From Streptomyces sp. Q6 (GTDB lineage Bacteria > Actinomycetota > Actinomycetes > Streptomycetales > Streptomycetaceae), in contig NZ_CP146022.1 of the NCBI RefSeq assembly GCF_036967205.1, positions 3,410,001 through 3,474,000 of the forward strand: a stretch of DNA of 64,000 bases, given 5' to 3'. Shown here in pieces: positions 1 through 64,000 of this stretch. Position 1 is the first letter of the stretch. Every line of letters begins with the position of its first letter. A program made the position numbers and the translations under genes. The notes beneath the pieces are model-generated. The model was not told where the DNA came from and did no database searches. It saw nothing but the letters and a program-made list of their open reading frames with translations.

Positions 1-2520
1 CCTGGACGACCTGGTGCGGCTGCTCTCCTTCGAGCGCCGCAACGGCACCGCCTTCCACGTCCGCGGCTCGCTGCGCCGCACCGCCTCCTACCCGGGTGTG
101 GCCCGCGTCCCCGAGCACCTCGTCAAGGTCGGCAAGCGCGAGCTGCCGGTGGTGGCGCGGGTGCGGGAGAGCGCGTGGGACGCGGACGGGAAGCTGCGGA
201 TCAGCGGCTACGCGTACGTGAAGAACCTGGCGGCGGACCGTCCCGCCCACTCCGTGAAGACCGGACTCCTCAAGGCGACGAACAGCCGCACCCAGGTCCG
301 CCGCGTCCCGACCCGCACCGCCCCCGACCCGGCCGCGACCGTCAACTCCGGCCAGGAGCTGCACAGTTACGACCACGCCGGCTTCACCATGACGATCGAC
401 CCGGAGAAGCTGAAGGTGAAGGGGCGGTGGCAGCCCGGCACCTGGAACCTCGGGGTCGTCCTCGCCGGGCACGGCCTGCTGCGCCGGGCGGCGCTGCGCG
501 CGCTCGACGGTTCGGCGCAGCAGAACCTGGTCCGCGACCTCGGCGACGGCGCCCGGCTCGTCGTCGGTCACACCAAGGGGCGCCTGGCCCTGAAGGTCGT
601 CGCGTACACGGCGCTCGCCGACGACCACCACGCCGAGGGCGGCAACATGGTCCTCGCCGGGCGCCTCCTGAACGGCCTCGAACCGCGCACGCTGCGCCTG
701 ACCCACAAGCACTCCGGCACCGAGTTCGCGTATCCGGTGACGTGCGCGGGCGGCCGTTTCCTGGTGCGGATCGCGCTCGCCGACCTCGCGGGCGTGCCCG
801 CGCCCGAGCACCGCGCGCCCAAGGAGGTCGAGCCGCCGCACGGCGACCGCTGGCAGGTCAACTTCGTCCTGCCGGACGGGAAGAAGCGCTCCGTCGCGGC
901 GGCCCTCGACCTCCCGCCGACCCGGTACACGGCGGCCGGGCGCGCGCTGTGCGCGACCGCCAACGACCAGGGGCAGCTCGTCGTCGAACTCACCCGGCAG
1001 CCCATCGCCGACCTGGTCAGCTGGGCGGGTGACGGCTCGTTCGTCGTGGAGGGCACGGCGCCCGAACTCTCCTGGCGGCAACCGGAGTTCGTGCTGCGGC
1101 ACAGTTCGACGACCGAGGAGCTCACGATCCCGGCCGACCAGTACGGCGACCGCTTCCGCGCCGTCGTCGCACCGGCCGCGCTCTGGGAGGGCCGCTGGTA
1201 CGGGTTCCTGCGCGAGGCCGACGACCGCGACGGGGACGGCGTCCCGGTGCGCGTCCTGACGTCGGTGGCCGGCGGACTGCCGCGCCACCGACCGTCCGGG
1301 GACCGGCACGGGGCCCGGGAGTTCACCCTCGACCGCCGCTTCGGCGACCGGCTGCTCGTCGAGGCGGGCCCGGCCCTGCCCCGGCCGACCGCGGCGCGTA
1401 CGCCCGCCACCGCCTGCGCACCGCGTTCTACCCGGCCCAGCGCCGGCTCCCGCTGCGGGACGCGATCCTGTACGTCGACGGGGACTCGCCGCGCGCGATC
1501 CACGAGGAGCTGGTCCGGCGCGGCACGGACGTCGAGCACCTGTGGGTGACCAGGGACGCTCGCACCCACGTCCCGGCGTCCGCGAGCGGCGTCGAGGAGT
1601 TCTCCTCCCCCTGGTACGCGGCTCTCGCCCGCTGCCGCCGGATCGTCACTGCCCACCAGTTGCCCGACTTCTTCGAGCGCCGTGAGGGCCAGACCGTCGT
1701 ACAGACCTGGGACGGCGCCCCGCTCAAGCGGATCGGCACGGACCTCACGGACACCCTGTACGCCGACCACGACCACCTGGCGCAACTGCCGGGCCTGGCC
1801 CGCCAGTGGGACGTCCTGGTCGCGCCCTCGCGCTGGTCGGCCCCGCATCTGTCGCGCGCGCTGGCCTTCGACGGCGAGGTACTCGAAGCCGGATCACCGC
1901 GCAACGACGTCCTGTTCACCGCCCCCGACGACCGCCGCAAGCGGGCCGAGCGGCTGCGCCGCGACCTCGACATCGACCCGGGCAAGCGGATCGTCCTGTA
2001 CGCGCCGACGTACCGGGACCACCTCGCCCACTCCCCCGGCCGCTTCCGGCACGAGCCCGCGTTCGACTTCGCGGCGGCGGAGCGGGAGCTGGCCGCCGAC
2101 CACGTCCTGCTCGTCCGCAAGCACCCGCGGGCCACGGGCCGGCTCACCGGTGCCCGCGCCCCCTTCGTGCGCGATGTCACCGGGCACCCGAGCGCGGCCG
2201 AACTCCTGCTCCTGGCCGACGTGCTGGTGACGGACTACTCGTCCCTGATGTTCGACTTCGCGCACACCGGACGCCCGATGCTCTTCCACACGTACGACCT
2301 GGAGCACTACCGGGACACGGTGCGCGGCTTCTACCTCGACTTCGAGGACCGCGCGCCGGGCCCGCTCCTCGCGTCGACCGACGACGTGGTGCGCGCGCTG
2401 CGGGAGCTGGAGGACGTCACCGCGCGCCACGCGACGGCGTACGAGACCTTCCGCGCGTCCTACTGCGACCTCGACGACGGGCGCGCGGCGGCGCGGGTCG
2501 CGGAACGGCTGATGCGATGA
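1..2520 (+). pseudogene. CDP-glycerol glycerophosphotransferase family protein, 5' truncated by window edge, frameshifted
   Basis: Probable wall teichoic-acid-type polymerase that transfers glycerol phosphate from CDP-glycerol at the inner membrane face. The frame is open from base 2 with no credible start, so the N-terminus lies outside the window. Frame 2 runs to about 1380; the homologous reading then continues in frame 1 (ADRGAYARHRLRTAFYPAQ, then PRAIHEELVRRG). Adding one C to the CCCC run at 1379-1382 joins the two. The C-terminal part shows TagF-family hallmarks: FFERREGQTVVQTWDG, LLVRKHPR and VTDYSSLMFDFAHTGRPM. The usual conserved segment resembling DSFxGKxYSDxP before PRAI is shortened to LYVDGDSP. 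The stop overlaps the next start as ATGA. Family assignment is secure; intactness in the organism is not. Confidence 0.75.
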
Positions 2521-4052
2521 CCGTCTCCACGCTCACCGGGCGGGTCGTCCGCGGCGCCACCGCGCTGCGCGGCGGCCGCGCCTGGCGGCCCACCCCGTTC
2601 TTCGTGTTCGGCGGCCTGTTCTGGCTGGTGATGACGCTCGCGTACTGGCGGGTGCCGATGTGCTGCGACTTCGGCCAGCACGCGGCGGTCGTCGAACGCC
2701 TCAGGGCGAGCCTGCTGCACCCCCGCCACCCGATGGCCGACCTGCCGGGCGCGGGCAGCCCCTACTACTCGCCGTACGCGGTGGCGCAGGGCGTCTTCGC
2801 CCGCGTGACGGGCCTGGCGGGCTGGGAGGTCGTGAAGCTCGCGGGCCCGCTGAACCTCCTGGTCCTCCTGACGGGCCTGGGCCGCTTCGTCCGTACGCTG
2901 ACGTCCCGTCAGTGGGCGCCGGTCCTGGCCCTGCTGGCGATGACCCTGCTGTGGGGTACGCGCACGGCGTGGTGGAGCGGCTACCTGGGCCTGCTGTCGA
3001 TGACGGGCAACCTCGGCTACCCGTCGACGTTCGCGATCGGCCTGTCGTTCTGGGCCTGGGCGTGGACGGCGCGACTGCGGTCCGACAGCGCGTACGGGGC
3101 GTACGCGGGTCTGGGCGTTCTGGTGGGCGCGATCCTGTTGATCCACCCGATCTCGTCGGTGGCCGCGGTGATCGGAGTGGTGAGCGTGGGGGTGGGCCGG
3201 GGCGCGGCCCGCCACGAAGCGCTCGCGCCGACCGCGCTCGCCCGCTGGGCGACGGCGCTCCTCGCCACCGCGGCCGTCACCCTGCTCTGGCCCTACTACG
3301 ACGTCCTGTCCCTCGTCGGGGACAGCAGCGTCGACGGCATCCACCGCCAGCTGTACACCGCGATGCCGGAACGTTTCTGGCTGGCCTTCCTCGGCCTTCC
3401 CGTGCTGTTCCTGCGCTGCCGCCGCGACCGCCGCGACCCGCTCGCCCTGATGTTCGCCGCGGACGTCGTCGTGATCGCGTACGGCTGGGCGACCGGCCAC
3501 TACACGTACGGCAGGATCATGGGCCTCGCCCTCGTCCCGCTCCAGTTCTCCCTGGCGATCGCGCTGGCGGCTCCGCGCCCGTGGACGTGGCCGCGCCGCG
3601 CCCTGGGCGCCGTCGCGGCGGCGGGCGCGGCGCTCGGCTTCGTCGCGGTGCAGGGCGGCGCGGTCGTGCCGCGGGTCCTCGACCAGCCGCCGATGTGGCC
3701 GACGTACACGTGGGCGGCGCAGCACGTGCCGCCCGGCGACGTGGTCCTGACGAACGGCTACCGGCCGACCCGTTCGCTGCCCGGCTTCGGCCCGAACCTG
3801 GTCGCCCCGGCCTGGCCGGACCCGGCCCTCGACGAGCACGAGCGGCAGCGCCGGCTGACCGCGGTCCGCGCCTATCTCGCCCCGGACTCCACCCGCTCGG
3901 AGCGGATGGCGATCGCGCGCCGCTACGACGTGCGCTGGCTGCTGCTCGACCGCAGCCAGAAGCTGCCGCCGGAGGCCGTCCTCGTAGCGTGGAGCCCCCG
4001 GACCGGCGAGGTGCTCGCACGGGTCAACGGGGGCTCACCCAGGACCGGTTGA
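2517..4052 (+). CDS. polytopic membrane protein, GT-C glycosyltransferase-like
   Basis: A 511-residue hydrophobic protein starting at an ATG that overlaps the preceding stop (ATGA), so it is translationally coupled to the glycerophosphotransferase gene. Around ten membrane segments are visible, beginning near residues 25-43 (PFFVFGGLFWLVMTLAYWR), followed by a soluble C-terminal tail of about 140 residues containing LTNGYRPTRSLPGFGPN and ALDEHERQRR. The overall shape (many helices, aromatic-rich loops such as SPYYSPYAVAQG, soluble C-domain) resembles polyprenyl-phosphate-dependent GT-C transferases, but I do not see a diagnostic acidic motif in the first loop. A role in surface polymer glycosylation is inferred from context only. 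Confidence 0.7.
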   Translation: MTVSTLTGRVVRGATALRGGRAWRPTPFFVFGGLFWLVMTLAYWRVPMCCDFGQHAAVVERLRASLLHPRHPMADLPGAGSPYYSPYAVAQGVFARVTGLAGWEVVKLAGPLNLLVLLTGLGRFVRTLTSRQWAPVLALLAMTLLWGTRTAWWSGYLGLLSMTGNLGYPSTFAIGLSFWAWAWTARLRSDSAYGAYAGLGVLVGAILLIHPISSVAAVIGVVSVGVGRGAARHEALAPTALARWATALLATAAVTLLWPYYDVLSLVGDSSVDGIHRQLYTAMPERFWLAFLGLPVLFLRCRRDRRDPLALMFAADVVVIAYGWATGHYTYGRIMGLALVPLQFSLAIALAAPRPWTWPRRALGAVAAAGAALGFVAVQGGAVVPRVLDQPPMWPTYTWAAQHVPPGDVVLTNGYRPTRSLPGFGPNLVAPAWPDPALDEHERQRRLTAVRAYLAPDSTRSERMAIARRYDVRWLLLDRSQKLPPEAVLVAWSPRTGEVLARVNGGSPRTG

Positions 4053-4055
4053 CGG

Positions 4056-4469
4056 TTACTCGATGACGAGCTCGACGTCGATGTTGCCGCGGGTCGCGTT
4101 CGAGTACGGGCACACCTGGTGGGCCTGCTCGACGAGCTTGCGGCCGGTCTCGGCGTCGACCGTGTCGGGCAGCTCGACGCGGAGCACGACCGCGAGGCCG
4201 AAGCCCTCGCCCTGCTTGCCGATGGACACCTCGGCCGTGACGGCCGCGTCGGCGACGTCGACCTTGGCGGCGCGGCCGACGAGGCCGAGCGCGCTGCCGA
4301 AACAGGCCGCGTAGCCGGCGGCGAAGAGCTGCTCCGGGTTCGAGCCCTGGCCGTTGCCGCCCATCGCCGTCGGGATGCCGAGCTGAAGGTCGATGACACC
4401 GTCGTTGGAGACGGCGCGTCCGTCGCGGCCGTGGGTGGCGGTGGCGACGGCGGTGTAGATGGCGTCCAT
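4056..4469 (-). CDS. ohr: organic hydroperoxide resistance protein Ohr
   Basis: Thiol peroxidase of the Ohr/OsmC family that reduces organic and fatty-acid hydroperoxides in the cytoplasm. The 137-residue length is typical. Both catalytic cysteines are present: Cys56 in NPEQLFAAGYAACF and Cys120 in QVCPYSNATRGN, along with the expected MGGNGQGSNPEQL segment. The ATG at 4469 was chosen because the family begins there and a GAGAGGCAGG ribosome site lies upstream; the frame extends further 5' without homology. It is divergent from a MarR-type gene with a shared operator, the classic peroxide-sensing arrangement. It ends 3 bp from the convergent membrane-protein gene. Confidence 0.95.
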   Translation of the reverse strand: MDAIYTAVATATHGRDGRAVSNDGVIDLQLGIPTAMGGNGQGSNPEQLFAAGYAACFGSALGLVGRAAKVDVADAAVTAEVSIGKQGEGFGLAVVLRVELPDTVDAETGRKLVEQAHQVCPYSNATRGNIDVELVIE

Positions 4470-4522
4470 GGGGGACCTGCCTCTCGGTGGTTTCGGGCGT
4501 TTCCGCTGACATAAGTAGAGCA

Positions 4523-4537
4523 CGCAATTCAATTGCG
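4523..4537. promoter_or_regulatory. candidate OhrR operator
   Basis: A perfect 15-bp palindrome, CGCAATTCAATTGCG, sits in the 103-bp gap between ohr and ohrR. Its AATT-N-AATT core resembles the operator bound by OhrR-type MarR repressors. The position would let one dimer block both divergent promoters. A looser AT-rich half-site follows immediately (CACAACTCAATG). Confidence 0.7.
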
Positions 4538-4572
4538 CACAACTCAATGATGTGAAGGGCTACCCTGAAGAC

Positions 4573-5028
4573 ATGGCCAGTGACTACGACCACCTGCGGC
4601 TCGACCGGCAGATCTGCTTCTCCCTGAACGCGGCGACGCGCGCGTTCGGCGGCGTCTACCGCACGCTCCTCAAGGACCTCGGCCTCACCTACCCGCAGTA
4701 CCTGGTCATGCTGGCCCTGTGGGAGTCCCCCGAGGGCGAGGGCCTGCCGGTGAAGCGGCTCGGCGAGCGCCTGCGCCTCGACTCCGGCACGCTCTCCCCG
4801 CTGCTCAAGCGCCTGGAGGCGAACGGCCTCGTGCGCCGCGAGCGCAGCACGCGCGACGAGCGCTCGGTGACGATCACGCTCACGGAGGCGGGCGAGGAGC
4901 TCAAGCCGCGGGCGGCCGAGGTCCCCCTCAGGATCGCGAGCGCGACCGGCTTCGAACTGCGGGAGATCGAGGACCTGCGGGAGCGCCTGAACCGGCTGAC
5001 CGAAGCACTGGACGGGGCCCGGCTCTGA
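4573..5028 (+). CDS. ohrR: MarR-family organic hydroperoxide sensor OhrR
   Basis: One-cysteine redox repressor controlling ohr. The 151-residue product carries Cys15 in LDRQICFSLNAATRAF, the position whose oxidation releases OhrR from DNA in characterised homologues. A winged-helix follows: LTYPQYLVMLALWE, then VKRLGERLRLDSGTLSPLLKRLEANGLVRRERSTRDERSV with the DER wing motif, read here as separate stretches. An in-frame ATG at 4552 exists, but the start at 4573 (MASDYDHLRLDRQ) matches the family. Divergent partner of ohr over a palindromic operator. Confidence 0.92.
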   Translation: MASDYDHLRLDRQICFSLNAATRAFGGVYRTLLKDLGLTYPQYLVMLALWESPEGEGLPVKRLGERLRLDSGTLSPLLKRLEANGLVRRERSTRDERSVTITLTEAGEELKPRAAEVPLRIASATGFELREIEDLRERLNRLTEALDGARL

Positions 5029-5143
5029 CCCGTCGGCGGTCCGGGACCGGGGAGCCGGCAGGCGCCCCCGAGGGGGCACACCCGCAGACACACACGCGAC
5101 GGAACCCCTGCGGCACGACGATCGGGACATACGCTCCCGAATC

Positions 5144-6364
5144 GTGACAATCGATACCCAGGACCGCCCCACCACCCGCTCCCCGGTCCACGCGACCTGG
5201 ATCCCCGCCGGCCGGCGCACCCGCTTCGCGCTCCCGGCGGCCTGGCTCCTCACCCGCGCCGGGATGCTCTACCTGCTCATCCGGGACGGCCTCGGCGTCG
5301 GCGGCGTCGCCCGCGAGGTGCACGGCCTGTACGCCCACTGGTACGCGATCCTCGCGCAGGGCGCGTTCCCGGCGGGCGACCCGCTGTGGCAGTACCCGCC
5401 GGGCGCGGGCCCCCTCCTGCTCGCCCCGGGCGCGCTCCCCGGGCTGACCTACTTCCAGGCGTTCGTGACACTCACCCTCGCCGCCGACGCCGTCGTCACG
5501 TACGCCCTCGCGCGCGGCGACCACGACCCGCGCGGCGCCTGGCTCTGGACGGCGGGCCTCCCCCTCCTCCTGCACATCCCGCTCGCCCGCTACGACGTCG
5601 AGGTCACCGCCTTCGCGGTCCTCGCGCTGCTCACGATGCGCCGGGCGCCCCGCGTCAGCGGCGCCCTCGCGGCGTTCGGCGCGCTGGTGAAGGTGTGGCC
5701 GGCGCTGACCCTCCTGGGTGCGCCCCGTGGCCGTACGACACGGCAGGTCTGGGGCTCCGCGCTGGTGTCGGCGGCGGCGATGCTGCTCGTCCTGGCCGTC
5801 GCCTTCCGCTCGCCGTTCTCGTTCCTGCGCGAACAGGGCGAGCGGGGCGTGCAGATCGAGTCGCTGGGCGGCACGGTCCTCTCGTACGCGCGGCTCGCGG
5901 GCTGGCCGGGCCAGGTCCGGTACCGGTACGGGGCGATGGAGTACGTCGGCCCGTCCGTGCACCTGGTCGCGACCGTCTCCGTCGCGCTGACGGCCGCGGC
6001 GTGCGGCGTCCTGCTGTGGTGGCGGGTCCGGGCCCGCCGCTACTCCGAGGCGACGCCGTACGACGCCGCGCTGTGCGCCGTGCTGATGTTCACCGTCACC
6101 AGCCGCGTGATCAGCCCGCAGTACCTGATCTGGCTGCTCGGCCTGGCCGCGGTCTGCCTCACCTCGCGACGGACGACCCAGCGCACGGTCGCGCTCCTCG
6201 TCGTCGCGGCGGCGGGCGTCAGCGCGCTCGCGTACCCGGTCCTGTACGAGGACGTGATGGCCGGTACGTGGCTGGGCTGCGCGGTGATGACCGTCCGCAA
6301 CGCCCTTCTCCTCGGAGGGGTTCTGGTCTCGTTCCGTTCCCTCTGGAAAGGCACGAAAGAGTAA
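5144..6364 (+). CDS. GT87-like integral membrane glycosyltransferase (DUF2029)
   Basis: A 406-residue polytopic protein with a GTG start. Features typical of the DUF2029/GT87 group, which move mannose or arabinose from polyprenyl-phosphate donors outside the membrane, are visible: an early acidic loop (VHGLYAHWYAILAQGAFP), YPPGAGPLLL, ARYDVEVTAFAVLALL, ALVKVWPALTLL, and VISPQYLIWLLGLA in the C-terminal half. About ten hydrophobic segments are present. It lies between the ohr/ohrR pair and a GT2 gene, 48 bp upstream of the latter, so the two may be co-transcribed. The acceptor is unknown. Confidence 0.8.
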   Translation: MTIDTQDRPTTRSPVHATWIPAGRRTRFALPAAWLLTRAGMLYLLIRDGLGVGGVAREVHGLYAHWYAILAQGAFPAGDPLWQYPPGAGPLLLAPGALPGLTYFQAFVTLTLAADAVVTYALARGDHDPRGAWLWTAGLPLLLHIPLARYDVEVTAFAVLALLTMRRAPRVSGALAAFGALVKVWPALTLLGAPRGRTTRQVWGSALVSAAAMLLVLAVAFRSPFSFLREQGERGVQIESLGGTVLSYARLAGWPGQVRYRYGAMEYVGPSVHLVATVSVALTAAACGVLLWWRVRARRYSEATPYDAALCAVLMFTVTSRVISPQYLIWLLGLAAVCLTSRRTTQRTVALLVVAAAGVSALAYPVLYEDVMAGTWLGCAVMTVRNALLLGGVLVSFRSLWKGTKE

Positions 6365-6412
6365 AGACTCCGGCTTACCGGACAATTACCTGAAACCCCT
6401 ACTATTCACTCT

Positions 6413-8047
6413 GTGGAACCCGAACCCATCGCCCCCCTCCAGGAGTCCCCCGCCCCGCCCGGCCCCTCGGTCACCGTCGTCGTGATCGGGTACGAGGACG
6501 CGGCCCATGTCGCCGACGCGGTCCGCTCGGCGCTCGCGCAGGGCCCCGAGGTGCGCGAGGTGCTCGCGGTCGACGACTGCTCGACGGACGGCAGCGGCGC
6601 CCTCCTCGACGGCCTCGCCGCCCACGACCCGCGCCTGACGGTGGTGCACCGCGCGACCAACAGCGGCGGCTGCGGAACGCCCCGCAACGACGGGATCGAC
6701 CGCGCCTCCTCGTCGTACGTGATGTTCCTCGACAGCGACGACGTGCTGCCGCCGGGCGCGGTGCGGGCGCTGCTCGACGCGGCCGTGCGGCACGACGCCC
6801 AGGTCGCCGCCGGGCTGTGCGTGCGCCGCGAACTCCCGTCGGGGCGCGAGACCCCCTGGCAGCCCGAGCTGTACGCGAAGGCGTCCGTCGTCGCCCACCC
6901 GACCCGCCGCCCGCGCCTCGTCCACGACACCCTCTGCGTCAACAAGCTGTACCGCGTGGACTTCCTGCGCGAGCACGGCATCCGGTTCCCCGACGGGCGG
7001 TTCGTCTACGAGGACTTCGTGTTCACGGCACGCGTGCTGGCCGCCGCCCCGCGCGTCGCCCTCGTCCCCGACCGGGTCTACGTCTGGCACGTGCGGCGCG
7101 CCGCCGAGCGGCTCTCGCTCTCCCTCGACCGGTCCGGCATCGACAACTGGCAGGCCCGCCTCGACGCCCACCGCCTCGCCGTCGACACGCTCCTCGCCGC
7201 CTCGCAGAAGCGGCTCGCGCGGGCGGCGCGGGCCCACTTCCTCGACCATTCGCTGCGGATGTACGCGCGCGAACTCGACCTGCGCGGCCCCGAGTACACC
7301 GCCGAGTGGTGGCGGCGCACCCGCGCGTACCTGGAGACGTTCGACACCGCCGACTTCGAGGCGGCCCCGGCACCGGGCCGTGTCGTCGGCCGCCTCGTGC
7401 TCGCCTCGCCCGCGCCGCGCGACCTGCCGCGCGTCAAGGAGGTCGCCGCGCGCCCGGCCCGCCTGTGCCCGCCGTACGCGCGCACGCCCGACGGCACGCC
7501 CGCCTGGTCGGCCGACCTGCCGCAGGTCCCCCTCGACCACCTCCTGCACCGTCCGGTCGGGCTGCTCCCGCTGGCCGTCGACGGAGAGCTGCGCCCCGGC
7601 GCGCGCGGCACCCGGCTGCGCCTGCTCCTGCACGAGTTGTACGGCCGGGTGGCCGACGCGGGGCCGCGCTCGGTGGACGTGGAGGTCGTCGACCGGCAGC
7701 GCGGCACCGTCACCCAGCGCCGCACGGCGGCCTTCAGCGCGCTCCCGGAGGACGATGACCTCTGGTCGGCGACGGCCCTCCTCGACCTGTCGGCGCTCGG
7801 CCGCGCCGGGACCTGGGACATCCGCCTGCGCCTGCGCTTCGCCGACGGCAGCCTGCGCGAGACGACGGCCCACGCCGTCCGCCGCCCCGGCCTGCTGCGC
7901 CGCGTCGCCGTACCGAGCCGCCGCCACGGAGTCCTGCTCGCCCAGCCGTACGCGACACACTCCGGCGCCCTCGCGCTGCGCACGGCGTCGGGGCTGCGCG
8001 GCGTCGCGTCGGTGGTACGCCGCAGGGCCGCCCGGCTGCTTCACTGA
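6413..8047 (+). CDS. GT2-family glycosyltransferase
   Basis: Starts at GTG 6413 and encodes 544 residues. The N-terminal third is a GT-A fold: VTVVVIGYEDAAHVADAVRS, VLAVDDCSTDGSG, and the metal-binding SSYVMFLDSDDVLPPGAV, followed by LCVNKLYRVDFLREHG and FVYEDFVFTARVLAAAPRV, where ED is the usual catalytic pair. The remaining 300 residues form a beta-rich domain without a name I recognise, resembling the accessory part of Streptomyces transferases that accompany TagF-like proteins. It precedes galE by 31 bp, suggesting that the epimerase supplies its donor sugar. Probably acts on a wall polymer. Confidence 0.85.
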   Translation: MEPEPIAPLQESPAPPGPSVTVVVIGYEDAAHVADAVRSALAQGPEVREVLAVDDCSTDGSGALLDGLAAHDPRLTVVHRATNSGGCGTPRNDGIDRASSSYVMFLDSDDVLPPGAVRALLDAAVRHDAQVAAGLCVRRELPSGRETPWQPELYAKASVVAHPTRRPRLVHDTLCVNKLYRVDFLREHGIRFPDGRFVYEDFVFTARVLAAAPRVALVPDRVYVWHVRRAAERLSLSLDRSGIDNWQARLDAHRLAVDTLLAASQKRLARAARAHFLDHSLRMYARELDLRGPEYTAEWWRRTRAYLETFDTADFEAAPAPGRVVGRLVLASPAPRDLPRVKEVAARPARLCPPYARTPDGTPAWSADLPQVPLDHLLHRPVGLLPLAVDGELRPGARGTRLRLLLHELYGRVADAGPRSVDVEVVDRQRGTVTQRRTAAFSALPEDDDLWSATALLDLSALGRAGTWDIRLRLRFADGSLRETTAHAVRRPGLLRRVAVPSRRHGVLLAQPYATHSGALALRTASGLRGVASVVRRRAARLLH

Positions 8048-8078
8048 ACCTTTCGACGGACGAGGGGACCTCACCGAC

Positions 8079-9089
8079 ATGACCTGGCTGATCACCGGCG
8101 GGGCCGGCTACATCGGCGCGCACGTGGTGCACGCGCTGCGCGCGGCGGGCGAAGAGGCCGTCGTCTACGACGACCTGTCGACGGGCGTGGCCGCACGCGT
8201 GCCGTCCGACGTGGAACTCGTGGTCGGCTCGACGCTGGACCGCGCACTCCTGGACCGCACGTTCGCCGCCCGCCCGTTCACCGGCGTCATCCACCTCGCG
8301 GCGAAGAAGCAGGTCGGCGAGTCGGTCGAGCAGCCGCTGCGCTACTACCGCGAGAACGTCGAGGGCCTGCGGGTCCTGCTGGAAGCGGTGACGGCGGCGG
8401 GGACCCACTCGTTCGTGTTCTCCTCGTCGGCGGCGGTCTACGGCATGCCCGACGTCGACCTCGTCACCGAGGACACCCCCTGCGTGCCGATGAGCCCGTA
8501 CGGCGAGACGAAGCTCGCGGGCGAATGGCTGGTCCGGGCGACGGGCCGCGCCACCGGTCTGCGCACGGCGTCCCTGCGCTACTTCAACGTGGCGGGCGCG
8601 GCGTCGCCGGACCTGGCCGACACCGGCGTCTTCAATCTGGTCCCGATGGTCTTCGAGAAGCTGACGGCGGGCGAGCCGCCCCGGATCTTCGGCGACGACT
8701 ACCCGACCCCGGACGGCACCTGCGTACGGGACTACATCCACGTGTCCGACCTGGCCGAGGCCCATGTGGCGACGGCCCAGCGCCTGTCCGCGGCGGCCCC
8801 CGGCACGGACCTCACCCTCAACATCGGCCGCGGGGTGGGCGTCTCGGTCCGCGAGATGATCGACCTCATCAACGAGGAGACGGGCCACGCCCTCCCGCCC
8901 ACGACCACCCCCCGCCGCCCCGGCGACCCGGCCCGAGTGGTCGCGTCGGCGGACCGCATCGCGACGGAACTGGGCTGGACGGCGAAGCGGGACGTACGGG
9001 CCATGGTGGCGTCGGCGTGGGCAGGCTGGCCCGCGTCAAACCGCGCGGGCGACCGATCAGGCCCCTCGGGGAGCGCCTCCCGGCGTTAG
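8079..9089 (+). CDS. galE: UDP-glucose 4-epimerase
   Basis: NAD-dependent extended SDR that interconverts UDP-glucose and UDP-galactose, here probably feeding the neighbouring transferases. The 336-residue product shows the Rossmann motif TGGAGYIGAH near residue 6, the catalytic Ser and YxxxK (SSSAAVYG, then SPYGETKLAGE), RYFNVAGA, and the GalE-specific DGTCVRDYIHVSDLAEAH. ATG 8079 follows a GAGGGGACC ribosome site. The last 20 residues (AGDRSGPSGSASRR) are low complexity. Last gene of the glycopolymer block. Confidence 0.92.
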   Translation: MTWLITGGAGYIGAHVVHALRAAGEEAVVYDDLSTGVAARVPSDVELVVGSTLDRALLDRTFAARPFTGVIHLAAKKQVGESVEQPLRYYRENVEGLRVLLEAVTAAGTHSFVFSSSAAVYGMPDVDLVTEDTPCVPMSPYGETKLAGEWLVRATGRATGLRTASLRYFNVAGAASPDLADTGVFNLVPMVFEKLTAGEPPRIFGDDYPTPDGTCVRDYIHVSDLAEAHVATAQRLSAAAPGTDLTLNIGRGVGVSVREMIDLINEETGHALPPTTTPRRPGDPARVVASADRIATELGWTAKRDVRAMVASAWAGWPASNRAGDRSGPSGSASRR

Positions 9090-9164
9090 CGGGGAGAGCG
9101 AGGAGCGGCGCCCGGTGGCCTCGCCGACAGCACCGACAGCACCGCCCCCTGCCCCCCGGGCCAC

Positions 9165-10560
9165 TCAAGCCACCCCCGCCCGAACCCTCCGCACCAACTG
9201 CCCCACTTCCCCGGCCAACCCCACCCCCACGGCCAGCGCCAGCGTCACCGCCGCGACGTTCACCATCCCCCGATCCCCACCGTGGTCCGCCCGGAGGCGA
9301 GCGCACTCAGCGACGCGTACAGCGCCCCGCCCGGCAGCAACGGCGCGATCCCGGGCACGACCAGCGGCAGCGCGGACTCCCGGCGGCGCCGGGCCACGAG
9401 ATGGCCCGCGCCGCCGACCACCGCGGCCACCAGCGCCGTGCCGACGAGCGACGAGAACCCCAGCGCCCGGAACTCGACCGCGACCACGAACCCGGCGAGC
9501 CCGAGCCCCGCGGCGGCCGGCCAGTCCCGTCGCGGGGTGCGGGCCCGTGCCGCCACGGCGACCGCGAAGACAACGGCGCCGACGGCCGGGGCGCCGAGGT
9601 GGTCGGCGCGCACCGCGGTCGGCACGAGGGGCACCTCGACCCCGCCAGATCGCCGAGCCCGAGCACCACCACGACACCGGTGACGACGGCGGCGAACACC
9701 AGCAGCGCGTCGCAGAGCCGGCCGAGCGCGGTCAGATAATGGCCGGTCAGCGCGTCCTGGATGGCGCTCACGAAGGTCACCGTGGGCAGCAGCCCGAGCA
9801 CCCCCGCCACCACGATGGCCTGCACGGCGGAGGGCGGCGCGGTCCCGCTGACGGCGAGCGCGAGCGCGCCGGCCGGCATCGACGCCACGGCGTACCGGTA
9901 GAACGCGGGCACCCCGCGCCGCCCCAGCCAGCCGCACAGCGCCGCCCCGAACAGCCCGGCCAGGAACGAGCACAGCGAGGTCAGCGGCCCGCCGCCGAAG
10001 ACGACGCTGCCGCCCGCGGCCACGAACCCGGTCTGCACCGGCACCCGCCACCGCCCGCCCCGCGCGGGCGGCCCGTCGAGCACCCGGGCCGTCTCGGCGC
10101 GCGCCTCGTCCAGATCGAGCTCGCGCGCGCTGATCCGGTCGACGAGCCGGTGGATCCGGCCCAGGGTGCGGAAGTCGGTGGCGTGCTTGCGGATGACGCG
10201 GCTCGCGTGCAGCGGCATGAGCTCGCCGGGCGCGTACGCGGACAGCTGCACGGAGGCGAGCGTGACGCCGGGCTCGCAGTAGCTCAGCCCGTACGTCTCG
10301 GCGGTGACCAGCATCCCGGCGACCGCCTCCTCGGCGGACCCGCCGTACGACAGGAGCGCCTCGCCGAGCCGCAGGGCGAGATCGGCGACGCGGGCGCCGT
10401 AGGCCTCCATGTCGGCGCGCCCGTCGTCGTGCAGCAGTTCACCGGCGTACCCGTAACTTCTCGTCGGTTCGAGCCCGCGCAGCCGGGGCAGGGCCTGCGT
10501 CAGCCAGGGGGGCGCCGGGGCGGCGCTGTCGATCGGGGGTGTGTCGGTCCTCACAGCCAT
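9165..10560 (-). pseudogene. ThrE-type threonine/serine exporter family protein, two frameshifts
   Basis: Membrane protein of the DUF1212/ThrE family, which exports threonine and serine in Corynebacterium. The start at 10560 (MAVRTDTPPIDSAAP) leads into a soluble domain (GYAGELLHDDGRADMEAYG, RIHRLVDRISARELDLDEA) and about ten helices. The frame breaks after VVVLGLGDLAG and resumes as VEVPLVPTAVRADHLGAPAV, then breaks again after TTVGIGG and resumes as MVNVAAVTLALAVGVGLAGE. Adding one base to the C-run at 9640-9643 and one to 9267-9271 restores about 465 residues ending VRRVRAGVA. Two single-base homopolymer losses in otherwise perfect sequence suggest sequencing error rather than decay. Confidence 0.8.
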
Positions 10561-10629
10561 ACAGATGGAGCGTAACGGACATATGGCCCATACGGCCCAG
10601 TAGCCCGACGAAAGATCCCCCGCCCGACC

Positions 10630-11430
10630 TCACCCCGTCAGCGCCGCCAGGAAGTCCTCCCGGCGCTCCGCCAGCCACGCCTGCCGCCGGTCCCAGCGGG
10701 CCCAACCGCCCTTGGCGGCATGGGCGTTGACGAACGGCGCGTCCCCGGCCGCGAGGCGGCGCGCGACGAAGGCGCGGCAGACCCCGACGGCCTGCTCGAT
10801 GACGGCGGGCAGCGCGGCACGCTCGTCGGCCCCGAGCCCGTACGCGTCGGCGAGGACGGTCAGGCGGTGCACGGGATCGAGCCCGGCCGGGTAGTGCGCG
10901 GACGCGGAGAGCGGGTCGAGCAGCGGCGCCCAGTAGCCGGCGGTCAGCGCGACGTCCCAGACCGGGCGGCCCGGTGCCGCCATGTCGAAGTCGATGAGGG
11001 CGGCGGCCCGGCCGGCACGGAAGACGACGTTCTCCGGGCAGACGTCGTTGTGGCACAGGACCAGTCCGGCACCGCGCGCGTCCGGGTCGGCGAACTCCCC
11101 CGACCAGTCGACGCCCGCGGGGAACTCCCGCGCCGCGTCGTGCATCCGCCGCAGCAGCGCCCCGACGGAACGGAGCGCGTCGTCGGTCATCGCCCAGCCG
11201 GGGAACGGCGGCAGGGCCACCTCGCCCGGGATGTACGTCACCTGCTCGCGCCGCCCGTCCGGCGACAGGCGTACGGAGGTCGGCGCACCGTCGAAACCGC
11301 GTCGACGCAGCCCGTCCAGGTGGGCGTGGAGCGCGGCCGCGTGCGGCGGCGCCGGGCGCTCGACGACCTCGCCGATCCGCACGACGGCCCCCGCGTTGGC
11401 GAGCCCGCCCGCCAGCGGCTCCCCGCTCAC
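10630..11430 (-). CDS. aminoglycoside phosphotransferase-like kinase
   Basis: A 266-residue protein of the APH/choline-kinase fold. The catalytic loop reads VLCHNDVCPENVVF (HxDxxxxN) and the metal-binding motif is ALIDFDMAAPGRPVWDVA. N-terminal lobe landmarks include REQVTYIPGEVALP. The family phosphorylates small hydroxylated molecules; the substrate here cannot be told and drug resistance should not be assumed, since housekeeping paralogues are common in Streptomyces. The GTG start at 11430 overlaps the LysE stop as GTGA, so the two genes are translationally coupled. Confidence 0.85.
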   Translation of the reverse strand: MSGEPLAGGLANAGAVVRIGEVVERPAPPHAAALHAHLDGLRRRGFDGAPTSVRLSPDGRREQVTYIPGEVALPPFPGWAMTDDALRSVGALLRRMHDAAREFPAGVDWSGEFADPDARGAGLVLCHNDVCPENVVFRAGRAAALIDFDMAAPGRPVWDVALTAGYWAPLLDPLSASAHYPAGLDPVHRLTVLADAYGLGADERAALPAVIEQAVGVCRAFVARRLAAGDAPFVNAHAAKGGWARWDRRQAWLAERREDFLAALTG

Positions 11431-12083
11431 TCCGCCCGCCCGGTCACCGCCACGCTCACGCCGAGCCCGACCATCGCGAGCCCGCCCGTCCCGCCGACCG
11501 CGGCGAGGCGGCGCGGGGAGCGCGCGAACCAGGAGCGGGCGGTGGACGCGGCGAGCCCCCAGGCGCTGTCGGAGGCGATCGCGATGACGTTGAAGACCAG
11601 GCCGAGCACGAGCATCTGGACCACCGAGTGGCCCGCGTCGCGGTCGACGAACTGCGGCAGCACCGCCGCGAAGAACACGATCGTCTTCGGGTTCGCGACC
11701 CCGACCAGGAAGCCTTCCCGGAACGTGCGCAGCGTCCCGCCGCCGGGACCCTCGTCGCCGTCCCGCCCGAACACCTCCGTCAACGCCCGGCGTTGACGGA
11801 ACGCCTTGACGCCGAGGTACACCAGATACGCCGCGCCCAGCAGCTTCAGCGCGGTGAAGACGACGATCGAGCGCTCGACGATCGAACCGATGCCGAGGGC
11901 CACGGCGACGACGAGGACGTACGCGCCGAGCGTGTTGCCCGCGACCGTCGTCAGGGCGGCGCGGCGCCCCTGCGCGAGGGCACGCCCGATGACGAACAGG
12001 ACGCTCGGGCCGGGGATCACGATGAGGAGGAAGGACATCGCCGCGAAGGCGAGCAGCCGGTCGGTGGACATCATGAGGTCCAT
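11427..12083 (-). CDS. LysE/RhtB-family amino-acid exporter
   Basis: A 218-residue inner-membrane protein with six hydrophobic segments. It has the family signature IVIPGPSVLFVIGRALAQGRRAAL near the N-terminus and GFLVGVANPKTIVFFAAVLPQF in the middle, each a LysE hallmark. These proteins export amino acids or derivatives by proton antiport. The start is ambiguous between ATG 12083, 12074 and 12071; none has a strong ribosome site, and 12083 was taken as the longest of the cluster. It is upstream of and overlapping the phosphotransferase gene, and divergent from the cupin gene. Confidence 0.88.
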   Translation of the reverse strand: MDLMMSTDRLLAFAAMSFLLIVIPGPSVLFVIGRALAQGRRAALTTVAGNTLGAYVLVVAVALGIGSIVERSIVVFTALKLLGAAYLVYLGVKAFRQRRALTEVFGRDGDEGPGGGTLRTFREGFLVGVANPKTIVFFAAVLPQFVDRDAGHSVVQMLVLGLVFNVIAIASDSAWGLAASTARSWFARSPRRLAAVGGTGGLAMVGLGVSVAVTGRAE

Positions 12084-12189
12084 GGAGCCACAGCGGCCCG
12101 CCCGGCCGCACCCCCCTTTTTCGATGCCACCGAATTTACGTACCTGCGCGCATTGCCAACCACCCCCGCCCGCCCGCACGCTGCCCTGC

Positions 12190-12702
12190 ATGACCGACGG
12201 ACTCTTGCTCTCCCCCGGCGCCGGTCGCAGGATCGAGACGGCCGGGATGACGCTCAAGGTCGGCGCGCACGAGACGCCACGGTGGTCGATGTTCGAGGCC
12301 GAGATCGGGGTCGGGTTCGACGTGGGCGCGCATCTGCACCGGGAGGCCGAGGAGGTCTTCTACGTCCTCGACGGTGAACTGGACCTGCTGGCCTTCGAGC
12401 CCCTGCGCCGCACCGGCCAGGACTGGCAGACCTGGGAGTCGCACAACGGCACGAAGGCGCTGCGCGGCGGGCCCGGCAGTGCCATGTACGTGCCCGCGGG
12501 CTGCCCCCACGCGTTCGCGAACCCGGGGCCCGCCCCGGCCCGCCTGCTCTTCCTCGTCGCGCCCGCCGGGCACGAGCTGTACCTGGCGGAGATGGGCGAA
12601 CTCCTCTCGTCCGGCGCGCCCGCCCCGGAGGCGGTCGCCGAGCTCCGACTCCGCTGGGACATCGAGCAGTTGACCCCGCTGCTGCCGGGGCGCCGCTCCT
12701 GA
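12190..12702 (+). CDS. cupin-domain protein
   Basis: A 170-residue single-domain cupin. Motif 1 reads GAHLHREAEEVFYVLDGELDL, with the metal-ligating histidines and Glu given here across two stretches (HLHREAEE, then YVLDGE), and motif 2 is AMYVPAGCPHAFANPGPAPAR. The fold may serve as an enzyme, isomerase or ligand sensor; no substrate can be assigned. It is transcribed away from lysE and runs toward the LuxR-type gene, ending 15 bp from the end of that gene. Confidence 0.8.
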   Translation: MTDGLLLSPGAGRRIETAGMTLKVGAHETPRWSMFEAEIGVGFDVGAHLHREAEEVFYVLDGELDLLAFEPLRRTGQDWQTWESHNGTKALRGGPGSAMYVPAGCPHAFANPGPAPARLLFLVAPAGHELYLAEMGELLSSGAPAPEAVAELRLRWDIEQLTPLLPGRRS

Positions 12703-12717
12703 CGCGGACCGCCCGGC

Positions 12718-13416
12718 TCAGACCAGCCGTCGGGCCGTCGCCCACCGGGTCAGCTCGTGCCGGTTCGACAGCTGGAGCTTCCTGAGCACCGCCGAGACGT
12801 GCGACTCGACCGTCTTGACCGAGATGAAGAGCTGCTTGGCGATCTCCTTGTACGCGTACCCCCGCGCGATCAGCCGCAGCACTTCCCGCTCGCGCTGGGT
12901 GAGGCGGTCGAGGTCCTCGTCCACCGGCGGCGCGTCCGTGGAGGCGAACGCGTCGAGGACGAAGCCCGCGAGCCGCGGCGAGAACACCGCGTCGCCGTCC
13001 TGCACACGGAAGATCGAGTCGACCAGGTCGGTGCCGGTGATGGTCTTCGTGACGTAGCCGCGCGCGCCGCCGCGGATGACGCCGATGACGTCCTCCGCCG
13101 CGTCCGACACGGACAGCGCGAGGAACCGGACCGGGCTCTGCGCGCCGGCCATCAACGGGGCGCAGCGGCGCAGGACTTCGACGCCGCCGCCGCCCGGCAG
13201 GTGCACGTCGAGCAGGACCACCTCCGGTCGCGTCGCCGTGATCACCGTGACCGCCTGGTCGACGTCGGCCGCCTCGCCGACGACCTCGACGCCCGTCGTC
13301 TCCGTGCGGCCGATCTCCGCCTGGACGCCGGTGCGGAACATGCGGTGGTCGTCGACCAGGACGACCCGCACATGGCGCTCGGGCCCCTGCTCCACTGCCT
13401 CGGTCTGTTCCGTCAT
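12718..13416 (-). CDS. NarL/LuxR-family response regulator
   Basis: A 232-residue two-component regulator. The receiver begins VRVVLVDDHRMFRTGV with acidic pocket DD, phospho-acceptor in PEVVLLDVHLPGGGG and the switch Lys in GYVTKTITGTDL. The C-terminal LuxR helix-turn-helix is LTQREREVLRLIARGYAYKE followed by KTVESHVSAVLRKLQLSNR. ATG 13416 overlaps the stop of the upstream histidine kinase (ATGA), which fixes its partner. It probably controls the divergent PspC/toast-rack operon at 14860. Confidence 0.93.
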   Translation of the reverse strand: MTEQTEAVEQGPERHVRVVLVDDHRMFRTGVQAEIGRTETTGVEVVGEAADVDQAVTVITATRPEVVLLDVHLPGGGGVEVLRRCAPLMAGAQSPVRFLALSVSDAAEDVIGVIRGGARGYVTKTITGTDLVDSIFRVQDGDAVFSPRLAGFVLDAFASTDAPPVDEDLDRLTQREREVLRLIARGYAYKEIAKQLFISVKTVESHVSAVLRKLQLSNRHELTRWATARRLV

Positions 13417-14708
13417 GACGTCTTCTCCGCCCTCTTCATGGTCAGTTCGACCTCGGTGCCACCGTCCGGCACCGCCCGCAGCCGGGCCGTCCCGCCGTTG
13501 CGTTCCATCCGGCCGATGATCGATTCTCTTACGCCCATGCGGTCGGCGGGGATCGAGTCGGGATCGAAGCCGGGGCCCCGGTCCCGTACGGAGACGAAGA
13601 CCTCGTCCCCCTCGACCTCCGCGAAGACCTGGACCGCGCCGCCCTCGCCACCGTACTTGGCGGCGTTCACCATCGCTTCCCTCGCGGCCTGCATCTGTGC
13701 CGTGACGCCCTCGTCGAGGGGGCAGTCGCCGACCACCACGACCTCCAGCGGGACGCCGTGCTTGTCCTCGACCTCGGCCGCGTTCCGCTTGACGGCCTCG
13801 GCGACCGTCTCGGGCTCCCGCGGGTTCTCGGCGGCGGCCGGCTTGTACAGCCAGGCCCGCAGGTCGCGCTCCTGGGCGCGGGCGAGACGGCGTACCTCCG
13901 CCGCGCTGTCCGCGTTGCGCTGGATCAGGGTGAGGGTGTGCAGCACCGAGTCGTGCACATGGGCGGCGACCTCCGCCCGCTCCTGCGCGCGGATGCGCAT
14001 CAGGCGCTCCTCGGACAGGTCCTGCGTCATCCGGACCAGGTAGGGGCCGGCGAGCAGCGCGATGCCGACGAGGACGGCGAGCGCCGCCTGGAGGATCGGG
14101 CCGAGGTGCTCGGTGGCGCCCTGCGTGACGAAGATGCCGGTGATCCCGGCGCCGACGAGGACGATCCCGGCCGCGGCGCGGGCCAGGCTCAGGGTGCGCC
14201 TGCGGCGGCCCGCCTCCATCCAGCGGGCCCGGCGGGCGTTGTCCGCCTGGCGCCAGACGAGGGCGACACCCGCGCCGACCAGGACCGTGGGGACCAGGTA
14301 CGCCTTGGTGTTGCCCGTGAGGTTCACGTTCTGCACGAAGATCATCGCGACGACGACCATCAGGAGCAGCGCGAGGATCTGGCCCTTGTCGGGGCGGCGC
14401 GCGACCAGTCTGCGCCGTCCGTCGGGGGCCGTCTCCGTGGTGAGGACCGTGGGGCGGCCCCCGCCGACGCCGCCGAGCCCCAGCGGCACGAAGAACCAGA
14501 ACGCCGCGTAGAGCAGCGCGCCGAGCCCGTCCGCCATGAACAGGCCCACGAAGACGAGCCTGACCCAGATCACCGGAAGCCCGAGATGCCCGGCGAGCCC
14601 CCGCGCGACCCCGCCGAGCCAGCGTCCGTCGCTGCTGCGGTAGAGCTTGCGCGGCGGCCGCGGGTCTCGCGTGTCTTCGGTGAGAGGGACGGTCGCTGCT
14701 TCCGGCAT
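13413..14708 (-). CDS. histidine kinase with N-terminal PspC domain
   Basis: A 431-residue membrane sensor kinase. Residues about 20-78 are a PspC domain (LYRSSDGRWLGGVARGLAGH with the paired hydrophobic stretch ending LYAAFWFFVPLG). Further membrane segments follow near 110-126, 136-150, 178-195 and 203-225. The HisKA_3 phospho-acceptor is His252 in AAHVHDSVLHTLTLIQ, and the ATPase shows REAMVNAAKYGG (N box) and DRGPGFDPDS (G1). ATG 14708 was preferred over 14744 because MPEAATVPLTEDTR begins the recognisable protein. It is coupled to the response regulator, and its PspC domain mirrors that of the divergent neighbour, suggesting membrane-stress sensing. Confidence 0.9.
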   Translation of the reverse strand: MPEAATVPLTEDTRDPRPPRKLYRSSDGRWLGGVARGLAGHLGLPVIWVRLVFVGLFMADGLGALLYAAFWFFVPLGLGGVGGGRPTVLTTETAPDGRRRLVARRPDKGQILALLLMVVVAMIFVQNVNLTGNTKAYLVPTVLVGAGVALVWRQADNARRARWMEAGRRRRTLSLARAAAGIVLVGAGITGIFVTQGATEHLGPILQAALAVLVGIALLAGPYLVRMTQDLSEERLMRIRAQERAEVAAHVHDSVLHTLTLIQRNADSAAEVRRLARAQERDLRAWLYKPAAAENPREPETVAEAVKRNAAEVEDKHGVPLEVVVVGDCPLDEGVTAQMQAAREAMVNAAKYGGEGGAVQVFAEVEGDEVFVSVRDRGPGFDPDSIPADRMGVRESIIGRMERNGGTARLRAVPDGGTEVELTMKRAEKTS

Positions 14709-14859
14709 GCCACCGATCGTCACACGCGGTACGGGGCGGGGCATCAGGGTCGACCCCGGAAACTTCCCTGATCCCCTCCGCGGTCTCGGGGGCGATCTCA
14801 GGGTCCGGCCAGGGTTGTCCCGACTGCCGTCCGCGGCCCCGGCCCGTCACCATGGGCGT

Positions 14860-16194
14860 ATGACCCAGGAGCCTCAGGACGCGAGGGGGGACGCGGCGGC
14901 GACCGCGCCCGGCGCGCCGTCCGCACCGGACAAGTCGGCGCAAGCACCCGCCCCGCTGCGCCGATTCCGCAGGGACCGGCGGTACAAGACGCTGGGCGGC
15001 GTGTGCTCGGGGCTTGGCCGGCACTGCGACATGGACCCGGTGATCTTCCGGATCGGCCTGGCCGTGCTCGCCGTGACCGGCGGCGTCGGCCTGATCTTCT
15101 ACGGCTTCGCGTGGCTGTTCGTCCCGTACGACGACGAGGACGAGAACGAGTTCCACAAGCTGCTCACGGGCCGCGTCGACGGCCCCGGACTCGCCGCGAT
15201 CGTCACCGCCCTGGTCGGCTGCGGCGTCTTCCTCTCCATGCTGAACAACGGCGGCGCGCTCACCTTCGCCGCCGTCCTCGCCCTGCTGCTCGCGGGCGCC
15301 GGCTACTGGTCGCAGCAGCGCCGCACCGCCCTCCCCGACCCGACCTCCGCGCAGACCGTCGCCGACGCGCCGCCGGAGGCCCAGGCGCCGCCCGTCGGCG
15401 GGGCGCCGTCGTGGTGGCGCGACCCGATCGTCAAGGACGGCTCGCACGTCGGCGGCACCGGCTACTTCTGGGGCCCGGCGGGCAGCGAGGACCTCTCGCC
15501 CGCGTACGCCGCCGCCCGCGGCCCCGCCGCGGCCCGGCCGCCCGCCGGACCACCGGCCCCGCGCGGGCCCCGCGGCATCGGCGCCCTCACGTTCCTCCTC
15601 GCCCTGGTCGCGGGCTGCCTCGGCACCGGACTGACCTGGGACGACCGCACGCTCGGCAACAGCTTGCAGACCGGGCTCGCCTGCGCGCTCGGCGTCTTCG
15701 GCCTGGGCATCGCGGCGAGTGCCTTCCGCGGCCGCACCAGCGGCGGGTCGATCATCCTGGCGATCCTCACGGCGGGCCTGCTCGCGGGCGCCGCCGCGCT
15801 GCCCACCAACATCAGCACGGACTGGGTCCGCACGGACTGGGCGCCGTCGAGCGCGGCGCGGCTGCGGCCGCAGTACGAACTCGGCACGGGCGTCGGCACG
15901 CTCGACCTGTCGAAGGTGGACATCGCCGAGGGCAGGTCCGCGACCACGCACGTCGAAGTGGGCGCGGGCCAGGCGAAGATCGTGCTGCCGAAGGGCGAGC
16001 GGGTGCGGCTCCACGTCGACGTGGGCGTCGGCGACATCAGGCTCCCCGACGACACGTCCCCTGACGTGGACGTGCGCCCCGGCCAGGAGAAGACGGTGAC
16101 GCTCGACCCCGCCGCGGGCAGCAAGGACGTCGGCACGCTGGTGCTGTCGGTCGAGGTCGGTCTCGGACAGGTGGAGGTGTCCCGTGCGGCATGA
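14860..16194 (+). CDS. PspC-domain membrane protein with C-terminal toast-rack domain
   Basis: A 444-residue protein. An Ala/Pro-rich cytoplasmic start leads into a PspC domain at about 41-95 (YKTLGGVCSGLGRHCDMDP, then FYGFAWLFVPYDDEDENEF). Several helices follow, and the last 100 residues form a beta-repeat domain rich in G-x-L/I steps (LGTGVGTLDLSKVDIAEG, VEVGAGQAKIVLPKG, VDVGVGDIRLPDD), the LiaF/DUF4097-like toast-rack fold. PspC-toast-rack combinations belong to actinobacterial envelope-stress systems. It is divergent from the PspC histidine kinase pair and overlaps the next gene by 11 bp. Confidence 0.85.
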   Translation: MTQEPQDARGDAAATAPGAPSAPDKSAQAPAPLRRFRRDRRYKTLGGVCSGLGRHCDMDPVIFRIGLAVLAVTGGVGLIFYGFAWLFVPYDDEDENEFHKLLTGRVDGPGLAAIVTALVGCGVFLSMLNNGGALTFAAVLALLLAGAGYWSQQRRTALPDPTSAQTVADAPPEAQAPPVGGAPSWWRDPIVKDGSHVGGTGYFWGPAGSEDLSPAYAAARGPAAARPPAGPPAPRGPRGIGALTFLLALVAGCLGTGLTWDDRTLGNSLQTGLACALGVFGLGIAASAFRGRTSGGSIILAILTAGLLAGAAALPTNISTDWVRTDWAPSSAARLRPQYELGTGVGTLDLSKVDIAEGRSATTHVEVGAGQAKIVLPKGERVRLHVDVGVGDIRLPDDTSPDVDVRPGQEKTVTLDPAAGSKDVGTLVLSVEVGLGQVEVSRAA

Positions 16195-16387
16195 GTTCTC
16201 TCCGGGACGGCTGGTGGCGGGCCTGTTCCTGCTGCTCACCGCGATCGTCTACCTCGGCGACGCGGGCGGCGCGTGGGACACCCCGTGGTTCGTGGTGATC
16301 CCCCTGGTGTGCGGGGGCCTCGGCCTGGCGGGAGCGGTGGGCACGGTCACCCGCGCGGTGCGTACCCGACGCCGCCGGTCGGCCTGA
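16184..16387 (+). CDS. small two-helix membrane protein
   Basis: A 67-residue protein with GTG start inside the end of the PspC/toast-rack gene, so co-translated with it. It holds two hydrophobic helices (VAGLFLLLTAIVYLGD and FVVIPLVCGGLGLAGAVGTV) and a basic tail, TRAVRTRRRRSA, which places the C-terminus in the cytoplasm. I do not recognise a named family. The tight overlap suggests an accessory or small regulatory subunit of the PspC membrane complex. Confidence 0.75.
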   Translation: MRHEFSPGRLVAGLFLLLTAIVYLGDAGGAWDTPWFVVIPLVCGGLGLAGAVGTVTRAVRTRRRRSA

Positions 16388-16430
16388 AGCGGCCGTGTCG
16401 CGTCCGCGGCTTCGCCGCGAGCCTTCAGCG

Positions 16431-16458
16431 ATGAGAGGTGATGAGAGGTGATGAGAGG
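16431..16458 (+). repeat. 10-bp direct repeat, nearly three copies
   Basis: The unit ATGAGAGGTG occurs at 16431-16440 and 16441-16450, followed by ATGAGAGG at 16451-16458. It lies in the gap between the small membrane protein and the DoxX gene. A small perfect hairpin (CGCGGC-TTC-GCCGCG) precedes it at 16405-16419 and may help end transcription. Confidence 0.85.
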
Positions 16459-16540
16459 CCGCACCGAAGGCGCGCCTCTCAGGGGCGTGGCGAACCGCGT
16501 GACCCGCCACCCACGCCCCGCACCCGACACGAACCGGCCG

Positions 16541-17062
16541 CTACGCCGCTCCCCCGGCCCTGCGGCGGCGCCACCACGCGTCGACCGACCAGACCGACGC
16601 CCCGGCGAGGACCAGCGGCAGCCAGGCCATCAGGTACGCCAGGTCGTTCCCCAGGTAGTACGGCTCGGTGGCCCAGCTCACCGTCAGCCACAGGCTCAGC
16701 GAGATCAGCGCCCCGCCGAGCGCGGCGACCCGGGCCAGCACCCCGAGCAGGGTGCCGATGCCGACCGCCAGCTCGCCGAGGGCGATCGCGTAGCCGAACC
16801 CGGTCGGTGACTTCAGCGCCAGGTCGACGAGTTCCGGGAGCGCGGAGATGTCCCGCACTCCGCGCATCTGCTCACCGATCGACCCGTCGCCGCTCGCCTT
16901 GAAGAACGCGCTGTCGGTGAGCTTGTCGAAGGCGGCGTAGATGAACGTGACGCCGAGGAAGACGCGCAGGGGGATCAGGGCGTACCGCTGGGCGGTGTCG
17001 CGCCAGTCCCCGCCCCCTTCGACGTAACTGGTGTGCATATCGCTTCGGATGCCGTGCGCCAT
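16541..17062 (-). CDS. DoxX-family membrane protein
   Basis: A 173-residue protein with four hydrophobic helices. The DoxX pattern is visible: LIPLRVFLGVTFIYAAFDKL near the start, then GFGYAIALGELAVGIGTLLGV, and a third helix GALISLSLWLTVSWATEPY. DoxX proteins are small inner-membrane proteins, some forming oxidoreductase complexes with thiosulfate or mycothiol partners; no partner is adjacent. ATG 17062 is preceded by GGA and GAGAGG; an internal ATG at 17038 has no ribosome site. Convergent with the PspC operon. Confidence 0.82.
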   Translation of the reverse strand: MAHGIRSDMHTSYVEGGGDWRDTAQRYALIPLRVFLGVTFIYAAFDKLTDSAFFKASGDGSIGEQMRGVRDISALPELVDLALKSPTGFGYAIALGELAVGIGTLLGVLARVAALGGALISLSLWLTVSWATEPYYLGNDLAYLMAWLPLVLAGASVWSVDAWWRRRRAGGAA

Positions 17063-17219
17063 CGCCGATCCGCCGCCTCTCGCGCCTGGTGCCAGGGACC
17101 TTTACCCGACCATACGTACGAGAACGCGGACCGGCTCAGCCGGGCGGCCATTCCGTTACGCCATCAACTGCTCGGCCGACCGCCCCGCCACCCGCTCGGT
17201 CGACAGCTCGATCGACGGC

Positions 17220-18539
17220 TCAGTCGACCACGTCGATGGCGCACCGGTTCGTCTCGACCCCCGTGGCTGTGACGACCTGCACCTCGACCCGCCCCGGCTC
17301 CACGTCGACCGGCACCGGAACGGTGAGCAGCGCGTCGGTGGGATTGGTGAAGCCGCCGGGGACCGGGACGAGCGGGACGTGGACGTGGACCGGACCGATC
17401 CGCACGGCGAGCCGGGCGAGCTGGTCGGCGGTGCCCGCGCCCGGCGGCACGAACCCGGCGCCGCGGATCTCGATGTCGTCGCCGGTGCGGATCGGCGCGT
17501 CCAGATCACCGGCCTCCCGGGCGCGCACCACGGAGAGCACGACCGGGCGGCCGCCCTCCGCGTACTTCCCGGTCAGATACGTCGCCGCGGAGACGGCCAC
17601 CAGGACCGCGAGGCCCCACGGCAGATCGGGCAGCTGGTCCGGGCGGCGGGCGAGCCGGGCGGCGGCCCAGACGACGGCGGCGGCGCACACGGCCACGTAC
17701 TGGGTGTCGGTGAAGCTGCCGCGCCCCGAGTCGTCGGTGAGCAGGTCGGCGGCGCGCGGCCGGGCGGCCCGCACCTTCTGCAACCGCTGTCCGAGGACGC
17801 GCAGGCCGACCACCCGGCGGACCAGCACGGCGACCGCGCAGACCACGGCGAGGACGGTCAGCAGGCCCGCGCCCCGGGCGAGTTCGAGGCTGTCGATGAG
17901 CGCGTCGCGGCGGCCGGGCGCCGAGGCCAGGGCCAGCTCCGCGGCGAGCACGAGCACCGCGTACACGGTCAGCAGGACCACACCGCCGGCCACCGCGCGC
18001 GACGTCGACAGACGGTTGTCCTCGCCGATCACCGGCGCGAGGACACCGCCGCGCGACCGGTGCAGATACGCGGCGCCGCTGAGCAGCCCGCCGGCCACGA
18101 CCGCGGCGACCAGACCTGCCGTGCGCGCCGCGCTCCAGCCCGCGCCGATCGCGGTCAGCGCCTGGACGAGCAGCAGGGCGCCGATGCCGCCCCACACCAC
18201 GTACAGGGTGCGCGGCCACAGGCCCGCGAGCCAGGCGGCGCCCTCTTCGCGGCCGCGGTCGGCGACCGCCTGGGCGGACTGGGTGAGTTCGTCGGAGATC
18301 CACTGCCGCGAGGCGCCCGCGGAGTGCGCCACGGCCGCCGGGAGACCACCGCCGGAGGCCAGTTCGTCGCGCTTGGCGAGGAAGGCGGCGACAGCCCTGC
18401 GGTGCCCCTCACGCGCCCCGTGCGGACAGTCGCCGCACGTGCACCCGCCTCCGTGCGTGCCCTGCCCTTGTCGCGCTTCCTGCACAGCCACCGCCGCGCC
18501 CCCGCCCTCAGATGTCGTGGTTCCCGTGGGTGTCGTCAA
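17220..18539 (-). CDS. membrane protein with N-terminal Cys3His cluster
   Basis: About 439 residues from a TTG start; internal GTG codons near residue 18 are alternatives. A Gly-rich N-terminus contains Cys33, Cys35, Cys38 and His40 in GGGCTCGDCPHG, a potential metal site. Six to eight helices follow (YVVWGGIGALLLVQALTAIG, GLVAAVVAGGLLSGAAYL and others). The C-terminal 110 residues are predicted soluble with IRTGDDIEIRGAGFVPPGAG and ALLTVPVPVDVEPGRVEVQV, which suggests a beta domain. I know no function. The protein faces the DUF4429 gene across a shared 127-bp promoter gap. Confidence 0.65.
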   Translation of the reverse strand: MTTPTGTTTSEGGGAAVAVQEARQGQGTHGGGCTCGDCPHGAREGHRRAVAAFLAKRDELASGGGLPAAVAHSAGASRQWISDELTQSAQAVADRGREEGAAWLAGLWPRTLYVVWGGIGALLLVQALTAIGAGWSAARTAGLVAAVVAGGLLSGAAYLHRSRGGVLAPVIGEDNRLSTSRAVAGGVVLLTVYAVLVLAAELALASAPGRRDALIDSLELARGAGLLTVLAVVCAVAVLVRRVVGLRVLGQRLQKVRAARPRAADLLTDDSGRGSFTDTQYVAVCAAAVVWAAARLARRPDQLPDLPWGLAVLVAVSAATYLTGKYAEGGRPVVLSVVRAREAGDLDAPIRTGDDIEIRGAGFVPPGAGTADQLARLAVRIGPVHVHVPLVPVPGGFTNPTDALLTVPVPVDVEPGRVEVQVVTATGVETNRCAIDVVD

Positions 18540-18666
18540 CTTCCGCGTGATGAGAGGGAATTGTGCCGTACGGGACGCGCACTCCGGCGCGCAGGGCCAC
18601 CCTCACCGGGTGAACGGCTTTCGTCCGCATTGACCGGAGTGTTGACCCGGCTGCGAGAATTTCCGT

Positions 18667-19524
18667 ATGGCCGAGATCATCCAGCGTGACGGAACCTGGG
18701 CCTTCGACGGAGCCATGGTCCGCATCACCCCAGGTCTGCACCGCAGCGTGGCCCTGCTGCGGCAGACGTACGGCGAGATCGACGTGCCGCTGACCGCCAT
18801 CGCGGGCGTCGCCTACGAGCCCGAACGCAGGCGCGGCCGGCTCCGGCTGACCCTGCGCGAGGCCGCCGATCCGCTCCTCCAGGCCACCGGCGGCCGCCTT
18901 CCCGAACCCGCCGATCCGTACCGCCTCGCGGTCGACGCGGACCGCTCGGGCATCGCGGAGTACCTCGCCGAGGAGATCCGCCAGGCGCTGCTCCTCGAAC
19001 AACTCCCCGCCGGGCCCGCCGACACGTACCTCGTCCCGGGCCCCGCGGTCCCCGTCTCCGTACGCTCCAGCGACGGCACGGTCTCCTTCGACGGCAGCCG
19101 CGTACGGATCGACTGGAGCGACACCTCGGACCGTGTGAAGCGGTCGACGGGTCCCCGCGTCATCGGCATCGGCGAGCTGGACGGCGTCGACTGGGTGCCC
19201 AACTCCGGCTACGAGGACGGAGTGCTGCGCTTCCTCGTGAAGGGCGCCGCGCACGGAAAGCTGCCGCCGGAGAAGGACCCGTACGCCCTCGACCTGTGGG
19301 GCAACACGCGCAAGGACCTGCTGACCGCCCTCGTGGCGGCCGCCGTCACGGCCCGCCTCCCCCACCCGTCGGCCCCCGCGGACACGCCCCCGGCGCGGGC
19401 GCACGCCGACCACGACGTACTGCTGCGCCGGTTACGGGAGTTGGGCGAGCTGCACCGGCAACACGTGCTCACGGACGAGGAGTTCGCGATGACGAAGCGG
19501 GTCGTGCTGCGCGACTTCCGCTGA
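18667..19524 (+). CDS. DUF4429 protein with C-terminal SHOCT motif
   Basis: A 285-residue soluble protein with two repeats of a PH-like beta domain: GTWAFDGAMVRITPGLHRS with DVPLTAIAGVAYEPERRRGR, and GTVSFDGSRVRIDWSDTSD with GIGELDGVDWVPNSGYEDG. This is the DUF4429 duplication seen in many Streptomyces proteins. The final 30 residues, LLRRLRELGELHRQHVLTDE then EFAMTKRVVL, are a SHOCT helix pair, usually an oligomerisation or recruitment tag. Function is unknown. Its 3' end overlaps the convergent aldolase gene by 56 bp. Confidence 0.85.
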   Translation: MAEIIQRDGTWAFDGAMVRITPGLHRSVALLRQTYGEIDVPLTAIAGVAYEPERRRGRLRLTLREAADPLLQATGGRLPEPADPYRLAVDADRSGIAEYLAEEIRQALLLEQLPAGPADTYLVPGPAVPVSVRSSDGTVSFDGSRVRIDWSDTSDRVKRSTGPRVIGIGELDGVDWVPNSGYEDGVLRFLVKGAAHGKLPPEKDPYALDLWGNTRKDLLTALVAAAVTARLPHPSAPADTPPARAHADHDVLLRRLRELGELHRQHVLTDEEFAMTKRVVLRDFR

Positions 19525-20326
19525 CGCCCGCGCCCTGCGCGAGCAGCTCAGGCTCGCTGCGGCTGATGTCCTGCCACAGGCTCTGGAAGTTGATCCAGGC
19601 CACCAGATCGCTGCCGCTGCGCTCGCGCGTGGCGACGGCGCTGCGCCGGTCGATCAGCAGGGGCCGCCCGGCCGAACGCGCCGCGAGCTGCACCTGGCAG
19701 CACCGCTCCAGCGCGATGAACCACCAGGCCGCCGCGTCCACCGAGTCGCCGACGGTGAGCAGCCCGTGGTTGCGCAGCACGAGGGCCTTGAACGCGCCGA
19801 GGGCGACCGCGATCCGCTTGCCCTCGTCCGGGTCGACGGAGACGCCCGTGTACTCGTCGAGCAGCGCGTGGTCCTCGTAGAACGCGCACGCCTCCTGGGT
19901 GATCGGCTCGATCAGCTCGCCGATCGCGGACAGGGCGCGCCCGTACGTGGAGTGGCAGTGGGCGACGGCGACGAGCTCGGGGCGGGCCCGGTGGACCTCG
20001 GCGTGGACGGTGAACGCGGCCTGGTTGACGTGGTGGCGGCCCTCGACGACCTGCCCGTCCCCGTTGGCGAGGACGAGGTCGCCGACGGTGATGTGGCGCA
20101 GCGGCATCCCGAAGGGGTTCACCCAGTAGCAGTCGTCGTACTCCGGGTCCCGCGCGGTGATGTGCCCCGACACCCCGTCCTCGTAACCGAGCCGCCCGAA
20201 GACCCGCAGGGCGCCCGCGAGCCGCTCCTTGCGGTGCCGCCGTTCGTCGGCGACGGTCGCGTGGACGGGCGGCATCGCGAAATGCAGCTGGTCGGTGGGT
20301 ACGGGAGTGGGGTTCTGCGTCGCCAT
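19469..20326 (-). CDS. class II aldolase/adducin-family protein
   Basis: A 285-residue soluble protein. The zinc-binding pattern of class II aldolases and fuculose-phosphate aldolases is present: AEVHRARPELVAVAHCHSTY (H-x-H) and FKALVLRNHGLLTVGDSV with the third histidine. The N-terminal part carries GYEDGVSGHITARDPEYDDC and YWVNPFGMPLRHITVGDL. The substrate is likely a sugar phosphate or related hydroxy-aldehyde, but adducin-type members without known activity are common. ATG 20326 opens MATQNPTPVPTDQ. It overlaps the convergent DUF4429 gene at its 3' end. Confidence 0.88.
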   Translation of the reverse strand: MATQNPTPVPTDQLHFAMPPVHATVADERRHRKERLAGALRVFGRLGYEDGVSGHITARDPEYDDCYWVNPFGMPLRHITVGDLVLANGDGQVVEGRHHVNQAAFTVHAEVHRARPELVAVAHCHSTYGRALSAIGELIEPITQEACAFYEDHALLDEYTGVSVDPDEGKRIAVALGAFKALVLRNHGLLTVGDSVDAAAWWFIALERCCQVQLAARSAGRPLLIDRRSAVATRERSGSDLVAWINFQSLWQDISRSEPELLAQGAGVSGSRAARPASSSRTPRP

Positions 20327-20444
20327 GCAGCGGAAGGTACCTCCGCGACCGTGAAGACGACAGAGCCCGACGGTGAAGAGACTGCGGTGAACCGCCCCCG
20401 CATACCGGACAGGAGGTGTCGGGTATGCGCGCGAGACTCGACGC

Positions 20445-20924
20445 ATGACGTCGAACTGGGCAGCCTTCACCACCGCCGAACCCGACCTCGCCAAGACCGT
20501 CGAGGCCCGTTTCACCGCCTACACCCACCACACCCTCGCGACCCTGCGCAAGGACGGCTCGCCCCGCACCTGCGGCCTTGAGGTCCGCTTCCTGCACGGG
20601 GAGTTCTGGCTCGGCATGATGCCCGGCTCCCTCAAGGCCCTCGACCTGCTGCGCGACCCGCGCTTCGCGATCCAGGCGAACCCGGGCGAGGGCCAGACCA
20701 TGGGCGGCGGCGACGCCCGGATCTGCGGCCGCGCCCTCCTCGTCGAGGACCCGGCGACCATCGCCCGCTACACCGACAGCGTCGCGGTCCCCGACCCGAA
20801 CGACTTCCACCTGTTCCGCACCGAACTGACCGAGGTCACCAGGACGTACGTCGAGGACGACACCTACCTGGTCGTGCAGGTCTGGAACCCGGGCGGCCCG
20901 GTCCGCACGATGAAGCGGACGTGA
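20445..20924 (+). CDS. pyridoxamine 5'-phosphate oxidase-family (PPOX) protein
   Basis: A 159-residue split-barrel flavin- or F420-binding protein. The typical barrel start HHTLATLRKDGSPRTCGLEV is followed by FWLGMMPGSLKALDLLRDPR and FAIQANPGEG. The length and LRKDGSPR motif match small PPOX proteins of Streptomyces; the cofactor cannot be decided from sequence reading. It is divergent from the aldolase gene and is followed by a strong hairpin terminator. Confidence 0.85.
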   Translation: MTSNWAAFTTAEPDLAKTVEARFTAYTHHTLATLRKDGSPRTCGLEVRFLHGEFWLGMMPGSLKALDLLRDPRFAIQANPGEGQTMGGGDARICGRALLVEDPATIARYTDSVAVPDPNDFHLFRTELTEVTRTYVEDDTYLVVQVWNPGGPVRTMKRT

Positions 20925-20945
20925 CGGCCTCTCCGTCCGGGCCTC

Positions 20946-21000
20946 CACGTGACTGAGGGCGCCGCCCACCGATTCGGTGGGCGGCGCCCTCAGTCACGTG
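20946..21000. terminator. bidirectional hairpin terminator
   Basis: A perfect 25-bp stem (arms 20946-20970 and 20976-21000) with a five-base GATTC loop separates the convergent PPOX gene and guaA. It is GC-rich and lacks a T-tract, as is usual in Streptomyces. Confidence 0.92.
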
Positions 21001-21010
21001 CGGGTGGGGA

Positions 21011-22591
21011 CTACTCCCACTCGATGGTGCCCGGCGGCTTGCTCGTCACGTCGAGCACGACGCGGTTGACGTCCGCGACCTCGTTCGTGATCCGGGTCGA
21101 GATCTTCGCGAGCGTCTCGTACGGCATCCGCGTCCAGTCCGCCGTCATGGCGTCCTCGGACGAGACCGGGCGCAGCACGATCGGGTGGCCGTAGGTGCGG
21201 CCGTCGCCCTGGACGCCGACGCTGCGGACGTCCGCGAGCAGGACGACCGGGCACTGCCAGATCTCGCGGTCCAGGCCGGCCGCGGTGAGCTCCTCGCGGG
21301 CGATGGCGTCGGCCTCGCGGAGCAGGTCGAGCCGCTCCTTCGTCACCTCGCCGACGATACGGATGCCGAGGCCGGGGCCCGGGAACGGCTGGCGCTGGAC
21401 GATCTCGTCCGGCAGGCCCAGCTCGGCGCCGACCATGCGGACCTCGTCCTTGAACAGCTTGCGCAGCGGCTCGACGAGTTCGAACTCGATGTCGTCGGGG
21501 AGCCCGCCGACGTTGTGGTGCGACTTGATGTTCGCGGTGCCGGTGCCGCCGCCGGACTCGACGACGTCCGGGTAGAGCGTGCCCTGGACCAGGAACGCGA
21601 CCTCGGGGCCGTCCTCCTGGAGGATCTCCAGCTGCGCCTGCTCGAAGACGCGGATGAACTCCCGGCCGATGATCTTGCGCTTGGTCTCGGGGTCGGAGAC
21701 CCCGGCGAGGGCCTTGAGGAAGCGCTCGCTGGCGTCGACGACCTTCAGGTTCGCGCCGGTCGCGGCCACGAAGTCCTTCTCGACCTGCTCGGTCTCGCCC
21801 TTGCGCATCAGACCGTGGTCGACGTAGACGCAGGTCAGCTGGGAGCCGATGGCCTTCTGGACCAGGGCCGCGGCGACCGCGGAGTCGACACCGCCGGACA
21901 GGCCGCAGATGGCGCGCTTGTCACCGACCTGGGCGCGGATCGCGGCGACCTGCTCCTCGATCACGTTGCCGGTCGTCCAGTCGGGCTTGAGGCCCGCGCC
22001 CCGGTACAGGAAGTGCTCCAGCACCTGCTGGCCGTGGGTCGAGTGCATGACCTCGGGGTGGTACTGGACCCCGTACAGCTTCTTCTCGTCGTTCTCGAAG
22101 GCGGCGACCGGGACGACGTCGGTGGACGCGGTGACGGTGAAGCCCTCGGGGGCGGCGGAGCAGGCGTCGCCGTGCGACATCCACACGGGCTGCTCGGCCG
22201 GGGTGCCCTCGAAGAGCGTCGAGTCGGCCTTGGAGACGGTGAGCGGGGTGCGGCCGTACTCACGGGCGCCGTTGTCGTCGACGGTGCCGCCGAGGGCCGT
22301 CGCCATCAGCTGGAAGCCGTAGCACATGCCGAAGACGGGGACACCCGCGTCGAAGAGCGCGCGGTCCAGGCTCGGGGCGCCCTCCGCGTAGACCGACGAG
22401 GGGCCGCCGGAGAGGATGATCGCCGCCGGGTTCTTGGCGAGCATCTCCTCGACCGGCATGGTCGAGGGAACGATCTCGCTGTAGACCCGGGCCTCACGGA
22501 CTCGACGGGCGATGAGCTGGGCGTACTGCGCACCGAAGTCGACGACCAGGACGGTGTCGGGGGCGGCGGCAGCGGAAGTCGCTGATGACAC
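21011..22591 (-). CDS. guaA: GMP synthase (glutamine-hydrolysing)
   Basis: Converts XMP to GMP using ATP and glutamine, the last step of guanine nucleotide synthesis. The 526-residue protein has an N-terminal class I glutaminase with Cys nucleophile in [15 protein letters not shown] and His/Glu in [12 protein letters not shown]. The ATP-pyrophosphatase P-loop is [15 protein letters not shown], and the dimerisation domain ends in the canonical [12 protein letters not shown], with [14 protein letters not shown] before it. Length and termini are those of bacterial GuaA. IMP dehydrogenase genes of the same pathway lie at 45855-48592. Confidence 0.98.
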
Positions 22592-22728
22592 GGGTTGCCT
22601 TCCGGCGGCGTTTAGCGGGGGGGTCGTACCAGTGATTCTAACGGTTCGGCCCGACCGGCCCTCAGGTCACGGGACCCTGCCCCGGACCCCGCCGCCCGAC
22701 CGCCCCCAGGGGCTCGTTGCGCCTGCGC

Positions 22729-22734
22729 TACACT
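22729..22734 (+). promoter_or_regulatory. candidate -10 element, leaderless start for leader peptide
   Basis: TACACT lies 8 bp before the leader ATG at 22742, so transcription would start at or next to the ATG, giving a leaderless mRNA as is frequent in Streptomyces. No convincing -35 hexamer is seen at 16-18 bp upstream. Confidence 0.4.
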
Positions 22735-22741
22735 CGACGCC

Positions 22742-22813
22742 ATGTTCACGCAGACGATGTACGTCTTTACCTATGGCAACCGGTCCGCCGGGTGCCATGG
22801 TCGTGCTGCTTGA
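22742..22813 (+). CDS. Phe/Tyr-rich leader peptide of chorismate mutase
   Basis: A 23-codon ORF reads MFTQTMYVFTYGN followed by RSAGCHGRAA and stop. Four of its first eleven codons are aromatic end-products of the pathway: Phe (TTC, TTT) and Tyr (TAC, TAT). It ends 109 bp before the chorismate mutase start, and hairpins able to form mutually exclusive structures lie between. This is the architecture of a ribosome-mediated attenuator in which scarcity of charged tRNA-Phe or tRNA-Tyr stalls the ribosome. It is too short for ordinary gene calling; no homologue search was possible. Confidence 0.6.
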   Translation: MFTQTMYVFTYGNRSAGCHGRAA

Positions 22814-22867
22814 GCCACTGACAAGCGACTTCCCAGGCGCCCCGGGCCGACAAGGCCCGGGGCGTCT
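22790..22867 (+). promoter_or_regulatory. candidate transcription attenuator of chorismate mutase
   Basis: A 14-bp GC-rich hairpin (arms 22835-22848 and 22854-22867, loop GACAA, one G-T pair) can act as terminator. Its 5' arm can instead pair over 7 bp with 22790-22796 (GGGTGCC with GGCGCCC at 22836-22842), forming an anti-terminator. A ribosome stalled at the aromatic codons (about 22745-22774) leaves 22790-22796 free; one that reaches the stop at 22813 masks it. No T-tract follows, so read-through control could also be by sequestration further downstream. Confidence 0.55.
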
Positions 22868-22922
22868 GGCGTTCGCGGGTCCTGCCGATCCGGGGCTGCC
22901 GTCCACGAGACAGGAGCCCACC

Positions 22923-23222
22923 ATGAGCCTCATGACCCCTGACACCGCCACGGAGTCGACCGGCGCCCGCACCGACGAGGCCGCCGAGCTGATCTCCGGC
23001 GCCCGCGACCGCATCGACGCCCTCGACGACCGGATCATCGGCCTCGTCCAGGAACGCATGGCGGTCTCCGCCGTCATCCAGGAGGCCCGGATCACCTCCG
23101 GCGGCCGCCGCGTGAACCTCTCCCGCGAGATGGAGATCCTCACCCACTACAGCGACGCCCTCGGCAAGCCCGGCACCGCCCTCGCGATGACGCTCCTGGA
23201 GCTGTGCCGGGGCCGGATCTGA
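22923..23222 (+). CDS. chorismate mutase, AroQ class
   Basis: A 99-residue all-helical mutase that converts chorismate to prephenate for Phe and Tyr synthesis. The AroQ core is clear: ARDRIDALDDRIIGLVQERM, AVSAVIQEARITSGGRRVN and the active-site-bearing REMEILTHYSDALGKPG. The ATG at 22923 is preceded by AGGAG at a good distance. It stands alone, without prephenate dehydratase or dehydrogenase, and has a Phe/Tyr leader ORF upstream that suggests end-product attenuation. Confidence 0.92.
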   Translation: MSLMTPDTATESTGARTDEAAELISGARDRIDALDDRIIGLVQERMAVSAVIQEARITSGGRRVNLSREMEILTHYSDALGKPGTALAMTLLELCRGRI

Positions 23223-23681
23223 CCGGCGCGCACCCCAGTTCGGTTCCGTCCTCACCCGTACGGCGCGTGACCGGTCGCCGCGGGCTTCGTTGGTCCCGGT
23301 GTCCGTGCCAGCCAGGGGCGGGCTCAACCGAACCACGCGTGGCTCCGCTGGAGCGATGAAGACGTCACGGTCACGCCGTACGTCGTGGGACCTCGCTCCA
23401 GTGCAGTGACCGGACGGCAGGGGACAGCAGCCCGGTCACCCAAGAGAACGGTCGGCCCCGGGGACGCCCGGGGCCGGCCGGCCTCCGTATCCCACCCCCC
23501 GAACCACCCACCCCCACCGAGCACGAGACACGGGAACTCCCCACCCCCGCGCCTCACGTCCCCTGCTCCCCCAGCTCTCCCCTCAGCGAACCGACCACCC
23601 TGAACCTGAATACGCGGCGCTATCCCCCCGGCGCCGTATCCCCCCACGGCACCGACGCCGCCCTGACGTCGGAGCCGACAG
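23223..23681. other. structured intergenic region without a convincing gene
   Basis: About 460 bp between chorismate mutase and the lipoprotein terminator. A frame on the minus strand (23324-23647) has no homology-like features and no ribosome site. Two strong secondary structures are seen: a 9-bp outer stem (23348-23356 with 23393-23401) enclosing a 5+4 bp bulged stem, and a 14-bp GC hairpin (arms 23449-23462 and 23467-23480, loop GACG). The rest is C-rich plus strand (23490-23640). It could be the 3' UTR of the mutase mRNA or encode a small RNA. Confidence 0.5.
23449..23480 (+). terminator. GC-rich hairpin, possible terminator of chorismate mutase
   Basis: A 14-bp stem with one G-T pair and a GACG loop lies 226 bp downstream of the chorismate mutase stop. 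There is no T-tract. It is the first strong hairpin that could close the transcript. Confidence 0.55.
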
Positions 23682-23718
23682 CGAAGGGCCCCGCGGATCG
23701 TTCCCGCGGGGCCCTTCG
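23682..23718. terminator. terminator of the lipoprotein gene
   Basis: A perfect 15-bp stem, arms 23682-23696 and 23704-23718 with a seven-base loop, lies 15 bp beyond the stop of the minus-strand lipoprotein gene at 23734. Confidence 0.9.
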
Positions 23719-23733
23719 TGTCGATCCTGGGCC

Positions 23734-24462
23734 TTACGCCTGCTTCTCCAGCTTGGCGACCTGCGCCTCGACGACCTCGGCCGGAACCTCGGCCTTCTCG
23801 CCGTTCATCGCGTTCAGCGCCTGGAAGACGAGGACGGTCGAACCGCTGCGCACGATCGTGTAGCCGAGCTGCATCTTCTCCTTGTCGACGACACCCGCCA
23901 GCGTGAACGCCACGGACTCGTCACCCAGGTCGGACGCCTTGCCGGGCGTGACGTCGCTGTACTTGTAGTCGGTGTGCTCGTACGCGTCGCACGACTCGCT
24001 CTGCTCGCGCAGGTCGGCGACCAGCTTCTTGGCGTCGCCCTCCTCGTTGCCGAAGAGTCCGACACGGACGATCGTGGCCTCCGTCCGCGTCACGGAGATC
24101 ACCGAGCGGGCCACGCGGGCCTTCGCGTCGGGCTCGGTGCCGAGGAAGAACAGGTCGGCGATCGCCTGGCAGGACGCCGGGTCCGCCGGGACGGAGACGT
24201 CCGGGATCTCGTCCTCGGCCGCCTTCGTGATCCGGTACCCCTTGACGTCGCCCTTGGCGAGGGCCGCCTTCGTCAACTGCGCCTCGGTGAGCGCCGGCAG
24301 ACCGGGCTTCGCCTTCGCGGCCGGCTTCTGCGCCGCCTTGTCGGAGCTCTTGCCGGCGTCGTCCCCGGACTCCGCACCGCACGCGGCCGTACCGGCCAGC
24401 GCCGCCGCCACACAGACACCGGCCAGCACGCGCCCCAGACCTGACTTCACGTTCGTCTTCAC
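23734..24462 (-). CDS. secreted lipoprotein of unknown function
   Basis: A 242-residue protein starting at GTG 24462, with AGG immediately upstream. A lipoprotein signal peptide is clear: MKTNVKSGLGRVLAG, hydrophobic VCVAAALAGTAACG with the lipobox cysteine near residue 28. A charged Ala/Lys linker follows (SSDKAAQKPAAKAKPG). The mature domain includes DPASCQAIADLFF and a second cysteine in REQSESCDAYEH, possibly disulfide-bonded, and AFTLAGVVDKEKMQLGYTIV. Streptomyces encode many such sensor-like lipoproteins; I cannot name a ligand. It is divergent from an LAXTG surface protein across 275 bp. Confidence 0.82.
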   Translation of the reverse strand: MKTNVKSGLGRVLAGVCVAAALAGTAACGAESGDDAGKSSDKAAQKPAAKAKPGLPALTEAQLTKAALAKGDVKGYRITKAAEDEIPDVSVPADPASCQAIADLFFLGTEPDAKARVARSVISVTRTEATIVRVGLFGNEEGDAKKLVADLREQSESCDAYEHTDYKYSDVTPGKASDLGDESVAFTLAGVVDKEKMQLGYTIVRSGSTVLVFQALNAMNGEKAEVPAEVVEAQVAKLEKQA

Positions 24463-24737
24463 CTCATGTGTTCAAGGGCGCGTCCGCGAATCCGGTCGCA
24501 CCGAGGCGCAATCAAAGCCGGTGACCTGGAGGCTTTGCCACTGCTTTGGGCCTGCTTTGCGTAACGATCAGAGATCGCCGAAATGGTTGCCCTCGCACAG
24601 CTATGGCTCAGCTCACATAAAGATTCTGTGAAACGCGGGGCAACCCTTTCCGGCCACGGCGGGTCACACGTACCGAATCGACGGTCACGCCCGCACCGCC
24701 CGACACGGCGGCGGTGCCCCAGACTCCCGAGGTCTTG

Positions 24738-25754
24738 ATGAAGCTTCGCCGCGCACTGGTGACGGCTGCCGCCACGGCCGCCATAGCCCCGATCGCGCTC
24801 CTCTCCGCGCCGTCCGCTTTCGCCGACGAGACGCCGGCCGCCGGTGGCACGGAGACCCGGACGACGGCCCCCGAGGTGACGCCGCCCGCGAGCACCACCC
24901 CCGCGGGCACCACCGAGACGACGCCCCCGGCGACCGCGGGTGAGACCACCCCCGCGACCGGTGGGACGACCACCCCGGCCGAGGTCGCCCCGACGACCAA
25001 GCCCGCCGCGACGTCGCCGAGCGCCACCGACACCACCATCGCCTCGCCCACCGAGGACGAGTGCACCGACTACGAGGACAGCCCCGGCACGCTCGCCGAA
25101 CTGCGCGGCCTGCCCTCGAAGATCGTCGCCGGCTCCGGCTGGCACGGCTTCACCTTCCGCGTCTCCAACTACACCGGCGAGGACTTCGAGTCGGTCTCCG
25201 CGCAGCTGTACGCGTTCGCGTACGCCTACGACAAGAACACCACGGAGATCAGCAAGTACCTGCACGTCCAGTGGTTCGAGGACGGGGCCGGCTGGCACGA
25301 CCTGGACACCGACATCGAGTCCTCGGACGACGTGTCGTTCCCCGCCTCCGGTGCTCTCGCGGCCGGTGCCCACGCCGACATCAAGCTCCGCATCCAGGTC
25401 GACGCCAAGGCCCCGAACGGGCTCGGCGGCTCGGTGGCGTTCGCCACCAGTGTGAACGCGGAGGGCGTCTGCGGCTTCAGCGTTCCCGAGGACCAGGAGT
25501 ACCGCTTCGAGATCCTGGCCGCGGGCACCAAGCCGGGCAAGGTTCCGCCGGCCACCAGCGAGCCGTCGCCGTCGCCGTCGGCGAGCAACACCCCGGCGCC
25601 GCAGTCCAGCAGCACCCCGCTGGCGGGCTCGCTCGCCTCGACCGGTTCCAACTCGATGCTGCCGACCGTCGGCCTCGTCGGCGGGGTCGCCGTCGTCGCC
25701 GGTGCCGGTGTCGTGTACTCGGTGCGCCGCCGCAAGGTGAGCAGCGAGGCGTGA
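24738..25754 (+). CDS. LAXTG-anchored, Thr/Pro-rich cell-surface protein
   Basis: A 338-residue secreted protein probably attached to peptidoglycan by a class E sortase. The signal peptide covers residues 1-30 (LVTAAATAAIAPIALLSAPS, ending AFADE). Residues 34-105 are a Thr/Pro/Ala-rich stalk. A beta domain of about 150 residues follows (GWHGFTFRVSNYTGEDFESV, LHVQWFEDGAGWHDL) with cysteines in DECTDYE and EGVCGFSV. The end carries a Ser/Pro linker, LASTG at 299-303, a hydrophobic segment and RRRK. ATG 24738 was preferred to the upstream in-frame codon at 24714. Divergent from the lipoprotein gene. Confidence 0.9.
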   Translation: MKLRRALVTAAATAAIAPIALLSAPSAFADETPAAGGTETRTTAPEVTPPASTTPAGTTETTPPATAGETTPATGGTTTPAEVAPTTKPAATSPSATDTTIASPTEDECTDYEDSPGTLAELRGLPSKIVAGSGWHGFTFRVSNYTGEDFESVSAQLYAFAYAYDKNTTEISKYLHVQWFEDGAGWHDLDTDIESSDDVSFPASGALAAGAHADIKLRIQVDAKAPNGLGGSVAFATSVNAEGVCGFSVPEDQEYRFEILAAGTKPGKVPPATSEPSPSPSASNTPAPQSSSTPLAGSLASTGSNSMLPTVGLVGGVAVVAGAGVVYSVRRRKVSSEA

Positions 25755-25776
25755 GTTCGCGTACCTAGGGATACGG

Positions 25777-25812
25777 GAAGGACCCGCACTCGGAGGGGGG
25801 TGCGGGTCCTTC
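25777..25812. terminator. bidirectional terminator
   Basis: Perfect 13-bp arms (25777-25789 and 25800-25812) around a ten-base loop lie between the convergent LAXTG gene and GMC oxidoreductase gene. Confidence 0.9.
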
Positions 25813-25842
25813 GCGCGTCTCCGGCGTCTTTGGACGACTGCC

Positions 25843-27651
25843 CTACGTGGTCTGCTCCTCGGGGGTCTTCGGCGGCACCGCCGGCATCCCCAGGAACGGC
25901 AGCTTCAGCGCGCCGAACGCGTCCTTCGGGACCGCCGGGTGCTTCGGCTCGACGGGCGCGAGCCGCCGGTAGGCCGTGCCGCTCGCCGGACGCGGGTCCT
26001 CCTCGCCCTTGTTGGGCCAGTACGCCATCGCGCGCTCGGCCTGCGCCGTGATGGTCAGCGACGGGTTGACGCCGAGGTTCGCGGAGACCGCGGCGCCGTC
26101 CACCACCGAGATGCCGGGGTGGCCGTAGACCCGGTGGTACGGGTCGATGACGCCCGTGTCCGCGCTGTCGCCGATGGGGCAGCCGCCGAGGAAGTGGGCG
26201 GTGAGCGGGGTGCCCATCAGCTCGCCGACGTTCGACCCGGCGAAGCCGTTGATCTCGGCGGCGATCGCGGACGCGCCCCGGGACGCCGCCTCGATCTGCT
26301 TGGGGTTGGGGGCGCCGTGGCCCTGCTCGGCCGTGAGCAGTCCCTTGCCGACGCCGTCCGGCTTCAGGTACGTCGTCAGCGAGTTGTCGAGGGACTGCAT
26401 GACGAGACCGATGATCGTCTTCTCCGACCAGCGGCGGTTGGAGAGCGAGCGGACCGCCAGGCTCGGGTGCCTGGCCACGTTCGCCAGCCAGCCCGCGACC
26501 CTCGACGAGCCCTCGGCGTACGGGACCTGGAGGATGGACATGCCGCCCATCGCGTTGGAGCCCTTGCCGTAGCGGACCGGCTCGATGTGCGTGTTCTCGT
26601 CCGGGTGGATGGACGAGGTGATCGCCACGCCGCGCGTGAAGTCGGCCTTCGCCGCGCCGTGCTTCTTGCGGTAGCGCCGGTCGGTGGTCTGCGCGCCGAC
26701 GAGCGCCTCGGAGTTGGTCCGGGTCAGCTCGCCCAACCTCTTCGACAGGTACGGGAGTTGGCCGCCGGCCTTCATCCTGTGCAGCAGGGTCTGCGTGCCG
26801 TAGGTGCCGGCCGCGATGACGACCTTGCGGGCCGTGAAGGTGCGGCCCGCGCCCTTCTTCCTGTTGTCGGTGGGCAGCGTCGCGACCGCGTAGCCGCCCT
26901 GCGAGTCGTCCGTCACCGAGACGACGGTGGTCAGCGGGTGGACGACGGCGCCCGCCTTCTCGGCGAGGTACAGGTAGTTCTCGTTGAGCGTGTTCTTGGC
27001 GCCGTGGCGGCAGCCCGTCATGCACTCGCCGCACTCGGTGCAGGCCTTGCGGGCGGGCCCCGCGCCGCCGAAGTACGGGTCCGCGACCTGCTCGCCCGGC
27101 TCGGCCCGCGTACCGCCGTCGGCGTCGTCGCCGTCACCGAAGAACACGCCGACCGGCGCCATGTGGAAGGTGTCGCCGACGCCCATGGACCGGGCCGCCG
27201 CCTTCAGGTGCACGTCGGCCGGGGTCATCGTCTTGTTGAGCCGCACCCCGAGCATCCGCCGGGCCTGGTCGTAGAACGGCTTGAGCTCGTCCTGCCAGTC
27301 GGTGATGTCCTTCCACTGCGGGTCCTCGAAGAACGGCTTCGGGGGCACGTAGAGGGTGTTGGCGTAGTTCAGCGAGCCGCCGCCGACACCGGCGCCCGCC
27401 AGCACCATCACGTTGCCGAGCAGGTGGATGCGCTGGATGCCGTACATGCCGAGCCGGGGCGCCCAGAGGTAGTTCTTGAGGTCCCAGGAGTTCTTCGGGA
27501 GGGTGCCCGGCGCGAACCGGCGCCCCGCCTCCAGGACACCGACCCGGTAGCCCTTCTCGGTCAGCCGCAGCGCGGACACGGCTCCGCCGAAGCCGGAACC
27601 GACGACCAGGACGTCGTAGTCGTACGCGGAGGCGTCGTCGCCCATCGCCAT
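25843..27651 (-). CDS. GMC-family FAD oxidoreductase, cholesterol-oxidase-like
   Basis: A 602-residue flavoenzyme. The FAD dinucleotide motif is YDVLVVGSGFGGAVSALRLT, with GVLEAGRRF and the GMC signature LAGAGVGGGSLNYANTLYVP. A four-cysteine segment CTECGECMTGCRHGAKNTL, also present in mycobacterial ChoD-type proteins, follows at about residue 205. C-terminal active-site region: AHFLGGCPIGDSADTGVIDP then HPGISVVDGAAVSANLGVNP. Start 27651 follows AAGGAG by 9 bp; the second Met two codons on is weaker. Oxidation of a sterol or other alcohol is likely; the substrate is uncertain. It lies 62 bp downstream of the aldehyde dehydrogenase gene and may be co-transcribed. Confidence 0.9.
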   Translation of the reverse strand: MAMGDDASAYDYDVLVVGSGFGGAVSALRLTEKGYRVGVLEAGRRFAPGTLPKNSWDLKNYLWAPRLGMYGIQRIHLLGNVMVLAGAGVGGGSLNYANTLYVPPKPFFEDPQWKDITDWQDELKPFYDQARRMLGVRLNKTMTPADVHLKAAARSMGVGDTFHMAPVGVFFGDGDDADGGTRAEPGEQVADPYFGGAGPARKACTECGECMTGCRHGAKNTLNENYLYLAEKAGAVVHPLTTVVSVTDDSQGGYAVATLPTDNRKKGAGRTFTARKVVIAAGTYGTQTLLHRMKAGGQLPYLSKRLGELTRTNSEALVGAQTTDRRYRKKHGAAKADFTRGVAITSSIHPDENTHIEPVRYGKGSNAMGGMSILQVPYAEGSSRVAGWLANVARHPSLAVRSLSNRRWSEKTIIGLVMQSLDNSLTTYLKPDGVGKGLLTAEQGHGAPNPKQIEAASRGASAIAAEINGFAGSNVGELMGTPLTAHFLGGCPIGDSADTGVIDPYHRVYGHPGISVVDGAAVSANLGVNPSLTITAQAERAMAYWPNKGEEDPRPASGTAYRRLAPVEPKHPAVPKDAFGALKLPFLGMPAVPPKTPEEQTT

Positions 27652-27713
27652 TGATGGTTCTCCTTGTGTGCGTGTGCGGCTCGTGGGTGGCGGGTCACGC
27701 CCGGAGGCGGCGG

Positions 27714-29339
27714 CTACTTCAGGCGGAGCCGCTTCATCGCGCTCAGGCTGCGGGTCATGAACGCCGCGTACTTCTCGTCGTCCATCCCGAACGAGGGCGC
27801 CATCGGCATCACCCGCTGGTGCGCGACGGTCTGCGCCTCGGTGTACTTGAGGATGCCCTCGGAGCCGTGCCGGCGGCCGAGGCCCGAGTCCTTCATGCCG
27901 CCCATGGGCGACTGGACGCTGCCGTACGCGGGCGCGTAGCCCTCGTTGATGTTGACGGTGCCGGTGCGCAGCCGGGCGGCGACCGCGTGGCCGCGCTTGG
28001 CGTCCTTCGTCCAGACCGACGAGTTGAGGCCGTACGGGGTCGCGTTGGCGACGCCGATGACCTCGTCCTCGTCCGTGAAGCGGTAGACGGACACGACCGG
28101 ACCGAAGGTCTCCTCGCCGCACACCGCCATCGGCGCCTCGACGCCGTCCAGGATGGTGGGCTCGAAGAAGTACGGGCCGATGTCGGGGCGCGCGACCCCG
28201 CCCGCGACGAGCGTGGCGCCCTTGGCGACGGCCTCCTCGACGTGCCGGGTGACGGTCTCCAGCTGCCGCTCGCCGACGAGCGAGCCCATGTCGGCGCCGT
28301 ACGCGAGGGACCTGCCGAGCCGCATGCCGCGGGTCCGGGCGGCGAACCGCTCCAGGAACACGTCGGCGATCGACTCGTGGACGTACAACCGCTCGATGGA
28401 GATGCACAGTTGGCCCGCGGACGAGAAGCAGGCCCGCACCGCGCCCGCGGCGGCCTTCTCCACGTCGGCGTCCTCCAGGACCAGCATGGCGTTCTTGCCG
28501 CCGAGTTCCAGCGACACTCCGACCAGGCGCGCGGCGGCGCCCTGCGCGACTTCGCGTCCCGTGCGGGTGGAGCCGGTGAAGGAGACGTAGTCGGCGTGCT
28601 TGACCAACTCCGGTCCCACGACCGGGCCTTCGCCGAGGACGACCTGGAAGACCTCGGCGGGGAGCCCGGCCTCGATGAGCAGGTCGCGGGCCCACAGGGC
28701 GGTCAGGCAGGTCTCGGTGTCGGGCTTCATCACGACCGCGTTGCCCGCGACGAAGGCGGGGAGCGCGTCGCCGACCGACAGTTCCAGGGGGTAGTTCCAC
28801 GGCGCGATCTGGCCGACGACACCGCGCGGCTGGCGCAGCTCGGTCACCTTGGTGAGCGTCGGGACGGCGCCGGTGTGCCGCCTGGGCTTCAGGTAGGAGG
28901 GGGCCTTGCGGCCGTAGTGCCGGGCCGCGACGGCGACGGCCTGCACCTCTTCGTGCGCGTGCAGCCGGGCCTTGCCGGTCTCCAGCTGGATCAGGTCGAG
29001 GACCTCGGCCTGGCGGGCGAGCACCAGGTCGTGGAAGCGCAGCAGGACGGCGGCGCGCTGCCGGACCGGCGTCTTCGCCCAGACCTCCTGGGCGGCGCGG
29101 GCCCGCTCGAACGCGGTCGCCACGTCCTCCGGCGTCGACTCGGGCAGGTCGGCCAGCTTCTCGCCGGTGAACGGCGTGTGGTTCGCGGTCCGCCCCGAGC
29201 CGACGACGTCCCGGGTGAGCTGCGCGACCAGCTCCGGCGTGACCACGTCGGAGGCGGTGCGCGCGCCCTCGGGGGCGGCGGCGATCGGGTTCGTACCGGT
29301 CTTCTGCTGCGTCTCAGCCTGGGCCTGCGAGTCCGTCAT
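27714..29339 (-). CDS. gabD2: succinate-semialdehyde dehydrogenase, GabD2-type
   Basis: A 541-residue NAD(P)-dependent aldehyde dehydrogenase. The fold motifs are clear: GQIAPWNYPLELSVGDALPA, VSFTGSTRTGREVAQGA, catalytic Glu in GVSLELGGKNAMLVLEDADV and catalytic Cys in CFSSAGQLCISIERLYVH (FxxxGQxC). The length and the N-terminal extension match actinobacterial GabD2 enzymes, which oxidise succinic semialdehyde to succinate. It is the upstream gene of a probable pair with the GMC oxidoreductase; an alcohol-to-aldehyde-to-acid sequence is a possible joint role. Confidence 0.92.
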   Translation of the reverse strand: MTDSQAQAETQQKTGTNPIAAAPEGARTASDVVTPELVAQLTRDVVGSGRTANHTPFTGEKLADLPESTPEDVATAFERARAAQEVWAKTPVRQRAAVLLRFHDLVLARQAEVLDLIQLETGKARLHAHEEVQAVAVAARHYGRKAPSYLKPRRHTGAVPTLTKVTELRQPRGVVGQIAPWNYPLELSVGDALPAFVAGNAVVMKPDTETCLTALWARDLLIEAGLPAEVFQVVLGEGPVVGPELVKHADYVSFTGSTRTGREVAQGAAARLVGVSLELGGKNAMLVLEDADVEKAAAGAVRACFSSAGQLCISIERLYVHESIADVFLERFAARTRGMRLGRSLAYGADMGSLVGERQLETVTRHVEEAVAKGATLVAGGVARPDIGPYFFEPTILDGVEAPMAVCGEETFGPVVSVYRFTDEDEVIGVANATPYGLNSSVWTKDAKRGHAVAARLRTGTVNINEGYAPAYGSVQSPMGGMKDSGLGRRHGSEGILKYTEAQTVAHQRVMPMAPSFGMDDEKYAAFMTRSLSAMKRLRLK

Positions 29340-29424
29340 GGAGGGGAGCGTATGCCGAAGCCGGCGCTTTCGGTACCCATCGGTAATCGGCCTTCACCGA
29401 GTACACACACCGCGCCAGTGATCG

Positions 29425-29462
29425 CTGGCAGCAAAGCCGCTGATCAGGGGCTTTGCTGCCAG
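29425..29462. terminator. terminator downstream of the kinase array
   Basis: Perfect 14-bp arms 29425-29438 and 29449-29462 enclose a ten-base loop. It lies 22 bp beyond the stop of the last kinase gene and before the gabD2 promoter. Confidence 0.88.
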
Positions 29463-29484
29463 TCATTCGCGCGTGAACCCGCCC

Positions 29485-31095
29485 TCAACTCTTTTCGAGC
29501 ACGAGGCGGTCACGGGCTCCCTTGAAGGCGTCGGTGCCCTGCTTCTCGTACGGCCCACCCTTCGGCATGACCACGCCCAGGTCGTAGCGGCCCTTCTCGT
29601 CGACGACGTACAGGCGCATCTCGCGCATCACGCCGCTCTGGGTCGCGTCCGTGTACGTGATGTCGAGCTGGGCCGCGTCCATGCCGTGGAAGCTGGTCCT
29701 GGTGACGGTCCTGCGGATGTCGCTGTAGTCGTGGTCCGCGTAGGAGTCGGCCACGCTCGTCGCCCAGGCGAACGCCGTCGAGCCGCCCTGCTGGGGAGCC
29801 CAGCGCTTCAGGCTCAGCGTCACGTCGCTGCGCGGGTCGGTGTACTGGACGCCGTCCCTGGACGGGTCGTGGTAGGCGTCGACGAGGCTCTTGGGCACCG
29901 CGACGACGGCTTTGAGGTCGGTCTCCTCGTGGACGGTCCAGCCCTCGTCGCCCGCGCTCGGCGAGGCGGAGTTCCGGGCCGCGCCCGGGGCGGGGGCCGA
30001 GGCGGAGGCGTGGAGGCCGGCCCGCGCCTCCCGCCCCTGCGGCTGCCCTTCGTCGTCGGCAAGCGACGTGCCGAACCAGATTCCGCCGCCGACCAGCACG
30101 GCACCGGCCAGCGCGAGGGCGACCCGCCCGCGCCCGCGCTTCCCGGCGGGTACGGGTACGGGCACGACGGTGGTCCCGGGAGCAGGCTCGGGATCAGGAT
30201 CAGGATCAGGATCGGGCTCGGGCTCGGGCTCGGGCTCGGGTTCCCGCGCGGGCTCGGGCAGGGCGCGCCCGTCGACCGCCGCCGCGAGCCCCGCCTCCAC
30301 CTCCGCCGCCGACGGCCGCGCCGCCGGGTCCTTGGCGAGCAGCCGTCCGATCAACGGGCCGAGCGCCCCGGCCCGTTCGGGCGCCGGCGGGTCGAAGGAG
30401 AGGATCGCCGCGAGCGTCGACTCCAGCGTCGTACGGCGGAACGGGGACCAGCCGTCCACGGCCGCGTACAGCAGAACTCCCAGCGACCACAGGTCACTTG
30501 CCGGTCCCGCACCCTCGCCCGACATCCGCTCCGGCGCGATGCACTCCAGCGAGCCGACGAACTCGCCGCTCACCGTCAGCGACTCCTCGCCCTGGATGTG
30601 CGCGATGCCGAAGTCGGTGAGGACGACACGGCCGTGCGGGCCGAGCAGCACGTTCGCCGGTTTCACATCGCGGTGCACGATGCCCTTGGCGTGCGCGGCG
30701 CGCAGCGCGCCGAGGACGGCGAGGCCGATCCCGGCGGCCTCCCGCGGGGCGAGCGGGCCGCGTTTGAGCGCCTCGTGCAGCGATTCGCCGCGCACCAACT
30801 CCATGACGATCCACGGCAGTTGGTCCTCGACGACGACGTCGTGGATCGCGACGGCCGAGTGGTGCTCGACGCTGGCGGCGGCCCGTGCCTCGCGCTGGAG
30901 CCGGGCGTAGGCGCGCTGCTGCGCCTCGCCGTGCGGGTCTCCGGGCAGCCGCGGCTGCTTGACGGCGACGTCGCGGCCGACGCGTTCGTCGACGGCGTGC
31001 CAGACCGTGCCCATGCCTCCGGAGCCGATCCGCTCGACGAGCCGGTAGCGGCCGCCGATCAGCCGGCCCTGTTCCTGTGTCCCCGTGTATGCCAT
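29485..31095 (-). CDS. transmembrane Ser/Thr protein kinase (array gene 6)
   Basis: A 536-residue Hanks-type kinase. Glycine loop IGSGGMGTV, Lys46 in DVAVKQP, catalytic Asp143 in GIVHRDVKPANVLL, DFG at 161-163 and the APE-like IAPERMSG are all intact. A long acidic Glu/Pro-Asp/Pro linker occupies about 281-306, the membrane helix lies near 324-345, and about 190 extracytoplasmic residues follow (LKAVVAVPKSLVDAYHDPSR, LDITYTDATQSGVMREMRLY), lacking PASTA repeats. The 1-bp gap to the preceding kinase gene indicates one operon. Related clusters in S. coelicolor (around SCO4775-SCO4779) act on spore-wall synthesis, as I recall. Confidence 0.93.
   Translation of the reverse strand: MAYTGTQEQGRLIGGRYRLVERIGSGGMGTVWHAVDERVGRDVAVKQPRLPGDPHGEAQQRAYARLQREARAAASVEHHSAVAIHDVVVEDQLPWIVMELVRGESLHEALKRGPLAPREAAGIGLAVLGALRAAHAKGIVHRDVKPANVLLGPHGRVVLTDFGIAHIQGEESLTVSGEFVGSLECIAPERMSGEGAGPASDLWSLGVLLYAAVDGWSPFRRTTLESTLAAILSFDPPAPERAGALGPLIGRLLAKDPAARPSAAEVEAGLAAAVDGRALPEPAREPEPEPEPEPDPDPDPDPEPAPGTTVVPVPVPAGKRGRGRVALALAGAVLVGGGIWFGTSLADDEGQPQGREARAGLHASASAPAPGAARNSASPSAGDEGWTVHEETDLKAVVAVPKSLVDAYHDPSRDGVQYTDPRSDVTLSLKRWAPQQGGSTAFAWATSVADSYADHDYSDIRRTVTRTSFHGMDAAQLDITYTDATQSGVMREMRLYVVDEKGRYDLGVVMPKGGPYEKQGTDAFKGARDRLVLEKS
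30187..30246 (-). repeat. hexanucleotide repeat encoding Glu-Pro/Asp-Pro linker
   Basis: Tandem six-base units (GGATCA then GGCTCG on the plus strand) encode alternating DP and EP dipeptides just before the membrane helix of the kinase. The array is a multiple of three, so slippage would change linker length without shifting frame. Confidence 0.85.
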
Positions 31096-31096
31096 C

Positions 31097-32719
31097 TCAG
31101 AGTGTCGTGATGTCCAGGTTGGCGATGACCGTTCTGGCGACCTCGCGGCCGCGCTCGGTCAGGTCGCCCGCGCCGGGGTAGCCGATCGTGACCCGGTACA
31201 TGTCACCCTTCGTGGTCTTGTAGTAGAAGACCTTGAGCTCGCGCGGCCTGGGGTCGTTGATGTCGTCCGTCTTGTACGTGACGGTGTTCTCGGCGGCGGG
31301 CTTGTCCCGGTACGTGGCCTTGCTCTCCGGAGTCGTCTTCGCGCCCTCCGGCATGTCGAGGCCGGAGTCGCCGTCCGACGTGAACTCGTCGTCGTCGGCG
31401 TACATCTGGGAGGCCGCCGAGTCCTTGATCTCGTTGAGCGTGTCGTCCTTCTTGCGCCGCAGTTCCACGGCGACGGTGATGGCACCGCTCCAGTCGGTGT
31501 ACTTCACCCAGTCCTTGTACGTGTCCGTGTCCTCGGGCCTGCCCACCTGGTAGGACGCGGGCACGGCCACCGTCACGCCGAGCGGTTCGTGGGCCCGCTC
31601 CCGCCACCCGTCCGGCAGCGGCCCGGCGAACGGGTCCGCGACGACCAGGTACGCGGCGACCGCCAGGGCGACCACGCCCGCGCCGATCCCGATGAGCGCC
31701 TTGCGGCCGAGCCGCAGACCGCCCTGCGCGGACCCGGTCCGCACGACCTGGGTGGGCTGCGGGGCGGGCGGTTCGGCGGCGCGCTGGAGCAGGGCGCGCA
31801 CCCGTGCCGCGTCCGGGCGGCGGGCCGGGTCCTTCTGGAGCAGCCCGTTGATGGCCTCGGCGAGCGGGCCCTGCGCGGCGGCGGGCGCGGCCGGCGTCGC
31901 GTTCAGGACGGACTGGAGCGTGGCCGGGGTGTTGGTGCGGCGGAACGGCGAGACGCCCTCGGTCGCCGCGTACAGCACGACACCGAGCGACCAGAGGTCG
32001 GAGGCGGGGCCCGGCCGCTGGCCCAGCACCCGCTCGGGCGCGATGAATTCGGGCGAGCCGACGAAGCCGCCGGTGTCGGTCAGGTTGGTCTCGCCCTCGA
32101 TCTGGGCGATGCCGAAGTCGGTGAGGATGACACGGTCGTACCGGCCCAGCATGACGTTGTCGGGCTTCACGTCGCGGTGCAGGATGCCGGCGGCGTGCGC
32201 GGCTTCGAGGGCGCCGAGCACCTCGAGGCCGATCCGGGCCGCGTCGCGCGCGCCGAGCGTGCCTTCCTGGAGCGCGTCGCCGAGCGAACGTCCCTGCACG
32301 AACTCCATGACGATCCACGGCTGTCCGTCCTCGACGGCCACGTCGTGGACGTTCACCACCGCCGGGTGGTCGAGCCGGGCGGCGGCGCGCGCCTCGCGCC
32401 GCATCCGCTCGAACACATTGGCCCGCTCCGGGGCGGGCAGGTGGTCGGGGATGCGCGGCTCCTTGACCGCGACCTCCCGGTCCACCGTCTCGTCCTTGGC
32501 CCGCCACACGGTGCCCATGCCGCCGTGCCCGAGCTTGCTCAGCAGCCGGTAGCGCCCGGCGACGAGCCGGCCCGCGCCCGGCTCGGACTGCGCCACGACC
32601 TGCGTGGGCCGGGCGTACGGGTTCCCCTGCTGCGGCGTGTGCGCCGGCTGCCGCGGCGGTTGCAGGCCGAAGCTCGTGGGATCGTTCGGGCCATGGACGG
32701 CTCCCCCGTTGTCACTCAT
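31097..32719 (-). CDS. transmembrane Ser/Thr protein kinase (array gene 5)
   Basis: A 540-residue active-type kinase. A Gln/Pro-rich leader of 50 residues precedes the domain. Landmarks: LGHGGMGTVWRA, Lys86 in EVAVKEP, Asp183 in GILHRDVKPDNVML, DFG 201-203 and EFIAPERVLG. The membrane helix is at 341-362 (ALIGIGAGVVALAVAAYLVV). The 178-residue outer domain contains GVTVAVPASYQVGRPEDTDT and LKVFYYKTTKGDMYRVTIGY. ATG 32719 (MSDNGGAVHG) was chosen over the upstream 32770 codon. It ends 1 bp before the next kinase gene, so the two are translationally linked. Confidence 0.92.
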   Translation of the reverse strand: MSDNGGAVHGPNDPTSFGLQPPRQPAHTPQQGNPYARPTQVVAQSEPGAGRLVAGRYRLLSKLGHGGMGTVWRAKDETVDREVAVKEPRIPDHLPAPERANVFERMRREARAAARLDHPAVVNVHDVAVEDGQPWIVMEFVQGRSLGDALQEGTLGARDAARIGLEVLGALEAAHAAGILHRDVKPDNVMLGRYDRVILTDFGIAQIEGETNLTDTGGFVGSPEFIAPERVLGQRPGPASDLWSLGVVLYAATEGVSPFRRTNTPATLQSVLNATPAAPAAAQGPLAEAINGLLQKDPARRPDAARVRALLQRAAEPPAPQPTQVVRTGSAQGGLRLGRKALIGIGAGVVALAVAAYLVVADPFAGPLPDGWRERAHEPLGVTVAVPASYQVGRPEDTDTYKDWVKYTDWSGAITVAVELRRKKDDTLNEIKDSAASQMYADDDEFTSDGDSGLDMPEGAKTTPESKATYRDKPAAENTVTYKTDDINDPRPRELKVFYYKTTKGDMYRVTIGYPGAGDLTERGREVARTVIANLDITTL

Positions 32720-32818
32720 GTCCCCATCAGTACCGTGCGGGGCGGCCCGGATACCACTCCGGTCACGCACTTGTGACCGCGCTGATGCGCACGCTCACCC
32801 CCTTCCCGTATGCGGGAG

Positions 32819-34432
32819 TCATTCCCGCGGGGAAGCCGCGAAGGTGTCGAGCGCCGTGTCGAAGTACGCGCGCGCCTCACCGGTGCGTCCGACGGGCGCC
32901 GACACCCATACGTCGTACATCCGGCCGCCCTCCTCCCAGCACAGGTCGACGGTGTGCCGGGCGCCCTCGGCCTCGCTGAACCCGTTCCACGTGAACTCCC
33001 ACAGCGCGGCCCGCCGTCCGTTGTGCGAGGTGTCGGTGACCTTTCCCGCGCGGTAACCGGGGTTGGTCGTCGGGCCTTCGGCGGCGGCTCGCCGCTGCAC
33101 CGCGCCGGGCCCGCCGCGCCGCGTGTCCGACACCCTGACGCCGATACGGAAGGTCTCGCCGGACGACATGTAGAAGATCCGCGGCCCGTCGAGCGAGCGG
33201 GTGAACCCCTTCGGCACGGCGAGCCGGAACCCCTCGGCGTCCTCGGCCATCCGGTAGCCGGCGGGGATCGAGACCCGCGGCGTCTCGGTACGGGTCTCCT
33301 GCCGGGTGACGGTCACGGTGGGCGTGGGCGACGACGCGGACGGCGTACGGGAGGACGGCGTCGGCGGCGCCGAACTCGCGGGCGGCTGCGGCGTGTTGTC
33401 GTCGCGGCCCGCGAGCAGGGCGACCGCCGACACCCCGGCCCCCGCGACCGCCGCGGCCAGCGCCGCCGAGATCAGGAGCACCCGGGGCGACGGCTTGCGG
33501 ACGGGCGGCGCGGGCATGTCGCGCCGCGTCGGCGTGTAGGGGACGTGCGGCATGAACGGGCCGTGCGGGACGGCGGGCTGCGGGGTGGCGCCGGTCGCGA
33601 TGTACGCGCGCAGCAGCCGCTCGGCCTCGTCGAGCCCCATCCGCAGCGCGGGGTCCCGCTCCAGGAGCCCCCGGATGACGGGGAGCAGCGGCACTGCCTC
33701 CTCCGGCGGGTGGATCTCCTCGTAGACGACGGCGTGCAGGATCCCGCCCAACGAGTCGCGGCGGAACGGGGATTCACCGGTCAGCGCGGCACACAGCAGG
33801 CCGCCGAGCGACCATAGGTCGGCGCCCGCACCGGCCCGCCCGCCCGACATCCGCTCGGGCGCCGTGTACTCGGGCGAGCCGACGAAGCCGCCGGTCTCGG
33901 TGAGCGTGGTGGCGCCCGCGACCTGCGCGATCCCGAAGTCGGTGAGGACGACCCGGCCGGTGTCGGCCTCCATCAGGACGTTCGCCGGCTTGAGATCGCG
34001 GTGCAGCACCCCGGCGGCGTGCGCGACGCGCAGCGCGCCGAGCAGCGCGAGACCGACCCGCGCGGCCGTCAGCGGGTCGACGGGCCCGTCCCGGGCGATC
34101 ACGTCGGCGAGGGACCCGCCGCGCACCAACTCCATGACGATGTACGGGTGTTCCTCGTGCACCACGACGTCGTGCACCACGATGACGTTCGGATGCCGCA
34201 GCTGCGCCACGGCCCGCGCCTCACGGAGCATCCGCTCCCGCTGCCGGCGCGCCTCCTCCTCGGAGAGCGTCTCGTCGACGGCGAGTTCCTTGACGGCGAC
34301 CTGCCGTCCGAGCAACGTGTCGGCGGCCCGCCAGACGACACCCATGCCGCCCCGACCGATCCTGGCCTCCAGCCGGTAACGCCCGGCGATCACACGGACG
34401 TTGCCCCCCTCGGTCCCCATGCGCCCCATCAT
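32819..34432 (-). CDS. transmembrane Ser/Thr protein kinase (array gene 4)
   Basis: A 537-residue kinase with intact motifs: IGRGGMGVVWRA, Lys48 in QVAVKEL, Asp146 in GVLHRDLKPANVLM, DFG 165-167, EYTAPERMSG. The membrane helix is at about 317-342. A Ser/Thr/Pro-rich outer linker (SSAPPTPSSRTPSASSPTPT) leads to a sensor-like domain with GYRMAEDAEGFRLAVPKGF and AALWEFTWNGFSEAEGARH; the latter W-E-F-T-W pattern recurs in other members of this array. Start choice among three N-terminal Met codons (34432, 34429, 34420) is open. Confidence 0.92.
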   Translation of the reverse strand: MMGRMGTEGGNVRVIAGRYRLEARIGRGGMGVVWRAADTLLGRQVAVKELAVDETLSEEEARRQRERMLREARAVAQLRHPNVIVVHDVVVHEEHPYIVMELVRGGSLADVIARDGPVDPLTAARVGLALLGALRVAHAAGVLHRDLKPANVLMEADTGRVVLTDFGIAQVAGATTLTETGGFVGSPEYTAPERMSGGRAGAGADLWSLGGLLCAALTGESPFRRDSLGGILHAVVYEEIHPPEEAVPLLPVIRGLLERDPALRMGLDEAERLLRAYIATGATPQPAVPHGPFMPHVPYTPTRRDMPAPPVRKPSPRVLLISAALAAAVAGAGVSAVALLAGRDDNTPQPPASSAPPTPSSRTPSASSPTPTVTVTRQETRTETPRVSIPAGYRMAEDAEGFRLAVPKGFTRSLDGPRIFYMSSGETFRIGVRVSDTRRGGPGAVQRRAAAEGPTTNPGYRAGKVTDTSHNGRRAALWEFTWNGFSEAEGARHTVDLCWEEGGRMYDVWVSAPVGRTGEARAYFDTALDTFAASPRE

Positions 34433-34468
34433 GCCGCACGCTCCCGGACCAGGACGGTCACCTTCCGG

Positions 34469-36085
34469 TCAGCCCGTGGGCGGCCGCCAGCCTCGTTTGA
34501 TGGCGTCGAACTGCTGGCGCGCGGTGGCCCATTGGTCCTCGGGCACCGACAGGTAGATCGCGTACTCGGTGCCGCTCTCGTCGCGGTACGTCTGCTCGAT
34601 GGCGTGCCGGGGCCCGCTGGTCGTGTCCTTGTTCCCGGCCGTCCAGGTGAACTCCCACTGCGAGCCCGGCCGGTCCCTGAAGGTGTTGGGCTGCAACTGC
34701 ACCCGCTGGTAGTCGGGCAGCTTGGCGACCGCCTTCTCCAGGTCGAGCTGGTGCTGGTACGAGTCCTGCCAGTCGGTCTGCTTGTCGATGGCGATGCGCA
34801 CGAACCGCTCGCCGCCGTCGGGCGTGTAGTCGATCTGCGAACCGTTCTGCTCCCGGGTCCAGCCGGGCGGCAGCATCAGGCTGAACCCCTCGACGTCGCG
34901 GACCCGCACCCAGTCGTCGGGGATGGCCCCGGCGACCGGCGCGGTGGACTTCCCCCTGCTCCCGGTGCCGCCGCTCCCCTTGTCCCCGTTCTTCTCCCCG
35001 CCCTTCTGGCCGGTGTCCTCCCGCGCGGAGACGTTCCCGCCGTCCCGGTGGTCGAGGTAGTACATCGCGCCGAACGCGCCACCGCCGCCGACGAGCAGCG
35101 CGGCGAGCACCGCCCCCGCCCCCCGGAGCCACATCCGCGGCCGGGGCGCCGCGGGCGCGGTCTGCGGCACCGTGTGCGGGGACGGCGGCTGTACCGCGGG
35201 AGCGGGTGCCACGGCCGTGGGGGTCGACACATGGACCTGCGTCGGCACATAGGCCTGCGCCGCGCTGGGCCGCCGTCCCTCCGCCGCCTCCGCGAGCATC
35301 ACCTCGGCCTCGTCGGCGGTGGGCCGGGCGGCGGGGTCCTTGCGCAGCAGCGCGCTCATGACGGGCCCGAGGGCACCCGCGTACTCCGGGACCTCGGGTT
35401 CCTCCTCGACGACGGCCTGCATGGTGCTGATCGGTGACGTGCGCCGGAACGGCGAGATGCCCTCGACGGCCGTGTACAGGGTCGCGCCCAGCGCCCACAG
35501 GTCGGAGGCGGGCCCCGGCTCGGACCCGCTCACCCGCTCCGGCGCCAGATAGTCCACGGAGCCGACGATCTCGCCGGTCCGCGTGATGGTGGAGTCGCCC
35601 TCGACCTGCGCGATCCCGAAGTCGGTCAGTTTGACGCGGCCGTCGAGCGAGAGCAGGACGTTCCCCGGCTTCACATCGCGGTGCAGCACCCCGGCGGCGT
35701 GGGCCGCGCGCAGGGCCCGGAGCGTCCACAGGCCGATGCGGGCGGCCTCGGCGGGCACGATCCGGCCGTGCTCCTTGACGGCGTCGGCCAGCGAGGGTCC
35801 CTCGACCAGTTCCATGACGATCCACGGCCGGTCGTCGTGTTCGAGCACGTCGTGCACGGTGACCACGGCGGGGTGGTTGATGCGCGCGGCGGCCCGCGCC
35901 TCCGTCTGCGTACGGGCGAGCAGCACCGCACGGTCGGCCTCCGCCACCCACTGGGCGGCGGTCAGCTCCTTGACGGCGACGGCGCGGTGGAGCACTTCGT
36001 CCTGCGCCCGCCAGACGCGGCCCATGCCGCCGCGCCCGATCGATTCGCCGAGCCGGTAGCGGCCCGCGAGCAGCTGGCCCTGCAT
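34469..36085 (-). CDS. transmembrane Ser/Thr protein kinase (array gene 3)
   Basis: A 538-residue kinase. IGRGGMGRVWRA, Lys39 in AVAVKEL, Asp137 in GVLHRDVKPGNVLL, DFG 155-157 and DYLAPERVSG are intact. The helix at 318-344 ends in DHRDGG, and the outer part has a Gly/Lys/Ser linker followed by SLMLPPGWTREQNGSQIDYT and SQWEFTWTAGNKDTTSGPR. ATG 36085 (MQGQLLAGRYRLG) is used; a GTG three codons earlier has a better-placed GGGG and is a real alternative. The gene follows the pseudokinase by 134 bp and precedes the next kinase by 36 bp. Confidence 0.92.
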   Translation of the reverse strand: MQGQLLAGRYRLGESIGRGGMGRVWRAQDEVLHRAVAVKELTAAQWVAEADRAVLLARTQTEARAAARINHPAVVTVHDVLEHDDRPWIVMELVEGPSLADAVKEHGRIVPAEAARIGLWTLRALRAAHAAGVLHRDVKPGNVLLSLDGRVKLTDFGIAQVEGDSTITRTGEIVGSVDYLAPERVSGSEPGPASDLWALGATLYTAVEGISPFRRTSPISTMQAVVEEEPEVPEYAGALGPVMSALLRKDPAARPTADEAEVMLAEAAEGRRPSAAQAYVPTQVHVSTPTAVAPAPAVQPPSPHTVPQTAPAAPRPRMWLRGAGAVLAALLVGGGGAFGAMYYLDHRDGGNVSAREDTGQKGGEKNGDKGSGGTGSRGKSTAPVAGAIPDDWVRVRDVEGFSLMLPPGWTREQNGSQIDYTPDGGERFVRIAIDKQTDWQDSYQHQLDLEKAVAKLPDYQRVQLQPNTFRDRPGSQWEFTWTAGNKDTTSGPRHAIEQTYRDESGTEYAIYLSVPEDQWATARQQFDAIKRGWRPPTG

Positions 36086-36219
36086 CTGATTCACGTTACC
36101 CCGCAATGGTCTTGACAGGGTCACACTAGGGAGCGGGGGCCACTCGGGGAACACGCGGGGTCCTACGAAGACAGCACTGTGACGGTTGTCGCGCCCCGCC
36201 GGACACGGACCGTGACGCC

Positions 36220-38569
36220 TCAACCCCCGTACTGGTACGTGTCGGAGGCCTGCTCGAACAGCCGCGACACCTCGTCCCGCTCCGCCTCCGGGCCCCGCAC
36301 CTGCACCACGTGGTACTTGCCGCCGACGACCATGGCGAGATTGCGTACGAACACCTCGCGCCCGTCGCCGCCCTGCCAGGTGAACTGGCCCTCGGCCATG
36401 GTCCGTCCGCCGACGTCGATGCTCTTCATGCCGCTCGACGTGGCCCAGGTCGAGTCGCGGAAGGGCTGCAACTCCCGCTCGTGCTCACGCTGGTACGTCA
36501 TCGGGTCGCTGCCGTAGGAGGCGGTGGAGTCCCGCCCCGGCACGACGAGGAGCTCGAAGTCGCCCTGGGTGTACAGGACCTGCCCCCGGCCGTTCTTCCC
36601 CTGCCGGTCCCAGCCCTTCGCCACGGCGACCTCGAACCCCTCGGGGTCCTTGCGCAGGGTGAACCCGGCGGCGACGTCCGACTGGGGCTGGGTGGTGGAC
36701 GGCTTGGAACTGCTCTTGCCGTCGGGTGACCTGGACGCCGACGTCGAGGGCGCGGTGGAGGACTTGGTGGCCGACGGTTGCGGATCACCGCCGACCGAGT
36801 TGGCGTTCTCCCTGGCCTCGCCCCCGGTGCCCGTCCCCGCACCGCTGCTGCCGGCCTTCGGCATGAAGACCATCGCGTACGCCACTGCTCCGGCGAGCCC
36901 GAGCAGTACCAGGACGACCAGCCACCGTCCGAGCGCCCGGGGCTTACGGCCCTGAGTCTCCCGGCGCACCGGCCGCTCGCGTACGGGCCTTTCCCGTACG
37001 GGCCGCTCGCGCCGCTGCGGCTCGCGCCGCTCACGGACCGGCGGTTCACCGCGACCGCGCTTGTGCCGGGCCTGCCGGGTGGACGCGGGAACGCGCCCCG
37101 CCGCCTGCGGACGAGTTCTCCCCGGCGCCGCACGATGGGCAGCCGGGCGGCGTCGAAGGCGGGCGCGGGCACCACGTTCGCCCCGGCCTCGGGCTCGGGC
37201 GCGGAGCGCACCAACGACCTCAGCCAGCCCCGCAGTTCCTCGAAGTCGAGGCGCTCGGTGGGGTCCTGCCGCAGCAGCGACTCGACGACGGGCCGCAGCG
37301 CCCCGCACTCCTCGGCGAACGCGGGCGGCTCGGCGCACACCATCTGCACGAGATCCGGCGTGGACTCCTCCGGGTACGGGGCATGCCCCTGCACGGCGCG
37401 GAAGAGCAGCGCGCCGAGGGCCCACAGGTCGGTGGCGGGCCCGATGGGGGCGGCCAACTGCCAGCTGTCCTGCACGGGATACGCCTGCTCGGGGGCCCAC
37501 CGCTCGGTCACGGGCCCCACGACGGTCATCCGCACCTGTCGGGCCCGCTCGGCCATCCGCCCGTCGGTCGGCCCGAAGCCGTGTCCGGCGGAGCCGTTCC
37601 CGGCGTTCTCGCGGTTCGCGGGGTTCGCGGGGCCGAGGTCCGCGCCGCCCTCGACCCCGTCAGCGCCCCCACGACCGTCACCGGGTATCAGCTCGTGCCA
37701 CCGGGCGGGCTGCACGGGAACCTTCCCCCGGCCCCGGTCCCCTCCCGCACCCCGTACGGATCATCGATCCGCCCGGCCGCGGCGGCCCGTGCCCCCGCGC
37801 GGTACGCGGCGATCGCCCCGGCCCGCGCGGCCCGGTAGTCCCCGGGCTCGGGAGCCGCGGCGGGCGCGGGCACGGCGGCGGGCGCGGGAGCGGGCGCGGG
37901 CGCGGGAGCGGGCTCAGGCTTGGGTCCGGGTCCGGGTCCACGTCCAGGTCCGGGCTCGTCGCTCCCCGAGGATTCCGCCGCGGGCCGCGGGTCGTACCCG
38001 CACAGCGCCTCCTCGGCGGCCCCGGCGGCCAGCCCGGTCAGCACGACCCGTCCGTCGTCGCAGACCAGCACGGTCCGCGCGGTGATGTTCCGGTGCACCC
38101 AGCCGTGCGCGTGCAGCGCCCGCAGCGCCGTCACCACGTCAGAAGCGACTTCCGCGGCGCGGTAGGGGCTCAACGGTCCTTCGGAGAGCAGCGCGGCCAG
38201 CGGCCTCGCGGCCACGACCTCGCTCACGATCCAGAGCGACCCGCCCTCGGCGAACACGTCGAAGACCTGGTCGAGGCGCGGGTGGTCGGGTATCTGCGCG
38301 GCGGCCTGCGCGGCCTCGATGGCCCGCGCGACAGCGGGCTCGGCGGACGCCCGCACGGCGGACGCTCCGGGCCGGAACCCCTCGGGCAGTCCGTCCGCGT
38401 CGAGCACCTCGGCCTCGACGACCTCGGGCAGCGGAACCTGCCTGACCAGGACCTCCTGCCCGCTGTACGTGTCGAACGCCCGGGTCTCCGCGGCGAACTC
38501 GTACGCGTCGGCCGGCAGCAGGGGAAGGCGGTATCGATCGGCGAGCACCCGCCCCGCATACTCGTCCAC
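36220..38569 (-). pseudogene. transmembrane pseudokinase of the Ser/Thr kinase array, two frameshifts
   Basis: A protein of about 783 residues once two breaks are repaired. The N-terminal domain is kinase-like (GRVLADRYRLPLLPADAY, FDVFAEGGSLWIVSEVVAAR) but every catalytic element is changed: no glycine loop, the beta-3 Lys is Arg43 in VLVRQVPLP, HRD is HRN (159-161), the loop Asn is Thr166 and DFG is GLA (179-181). A second, truncated C-lobe follows (PIGPATDLWALGALLFRAVQ), then a helix (LVVLVLLGLAGAVAYAMVFM) and an outer domain. Breaks map to C-runs at 37725-37729 and 37120-37123; one added base in each restores the frame. GTG 38569 has a GGGGGG site. The degenerate kinase is not caused by the frameshifts. 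Confidence 0.82.
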
Positions 38570-38680
38570 AACGCCCCCCACCCGGTCCGGCAGTCAAATC
38601 CGTTCGCAATGTGCCCCGTTGTGCGAACCGTTGCGCACGGTTCGCAAGCACTCACGATACGTGCCGAACACCGCTCAGGT

Positions 38681-40683
38681 TCAGGACTTGGGTGTGAACG
38701 TCTTCGTGAACGTCTTCCAGGTCGACTTGCGCAGCGCGCCGCCCCAGTCCCCGTCCTTCGCGGTGTACATCAACCCGTACCCCAGCGAGCCGTTCACCAC
38801 GAACCCCCGGTCTATGGAGCGCCACTTGGTGCCCCCGTCGACGTAGGTGAACTCCCAGTCGGCCGTGTTCCAGCCGCGGTAGTCCACCCCGGCTATCCGT
38901 ATCCGGTCGTACTGCGAGCGGCGCATGTACTGCTCCTGGCTGCGCCAGTCGGCCACCGGGTCGGACTTCGGAGTGGTGGTCCAACCGACCAGCAGCTTCT
39001 GCCCGTTCGGCCCGGTGAAGCGGGCGCCGGCCGCGCTGGTGGACCCGTACTTCCAGCCCTTGGGCAGCCCGATGCTGAATCCCTGGGCGTGCTTGTACGT
39101 GCTCACGGCGGTGGATCCCGACCCGGGGTCGGATCCCTTGCCGTCGCTGCCGGGCGAGGCGCCCTGGCCGGGGGCGGACGACTGTCCGGCGCCGCCGGAC
39201 GCGCTCCGCTCCGGGCCGGGGGTCGCGTCGCCCTCGCCCTTGTCGTCCTTCCCCTTGCTCTTGTCCTCGCCCTTCCCGGACGACGTGGACTTGTCGGACC
39301 CCGAGCCGGATCCCTGGGAGCCGCTGTCGTCGCCGCCGTTGAGGGCGACGGTCAGGATGGTGCCGAGCAGGGCCAGGACGACGACGATCGCGGCGATCAC
39401 CAGCGTGCGGCGCGGCACGACGTCCGTGATCGAGGCGCGGCCGGCGCGCGGAGTGCGCGGCGGCGTCCCCGGCTGCGCGGGGATGCGGGCGGACGTGGCC
39501 GCGGGTCCGGCGGGCGTGGTGGCCCCGGTCTCGGCGGGCTTCTCCCGGTTCGCGGTGGCGGCGGCGGCCGCCTTGCGGACGGACTTCAGGGCGCCGCGCA
39601 GCTTCTCCGCGGCCTCCTCGCCCTTGGCGGCGACACTCGCGGCACCGGCGGCCGCGGCCGAACTCCCTTGCCGGGGCGCTTCTTGAGCAGCGACGTGGCG
39701 GGCTCCGGCACGGGCGGCAGCGGCACGACCTTCGTCGCGTCGGCCGGCTCCGGCGCGGGCGCGGGCTTGGGCTCCGGCGCGTGGATGACGTCGTTGAGCA
39801 GCGCCCGTGCCCCGGCGTCGTCGAGCCGCTGCTCGGGGTCCTTGGCGAGCAGCCCGTAGATCACGGGCTCCAGCGGCCCCGCGTTCTTCGGCGGATCGAC
39901 CGGTTCGGTCATCACGGCGGTCAGCGTCGCGATCGCCGACCCCTTGTCGTACGGGGGCACGCCCTCCACGGACGCGTAGAGCAGACCGCCGAGCGACCAC
40001 AGGTCGGCGGCGGGTCCCGGCTTGTGGCCGCGGGCCCGCTCGGGCGAGATGTACGAGGGCGCGCCGACGAGCATCCCCGTGGAGGTGATGGACGGGTCGC
40101 CCTCGACCTGCGCGATGCCGAAGTCGGTCAGCACGACGCGGCCGTCCTCGGAGATCAGCACGTTCGACGGCTTCACGTCACGGTGCAGGATGCCCTCGCG
40201 GTGCGCGGAGCGCAGCACGTCGAGGACGGCGAGCCCGACCTCGGCGGCGCGCCGGGGTTCGAGGAGCCCGTCCTCACGGATGGCCTCGGCGAGGGACTTG
40301 CCCTCGACGAGCTCCATGACGATCCACGGCCGGTCGTCCTCGTCCACCACGTCGAACACGGTCACGGCGCCGTTGTTGCGGATCCGTGCGATCGCCTTGG
40401 CCTCGCGCAGCGTCCGCGTGATCAGCCGCCGCTTCTCCTCGTCGTCGATGCTCGACGGGAAGCGCAGTTCCTTGACGGCGACCGTACGGCCGAGCGTCTC
40501 GTCCTTGGCGCGCCACACGGTGCCCATGCCGCCGCGGCCGAGTACCTCGCCGAGCCGGTAGCGCCCGGCGAGCAGCCTGCCCTTGGTGTCCTGAACGGGA
40601 GCCTCCTGAACGTCCTGAACGGAAGAGTCCTGACGAGCGCTCTTGTCCTGGCGGGCCTCGCCCGCCCGCTCCGCCTCCGACAT
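38681..40683 (-). pseudogene. transmembrane Ser/Thr protein kinase (array gene 1), one frameshift
   Basis: First kinase of the array in transcription order, about 667 residues after repair. The kinase domain is complete and looks active: LGRGGMGTVWRA, Lys71 in TVAVKEL, Asp169 in GILHRDVKPSNVLI, DFG 187-189, SYISPERARG. The frame breaks after LLKKRPGKG and resumes SSAAAAGAASVAAKGEEAAE; adding one base to the CCC run at 39665-39667 joins them. The helix TLVIAAIVVVLALLGTILTV is followed by a Gly/Ser/Lys-rich stalk and a sensor domain (GFSIGLPKGWKYGSTSAAG, TADWEFTYVDGGTKW). ATG 40683 (MSEAERAGEA) preferred to 40698. Confidence 0.85.
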
Positions 40684-40819
40684 GCGTCCCCTCTGCAACC
40701 CGCCCTGACAGAGCCTTCATTGTCCCTCACGCGGCGACCGCCCGACGCCCAGGGTCGCCCCTCGGACACCACGCCCGGATACGTCCCGCATGATGGACGG
40801 CACCTGTGGAGGGACCGTC

Positions 40820-41824
40820 ATGCCCGCACTCCGGACACTCCTGGCCATACCTCTGGCCGCGGTCCTTCTGTGCGTGAATCCGGGCAGCGCACCCCGAGTC
40901 GAACCATCCGCGGACGTCACTCTTCCGCTGCTCGTCACCGAGGGCAAGGCCCCGGCGGCCGCGCTCCTGGTCACCGAGGGCACGAGCGCCCGTTTCACCA
41001 CCACGGACCCCGCCCTCACCCGCGCCGATCACGTCCGTGCGGGCAGCGTCACGAAGACGTTCGTCGCGACGGTGGTTCTTCAACTGGCAGGGGAGAAACG
41101 CCTGAACCTCGCGGCGGAGGTGACCACCTACCTCCCCGCTCTCACCCCCCTCCACGACCTCACGGTCCGCTCGCTGCTCACCCACACCAGCGGCCTCTAC
41201 GACTTCACGTCGACGACCGAAGGAGAGATCCCTCTCACTCCCCGGGCGGTGGCGGCCCTGGCCCTCAGCCACCCCCGCACCACTGCCCCGGGCACCTGGC
41301 GGTACTCGAACACCGATTACGTCCTCCTTGGCATGATCGTCCGTCAGGTCACGGGCCACTCCTACGCCTCCGAGGTCCGCCGCCGCGTCATCGCCCCGCT
41401 GCGCCTCACCGGCACCACGTTCCCCGGCACCCGCACGACAGTCCCCGTCCCGCACGGTTCCGACGCCGTCCGCCTGGACCCGCGCACGGCGGGCGCGGCC
41501 GGCGAGCTGATCTCCACCCTGCCCGATCTGAACCGCTTCTACCGGGCCCTGCTCACGGGCCGCCTGCTCCCGCCCGAAGCGCTGCGGGCCATGCTCAACA
41601 CCCGTACCGCACACGGCCACTACGGCATGGGCCTGATCCCGGAGAAACTCTCCTGCGGCCTCACGGTCTGGGGCCACAACGGCCGCATCGGGCGCACCTA
41701 CGTCCGCACGGCGACCACCACGGACGGCTCGCGCACCCTCACCTACCGCGCGACCGCCGCCTTCCTGACGAACGGCCCCCGGGTCGAACACCGACTGCTG
41801 GAGGCGGAGTTCTGCCGCCCCTGA
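40820..41824 (+). CDS. secreted serine beta-lactamase/D-Ala-D-Ala carboxypeptidase-like protein
   Basis: A 334-residue penicillin-binding-fold hydrolase of the class C type. The three active-site elements are present: SVTK in RAGSVTKTFVATVVLQ, YSN in TWRYSNTDYVLLGM and HNG in TVWGHNGRIGRTYV. A signal peptide (LRTLLAIPLAAVLLCVNPGS) points to export. ATG 40820 has GGAGGG six bases upstream, better than the in-frame ATG at 40790. Activity may be on peptidoglycan stem peptides, esters or beta-lactams; the sequence does not distinguish. It is divergent from the kinase array. Confidence 0.88.
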   Translation: MPALRTLLAIPLAAVLLCVNPGSAPRVEPSADVTLPLLVTEGKAPAAALLVTEGTSARFTTTDPALTRADHVRAGSVTKTFVATVVLQLAGEKRLNLAAEVTTYLPALTPLHDLTVRSLLTHTSGLYDFTSTTEGEIPLTPRAVAALALSHPRTTAPGTWRYSNTDYVLLGMIVRQVTGHSYASEVRRRVIAPLRLTGTTFPGTRTTVPVPHGSDAVRLDPRTAGAAGELISTLPDLNRFYRALLTGRLLPPEALRAMLNTRTAHGHYGMGLIPEKLSCGLTVWGHNGRIGRTYVRTATTTDGSRTLTYRATAAFLTNGPRVEHRLLEAEFCRP

Positions 41825-41885
41825 AGACCGCGCGCGGCGCCTGCCGTCAGGAGCGCGGGGAACCGCTCGACAGCCCGTCCGGCGC

Positions 41886-43592
41886 CTACAGCGGCACGAT
41901 GTCGGGCGCTCCCAGCCGGGCCGCGTCGGCCGTGAGGTCGTCCGGCTGCAACTGGGACTCCCGCTCGGCCTCCACCCGCTTCTCGTAGTGCTCGACCTCC
42001 CGCTCCACCTGGTCCTTGTCCCAGCCGAGGACGGGCGCCATCAACTCGGCGGCCTCCCGCGCGGACCGCGTCCCCCGGTCGAACGTCTCGATCGAGATCC
42101 GGGTCCGCCGGGTCAGTACGTCGTCGAGGTGGCGGGCCCCCTCGTGCGAGGCGGCGTACACGACCTCGGCCCGCAGATAGTCGTCGGCGCCGCCCAGCGG
42201 AGCGCCGAGCCCGGGATCGACCGCGATCAGGTCGAGCAGTTCCTCGGCCAACGCCCCGTACCGGTTGAGCAGATGCTCGACGCGCACCACGTGCAGCCCG
42301 GTCCGCGCCGCGATCCGCGCCCGCGTGTTCCACAGCGCCCGGTACCCCTCGGCCCCGGCCAGCGGCACGTCCTCGGTCACGCACTCGGCGACCCGCTGGT
42401 CGAGGGCGTGCACCGCCTCGTCGACCGCGTCCTTCGCCATGACCCGGTAGGTCGTGTACTTGCCGCCGGCGACCACGACGAGCCCCGGCACGGGGTGCGC
42501 CACGGTGTGCTCGCGCGACAGCTTGCTGGTGGCGTCGGACTCCCCGGCGAGCAGCGGCCGCAGCCCGGCGTAGACGCCCTGCACGTCGTCCCGCGACAGG
42601 GGCACGCCGAGTACGGAGTTCACATGTTCGAGGAGGTAGTCGATGTCGGCGCTGGAGGCGGCCGGGTGCGCCTTGTCGAGGTCCCAGTCGGTGTCGGTGG
42701 TCCCCACGATCCAGTGGCGGCCCCAGGGGATCACGAACAGCACGCTCTTCTCGGTCCGCAGGATCAGCCCCGTGGTGGAGTTGATGCGGTCCTTGGGCAC
42801 GACCAGGTGGATCCCCTTGGACGCCCGGACGTGGAACTGCCCGCGCTCCCCGACCATGGCCTGCGTGTCGTCGGTCCACACCCCGGTCGCGTTCACGACC
42901 TGCTTGGCCCTGACCTCGTACTCCCCGCCGCCCTCGACGTCCCGCACCCGCGCCCCGACGACCCGCTCGCCCTCCCGCAGGAACCCGGTGACCCGCGCCC
43001 GGTTGGCGACCTGGGCCCCGTACATGGCGGCGGTGCGCACGAGCGTCGCCACGTACCGCGCGTCGTCCATCTGCGCGTCGTAGTACTGGAGGGCGCCCAC
43101 CAGCGCGTCCCGCTTCAGGCAGGGGGCGACGCGCAGCGCGTGCTTGCGGGACAGGTGCCGGTGTCCGGGCAGCCCGCGCCCGTGCCCGCGGGCCATGGAC
43201 ATCGCGTCGTACAGGGCGACGCCCGACCCGGCGTACAGCCGCTCCCAGCCCTTGTGCTGCAACGGGTACAGGAACGGCACGGGCTTCACGAGATGCGGTG
43301 CGAGCCGCTCGAGGAGCAGCCCCCGCTCCTTCAGCGCCTCCCGTACGAGCGCGAAGTCCAGCATCTCCAGGTACCTGAGCCCGCCGTGGATCAGCTTGCT
43401 GGAGCGGCTCGACGTGCCGGAGGCCCAGTCACGCGCCTCGACGAGCCCGGTGGCGAGGCCGCGCGTGGCCGCGTCGAGCGCGGTGCCCGCACCGACCACC
43501 CCGGCGCCCACGACGAGAATGTCCAGCTCGCGCTCCGCCATGGCCGCAAGGGCCTGGGCGCGCTGCTCGGGTCCCAGTGTCGCTGCCTTCAC
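41886..43592 (-). CDS. glpD: aerobic glycerol-3-phosphate dehydrogenase
   Basis: Membrane-associated flavoenzyme oxidising sn-glycerol-3-phosphate to dihydroxyacetone phosphate with electron transfer to quinone. The 568-residue protein begins with FAD motif DILVVGAGVVGAGTALDAAT and has the GlpD signatures GTSSRSSKLIHGGLRYLEML and VPGLVVVAGGKYTTYRVMAK, and the C-terminal regulatory domain (LLNRYGALAEELLDLI). It stands alone, without glycerol kinase or facilitator. A 284-bp region separates it from the divergent sugar-dehydrogenase-like gene. Confidence 0.97.
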   Translation of the reverse strand: MKAATLGPEQRAQALAAMAERELDILVVGAGVVGAGTALDAATRGLATGLVEARDWASGTSSRSSKLIHGGLRYLEMLDFALVREALKERGLLLERLAPHLVKPVPFLYPLQHKGWERLYAGSGVALYDAMSMARGHGRGLPGHRHLSRKHALRVAPCLKRDALVGALQYYDAQMDDARYVATLVRTAAMYGAQVANRARVTGFLREGERVVGARVRDVEGGGEYEVRAKQVVNATGVWTDDTQAMVGERGQFHVRASKGIHLVVPKDRINSTTGLILRTEKSVLFVIPWGRHWIVGTTDTDWDLDKAHPAASSADIDYLLEHVNSVLGVPLSRDDVQGVYAGLRPLLAGESDATSKLSREHTVAHPVPGLVVVAGGKYTTYRVMAKDAVDEAVHALDQRVAECVTEDVPLAGAEGYRALWNTRARIAARTGLHVVRVEHLLNRYGALAEELLDLIAVDPGLGAPLGGADDYLRAEVVYAASHEGARHLDDVLTRRTRISIETFDRGTRSAREAAELMAPVLGWDKDQVEREVEHYEKRVEAERESQLQPDDLTADAARLGAPDIVPL

Positions 43593-43876
43593 TGCTGCCT
43601 CCCGCTGTCGTCGGCACCGGCCTCACCCGTCAGGTGTACCCGGGCTCACAGAGCGCAAGCTGCACGCCTCATGTCCCGATTCTGACCGCCCTGCCCCGTT
43701 CCAGCCACAGGCAGGGGCAGGACAACACTCCACAACTCACACCAAACCAATCCGGCATATCGGTCATATTTACTCCTAGTCTGACAGGACGCTCGCTCGT
43801 TCTGTCCACCGGGCTTGCGTACTCGTCCCGCTCCGGTTAGCGCCGGAACCGCCTCCCGGGAAGGACGGCAACCGCC

Positions 43877-45130
43877 ATGCCCGCAGACCTCGCCGTCGTC
43901 GGCCTCGGCCCCCTCGGCCTGCCCCTCGCCCAGGCCGCCGTGGCCGCCAGGATCGCGACCGTCGGCCACGACCCGGCCCGCTCCCAGGACCTCGCGGCGG
44001 GCCGGCTCCCCGGCGACGCCGACGGCGCGGTGCTCACCGCGGCCGACGTCCGGCGCATGCTGGCCACCGGCTTCCGCCCCACCGCGAACCCCGCCGAACT
44101 CGCCCGCGTCCGCACCGCCGTGATCTGCGCCCCCACGCCCCCGGGCCCGGACGGCACCCCGAGCCTGACCCCGGTGGTCGACGCGACCCGCACCCTCGCG
44201 GCCCATCTCCGCCCGCACACCACGGTGATCATCGAGTCCCCGGTCCCGCCCGGCACCACGGAGACGCTCCTGCTGCCCCTGCTCGAAGAGGGGTCGGGCC
44301 TGCGCGCGGGACGCGACTTCCACCTGGCGCACTCCCCCGGCCGCGTCGACCCCGGCAACCGCGCGCACCCCTACTCCGCCACCCCCAAGGTCATCGGCGG
44401 CTACACCTCGGCCTGCACCGAGTCGGCGGCCACCTTCTACAGCCGACTGACCGACAAGGTCGTACGCGCCCGCGGCCTGCGCGAGGCCGAGACGGTCCAC
44501 CTCCTGGAGACCAACTACCGGCACGTCAACATCGCCCTGGTCAACGAGATGGCCGTCCTCTGTCACGACCTCGGTGTCGACCTGTGGGACGTCATCCGCT
44601 GCGCCGAGACCAAGCCGTTCGGCTTCCAGGCGTTCCGCCCCGGCCCCGGAGTCGGCGGCCACGCCCTCCCCCAGGACCTCTCCAGCCCCCACCTCCCCAC
44701 CCGCCCCCTGCGCATGGTCGAGCTGGCCCGCCAGGTCAACAACCACATGCCCGGGTACGTGGTCCAGCGCGCGGCCACGCTCCTCAACGAGCACGGCAAG
44801 TCGGCCCGAGGCGCCCGCGTCCTCCTCCTCGGCATCACCTACAAGCCGGACCTCGCCGACCGGCAGGCCGCCCCCGCCGAGGAGATCGCGACCCGCCTCA
44901 TGCAGCTGGGCGCGGCCGTCAGCTACCACGACCCGCACATCCCGTCCTGGAACGTCCTGGAACGCCCGGTCCCCCGCGCCGACTCCCTCTACGAGGCCGC
45001 GGCCGACGCCGATCTGACGATCCTGCTCCAGCACCACCGCACGTACGACCTCCAGGGCCTGGCCGTAAAGGCTCAACTCCTCCTGGACACCAGGGGTGCC
45101 ACTCCGGTAGGAGCGGCCCACCGTCTCTGA
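43877..45130 (+). CDS. UDP-sugar dehydrogenase homologue lacking catalytic residues
   Basis: A 417-residue protein with the full three-domain layout of nucleotide-sugar 6-dehydrogenases: NAD-binding VVGLGPLGLPLAQAA, VICAPTPPGPDG, VIIESPVPPGTTE, central helix RHVNIALVNEMAVLC, and C-terminal domain LLLGITYKPDLADRQAAP. The catalytic Cys of the GxGVGGHC motif is Ala263 here (FRPGPGVGGHALPQDL). The catalytic Lys and Asn of KLxxNT are His208 and Thr212 in HLLETNY, and the SPER glutamate is Gly in SPGRVDPGN. It is therefore probably not an oxidising enzyme of the usual kind. Divergent from glpD; followed by a membrane-protein gene. Confidence 0.88.
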   Translation: MPADLAVVGLGPLGLPLAQAAVAARIATVGHDPARSQDLAAGRLPGDADGAVLTAADVRRMLATGFRPTANPAELARVRTAVICAPTPPGPDGTPSLTPVVDATRTLAAHLRPHTTVIIESPVPPGTTETLLLPLLEEGSGLRAGRDFHLAHSPGRVDPGNRAHPYSATPKVIGGYTSACTESAATFYSRLTDKVVRARGLREAETVHLLETNYRHVNIALVNEMAVLCHDLGVDLWDVIRCAETKPFGFQAFRPGPGVGGHALPQDLSSPHLPTRPLRMVELARQVNNHMPGYVVQRAATLLNEHGKSARGARVLLLGITYKPDLADRQAAPAEEIATRLMQLGAAVSYHDPHIPSWNVLERPVPRADSLYEAAADADLTILLQHHRTYDLQGLAVKAQLLLDTRGATPVGAAHRL

Positions 45131-45191
45131 CTGCTACTGTGCGGCCCCTCTGCGCACATCTGTGCCACCGTTCACACCCCAGGGGGACCGC

Positions 45192-45764
45192 ATGACCCAG
45201 CCGCCGCAGCCACAGGACAACAACCCGTACGCCCAGCAGCAGCCGCCGCAGCAGCAGCCCGGTTACGGCTACCCGCAGCAGCAGCCCGCCCAGCCGTACG
45301 CCCCGTTCCCGCAGCAGCAGGGCGGTTTCCCGCCTCCGCAGCCGTTCGCCCCCCAGGGCCGCAGCGGCAACGTGGCGCTCGGCATAGTCGCCGCCGTGGT
45401 CGTCGCTCTCGTCACGGCCTGGGTGTACGGCGCCATCATGAAGGCCACCGAGCACGAGATCGGCTACGCGGCGGTGGCCGTCGGCGCGCTCATCGGCCTC
45501 GTCGCCGGCAAGGTCGGCGGTCGCAGCCAGGCGCTCCCGTTCGTCTGCGCGGTCCTGGCGCTGGGCGCGGTGTACCTGGGTCAGATCTCCGGATACGCGA
45601 TGGCGCTCGCCGATTACACCCACATCTCGTTCTTCGAGGCACTCTTCGACCACTTCAGCCTCATCAGCGAAGCGTGGAAGCACGAGTCCGACGTCCTGAC
45701 GTACGTCTTCCTCGCGGTCGGCGCGGTCGCCGCGTTCGGCAGCTCGAAGAAGGCCGCGCTCTGA
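45192..45764 (+). CDS. membrane protein with Gln/Pro-rich N-terminus
   Basis: A 190-residue protein. The first 55 residues are Pro/Gln/Tyr-rich (PYAQQQPPQQQPGYGYPQQQ), a disordered cytoplasmic tail common in actinobacterial membrane proteins. Four hydrophobic helices follow: VALGIVAAVVVALVTAWVYG, AVAVGALIGLVAGKVGG, ALPFVCAVLALGAVYLGQIS and VLTYVFLAVGAVAAFGSS. ATG 45192 has AGGGGG upstream. No named family is recognised; the spacing from the dehydrogenase-like gene (61 bp) allows co-transcription. Confidence 0.8.
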   Translation: MTQPPQPQDNNPYAQQQPPQQQPGYGYPQQQPAQPYAPFPQQQGGFPPPQPFAPQGRSGNVALGIVAAVVVALVTAWVYGAIMKATEHEIGYAAVAVGALIGLVAGKVGGRSQALPFVCAVLALGAVYLGQISGYAMALADYTHISFFEALFDHFSLISEAWKHESDVLTYVFLAVGAVAAFGSSKKAAL

Positions 45765-45793
45765 GCCCTCCGGGGTGACACACCGCGAGAACA

Positions 45794-45838
45794 CATGGGT
45801 CGGGCCCCGCCGAATGATTCGGCGGGGCCCGACCCATG
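45794..45838. terminator. bidirectional hairpin terminator
   Basis: Perfect 21-bp arms (45794-45814 and 45818-45838) with a TGA loop separate the convergent membrane-protein gene and the IMP-dehydrogenase-related gene. Confidence 0.93.
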
Positions 45839-45854
45839 GACGGCTGCGGAGGCG

Positions 45855-46979
45855 TCAGCGACGGTGGTGCGAGTCGGCCACCGTGACCTCGACCCGCTGG
45901 AACTCCTTGAGCTCGCTGTAGCCGGTCGTCGCCATGGCCCGCTTCAGCGAACCGAAGAGGTTCATCGAACCGTCGGGCGAGTGCGAGGGACCGGTGAGGA
46001 CCTCCTCGGTCGTCCCGACCGTGCCGAGGTCGACCTTCTTGCCGCGCGGCACGTCCTCGTGGACGGCCTCCATGCCCCAGTGGTGCCCCTTGCCGGGCGC
46101 GTCCGTGGCGCGCGCCAGCGGCGAGCCCATCATCACGGCGTCGGCGCCGCAGGCGATGGCCTTCGGCAGGTCGCCGGACCAGCCCACGCCACCGTCGGCG
46201 ATGACATGCACGTACCGGCCGCCGGACTCGTCCATGTAGTCACGGCGCGCGGCCGCGACGTCGGCGACGGCCGTGGCCATCGGCACCTGGATGCCCAGCA
46301 CGTTCCGCGTCGTGTGGGCGGCGCCGCCGCCGAACCCGACGAGGACACCCGCGGCACCGGTGCGCATGAGGTGCAGCGCGGCGGTGTACGTGGCACAGCC
46401 GCCCACGATCACCGGCACGTCCAGCTCGTAGATGAACTGCTTCAGGTTCAGCGGCTCGGCGGCACCGGAGACGTGCTCGGCGGAGACCGTGGTCCCGCGG
46501 ATCACGAAGATGTCGACGCCCGCGTCCACGACGGCCTTGGAGAACTCGACCGTGCGCTGCGGCGAGAGCGCGGCGGCGGTGACGACACCGGAGTCGCGCA
46601 CCTCCTTGATGCGCTGCTTGATCAGGTCGGCCTGGATCGGCGCGGAGTAGATCTCCTGGAGGCGGCGGGTCGCGGCCTCGGGCGTCAGCTCGGTGATCTC
46701 GTCGAGCAGCGGCTGCGGGTCCTCGTACCGGGTCCAGAGACCTTCGAGGTTCAGCACGCCGAGGCCGCCGAGCTCGCCGATGCGGATGGCGGTGGCCGGG
46801 GAGACCACGGAGTCCATGGGAGCGGCCAGGAACGGCAGCTCGAACCGATAGGCGTCGATCTGCCAGGCGATCGAGACCTCCTTCGGGTCGCGGGTGCGCC
46901 GGCTCGGTACGACGGCGATGTCGTCGAAGGCGTACGCGCGGCGGCCGCGCTTGCCGCGCCCGATCTCGATCTCAGTCAC
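45855..46979 (-). CDS. guaB3: GuaB3-family IMP dehydrogenase-related protein
   Basis: A 374-residue barrel protein lacking the CBS domains of GuaB. It begins VTEIEIGRGKRGRRAYAFDD (GTG 46979), a family hallmark, and contains LPFLAAPMDSVVSPATAIRI, VPVIVGGCATYTAALHLMRT with the conserved Cys, and GAAGVLVGFGGGAAHTTRNV. Actinobacteria carry this paralogue beside guaB; the classical IMPDH cysteine loop GSICTTR is absent, so inosinate oxidation should not be assumed, and a guanylate-reductase-type role has been suggested for the family. It lies directly downstream of guaB, with a hairpin between them. Confidence 0.92.
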   Translation of the reverse strand: MTEIEIGRGKRGRRAYAFDDIAVVPSRRTRDPKEVSIAWQIDAYRFELPFLAAPMDSVVSPATAIRIGELGGLGVLNLEGLWTRYEDPQPLLDEITELTPEAATRRLQEIYSAPIQADLIKQRIKEVRDSGVVTAAALSPQRTVEFSKAVVDAGVDIFVIRGTTVSAEHVSGAAEPLNLKQFIYELDVPVIVGGCATYTAALHLMRTGAAGVLVGFGGGAAHTTRNVLGIQVPMATAVADVAAARRDYMDESGGRYVHVIADGGVGWSGDLPKAIACGADAVMMGSPLARATDAPGKGHHWGMEAVHEDVPRGKKVDLGTVGTTEEVLTGPSHSPDGSMNLFGSLKRAMATTGYSELKEFQRVEVTVADSHHRR

Positions 46980-47033
46980 GTTGTGGGGCCTTTCCCTCTT
47001 GGTCTGCGTGTCCAGTATCCCCGACACGCGTGC

Positions 47034-47068
47034 GAGGGGCGGTCCCGGCAATGCCGGAACCGCCCCTC
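47034..47068. terminator. hairpin downstream of guaB
   Basis: A 10-bp outer stem (47034-47043 with 47059-47068), one mismatch and a 5-bp inner stem lie 18 bp beyond the guaB stop and before the GuaB3-type start. It probably ends or attenuates guaB transcription. Confidence 0.8.
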
Positions 47069-47086
47069 ACCACATCTGACCTGCGA

Positions 47087-48634
<1,548 letters not shown>

Positions 48635-48720
48635 CTAACGGCCAGACGGGGTGTCTCATTCCACGATCAAGATCATCGGACTTCTTTGTACGTTCACACG
48701 TACGCGATCGGGACGGTGTG

Positions 48721-49398
48721 CTACTGCTCCGCGAGCGCCCTGAGGCGGCTCAACGCCCGGTGCTGGGCGACCCGCACGGCGCCGGGTGACATGCCGAGCA
48801 TCTGCCCGGTCTCCTCGGCGGTGAGGCCGACGGCGATGCGCAGCAGGAGCAGCTCCCGCTGGTTGTCGGGCAGGTTGGCGAGCAGCTTCTTGGCCCATTC
48901 GGCGTCACTGCTGAGCAGTGCCCGCTCCTCGGGGCCGAGGGAGTCGTCGGGCCGCTCGGGCATCTCGTCGGACGGCACGGCCGTGGACCCGGGGCCGCGC
49001 ATGGCGGCGCGCTGCAGGTCGGCGACCTTGTGCGCGGCGATGGCGAAGACGAAGGCCTCGAAGGGGCGCCCGGTGTCCTTGTAGCGCGGCAGTGCGAGCA
49101 GCACCGCGACACAGACTTCCTGGGCGAGGTCCTCCACGAAGTGCCGCGCGTCACCGGGCAGCCGGGACAGCCGGGTGCGGCAGTAGCGGATGGCGAGGGG
49201 ATGGACGTGCGCGAGCAGATCGTGCGTGGCCTGCTCGTCACCGTCGACGGCTGCGCCGACTAGCGTACCGATGCCTCCCTGCGGGGTGGCTGCCTCGTCG
49301 TCGCGCATCGGTCCATGGTGCCTTGCCGAAGCGCGGTCCGCGTCGCCGCGGCCGTCGTTGTGCACTGAAGCGTTATGGACAGGTGCGCCGGAACTCAT
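48721..49398 (-). CDS. shbA: ECF-type RNA polymerase sigma factor, ShbA-like
   Basis: A sigma-70 family factor with region 2 ([55 protein letters not shown]) and region 4 ([20 protein letters not shown] then [20 protein letters not shown]). In Streptomyces the sigma factor encoded between guaB and bldM is ShbA, which drives transcription of the principal sigma gene hrdB; the name rests on that synteny and on recall. Start 49398 has GAGGGGAGGG upstream; 49308 ([12 protein letters not shown]) is an alternative closer to the conserved domain, giving 195 residues. Confidence 0.85.
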
Positions 49399-49580
49399 TT
49401 CCTGCGCCCTCCCCTCTCGCTGACCCTGCTCGCCCGATTCGTCGTCCCCGAGGAACTCCACACATCAAGGATGCGGCATCGCGCGGGAAACGAGGAGCCG
49501 CACCCCGAAGGGGCGCGGGGCACGGCGCGCCCAGCCACACGAAATCGGTGGACGGCTGGACGCAGCACCCCGGCGGCGCA

Positions 49581-50192
49581 CTACCGGACCAGGCCCCACC
49601 GGAACCCGAGAGCCACCGCGTGCGCCCGGTCGGAGGCACCCAGCTTCTTGAACAGACGCCGCGCGTGCGTCTTCACCGTGTCCTCGGAGAGGAACAGCTC
49701 GCGCCCGATCTCGGCGTTGGACCGTCCATGGCTCATGCCTTCGAGCACCTGGATCTCGCGCGCGGTCAGGGTCGGCGCGGCACCCATCTCGGCCGAGCGC
49801 AGTCTGCGCGGCGCGAGCCGCCAGGTCGGGTCCGCGAGCGCCTGCGTCACCGTGGCCCGCAGTTCGGCGCGCGAGGCGTCCTTGTGCAGATAGCCGCGGG
49901 CGCCGGCGGCGACGGCGAGCGCCACGCCGTCCAGGTCCTCGGCGACGGTGAGCATGATGATGCGCGCACCGGGGTCGGCGGAGAGCAGCCGCCGCACTGT
50001 CTCGACGCCGCCCAGGCCGGGCATGCGTACGTCCATCAGAATCAGGTCCGAGCGGTCGGCGCCCCAGCGGCGGAGGACTTCCTCGCCGTTGGCCGCGGTC
50101 GTCACGCGCTCGACGCCGGGCACGGTCGCTACCGCGCGGCGCAGCGCCTCTCGGGCAAGCGGGGAGTCGTCGCAGACGAGGACGGATGTCAT
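49581..50192 (-). CDS. bldM: orphan response regulator BldM
   Basis: A 203-residue NarL/FixJ-type regulator needed for aerial hyphae and sporulation in Streptomyces. The receiver starts MTSVLVCDDSPLAREALRRA, with acceptor-position Asp54 in DLILMDVRMPGLGG and GYLHKDASRAEL. The DNA-binding domain is PTLTAREIQVLEGMSHGRSN and DTVKTHARRLFKKLGASDRA. Length and sequence agree with BldM as I remember it, and whiD is divergent as in S. coelicolor. No kinase is adjacent, consistent with orphan status. Confidence 0.93.
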   Translation of the reverse strand: MTSVLVCDDSPLAREALRRAVATVPGVERVTTAANGEEVLRRWGADRSDLILMDVRMPGLGGVETVRRLLSADPGARIIMLTVAEDLDGVALAVAAGARGYLHKDASRAELRATVTQALADPTWRLAPRRLRSAEMGAAPTLTAREIQVLEGMSHGRSNAEIGRELFLSEDTVKTHARRLFKKLGASDRAHAVALGFRWGLVR

Positions 50193-50573
50193 GACCGTCC
50201 TCCGCAGCTGATGCGCGTCACCTTGAGCCTCCAGGCTGGTACGAAATCGTCACCTGTGCGGTCGACGCTCTCGGACAGATGCCCGAGCGCTTGTTCTTTC
50301 AACCGCCTCGCACTCTCAACGACGGTCACTCGAAAGAGTTACGGGTCGGTCGGCCTCGTTCGGCACTCTACGTGAGGGGCCGGACACAGCGGGGGCGGCG
50401 CAACAGACCCTCAAGGTTTCATCACAAGCTATGCCCCATTTAGCGCCTTTTCTTCCCTTTTGCTGGTGTCTGTAGCTAGATTCGCAATGAGTCATATTTT
50501 CATCTCCTTAGACAGTAGATGTACGGTCATGGGCACCGTATCCGCGTCACAACGGCTACAAGGGGACAACGCA
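50193..50573. promoter_or_regulatory. bldM-whiD divergent control region
   Basis: A 381-bp non-coding gap between two developmental genes. It contains a marked AT-rich patch at about 50415-50525 (for example TTTAGCGCC, TTTTCTTCCC, CATATTTTCATC) that is unusual against the GC-rich background and probably carries the whiD promoters. No clear sigma-WhiG consensus was found on either strand by eye. Confidence 0.6.
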
Positions 50574-50915
50574 ATGGCAGATTTCTCCCGCCTTCCCGGA
50601 CCGAACGCAGATCTGTGGGACTGGCAGCTCCTCGCGGCCTGCCGCGGGGTCGACAGCTCGCTCTTCTTCCACCCGGAAGGCGAGCGGGGAGCGGCGCGCA
50701 GCGCCCGCGAGAACTCGGCCAAGGAGGTCTGCATGAGGTGCCCGGTGCGCGCGGAGTGCGCTGCTCACGCGCTCCAGGTGCGCGAGCCGTACGGCGTCTG
50801 GGGCGGACTCACCGAGGACGAGCGCGAAGAGCTCATGGGACGGGCCCGCAACCGGCTCGTCACGGCGTCGGCGATGGGTGGTGGAACCCCCGCGACCGGC
50901 GCGGGACGCAACTGA
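50574..50915 (+). CDS. whiD: WhiB-like Fe-S regulator WhiD
   Basis: A 113-residue Wbl protein needed for late sporulation. The four cluster-binding cysteines are Cys23 (AACRGVD), Cys53, Cys56 and Cys62 (VCMRCPVRAEC), followed by the G(V/I)WGG turn in YGVWGGLTEDEREELM and a basic tail with GRARNR. The N-terminus MADFSRLPGPNADLWDWQ matches WhiD as I recall it. ATG 50574 follows AAGGGG by 8 bp. Wbl proteins of this class bind sigma region 4 and respond to oxygen or nitric oxide through a [4Fe-4S] cluster. Confidence 0.93.
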   Translation: MADFSRLPGPNADLWDWQLLAACRGVDSSLFFHPEGERGAARSARENSAKEVCMRCPVRAECAAHALQVREPYGVWGGLTEDEREELMGRARNRLVTASAMGGGTPATGAGRN

Positions 50916-50934
50916 AGGAACGTTTCTGCGATGA

Positions 50935-50971
50935 GGGTGGCGTAGGTGCGCTCCGGCGCGCCCACGCCCTC
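50935..50971. terminator. imperfect terminator between whiD and LysR gene
   Basis: An imperfect stem (5' arm 50935-50951, loop TCCG, 3' arm 50956-50971) lies in the convergent gap. It reaches to within 3 bp of the LysR stop, so it can only serve the plus strand cleanly. Confidence 0.45.
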
Positions 50972-50973
50972 GC

Positions 50974-51882
50974 TCAGACCGTCGCGGCCCTGGTGGCGGC
51001 CTTCGCCAGCTGGTCGAGGGTCGCGGCGACCGCCGGCACCTGGGCCAGATCGGGCAGGGTGAGCGCGACGATCTCGCGCTGCACCGCGGGCTCCACGGTC
51101 ACTGTCCGTGCACCCTTGGGCCGAACGGACTCGATCGCCAGTTCGGGCAGGACGGCGACTCCGAGCCCCGCGCCGACGAGGCCGACCACCGCCGGATAGT
51201 CGTCCGTCGCGAAGTCGATACGGGGGACGAACCCGGCGCCCCGGCACACCTCCACCAACTGGCGCCGGCAGCGCGGGCACCCCGCGATCCACGACTCGTC
51301 CGCGAACGCGTCGATCGTCACCGAGCCCGCCGACGCGAGCCGGTGCCCCTCGGGGACCAGGCCCACGAGCCGGTCCGCGAGCAGCGGGCGTACGACCAGG
51401 TCGTCCCACTCCTCCGCCGCGTGAGCGCCTTCGTACCGGAAGGCAAGAGCCACGTCGCAGTCGCCCTCGCGCAGCATCTCCACCGAGCGCGGCGGCTCGG
51501 CCTCGACCAGCGAGACGCGGGTGCCGGGGTGTGCGGCGCGCAGGGCGGCCAGGGCCGTCGGGACCAGCGTCGAACTGCCGCTGGGGAAGGACACCAGACG
51601 CACCCGGCCCGCGCGCAGGCCCGCGATCGCGGCGACCTCCTCCTCGGCGGCGGTGAGCCCGGCGAGGATGCCCGCCGCGTGCCGCACGAGGGCCTCGCCG
51701 GCCTGGGTCAGGCGCATCTCGCGGCCCGTGCGGATCAGCAGCGGGGTGCCGGCCGAGCTCTCCAGGGCCTTCATCTGCTGGCTCACCGCGGGCTGGGTGC
51801 AGCCCAGCTCGCGGGCCGCCGCCGAGAAGGAGCCGGTGGCGGCGACGGCGCGCAGGACACGGAGATGACGGGCCTCGATCAT
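50974..51882 (-). CDS. LysR-family transcriptional regulator
   Basis: A 302-residue LTTR. The winged helix is LRVLRAVAATGSFSAAAREL followed by GCTQPAVSQQMKALESSAGT and MRLTQAGEALVRHAAGIL. The effector domain shows VRLVSFPSGSSTLVPTALAA and LVGLVPEGHRLASAGSVT. It contains the unusual Cys pair AGCPRCRRQLVEVCRG in the effector lobe, which may sense redox or metals. It is divergent from the MOSC gene at 51964 over 81 bp, the likely target promoter. Confidence 0.9.
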   Translation of the reverse strand: MIEARHLRVLRAVAATGSFSAAARELGCTQPAVSQQMKALESSAGTPLLIRTGREMRLTQAGEALVRHAAGILAGLTAAEEEVAAIAGLRAGRVRLVSFPSGSSTLVPTALAALRAAHPGTRVSLVEAEPPRSVEMLREGDCDVALAFRYEGAHAAEEWDDLVVRPLLADRLVGLVPEGHRLASAGSVTIDAFADESWIAGCPRCRRQLVEVCRGAGFVPRIDFATDDYPAVVGLVGAGLGVAVLPELAIESVRPKGARTVTVEPAVQREIVALTLPDLAQVPAVAATLDQLAKAATRAATV

Positions 51883-51963
51883 GACTCAAGCATAAGCGGA
51901 GCTTGGGGTTCGCGGCGAATAATGCGTGGTGGCTTTGGCCAAGGTCCCGTAGCGTGCGATGCC

Positions 51964-52632
51964 ATGAAGCTTCTGTCTCTCAACCTGGGCCGTCGCGAGG
52001 CCGTGGAGTACACCGACCAGCCGGAGGGCGTGACCGGCATCGACAAGCGGCCGGTCGAGGGCCCGGTGCGGGTCACCGCGCCCGGGGCCAAGGGGACCGG
52101 CGCGAGCGGGCTGGCCGGGGACGCGGTGTGCGACACCCGCCACCACGGCGGCGACGACCAGGCCGTCTACGCGTACGCGCGCGAGGACCTCGACGCCTGG
52201 GAGCGGACCCTGGGGCGGCCGCTGCCGAGCGGCGTGTTCGGCGAGAACCTCACCACCGAGGGCGTCGACATCACCGGCGCGAAGATCGGCGAGCGCTGGC
52301 GCGTCGGCCCCGACCTGGTCCTGGAGGTCACCTCGGGCCGGATCCCGTGCCGCACCTTCCAGGGGCACCTGGGCGAGCGCGGCTGGGTCAAGCGGTTCAC
52401 GCAGGAGGGCGTTCCGGGGGCGTATCTGCGGGTGATCGAGCCGGGTGAGATCCGCGCGGGCGACGCGATCGAGGTGATCCACCGGCCCGACCACGAGGTG
52501 ACGGTGGCGTTCCAGTTCCGGGCCGTGACGACCGAGCGGCCGCTGCTGCCCCGGCTGCTCGTGGCGGCGGACGCGCTGCACGCGGAGACGGTGCGGCAGG
52601 CGCGCGCGTACGTGACGAAGCACGGCCTGTAG
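51964..52632 (+). CDS. MOSC-domain protein, YiiM-type
   Basis: A 222-residue protein with a beta-rich MOSC domain. Landmarks: VCDTRHHGGDDQAVYAYARE, PSGVFGENLTTEGVDITGAK, IGERWRVGPDLVLEVTSGRI and the conserved cysteine in PCRTFQGHLGE. YiiM-type MOSC proteins bind molybdenum cofactor and reduce N-hydroxylated compounds. The order HGGxxQAVYAY then FGENLT is diagnostic. ATG 51964; divergent from the LysR gene. Confidence 0.9.
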   Translation: MKLLSLNLGRREAVEYTDQPEGVTGIDKRPVEGPVRVTAPGAKGTGASGLAGDAVCDTRHHGGDDQAVYAYAREDLDAWERTLGRPLPSGVFGENLTTEGVDITGAKIGERWRVGPDLVLEVTSGRIPCRTFQGHLGERGWVKRFTQEGVPGAYLRVIEPGEIRAGDAIEVIHRPDHEVTVAFQFRAVTTERPLLPRLLVAADALHAETVRQARAYVTKHGL

Positions 52633-52739
52633 GGGGGTCCGGCCGGGGAAACCCCCGGTGCCGTACGGGGGTCGGGTCAGGGGCGGGTGGGGGGTCGCCC
52701 CCGATGTGGGCGGGCCGGGGGCGGCGCGACGCTCGACGC

Positions 52740-54290
52740 ATGACTCCGAAGACCCGGAAGACACCCAAGGCCCGCCTGAAGCGGGTCCTCCTCGTGCTCG
52801 GCTCGCTCGTCGCCGTCCTCGCGCTCGCGGTGGGCGGCGGCGTGCTGTGGCTGTGGAGCGACGCGAAGGTGAGCACGGCGGGCCGGGCGGAGTTCCGCAA
52901 CGAACTGGCGGTGCCGCCGCTCGCGCCGTCGCACATCGACGAGAAGGACGGCGCGCGCGTCTTCGACCTGCGGATGCGCGAGGGCGAGAAGGAGTTCAGG
53001 CCCGGCAGGAGGACGGCCACGTGGGGCTTCGACGGGGATTTCCTCGGGCCGACCCTGCGCGCCGAGCGCGGCGAGAAGGTCAGGGTCCGCGTGCGCAACG
53101 AGCTCGACGAGGCGTCCAGCGTGCACTGGCACGGCATGCATCTGCCCGCCCGGATGGACGGCGGCCCGCACCAGATGATCGAGCCCGGCGCCGAGTGGAC
53201 CCCGCGGTGGACCGTGGACCAGCCCGCCGCCACCCTCTGGTACCACCCCCATCCGCACGGGCGGACCGAGCGCCACGTCCAGCGGGGGCTCGCCGGGATG
53301 TTCCTGGTGGACGACGAGCGCAGCGAACGGCTCGCGCTGCCCCGGACGTACGGGGTCGACGATCTGCCGGTGATCGTGCAGGACGTGAAGTTCGACGGGG
53401 CCGGCTTCGACCACGGGCACGGGCTGATGCGGTCGGTCGGCTTCCTCGGTGACCGGACCATGGTCAACGGCACCCTCGACCCGTACCGGGTGGTGCGCGA
53501 CGAGCGGGTCCGGCTGCGGCTGCTCAACGCGTCGACGGCACGGACGTACGCCTTCGGGTTCGCGGACGGCCGGGACGTCGCGCTCGTGGGGACGGACGGC
53601 GGGCTCCTGGAGCGGCCGGCCACGCTGGACCGGATCCGGCTGTCGCCCGGGGAGCGGGCCGAGATCGTGGTGCGGATGGCGCCCGGTGAGCGGGCCGTGC
53701 TGCGCAGCTTCCCGCAGGACGGCTACGGGGACGCGTGGCAGCGGCGGTTCGCGGGCGGCGACGACTCCTTCGACGTGTTGCAGCTGCGCGCGGCGGACCG
53801 GCTCCGGCCCTCCCCCGCGATCCCGTCCCGGCTGGGCGAGTTGGAGCTGCCCGACGCCCGGGACGCCGTGCGCGGACGGGACTTCGAGCTGCGGATGAGC
53901 GGCATCAACGGGCGGGCCATGGACATGGGCCGGATCGACGAGACGGTCACGCGCGGCACCACCGAGGTGTGGACCGTGCGCAACGACAACGGGATGCCGC
54001 ACAACTTCCATGTGCACGACGTGCAGTTCAGGGTCGTCGAGGTCGACGGGGAGGCGCCGCCGCCCGAGCTGCGCGGCCGCAAGGACACCGTGTTCCTGCC
54101 GAGCGGGACGACGATGAGGCTGGCGCTGCGGTTCGACGGGGGACCGGAGTTCGCCGATCCCGAGGTGCCGTTCATGTACCACTGCCATCTGCTGTACCAC
54201 GAAGACGGCGCAATGATGGGGCAGTTCGTGGTCGTCGACCAGGGGCAGCGGGCGCGGACGCCGGGCTCCGGTGATCACGGGCACCACTGA
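52740..54290 (+). CDS. multicopper oxidase, CueO/SpoA type
   Basis: A 516-residue exported or membrane-tethered copper enzyme. One N-terminal helix (VLLVLGSLVAVLALAVGGGV) follows a basic start. Copper ligands are all present: SVHWHGMHLPARMDGGP, LWYHPHPHGRTERHVQRGLA, MPHNFHVHDVQF and YHCHLLYHEDGAMMGQFVVV, the last holding the type 1 Cys with HCHxxxHxxxxM. Members oxidise Cu(I), bilirubin or phenols; the substrate is not determined. It is followed 19 bp later by an SDR gene. ATG 52740 begins MTPKTRKTPKAR. Confidence 0.93.
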   Translation: MTPKTRKTPKARLKRVLLVLGSLVAVLALAVGGGVLWLWSDAKVSTAGRAEFRNELAVPPLAPSHIDEKDGARVFDLRMREGEKEFRPGRRTATWGFDGDFLGPTLRAERGEKVRVRVRNELDEASSVHWHGMHLPARMDGGPHQMIEPGAEWTPRWTVDQPAATLWYHPHPHGRTERHVQRGLAGMFLVDDERSERLALPRTYGVDDLPVIVQDVKFDGAGFDHGHGLMRSVGFLGDRTMVNGTLDPYRVVRDERVRLRLLNASTARTYAFGFADGRDVALVGTDGGLLERPATLDRIRLSPGERAEIVVRMAPGERAVLRSFPQDGYGDAWQRRFAGGDDSFDVLQLRAADRLRPSPAIPSRLGELELPDARDAVRGRDFELRMSGINGRAMDMGRIDETVTRGTTEVWTVRNDNGMPHNFHVHDVQFRVVEVDGEAPPPELRGRKDTVFLPSGTTMRLALRFDGGPEFADPEVPFMYHCHLLYHEDGAMMGQFVVVDQGQRARTPGSGDHGHH

Positions 54291-54309
54291 TGCTCACTAA
54301 CCTTGACGC

Positions 54310-55083
54310 ATGACTACGGCACTGATCACGGGATCCACCGCGGGCATCGGCGCCGCGTTCGCCCGGCGCCTCGCCGCCGACGGGCACAACCTGGTGCTCG
54401 TCGCGCGCGACACGAAGCGGCTGCGGGAGCAGGCGACGGAGCTGCACGACGGGCACGGCATCGAGGCCGAGGTGCTCACCGCCGACCTGTCCACGGACGA
54501 GGGGATCGCGGCGGTCGAGGCGCGCCTCCAGGACCGTAAGGCGGCCGTCGACCTCCTCGTCAACAACGCCGGGTTCGGCAACAAGGGGCACTACCTCGAA
54601 GTCCCCATGGCCGACGAGCTGACGATGCTGAAGGTGCACTGCGAGGCGGTGCTGCGGCTGACGTCGGCGGCGACCGCGGTGATGCGCGAGCGCGGGCGGG
54701 GCGGCGTGGTCAATGTGGCGTCGGTCGCGGCGTTCGTGCCGCGCGGCACGTACGGGGCGTCGAAGGCGTGGGTCGTGCAGTTCACGCAGGGCGCGGCGAA
54801 GGACCTCGCGGGCAGCGGGGTCCGGCTGATGGCGCTGTGCCCGGGGTTCGTGCGGACGGAGTTCCACGAGCGGGCCGGGATGGGCACGGGCAACATCCCG
54901 AAGTGGATGTGGCTCGACGCGGACAAGCTGGTGGCCGCAGCCCTGTCCGACCTGGCCCGCGGCAAGTCGCTCTCGATCCCCGACCCGCGGTACAAGGCGC
55001 TGATGGGCGTGGTGAAGGTGACGCCGCGCGCGCTGCTCGGCGGGATCACGTCACGTACGGGACGGAAGTACGGGCCGCAGTAG
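54310..55083 (+). CDS. short-chain dehydrogenase/reductase
   Basis: A 257-residue classical SDR. Cofactor motif TGSTAGIGAAFARRL (TGxxxGIG), NNAG in LLVNNAGFGNKGHYL, catalytic Ser in VVNVASVAAFVPRG and YGASKAW (YxxxK). The basic residue in LVARDTKRL suggests preference for NADPH. The protein ends LGGITSRTGRKYGPQ, a tail typical of Streptomyces SDRs. Substrate unknown. It lies close behind the multicopper oxidase and is convergent with groEL. Confidence 0.9.
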   Translation: MTTALITGSTAGIGAAFARRLAADGHNLVLVARDTKRLREQATELHDGHGIEAEVLTADLSTDEGIAAVEARLQDRKAAVDLLVNNAGFGNKGHYLEVPMADELTMLKVHCEAVLRLTSAATAVMRERGRGGVVNVASVAAFVPRGTYGASKAWVVQFTQGAAKDLAGSGVRLMALCPGFVRTEFHERAGMGTGNIPKWMWLDADKLVAAALSDLARGKSLSIPDPRYKALMGVVKVTPRALLGGITSRTGRKYGPQ

Positions 55084-55113
55084 GGCGACCTCGCGGGGCG
55101 CCCCGCGAACGGG

Positions 55114-55152
55114 CGAGGCCCGGCCCCCGCGCGCTGCGGGAACCGGGCCTCG
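55114..55152. terminator. bidirectional terminator
   Basis: Arms 55114-55123 and 55143-55152 form a perfect 10-bp outer stem enclosing a second 5-bp stem (55126-55130 with 55136-55140), between the convergent SDR and groEL genes. Confidence 0.85.
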
Positions 55153-55165
55153 GGAACAGCTCGGG

Positions 55166-56803
<1,638 letters not shown>

Positions 56804-56923
56804 TCAGCCCTCTCGGAAAACTCGGGGTGAAGCTTGATGTGGAGCTCGGTGCAGAGCCCTGTTCCAACGCACCGCGCCCCTGACCCCGGCTCGTTGAAGA
56901 TCGCGGGTGCCAGGGGCGCGGTT

Positions 56924-56945
56924 CGAAGCAGACCGATCTGCTTCG
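56924..56945 (-). promoter_or_regulatory. groES-groEL1 intercistronic hairpin
   Basis: A perfect 9-bp stem (56924-56932 with 56937-56945, loop CCGA) starts 7 bp past the groES stop. It could be a partial terminator or an mRNA-processing or stability site giving different groES and groEL1 levels. Confidence 0.6.
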
Positions 56946-56951
56946 GGGGTT

Positions 56952-57260
56952 CTACTTCTCGACGATCGCGAGCACGTCGCGAGCCGAGAGGACGAGGTAC
57001 TCCTCGCCGTTGTACTTGACTTCGGTGCCGCCGTACTTGCTGTACAGCACGATGTCGCCGGTCTTCACGTCGAGCGGAAGGCGCTCGCCGTTCTCGAAGC
57101 GGCCCGGGCCCACGGCCAGGACGACGCCCTCCTGGGGCTTCTCCTTGGCGGTGTCCGGAATGACCAGGCCAGAGGCCGTGGTCTGCTCGGCGTCGAGCGG
57201 CTGGACCACAATGCGGTCCTCGAGCGGCTTGATGGCAACCTTGGAGCTGGTGGTCGTCAC
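56952..57260 (-). CDS. groES: 10-kDa co-chaperonin GroES
   Basis: A 102-residue co-chaperonin from a GTG start. The family pattern [20 protein letters not shown] leads into the mobile loop [15 protein letters not shown], then [20 protein letters not shown] and [19 protein letters not shown]. First gene of the heat-shock operon with groEL1. The upstream promoter carries two CIRCE boxes, predicting HrcA repression. Confidence 0.97.
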
Positions 57261-57357
57261 GATCCGGTCTCCCCCTTCGGAGATCTCACGGGGTTAACAG
57301 TCTGAGGTGGCGACCAGGTGGATCCGTCGTCGCGGGTGCCGGACCTGCCCGTCGCTG

Positions 57358-57384
57358 TTGGCACTCTCCAGTGGTGAGTGCCAG
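57358..57384. promoter_or_regulatory. CIRCE element, promoter-proximal copy
   Basis: TTGGCACTC-N9-GAGTGCCAG agrees with the HrcA-binding consensus TTAGCACTC-N9-GAGTGCTAA except for end positions. It overlaps the expected transcription start of groES on the minus strand. Confidence 0.92.
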
Positions 57385-57389
57385 GGCCG

Positions 57390-57419
57390 AGACTATGACC
57401 GCGATTAGCACTCGGTCAA
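57390..57419 (-). promoter_or_regulatory. groES: groES promoter
   Basis: On the minus strand TTGACC (57419-57414) and TAGTCT (57395-57390) are separated by 18 bp, a good vegetative-sigma promoter. The -35 lies within the distal CIRCE box, so HrcA binding would exclude polymerase. Confidence 0.8.
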
Positions 57420-57431
57420 GCGGAGTGCCAA
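57405..57431. promoter_or_regulatory. CIRCE element, distal copy
   Basis: TTAGCACTC-N9-GAGTGCCAA is almost a perfect CIRCE operator and contains the groES -35 hexamer in its spacer. Confidence 0.94.
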
Positions 57432-57535
57432 TCGACGGCGGCGCGGCGGGGCATTTCGGTCGGTCGCGGGGCACGGATCGATCTCGGTCGGGGGCTTCGG
57501 AGCCGGAGCCCGGGGTTCCGTACGAGGCTCGGGGC

Positions 57536-57835
57536 ATGGCCGGTCACTACCGCACTCCGCGCTCCCGCTGGGGAGACGCCGCGCTGGCGCTGTTCGTGCT
57601 GTTCGTGGACGCGCTGGCCTGCCTGACCGCGGCCGTGTGGCTGTGGGCCGCCCACGTCCCCGTGGAGGGGGTGCTGTGGGCGCTCCTCGCCCTCGCCGTC
57701 CTGGTCGTCGCCTCGGCCTTCGCGTTCGGCGGCCGGGCGGGCCTGCCCGTCACGGCGGGCGTCCAGGTCGTCGCCGGGTTCGCGCTCGGCCTCCTGGTCC
57801 TGGCCTCGTACGCCGCGTCGCACCGCGGTCACTGA
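57536..57835 (+). CDS. small three- or four-helix membrane protein
   Basis: A 99-residue hydrophobic protein (MAGHYRTPRSRWGD, then ALALFVLFVDALACLTAAVW, GVLWALLALAVLVVASAFAF, and VVAGFALGLLVLASYAA). The basic N-terminus faces the cytoplasm. No family name is recognised. ATG 57536 gives the first plausible start after the CIRCE region; ribosome site GAGG nearby. It is transcribed away from groES. Confidence 0.7.
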   Translation: MAGHYRTPRSRWGDAALALFVLFVDALACLTAAVWLWAAHVPVEGVLWALLALAVLVVASAFAFGGRAGLPVTAGVQVVAGFALGLLVLASYAASHRGH

Positions 57836-57855
57836 GCCCGGCCGGGGAGGGACGG

Positions 57856-58766
57856 TCAGAGGTAGTCCTCCAACCGCCCCACCGTGAACCCCTGTTCCTG
57901 GATGCGGCGGAGCATGCGGGTCGTCATCTGGGTCAGGGTCGTGCCCTTGAGGTCGGCCGGGCCGCGGAAGTGGGTCAGGATGATGTCGCCGGGGTGCAGG
58001 CGGTCGCCGCCGTCGGCGTAGCGGAGGTCGTGGATCTGCATCGAGGCGCGCCACAGGACGATCGCGTCGATGCCGCAGGCGCCCGCCGCCCGCAGGGTGT
58101 CCGCGTCGTAGTTGCCGTAGGGCGGGCGGAGCAGCCGCGGGGCCGTGCCGAAGCGGGACCTGAGCCGGTCCTGCTGGCCGCAGATCTCGGCGTGCTGCCC
58201 GACGTAGCCGAGGCCGGGCAGGAACGGGTGCGTGAGGGTGTGGTTCTCGACCTCCGCGCCCAGCCGCCGCAGCGTGCCGAAGTGCCCGTAGCCGGGGGCC
58301 GCCACGGAGTGCGTGAGGAACATCGAGATCGGCAGCCGCAGGTCGCGGACCAGGTCGACGAAGCGGGGGTCCTTCTCAGCCCCGTCGTCGTAGGTGAGGA
58401 AGACGACCTTGTCCCGGGTGGGGACGCGGTCGACGACCGGGGGGACCGCCCCCGGTCCGCGGGGCGGGAGCACCCCGTGGGCGGGGGGTTCCGGCGCCGG
58501 CGCCAGCGGGGCGGCGAGGCCCCAGCGCCGGTGGGCGTCCGGTGCGGCGGGAGCCGCCGGGACCGGCGCGGCGGGGGCCGCCGGGGCCCCGCCGCGCCGG
58601 CCGACGGCCGCGGGTGGTGGCGGACCTTCTGCGCCGCCTTCCTGCCCATCCGCTCGATCGGGTCGACGGACTGCGCGCACCCGGTGAGCAGCGCGGCGGC
58701 CAGGGCGCAGCCGACGAGCCGCACCCCGGCCGACCGGACGGCCGCCCCCGCCCCGAGGCCTGTCAC
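57856..58766 (-). pseudogene. polysaccharide deacetylase lipoprotein, frameshifted
   Basis: NodB-fold deacetylase expected on the outer face of the membrane. The GTG start at 58766 overlaps the stop of the upstream deacetylase gene (GTGA) and opens a lipoprotein signal, VRLVGCALAAALLTGCAQSV. The frame breaks after about AAQKVRHHPRPSAGAAG and the catalytic domain lies in the next frame: VVFLTYDDGAEKDP, NHTLTHPFLPGLGY, LLRPPYGNYDADTL and ILTHFRGPADLKGT. One added base between 58587 and 58614, most simply in the CCCC run at 58587-58590, restores about 303 residues. Metal-binding Asp and His residues are intact. Confidence 0.82.
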
Positions 58767-59722
58767 AGGTAGTCCTCCAGGCGGGCCACCGCGTACCCCT
58801 TGTCGGTCAGGTACTTCATGAGCATCCGGATCATGTCGGGCATCGTGCCCTTCCAGTCCTCGCGTCCGCGGAAATGCGTGAGGAGGATGTCGCCCGGATG
58901 GATGTCCCGGTCCCACTCCCGGTAGTCCATACGGTCCACGAACGCCTCGGCGTTCCAGATGGGCGCGTACTTGATGCCGCAGGCCTTCGCGGCCTTGAGG
59001 GTGTCCTGGTTGTAGTTGCCGAACGGCGCCCGGAAGAGGGTCGGCCGTTTGCCGTACTTCTTCTCGATGACGTCCTGCATGCCGCAGATCTCGTGCTTCT
59101 GCCGCGCGTAGGAGAGCCCCGGCAGATACGGGTGGTGCAGCGTGTGGTTGTTGAGGCCGACGCCCGTCGCCTGCATCTTCTTGAAGTAGTCGTACTCGGG
59201 CCTGACCTCGGCGTCGGTCAGGAAGGCCGTGTACGGGATCTTCAGGTCGCTCATCATCTTCAGGAACTTCGGGTCCTTCTCGGCCCCGTCGTCGATGGTG
59301 AGGAAGACGACCTTGTCCTTGGTGGGGACCGTCGTGAAGACCGGCGGCAGGCCGAGTTCCTCCTGCCCGTCGACCTCGAAGCCCTTGCGCGCCTTGATGA
59401 CCGGCTTCCGGGCGGGCGGGCGCGGGGCGGCGAGCGGCACCTTCGCGAGGCCCCAGCGCCGGGCGGCGGCCGCGCGCTGCGCCTGCTGGGCCTTGAGCTG
59501 GGTGGCGTACGCGTCGAGCGCGCGGGCCGGCGGGGCCTGGAGGGGCTGCTGACCGGCGGCCGGCCGGACCGCGTCGTCGGCGCCGCCCGCGCAGCCCGTG
59601 GCGAGCGCGCAGCCGACGAGGGCGGCGGCCGCGGCCCGGATCGCGGTTCTCCTCCGGCTCCTGGCCCGTCGCGTACGAGACCGCTTCACGGCGATTTCTT
59701 CGTTTTGTCGTACTAGTTGCAT
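58763..59722 (-). CDS. polysaccharide deacetylase lipoprotein
   Basis: A 319-residue exported NodB-fold enzyme. A basic start (KRSRTRRARSRRRTAIR) precedes a lipobox in AAAALVGCALATGCAGGA. The catalytic motifs are VVFLTIDDGAEKDPKFL (Asp-Asp), NHTLHHPYLPGLSY (His pair), LFRAPFGNYNQDTL and ILLTHFRGREDWKG. Its probable substrate is N-acetylated wall polysaccharide, though the group is not resolved by sequence. ATG 59722 has GAGGA upstream; GTG 59689 is an alternative. Overlaps the second deacetylase, a tandem duplicate, by GTGA. Confidence 0.9.
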   Translation of the reverse strand: MQLVRQNEEIAVKRSRTRRARSRRRTAIRAAAAALVGCALATGCAGGADDAVRPAAGQQPLQAPPARALDAYATQLKAQQAQRAAAARRWGLAKVPLAAPRPPARKPVIKARKGFEVDGQEELGLPPVFTTVPTKDKVVFLTIDDGAEKDPKFLKMMSDLKIPYTAFLTDAEVRPEYDYFKKMQATGVGLNNHTLHHPYLPGLSYARQKHEICGMQDVIEKKYGKRPTLFRAPFGNYNQDTLKAAKACGIKYAPIWNAEAFVDRMDYREWDRDIHPGDILLTHFRGREDWKGTMPDMIRMLMKYLTDKGYAVARLEDYL

Positions 59723-59804
59723 GGCGCCGGATCCTCGCAGCTCACAGCCCTGATCGAGGGCCGACACCGCGGCCGGGCGCGCGTCGTCCTCCGACTGGCC
59801 CACA

Positions 59805-61043
59805 ATGGTCCGGGTGAGCTCCTTCTCCACCGCCGAAGCCTTCAGCGCCCTCCTGTCCCCCGAGGGCCGGGCCCTGCTCGACGAACTCCGCGACCACGAC
59901 CCCGCCCAGGAGCTCGCCCTCGCCACGCGCCTGCGCCGCGACCACCCCGCCGAGCTGGTCTCCGCCGCGCTCGCGCAGGCGCGGCTGCGGCAGCGGGCGG
60001 CGGCGAAGTTCGGCGCCGAGGACGCGGCCCGGATGTTCTTCACGCCGAACGGTGTCGAGCAGGCGACCCGGACCAGCGTGGCCACCCACCGCGCGGAGTC
60101 GTTCAAGGCGCTCGGCGTGACGTCCGTCGCCGATCTGTGCTGCGGCATCGGCGGCGACGCGATCGCGCTCGCCCGCGCCGGGATCTCCGTCCTCGCCGTC
60201 GACCGCGACCCGCTGACCTGCGCCGTCGCACGGGCCAACGCCGAGGCGCTGGGCCTCACGGACCTCATCGAGGTACGGGAGGCGGATGTGACGGAGGTCG
60301 ACACGGCCGCGTACGACGCCGTGTTCGTGGACCCGGCGCGGCGCTCCGACAAGCGAGCGGCAGGTGCCGCGCGCGGCGCGTCCTCGCGCGGTGGCGGGCG
60401 GATCTTCGACCCCGAGGCCTACTCGCCGCCGCTGTCCTGGGCCGTCGCCACCGCCCTGAAGGCCCCGCGCGCCGCCCTGAAGATCGCGCCGGGCATCCCG
60501 CACGAGGCGATCCCGGAGAGCGCCGACGCCGAGTGGATCTCGGACGGGGGTGACGTGAAGGAGGCCGTGCTGTGGTTCGGCACGGCGCCGGGGACGATGC
60601 GGGCGACGCTGCTCCCCGGGCCGCGGGCGCTGGTCGGACGCGGGCTGCCGGATCCCGCCGTCCGTTCCGTGGGGCGGTACCTGTACGAGCCGGACGGCGC
60701 CGTCATCCGGGCGCATCTGGTCGCCGAGGTCGCCGAGGAGGTCGGCGGCGGGCTGATCGACGAGACCATCGCGTACGTCACCTCCGACGAGCTGCACCCC
60801 ACCGGGTACGCGTCGGCGTACGAGATCACCGATCAACTCCCCTTCAACGTGAAGAAGTTGAAGGCGCTGCTGCGGGAGCGGGAGGTGGGGGTGCTGACCG
60901 TGAAGAAGCGCGGGTCGGCGGTGGAGCCGGAGGAGCTGCGGCGCAAGGCCATGCCGAAGCCCTTCGGGAAGCGGGCGGCGACGGTGTTCCTGACCCGGGT
61001 CGCGGGGGCTCCCGTGATGCTGGTGGGGGCACCTGTCCGCTGA
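59805..61043 (+). CDS. class I SAM methyltransferase with THUMP-like domain
   Basis: A 412-residue cytoplasmic protein. SAM-binding motif SVADLCCGIGGDAIALARAG, motif II VLAVDRDPLTCAVARANAE and the putative catalytic AVFVDPARRS are in the centre. The C-terminal 130 residues (VGRYLYEPDGAVIRAHLVAE, YVTSDELHPTGYASAYEI) match the THUMP-like domain of actinobacterial RNA or protein methyltransferase homologues. A nucleic-acid substrate is likely but untested. GTG/ATG start at 59805; a few residues in, VSSFSTAEAF is an alternative. Confidence 0.87.
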   Translation: MVRVSSFSTAEAFSALLSPEGRALLDELRDHDPAQELALATRLRRDHPAELVSAALAQARLRQRAAAKFGAEDAARMFFTPNGVEQATRTSVATHRAESFKALGVTSVADLCCGIGGDAIALARAGISVLAVDRDPLTCAVARANAEALGLTDLIEVREADVTEVDTAAYDAVFVDPARRSDKRAAGAARGASSRGGGRIFDPEAYSPPLSWAVATALKAPRAALKIAPGIPHEAIPESADAEWISDGGDVKEAVLWFGTAPGTMRATLLPGPRALVGRGLPDPAVRSVGRYLYEPDGAVIRAHLVAEVAEEVGGGLIDETIAYVTSDELHPTGYASAYEITDQLPFNVKKLKALLREREVGVLTVKKRGSAVEPEELRRKAMPKPFGKRAATVFLTRVAGAPVMLVGAPVR

Positions 61044-61055
61044 GGTTCCGGGGCC

Positions 61056-62354
61056 TCACTCCTCACGGTCCCCCGGCCGACGCCGGGAGGTGCCCCCTGA
61101 GGGGCTCGACCGGGCCAGCAGGAGCTGACGCTCGCGCGCGTTGCGGGTCAGCGACGCCGCGCGGGCGAACTCCTCACGGGCCTCCGCCACGCGCCCCAGC
61201 CGCTCCAGCAGATCGCCCCGCACGCTCGGCAGCAAGTGGTAGTCCCGCAGGGCGGGTTCGTCGCACAGGGCGTCCACGATCGCCAGCGCCGCCTGCGGTC
61301 CTTGCGTCATCGACACCGCCACCGCCCGGTTGAGCTCGATGACCGGGGAGGGGGCGCGGGCCGCGAGGAGGGCGTAGAGCGCGGCGATCTGGCGCCAGTT
61401 GGTGTCGGCGTACGTGTACGCGCGGGCGTGACAGGCGGCGATCGCGGCCTGGAGGGCGTACGGCCCCGGCGGCCCCGAGGACACCGCCTCCGCGCGGGTC
61501 AGCGCCGCGAATCCGCGCCGGATGAGCATCGGGTTCCAGCGCCCGCGGCTCTGGTCCCTGAGCAGGACGGGCGTGCCGTCGGGGGCCGTGCGGGCGGCCG
61601 AGCGCGAGCACTGGAGCTCCAACAGCGCGGCCAGGCCGTGCACTTCGGGCTCCTTGGGCATCAGCGACTGGAGGACGCGGGCCAGGCGCAGGGCGTCCTC
61701 GCACAGCCCCGGGCGCAGGTAGTCGTCGCCCGCCGTGGCCGCGTACCCCTCGTTGAAGATGAGGTAGATGACCTCCAGGACCGAGCCGAGCCGGGCCTCG
61801 CGGTCGGGGCCGTACGGGACCTCGAAGGCGACGTTCCTGGTGGCCAGGGTGCGCTTCGCGCGGACGATGCGCTGGGCGACCGTCGCCTCGGGGGCGAGGA
61901 CCGCGCGGGCGATCTCGGCGGTGGTCAGGCCGCCGAGCAGGCGCAGCGTGAGCGCGACGCGGGCCTCGGCGGACAGCACGGGGTGGCAGCTCATGAAGAC
62001 GAGCCGCAGGAGGTCGTCGTCGATGTCGTCGGGGTCGGTGGCGACGCCCACCTCCTCGTACGCGAACTCCGTGGCCCGGCCGACCTCTTCGAGCTTGCGG
62101 GCGTAGTTCTCGCGGCGCCGCACGAGGTCGACGGCGCGGTGCTTGGCGGTGGCCGTGAGCCAGGCGCCCGGGTTGTCGGGGACGCCGGACCCGGGCCACT
62201 TCTCCAGCGCGGCGACCAGCGCGTCCTGCGCCAGGTCCTCCGCGATGCCGACGTCCCGCACGATGCGGGTGACGGCGGCGATGACGCGGGGCGCCTCCAT
62301 GCGGAAGACGGTCTCGACGGTGCTGTGGGCCGTGGCATTGTGTCGCTCTGTCAC
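61056..62354 (-). CDS. ECF42-type RNA polymerase sigma factor with C-terminal TPR-like domain
   Basis: A 432-residue sigma factor, much longer than simple ECFs. Region 2 is AAVTRIVRDVGIAEDLAQDA and LTATAKHRAVDLVRRRENY; region 4 is LRLLGGLTTAEIARAVLAPE with AQRIVRAKRTL. The C-terminal 220 residues (VIYLIFNEGYAATAGDDYLR, IELNRAVAVSMTQGPQAALA) are helical repeats of the SigJ/DUF6596 type. Group ECF42 factors are usually encoded beside DGPF/YCII proteins, and such a gene lies 50 bp upstream here. No anti-sigma factor is adjacent; the C-domain is thought to take over regulation. Confidence 0.9.
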   Translation of the reverse strand: MTERHNATAHSTVETVFRMEAPRVIAAVTRIVRDVGIAEDLAQDALVAALEKWPGSGVPDNPGAWLTATAKHRAVDLVRRRENYARKLEEVGRATEFAYEEVGVATDPDDIDDDLLRLVFMSCHPVLSAEARVALTLRLLGGLTTAEIARAVLAPEATVAQRIVRAKRTLATRNVAFEVPYGPDREARLGSVLEVIYLIFNEGYAATAGDDYLRPGLCEDALRLARVLQSLMPKEPEVHGLAALLELQCSRSAARTAPDGTPVLLRDQSRGRWNPMLIRRGFAALTRAEAVSSGPPGPYALQAAIAACHARAYTYADTNWRQIAALYALLAARAPSPVIELNRAVAVSMTQGPQAALAIVDALCDEPALRDYHLLPSVRGDLLERLGRVAEAREEFARAASLTRNARERQLLLARSSPSGGTSRRRPGDREE

Positions 62355-62404
62355 GACCCACCATCAGACACCGCTTCCGGCCGGAGTCCAAGGTTCGGCG
62401 TCCG

Positions 62405-62761
62405 TCAGCCCTCGGCGATCTCCCGGACCTCGGAGGTGACCGTCCAGTGGTCCTCGTGGACCTTCAGGAACCGCTTGGTCCACTCCAGGACCTCGGCCTC
62501 GTCCTTGGCCTGGAGGATCGCGTAACCGCCGATGACCTCCTTGGACTCGGTGAACGGGCCGTCGGTGACGGTGATCTCGCCCTTCTCGTAGCGCACGCGC
62601 TTGCCCTGCGAGGTCGGGGTGAGGCCCGCCGTGTCGAGCAGCACGCCGGCCTTGGTCATCTCCTCGATGAGCGCGCCCATGCGCTGCATGAGTTCGTCAC
62701 TGGGGCCCTCGGCGGGGGCGTTGTTCTCGTCGATGCGAACCATCGTCAGGTAGCGCGGCAT
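62405..62761 (-). CDS. DGPF/YCII-related protein
   Basis: A 118-residue ferredoxin-like-fold protein with the eponymous motif ITVTDGPFTESKEVIGGYAI. The start MPRYLTMVRIDENNAP is typical. Proteins of this family accompany ECF42 sigma factors and are frequent targets of them; no enzymatic activity has been demonstrated as far as I know. It is the upstream gene of the pair and likely carries the autoregulated promoter in 62762-62917. Confidence 0.9.
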   Translation of the reverse strand: MPRYLTMVRIDENNAPAEGPSDELMQRMGALIEEMTKAGVLLDTAGLTPTSQGKRVRYEKGEITVTDGPFTESKEVIGGYAILQAKDEAEVLEWTKRFLKVHEDHWTVTSEVREIAEG

Positions 62762-62917
62762 GGTGTTCTCCTCGGTGAACCGGATCGGTGAGCGAGCGGC
62801 CGTGGCGGCCTCTCACCCCTGCGTCGAACGGGAGACGGCCGGATCGACACGGTCGCCGGAATTTCTCGAAGAAATTCTTACGGTGCCCTCATCCGCCGCG
62901 TGCCAGGGTCGCTGCCC

Positions 62918-63527
62918 ATGCCGTTCGACCACAACGACCACTACCACCGCCTCCTCCTGCGCCACCTGCCCGCGCACGGCCGCACCGCGCTCGACGTCGG
63001 CTGCGGAACGGGCCGTTTCGCGCGGCGGCTGGTGGCGCGCGGCTACCGGGTCGACGCGCTCGACCGGGACCCGGCGACGCTCGCGGCGGCGGAGGCGACG
63101 GGCGGCGGCCCCCGCTACCGCCTCGCGGACGCGTCCCGGGCCGAGCTGCCGCCCGCCCACTACGACGTCATCAGCTGCCTGGCCTCCCTGCACCACATGC
63201 CGTTCACCACGCTCACCCGCCTGCGCGCGGCCCTCGCGCCGGGCGGCCGGCTCCTCGTCCTCGGCTGCTACGCCGGCGCCACCGCGTGGGACATCGCCGC
63301 GATCCCGGCGAACGCGGGGACGCGCCTCGCGGTGTACGGCGTCGAGCGCGCCCGGGCCTGCCCCCGCCCCGCGCGGGGCGCCGGTCAGGGAACCGGGGAT
63401 GACGCTGCCCGAGGTGCGGACGGAGGCGGCACGGCTCCTGCCCGGCAGCGAGGTGCGCCGCCTCCTCCACTGGCGCTTCCTGTTGACGTACGTGGCGCCG
63501 AAGTACCCCGCACCTCTGGTGAATTGA
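62918..63527 (+). pseudogene. class I SAM-dependent methyltransferase, frameshifted near C-terminus
   Basis: Small-molecule methyltransferase of about 203 residues. MPFDHNDHYHRLLLRHLPAH leads into motif I ALDVGCGTGRFARRLVARG, VDALDRDPATL and ISCLASLHHMPFTTL. The frame departs after VYGVERAR; the expected tail REPGMTLPEVRTEAARLLPG followed by RRLLHWRFLLTYVAPKY lies in another frame ending at 63527. The break falls at about 63345-63372 in CCC/GGG/CCCCC runs and needs one base fewer or two more, unlike the other breaks in the window. Left unrepaired, the frame would run on to 63688 inside the next gene. Confidence 0.75.
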
Positions 63528-63552
63528 CCTGCGAATTTCCTAAGGTGCGCCC

Positions 63553-64000
63553 ATGGCCGCACCCTCACGGGGATCCCTCCGCCGACCCCTGCGCAAGACG
63601 TTCCGCGCCCTCGACATCGGGGACGGCGGTGACGGCCGGTGGGCCGCCCACGTACGGCCGATGTGGCCCCGGGCCGAGACCTGGCTGACCGAGGAAGGGC
63701 GGACCCCAAAGGGCGCCGCGCGCGCCCGGACACTGTTCGAGACGCACCTGCCGGAGCTGGTCCCGGTCCTCGACCGGCTCGCGCCGCAACTGGAGCGGCC
63801 GGGCGCCGACACGGTCCTCACGCTCGCGGCGGCCCGCGCGTTCTTCGCGGGCTGCACCCAGTCCGGCGCCCCCGGCACCCTCGTACGCAACTACGACTTC
63901 ACGCCCGACGACTGCGAGGGCACCGTCGTCCGCTCGCACTTCCTGCGCCCCGTGATCGGCATGCAGGAGGCGGGCTGGGGCCTGCTCGACGGCATGAACG
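63553..64000 (+). CDS. C45-type autoproteolytic Ntn hydrolase, partial at window end
   Basis: Open from ATG 63553 to the edge, 149 residues visible. The segment AAARAFFAGCTQSGAPGTLV followed by RNYDFTPDDCEGTVV is the hallmark of the acyl-coenzyme A:6-aminopenicillanate acyltransferase/choloylglycine hydrolase group: Cys becomes the N-terminal nucleophile after self-cleavage at Gly-Cys, and RNYDF follows. The usual function is linear amide hydrolysis or acyl transfer; the substrate is unknown. The C-terminal part is outside the window. Confidence 0.8.
   Translation, partial: MAAPSRGSLRRPLRKTFRALDIGDGGDGRWAAHVRPMWPRAETWLTEEGRTPKGAARARTLFETHLPELVPVLDRLAPQLERPGADTVLTLAAARAFFAGCTQSGAPGTLVRNYDFTPDDCEGTVVRSHFLRPVIGMQEAGWGLLDGMN

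Follow-up and report, generated by a model that had tools for sequence, protein, structure and literature searches.

Chorismate mutase (CM) stands at the branch point to phenylalanine and tyrosine, which also feed many Streptomyces natural products, and the locus studied here raises the question of how a gene for this enzyme is controlled. The window (the whole stretch of DNA that was analysed, 64,000 nucleotides of Streptomyces sp. Q6) contains a short leader open reading frame between a CM gene and its divergent neighbour guaA, with the following features.

21011 to 22591, minus strand: guaA, GMP synthase, divergent neighbour (NF000848, 777.9 bits, cut-off 400).
22730 to 22735, plus strand: -10-like box TACACT (all of the 109 leaders have a NANANT box 6-7 nt 5' of their start).
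22742 to 22813, plus strand: leader ORF MFTQTMYVFTYGNRSAGCHGRAA, 23 codons, ATG at 22742, stop codon TGA at 22811-22813 (kept in 109 of 110 loci).
22766 to 22774, plus strand: proposed control codons TTT (Phe, 22766-22768), ACC and TAT (Tyr, 22772-22774), assigned from codon counts.
22912 to 22916, plus strand: AGGAG, from its sequence the likely CM ribosome binding site.
22923 to 23222, plus strand: CM, 99 amino acids, start codon ATG at 22923 (NF005894, 120.8 bits, cut-off 73; TIGR01808, 54 bits, cut-off 52.15).

We consider it likely, on the strength of sequence analysis, that this leader controls CM as a ribosome-mediated transcription attenuator, by sensing the charging of tRNA-Phe and tRNA-Tyr. 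The support consists of the anatomy of the leader, its conservation, its fixed rare codons, the covariation of two hairpins and the gene context, and from these we infer the transcription start site, ribosome stalling, termination and amino-acid response set out below.

An earlier note on this DNA had described a 23-codon ORF with two Phe and two Tyr codons among its first eleven and a -10-like TACACT placed so that the ORF would be leaderless, and both descriptions hold: the residues concerned are F2, Y7, F9 and Y11, and exactly six bases separate the TACACT box from the ATG, so spaced that the leader mRNA is apparently leaderless. Across 109 leaders the -10 hexamer reads CATACT in 94, TACACT in 8 and otherwise in 7; the strict pattern TAnnnT passed just 28 leaders, and the looser NANANT was adopted for the count given above. 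A simple scan of 22592-22925 found no sigma-70 consensus promoter. We also observed a 236-codon open frame (window positions 22512-23222) that crosses the leader region in frame with CM, the upstream part of which looks like a high-GC artefact.

The conservation of the leader was determined at 110 CM loci, of which 80 were the best of 438 relatives (named genomes, CM protein scan) and 30, the window's included, came from a family search of 150 genomes, 110 of which had a CM. At 109 of the 110 loci CM is preceded by a short in-frame ORF whose core resembles F-x-F-T-Y-G; the remaining one (L049) has an assembly gap (a run of N), with the RNA segments described below as 2 and 3 still visible upstream. 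The core reads F-(T/I)-Y-G, with Phe (99 leaders), Tyr (6) or Ser (4) two codons earlier, and the DNA pattern used to find it fixed the residues while leaving both Phe and both Tyr codons open. The peptides are 22-26 residues long and the distance from stop codon to core is identical in 103 of the 109 leaders; 108 of the 109 leader stretches of 170 nt are distinct, the loci being partly non-independent. An RNA model (R1) built from 106 leader stretches matched at full length, on the same strand and no more than 700 nt upstream of CM, in 102 of the 110 family genomes with a CM match. The eight CM-bearing family genomes without R1 beside CM belong to genera g5 (three) and g14 (five), and their CM matches are weaker. 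Most listed genomes of g14 match this CM weakly or not at all and lack a full-length leader next to a match, so that gene and leader seem to be missing together in this genus. Within the window's genome R1 gave one full-length match (8e-46), the others being partial or, once, very weak (E 9.3). Elsewhere, a full-length match far from CM, comparable in strength to those beside it, was found at G074:C4:1679816 (E 1.3e-9), as were weak full-length matches away from CM at G102:C1:3951828, 3970842 and 3971703, which have equal scores in the one genome.

A separate observation concerns the motif GTCTCAnnATnCGAACC, which lies 55-59 bases upstream of the leader start in relatives (for example L041) and retains at least 11 of its 14 fixed letters at 83 of 108 loci, compared to at most 10 in shuffled controls. 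The motif is absent from the window, whose genome contains the 16-base form twice, each time with one mismatch. It recalls LtbR/NdgR sites, and we presume that it could be an LtbR/NdgR-like site.

The leader is short and carries codons for the amino acids of the pathway, and the choice of these codons is strongly biased. The earlier note had asked whether the aromatic codons are conserved in relatives, and they are: at the core, TTT occurs in 107 of 109 and TAT in 109 of 109 CM leaders, compared to TTT at 2 of 1685 Phe codons and TAT at 12 of 1330 Tyr codons in the guaA and CM genes of the same loci (counted in 108 guaA and 110 CM matches). In other genera of the family 20 more leaders were read, of which 19 have TTT and 19 have TAT, the exception being L154, which reads TTC and CAG at these positions and has no Tyr codon. 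No Trp codon occurs up to the Tyr codon in the 129 CM leaders (one genome is counted twice, as L107 and L150). Trp is found further along in 7 of the 109 and 9 of the 20 leaders, and since a stall at such a codon would probably reach into segment 2, late Trp was not counted as a control codon. The third base of TAT pairs in hairpin 1:2 (see below), so RNA structure may fix TAT; the third base of TTT is unpaired in the fold, and its conservation would need another reason, for example slow wobble reading.

Four leaders (L006, L028, L090 and L096) are frame-shifted by an extra base that alters the peptide end. A second inserted base creates a TAG in the new frame of L028 and L090, and a TGA 9 nt further on serves as the stop codon of L006 and L096; the RNA of segments 2 and 3 is nearly unchanged in all four, and the stop lies 3 or 9 nt further on. 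As these leaders retain the RNA and a nearby stop, it appears that codons are what is conserved in the first half of the leader, and RNA together with a stop in the second half.

Folding of the RNA from 22742 to 22880 gave -80.2 kcal/mol, compared to -55.7 (sd 3.7) in 200 shuffles, none of which was as stable (z -6.7). Three hairpins, each excluding the next, can be drawn from four segments.

22769 to 22801, plus strand: hairpin 1:2, segment 1 at 22769-22783 and segment 2 at 22788-22801, from the fold and covariation.
22788 to 22845, plus strand: antiterminator 2:3, pairing 22788-22791 with 22842-22845 (CCGG/CCGG) and 22793-22796 with 22836-22839 (UGCC/GGCG), with an inner 5-bp stem of 22808-22812 (GCUUG) and 22822-22826 (CAAGC).
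22833 to 22869, plus strand: terminator-like hairpin 3:4, stem of 22833-22848 with 22854-22869, 16 bp, followed by a short U run.

The terminator-like hairpin recognised in the earlier note is thus present, with a stem of 16 bp and not the 14 bp given there, and the 7-bp alternative pairing of 22790-22796 with 22836-22842 occurs in the sequence as it had been described and can be drawn longer. Segment 2, CCGGGUGCC (22788-22796), can pair with segment 3, GGCGCCCCGG (22836-22845), before the last arm is made, and the stretch 22785-22851 folds at -27.2 kcal/mol. Hairpin 1:2 is a new element, absent from that first description, and with it the classical four-segment attenuator plan is complete: the hairpins 1:2, 2:3 and 3:4 are mutually exclusive (2:3 being kept, with weaker evidence from covariation), the control codons lie over segment 1 and the stop codon lies beside segment 2. 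Rfam returned no match at the gathering score for the whole window; for 22700-22930 at E up to 10 it returned 25 matches, none near its gathering score.

We then assessed whether these helices covary, a check that had been proposed with the first description, by means of shuffles that leave the relatedness of the sequences in place. Hairpin 1:2 and the terminator, taken together, do covary. In alignment A1, which comprises 106 close sequences with little variation, 94.3% of their cells were paired, with 16 two-sided cells compared to 6.4 in shuffled alignments (reached in 0 of 500), and 6 two-sided pairs compared to 4.2 (reached in 58 of 500). In alignment A3, made with MAFFT from 39 hand-picked varied leaders (the window, 18 other loci and 20 from other genera), there were 10 two-sided pairs and 38 two-sided cells compared to 5.3 and 11.0 (0 of 500 each), and 92.3% of cells were paired compared to at most 49.1% when the structure was slid along.

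The antiterminator is kept but nearly invariant, and here the outcome was divided. It was 98.9% paired in A1, with 2 two-sided pairs compared to 0.1 in shuffles; it was 82.6% paired in A3 (core helix 95.5%), where its covariation stayed within the shuffled range (53 of 500 shuffled alignments reached its two-sided pairs and 124 of 500 its score), so the aligned test did not bear it out. MAFFT misaligned the inner antiterminator stem outside Streptomyces (60.9% paired), and the stem was therefore counted by anchoring on the stop codon, which gave a positive result. Counted in this way, it is present in 111 of 129 leaders and absent from 18, as GCUUG/CAAGC (89), GCUUG/CGAGC (9), GUCUG/CAGAC (9), GCCUG/CAGGC (3) and GCAUG/CAUGC (1), and pairs in 38 of 54 distinct arm/loop combinations compared to a mean of 22.0 and a maximum of 30 in 2000 permutations. 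When combinations with the commonest arm, GCTTG, were left out, 12 of 24 paired, a subset within chance when the arms were shuffled (mean 6.8, maximum 13), compared to a mean of 3.4 and a maximum of 9 when the loops were shuffled. The energy of the 2:3 fold was no better than that of base-shuffled sequence (median z -0.42, 58 sequences).

The arrangement suggests the following course of events, in which masked positions are calculated with a general value for the ribosome footprint. Transcription would begin at the leader ATG or right beside it, with immediate loading of a ribosome. When Phe- or Tyr-tRNA is short, the ribosome would stall at TTT 22766 or TAT 22772 and mask segment 1. With the RNA covered as far as about 22780 or 22786, segment 2 would stay free and could then pair with segment 3, block the terminator and allow CM to be transcribed. 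When both tRNAs are charged, the ribosome at the stop codon (22811) would cover about 22793-22824 and mask most of segment 2 along with the inner stem of the antiterminator; hairpin 3:4 could then form and transcription would end. If the leader were untranslated, hairpin 1:2 would form, and termination would be expected as well.

The last step is the one for which an alternative deserves most weight. We regard it as fairly unlikely, though worth serious consideration, that the leader senses Phe and Tyr and has an output other than intrinsic termination, namely on CM translation, through Rho-dependent termination or through processing of the hairpin. A simple scan of 22592-22925 found no canonical U-rich terminator; against this, most of 101 relatives have a short U run behind the hairpin, with a T fraction of 0.72, 0.87 and 0.86 at the eighth to tenth base after GGGGCG and a run of at least three T in 66 and at least four in 21 of the 101, and several S. 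lividans leaders that are called attenuators, in the sections of PMC8079986 drawn on here, also have no U run. In the window, the full fold gives the ribosome binding site of CM (22911-22916) and the CM start mean pairing probabilities of 0.72 and 0.61, a partial pairing that would suit an effect on translation; however, about 50 nt separate the 16-bp hairpin from the CM start, and we saw no conserved pairing that involves the ribosome binding site. The S. coelicolor ilvB and leuA leaders, as presented in parts of PMC1262725, looked alike and were not classical attenuators in their behaviour. Attenuation by termination at hairpin 3:4 is nonetheless the reading that we favour.

To learn whether such leaders occur beyond the family, R1 was used to search 394 genomes of the class. 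Weaker full-length matches were found in family f17, which may be Streptosporangiaceae, where the next gene encodes a type I DAHP synthase (all three genes tested score above the cut-offs of NF006421 and TIGR01361) and the leaders read MQRNFWRFYGYRP...ALR or MRTAWSFWYGDGP...ALR. Twenty class loci were fetched, and 15 of them had a DAHP synthase leader; no leader was seen at L173, L186 and L187, and the R1 match at L183 was rejected because it lies on the wrong strand, its genome (G449) having a DAHP synthase leader on the other strand. Many class-wide R1 matches consisted of the terminator part alone (roughly model positions 77-113) and were discarded as similar-looking hairpins. At L169, in family f48, we observed a CM relative (43% identity) with a leader-like ORF, MLATVSFFYGHRDPVSVTAG, that contains Phe and Tyr but lacks Trp.

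A second model (R2), built from 15 DAHP synthase leaders, matched with E up to 1e-5 in 85 of the 394 class genomes (39 of f17, 35 of the window's genus and 11 others). DAHP synthase lies downstream at all of the best 30 R2 loci, 15 of which are from genomes outside the R2 set, and a leaderless Phe/Trp/Tyr leader was found by automatic scan in 27 of them, and the leaders of the other three, L222 among them, were recognised by eye (the DAHP synthase leader loci are L168, L170-L172, L174-L182, L184, L185 and L194-L223). Of the Phe codons in the 27 leaders 40 of 49 are TTT, and of the Tyr codons 26 of 50 are TAT; in the 30 DAHP synthase genes the counts are 0 of 134 and 2 of 170. The f17 leaders are like the CM leader in their plan, their use of TTT and TAT, their 1:2 hairpin, their GC-rich terminator and their match to R1, and differ from it in the gene that follows and in the addition of Trp codons in 29 of 30 (L222 has no Trp). 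Thus, with Phe/Tyr leaders at CM and Phe/Trp/Tyr leaders at DAHP synthase, codon content follows the enzyme. The two kinds of leader may be related by shared descent or may have arisen by convergence.

These data also bear on two weaker alternatives. It is very improbable that the conserved RNA, or its peptide, has its role in trans, whether as a small protein or as a small RNA produced by termination, with the link to CM being secondary: leader RNAs can act in trans (for example peTrpL), but the peptide ends vary, frame-shifted forms exist and 102 of 110 genomes carry the element upstream of CM. That the ORF is a chance one and only promoter and hairpin are conserved can practically be dismissed, as short ORFs are common in this GC-rich sequence but here the rare codons are fixed, start, frame and stop are kept at 109 of 110 loci and parallel Phe/Trp/Tyr leaders precede DAHP synthase.

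Returning to Phe/Tyr-responsive attenuation as the preferred reading, we put forward a broader proposal tentatively and with less than even confidence: that there is an actinobacterial family of aromatic-sensing attenuators in which the codon set matches the enzyme, sensitivity comes from the rare wobble-read codons TTT and TAT, and the leader acts as a sensor of tRNA charging with two or three inputs, any missing aromatic amino acid opening the gene. The codon rule and the fixed rare codons are the parts most worth specialist attention, and the natural frame-shifted leaders, together with the near-complete fixation of TTT and TAT, make a role for codon choice directly testable. If a conserved attenuator does act at CM, it would be a simple engineering handle. 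It would also be a place to test control by tRNA charging in a genus in which the ilvB and leuA results, as reported in parts of PMC1262725, are unclear.

The window's genome encodes a second CM (L192, G000:C1:2189792-2190028; NF006691 and TIGR01795 above cut-off), with no comparable leader in the 300 bases upstream, which indicates that the leader does not control all CM activity and that the CM studied here may not be the sole source of prephenate. A simple pattern scan of the same genome found no short ORF just upstream of the class II DAHP synthase gene (L188) and no comparable aromatic leader just upstream of three prephenate dehydratase genes. The scan did detect a trpL-like leader, MFAQLMTRTWWWTAHPAAH, at L188:2942, on the strand that does not carry the class II DAHP synthase gene, and this leader served as the pattern's positive control. 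At L189:1431 an ORF with two aromatic residues was noted.

Among the open-licence PMC papers that our searches listed, we found no report of a leader upstream of chorismate mutase in Streptomyces; an earlier computational prediction may exist. Table 4 of PMC8079986 contains eight leader peptides of S. lividans TK24, none of them before CM or assigned to Phe or Tyr. They are like the CM leader in being short ORFs, most of them described there as leaderless, followed by GC-rich hairpins, and for four of the eight (leuL1, trpL2, metL and thrL) the relevant passages describe no typical U-rich terminator (PMC8079986). A survey of actinobacterial amino-acid genes gives, in the portion cited here, structures for Trp, Cys and Leu metabolism and for ileS, and none for other pathways (PMC1262725). 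In the same account, mutation of the candidate regulatory leader codons of S. coelicolor ilvB left regulation unaffected (PMC1262725), and this non-classical behaviour may be taken as a caution against the attenuation reading. For S. clavuligerus, 150 premature transcription units are tabulated according to an extract of PMC8269248.

The nearest tested case is AroR, the Phe-Tyr-Phe leader that precedes aroF of C. glutamicum and reportedly responds to Phe and not to Tyr (PMC11802643 and PMC4046766, in the parts that treat it). Judged by that description, AroR is like the CM leader in being an actinobacterial leader with a Phe-Tyr-Phe peptide 5' of an aromatic-pathway gene and in working by attenuation. 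Unlike the CM leader, it controls a DAHP synthase, and its lack of response to Tyr would count against joint sensing of Phe and Tyr. E. coli pheL, as outlined in PMC11802643, likewise provides leader peptide attenuation at a chorismate mutase gene and answers to charged tRNA-Phe; it differs in belonging to another phylum and in preceding pheA, which encodes a bifunctional CM-prephenate dehydratase. Overall, although the CM case appears to be unreported, its sequence suggests classical attenuation by kind, which would work like pheL/trpL and resembles AroR.
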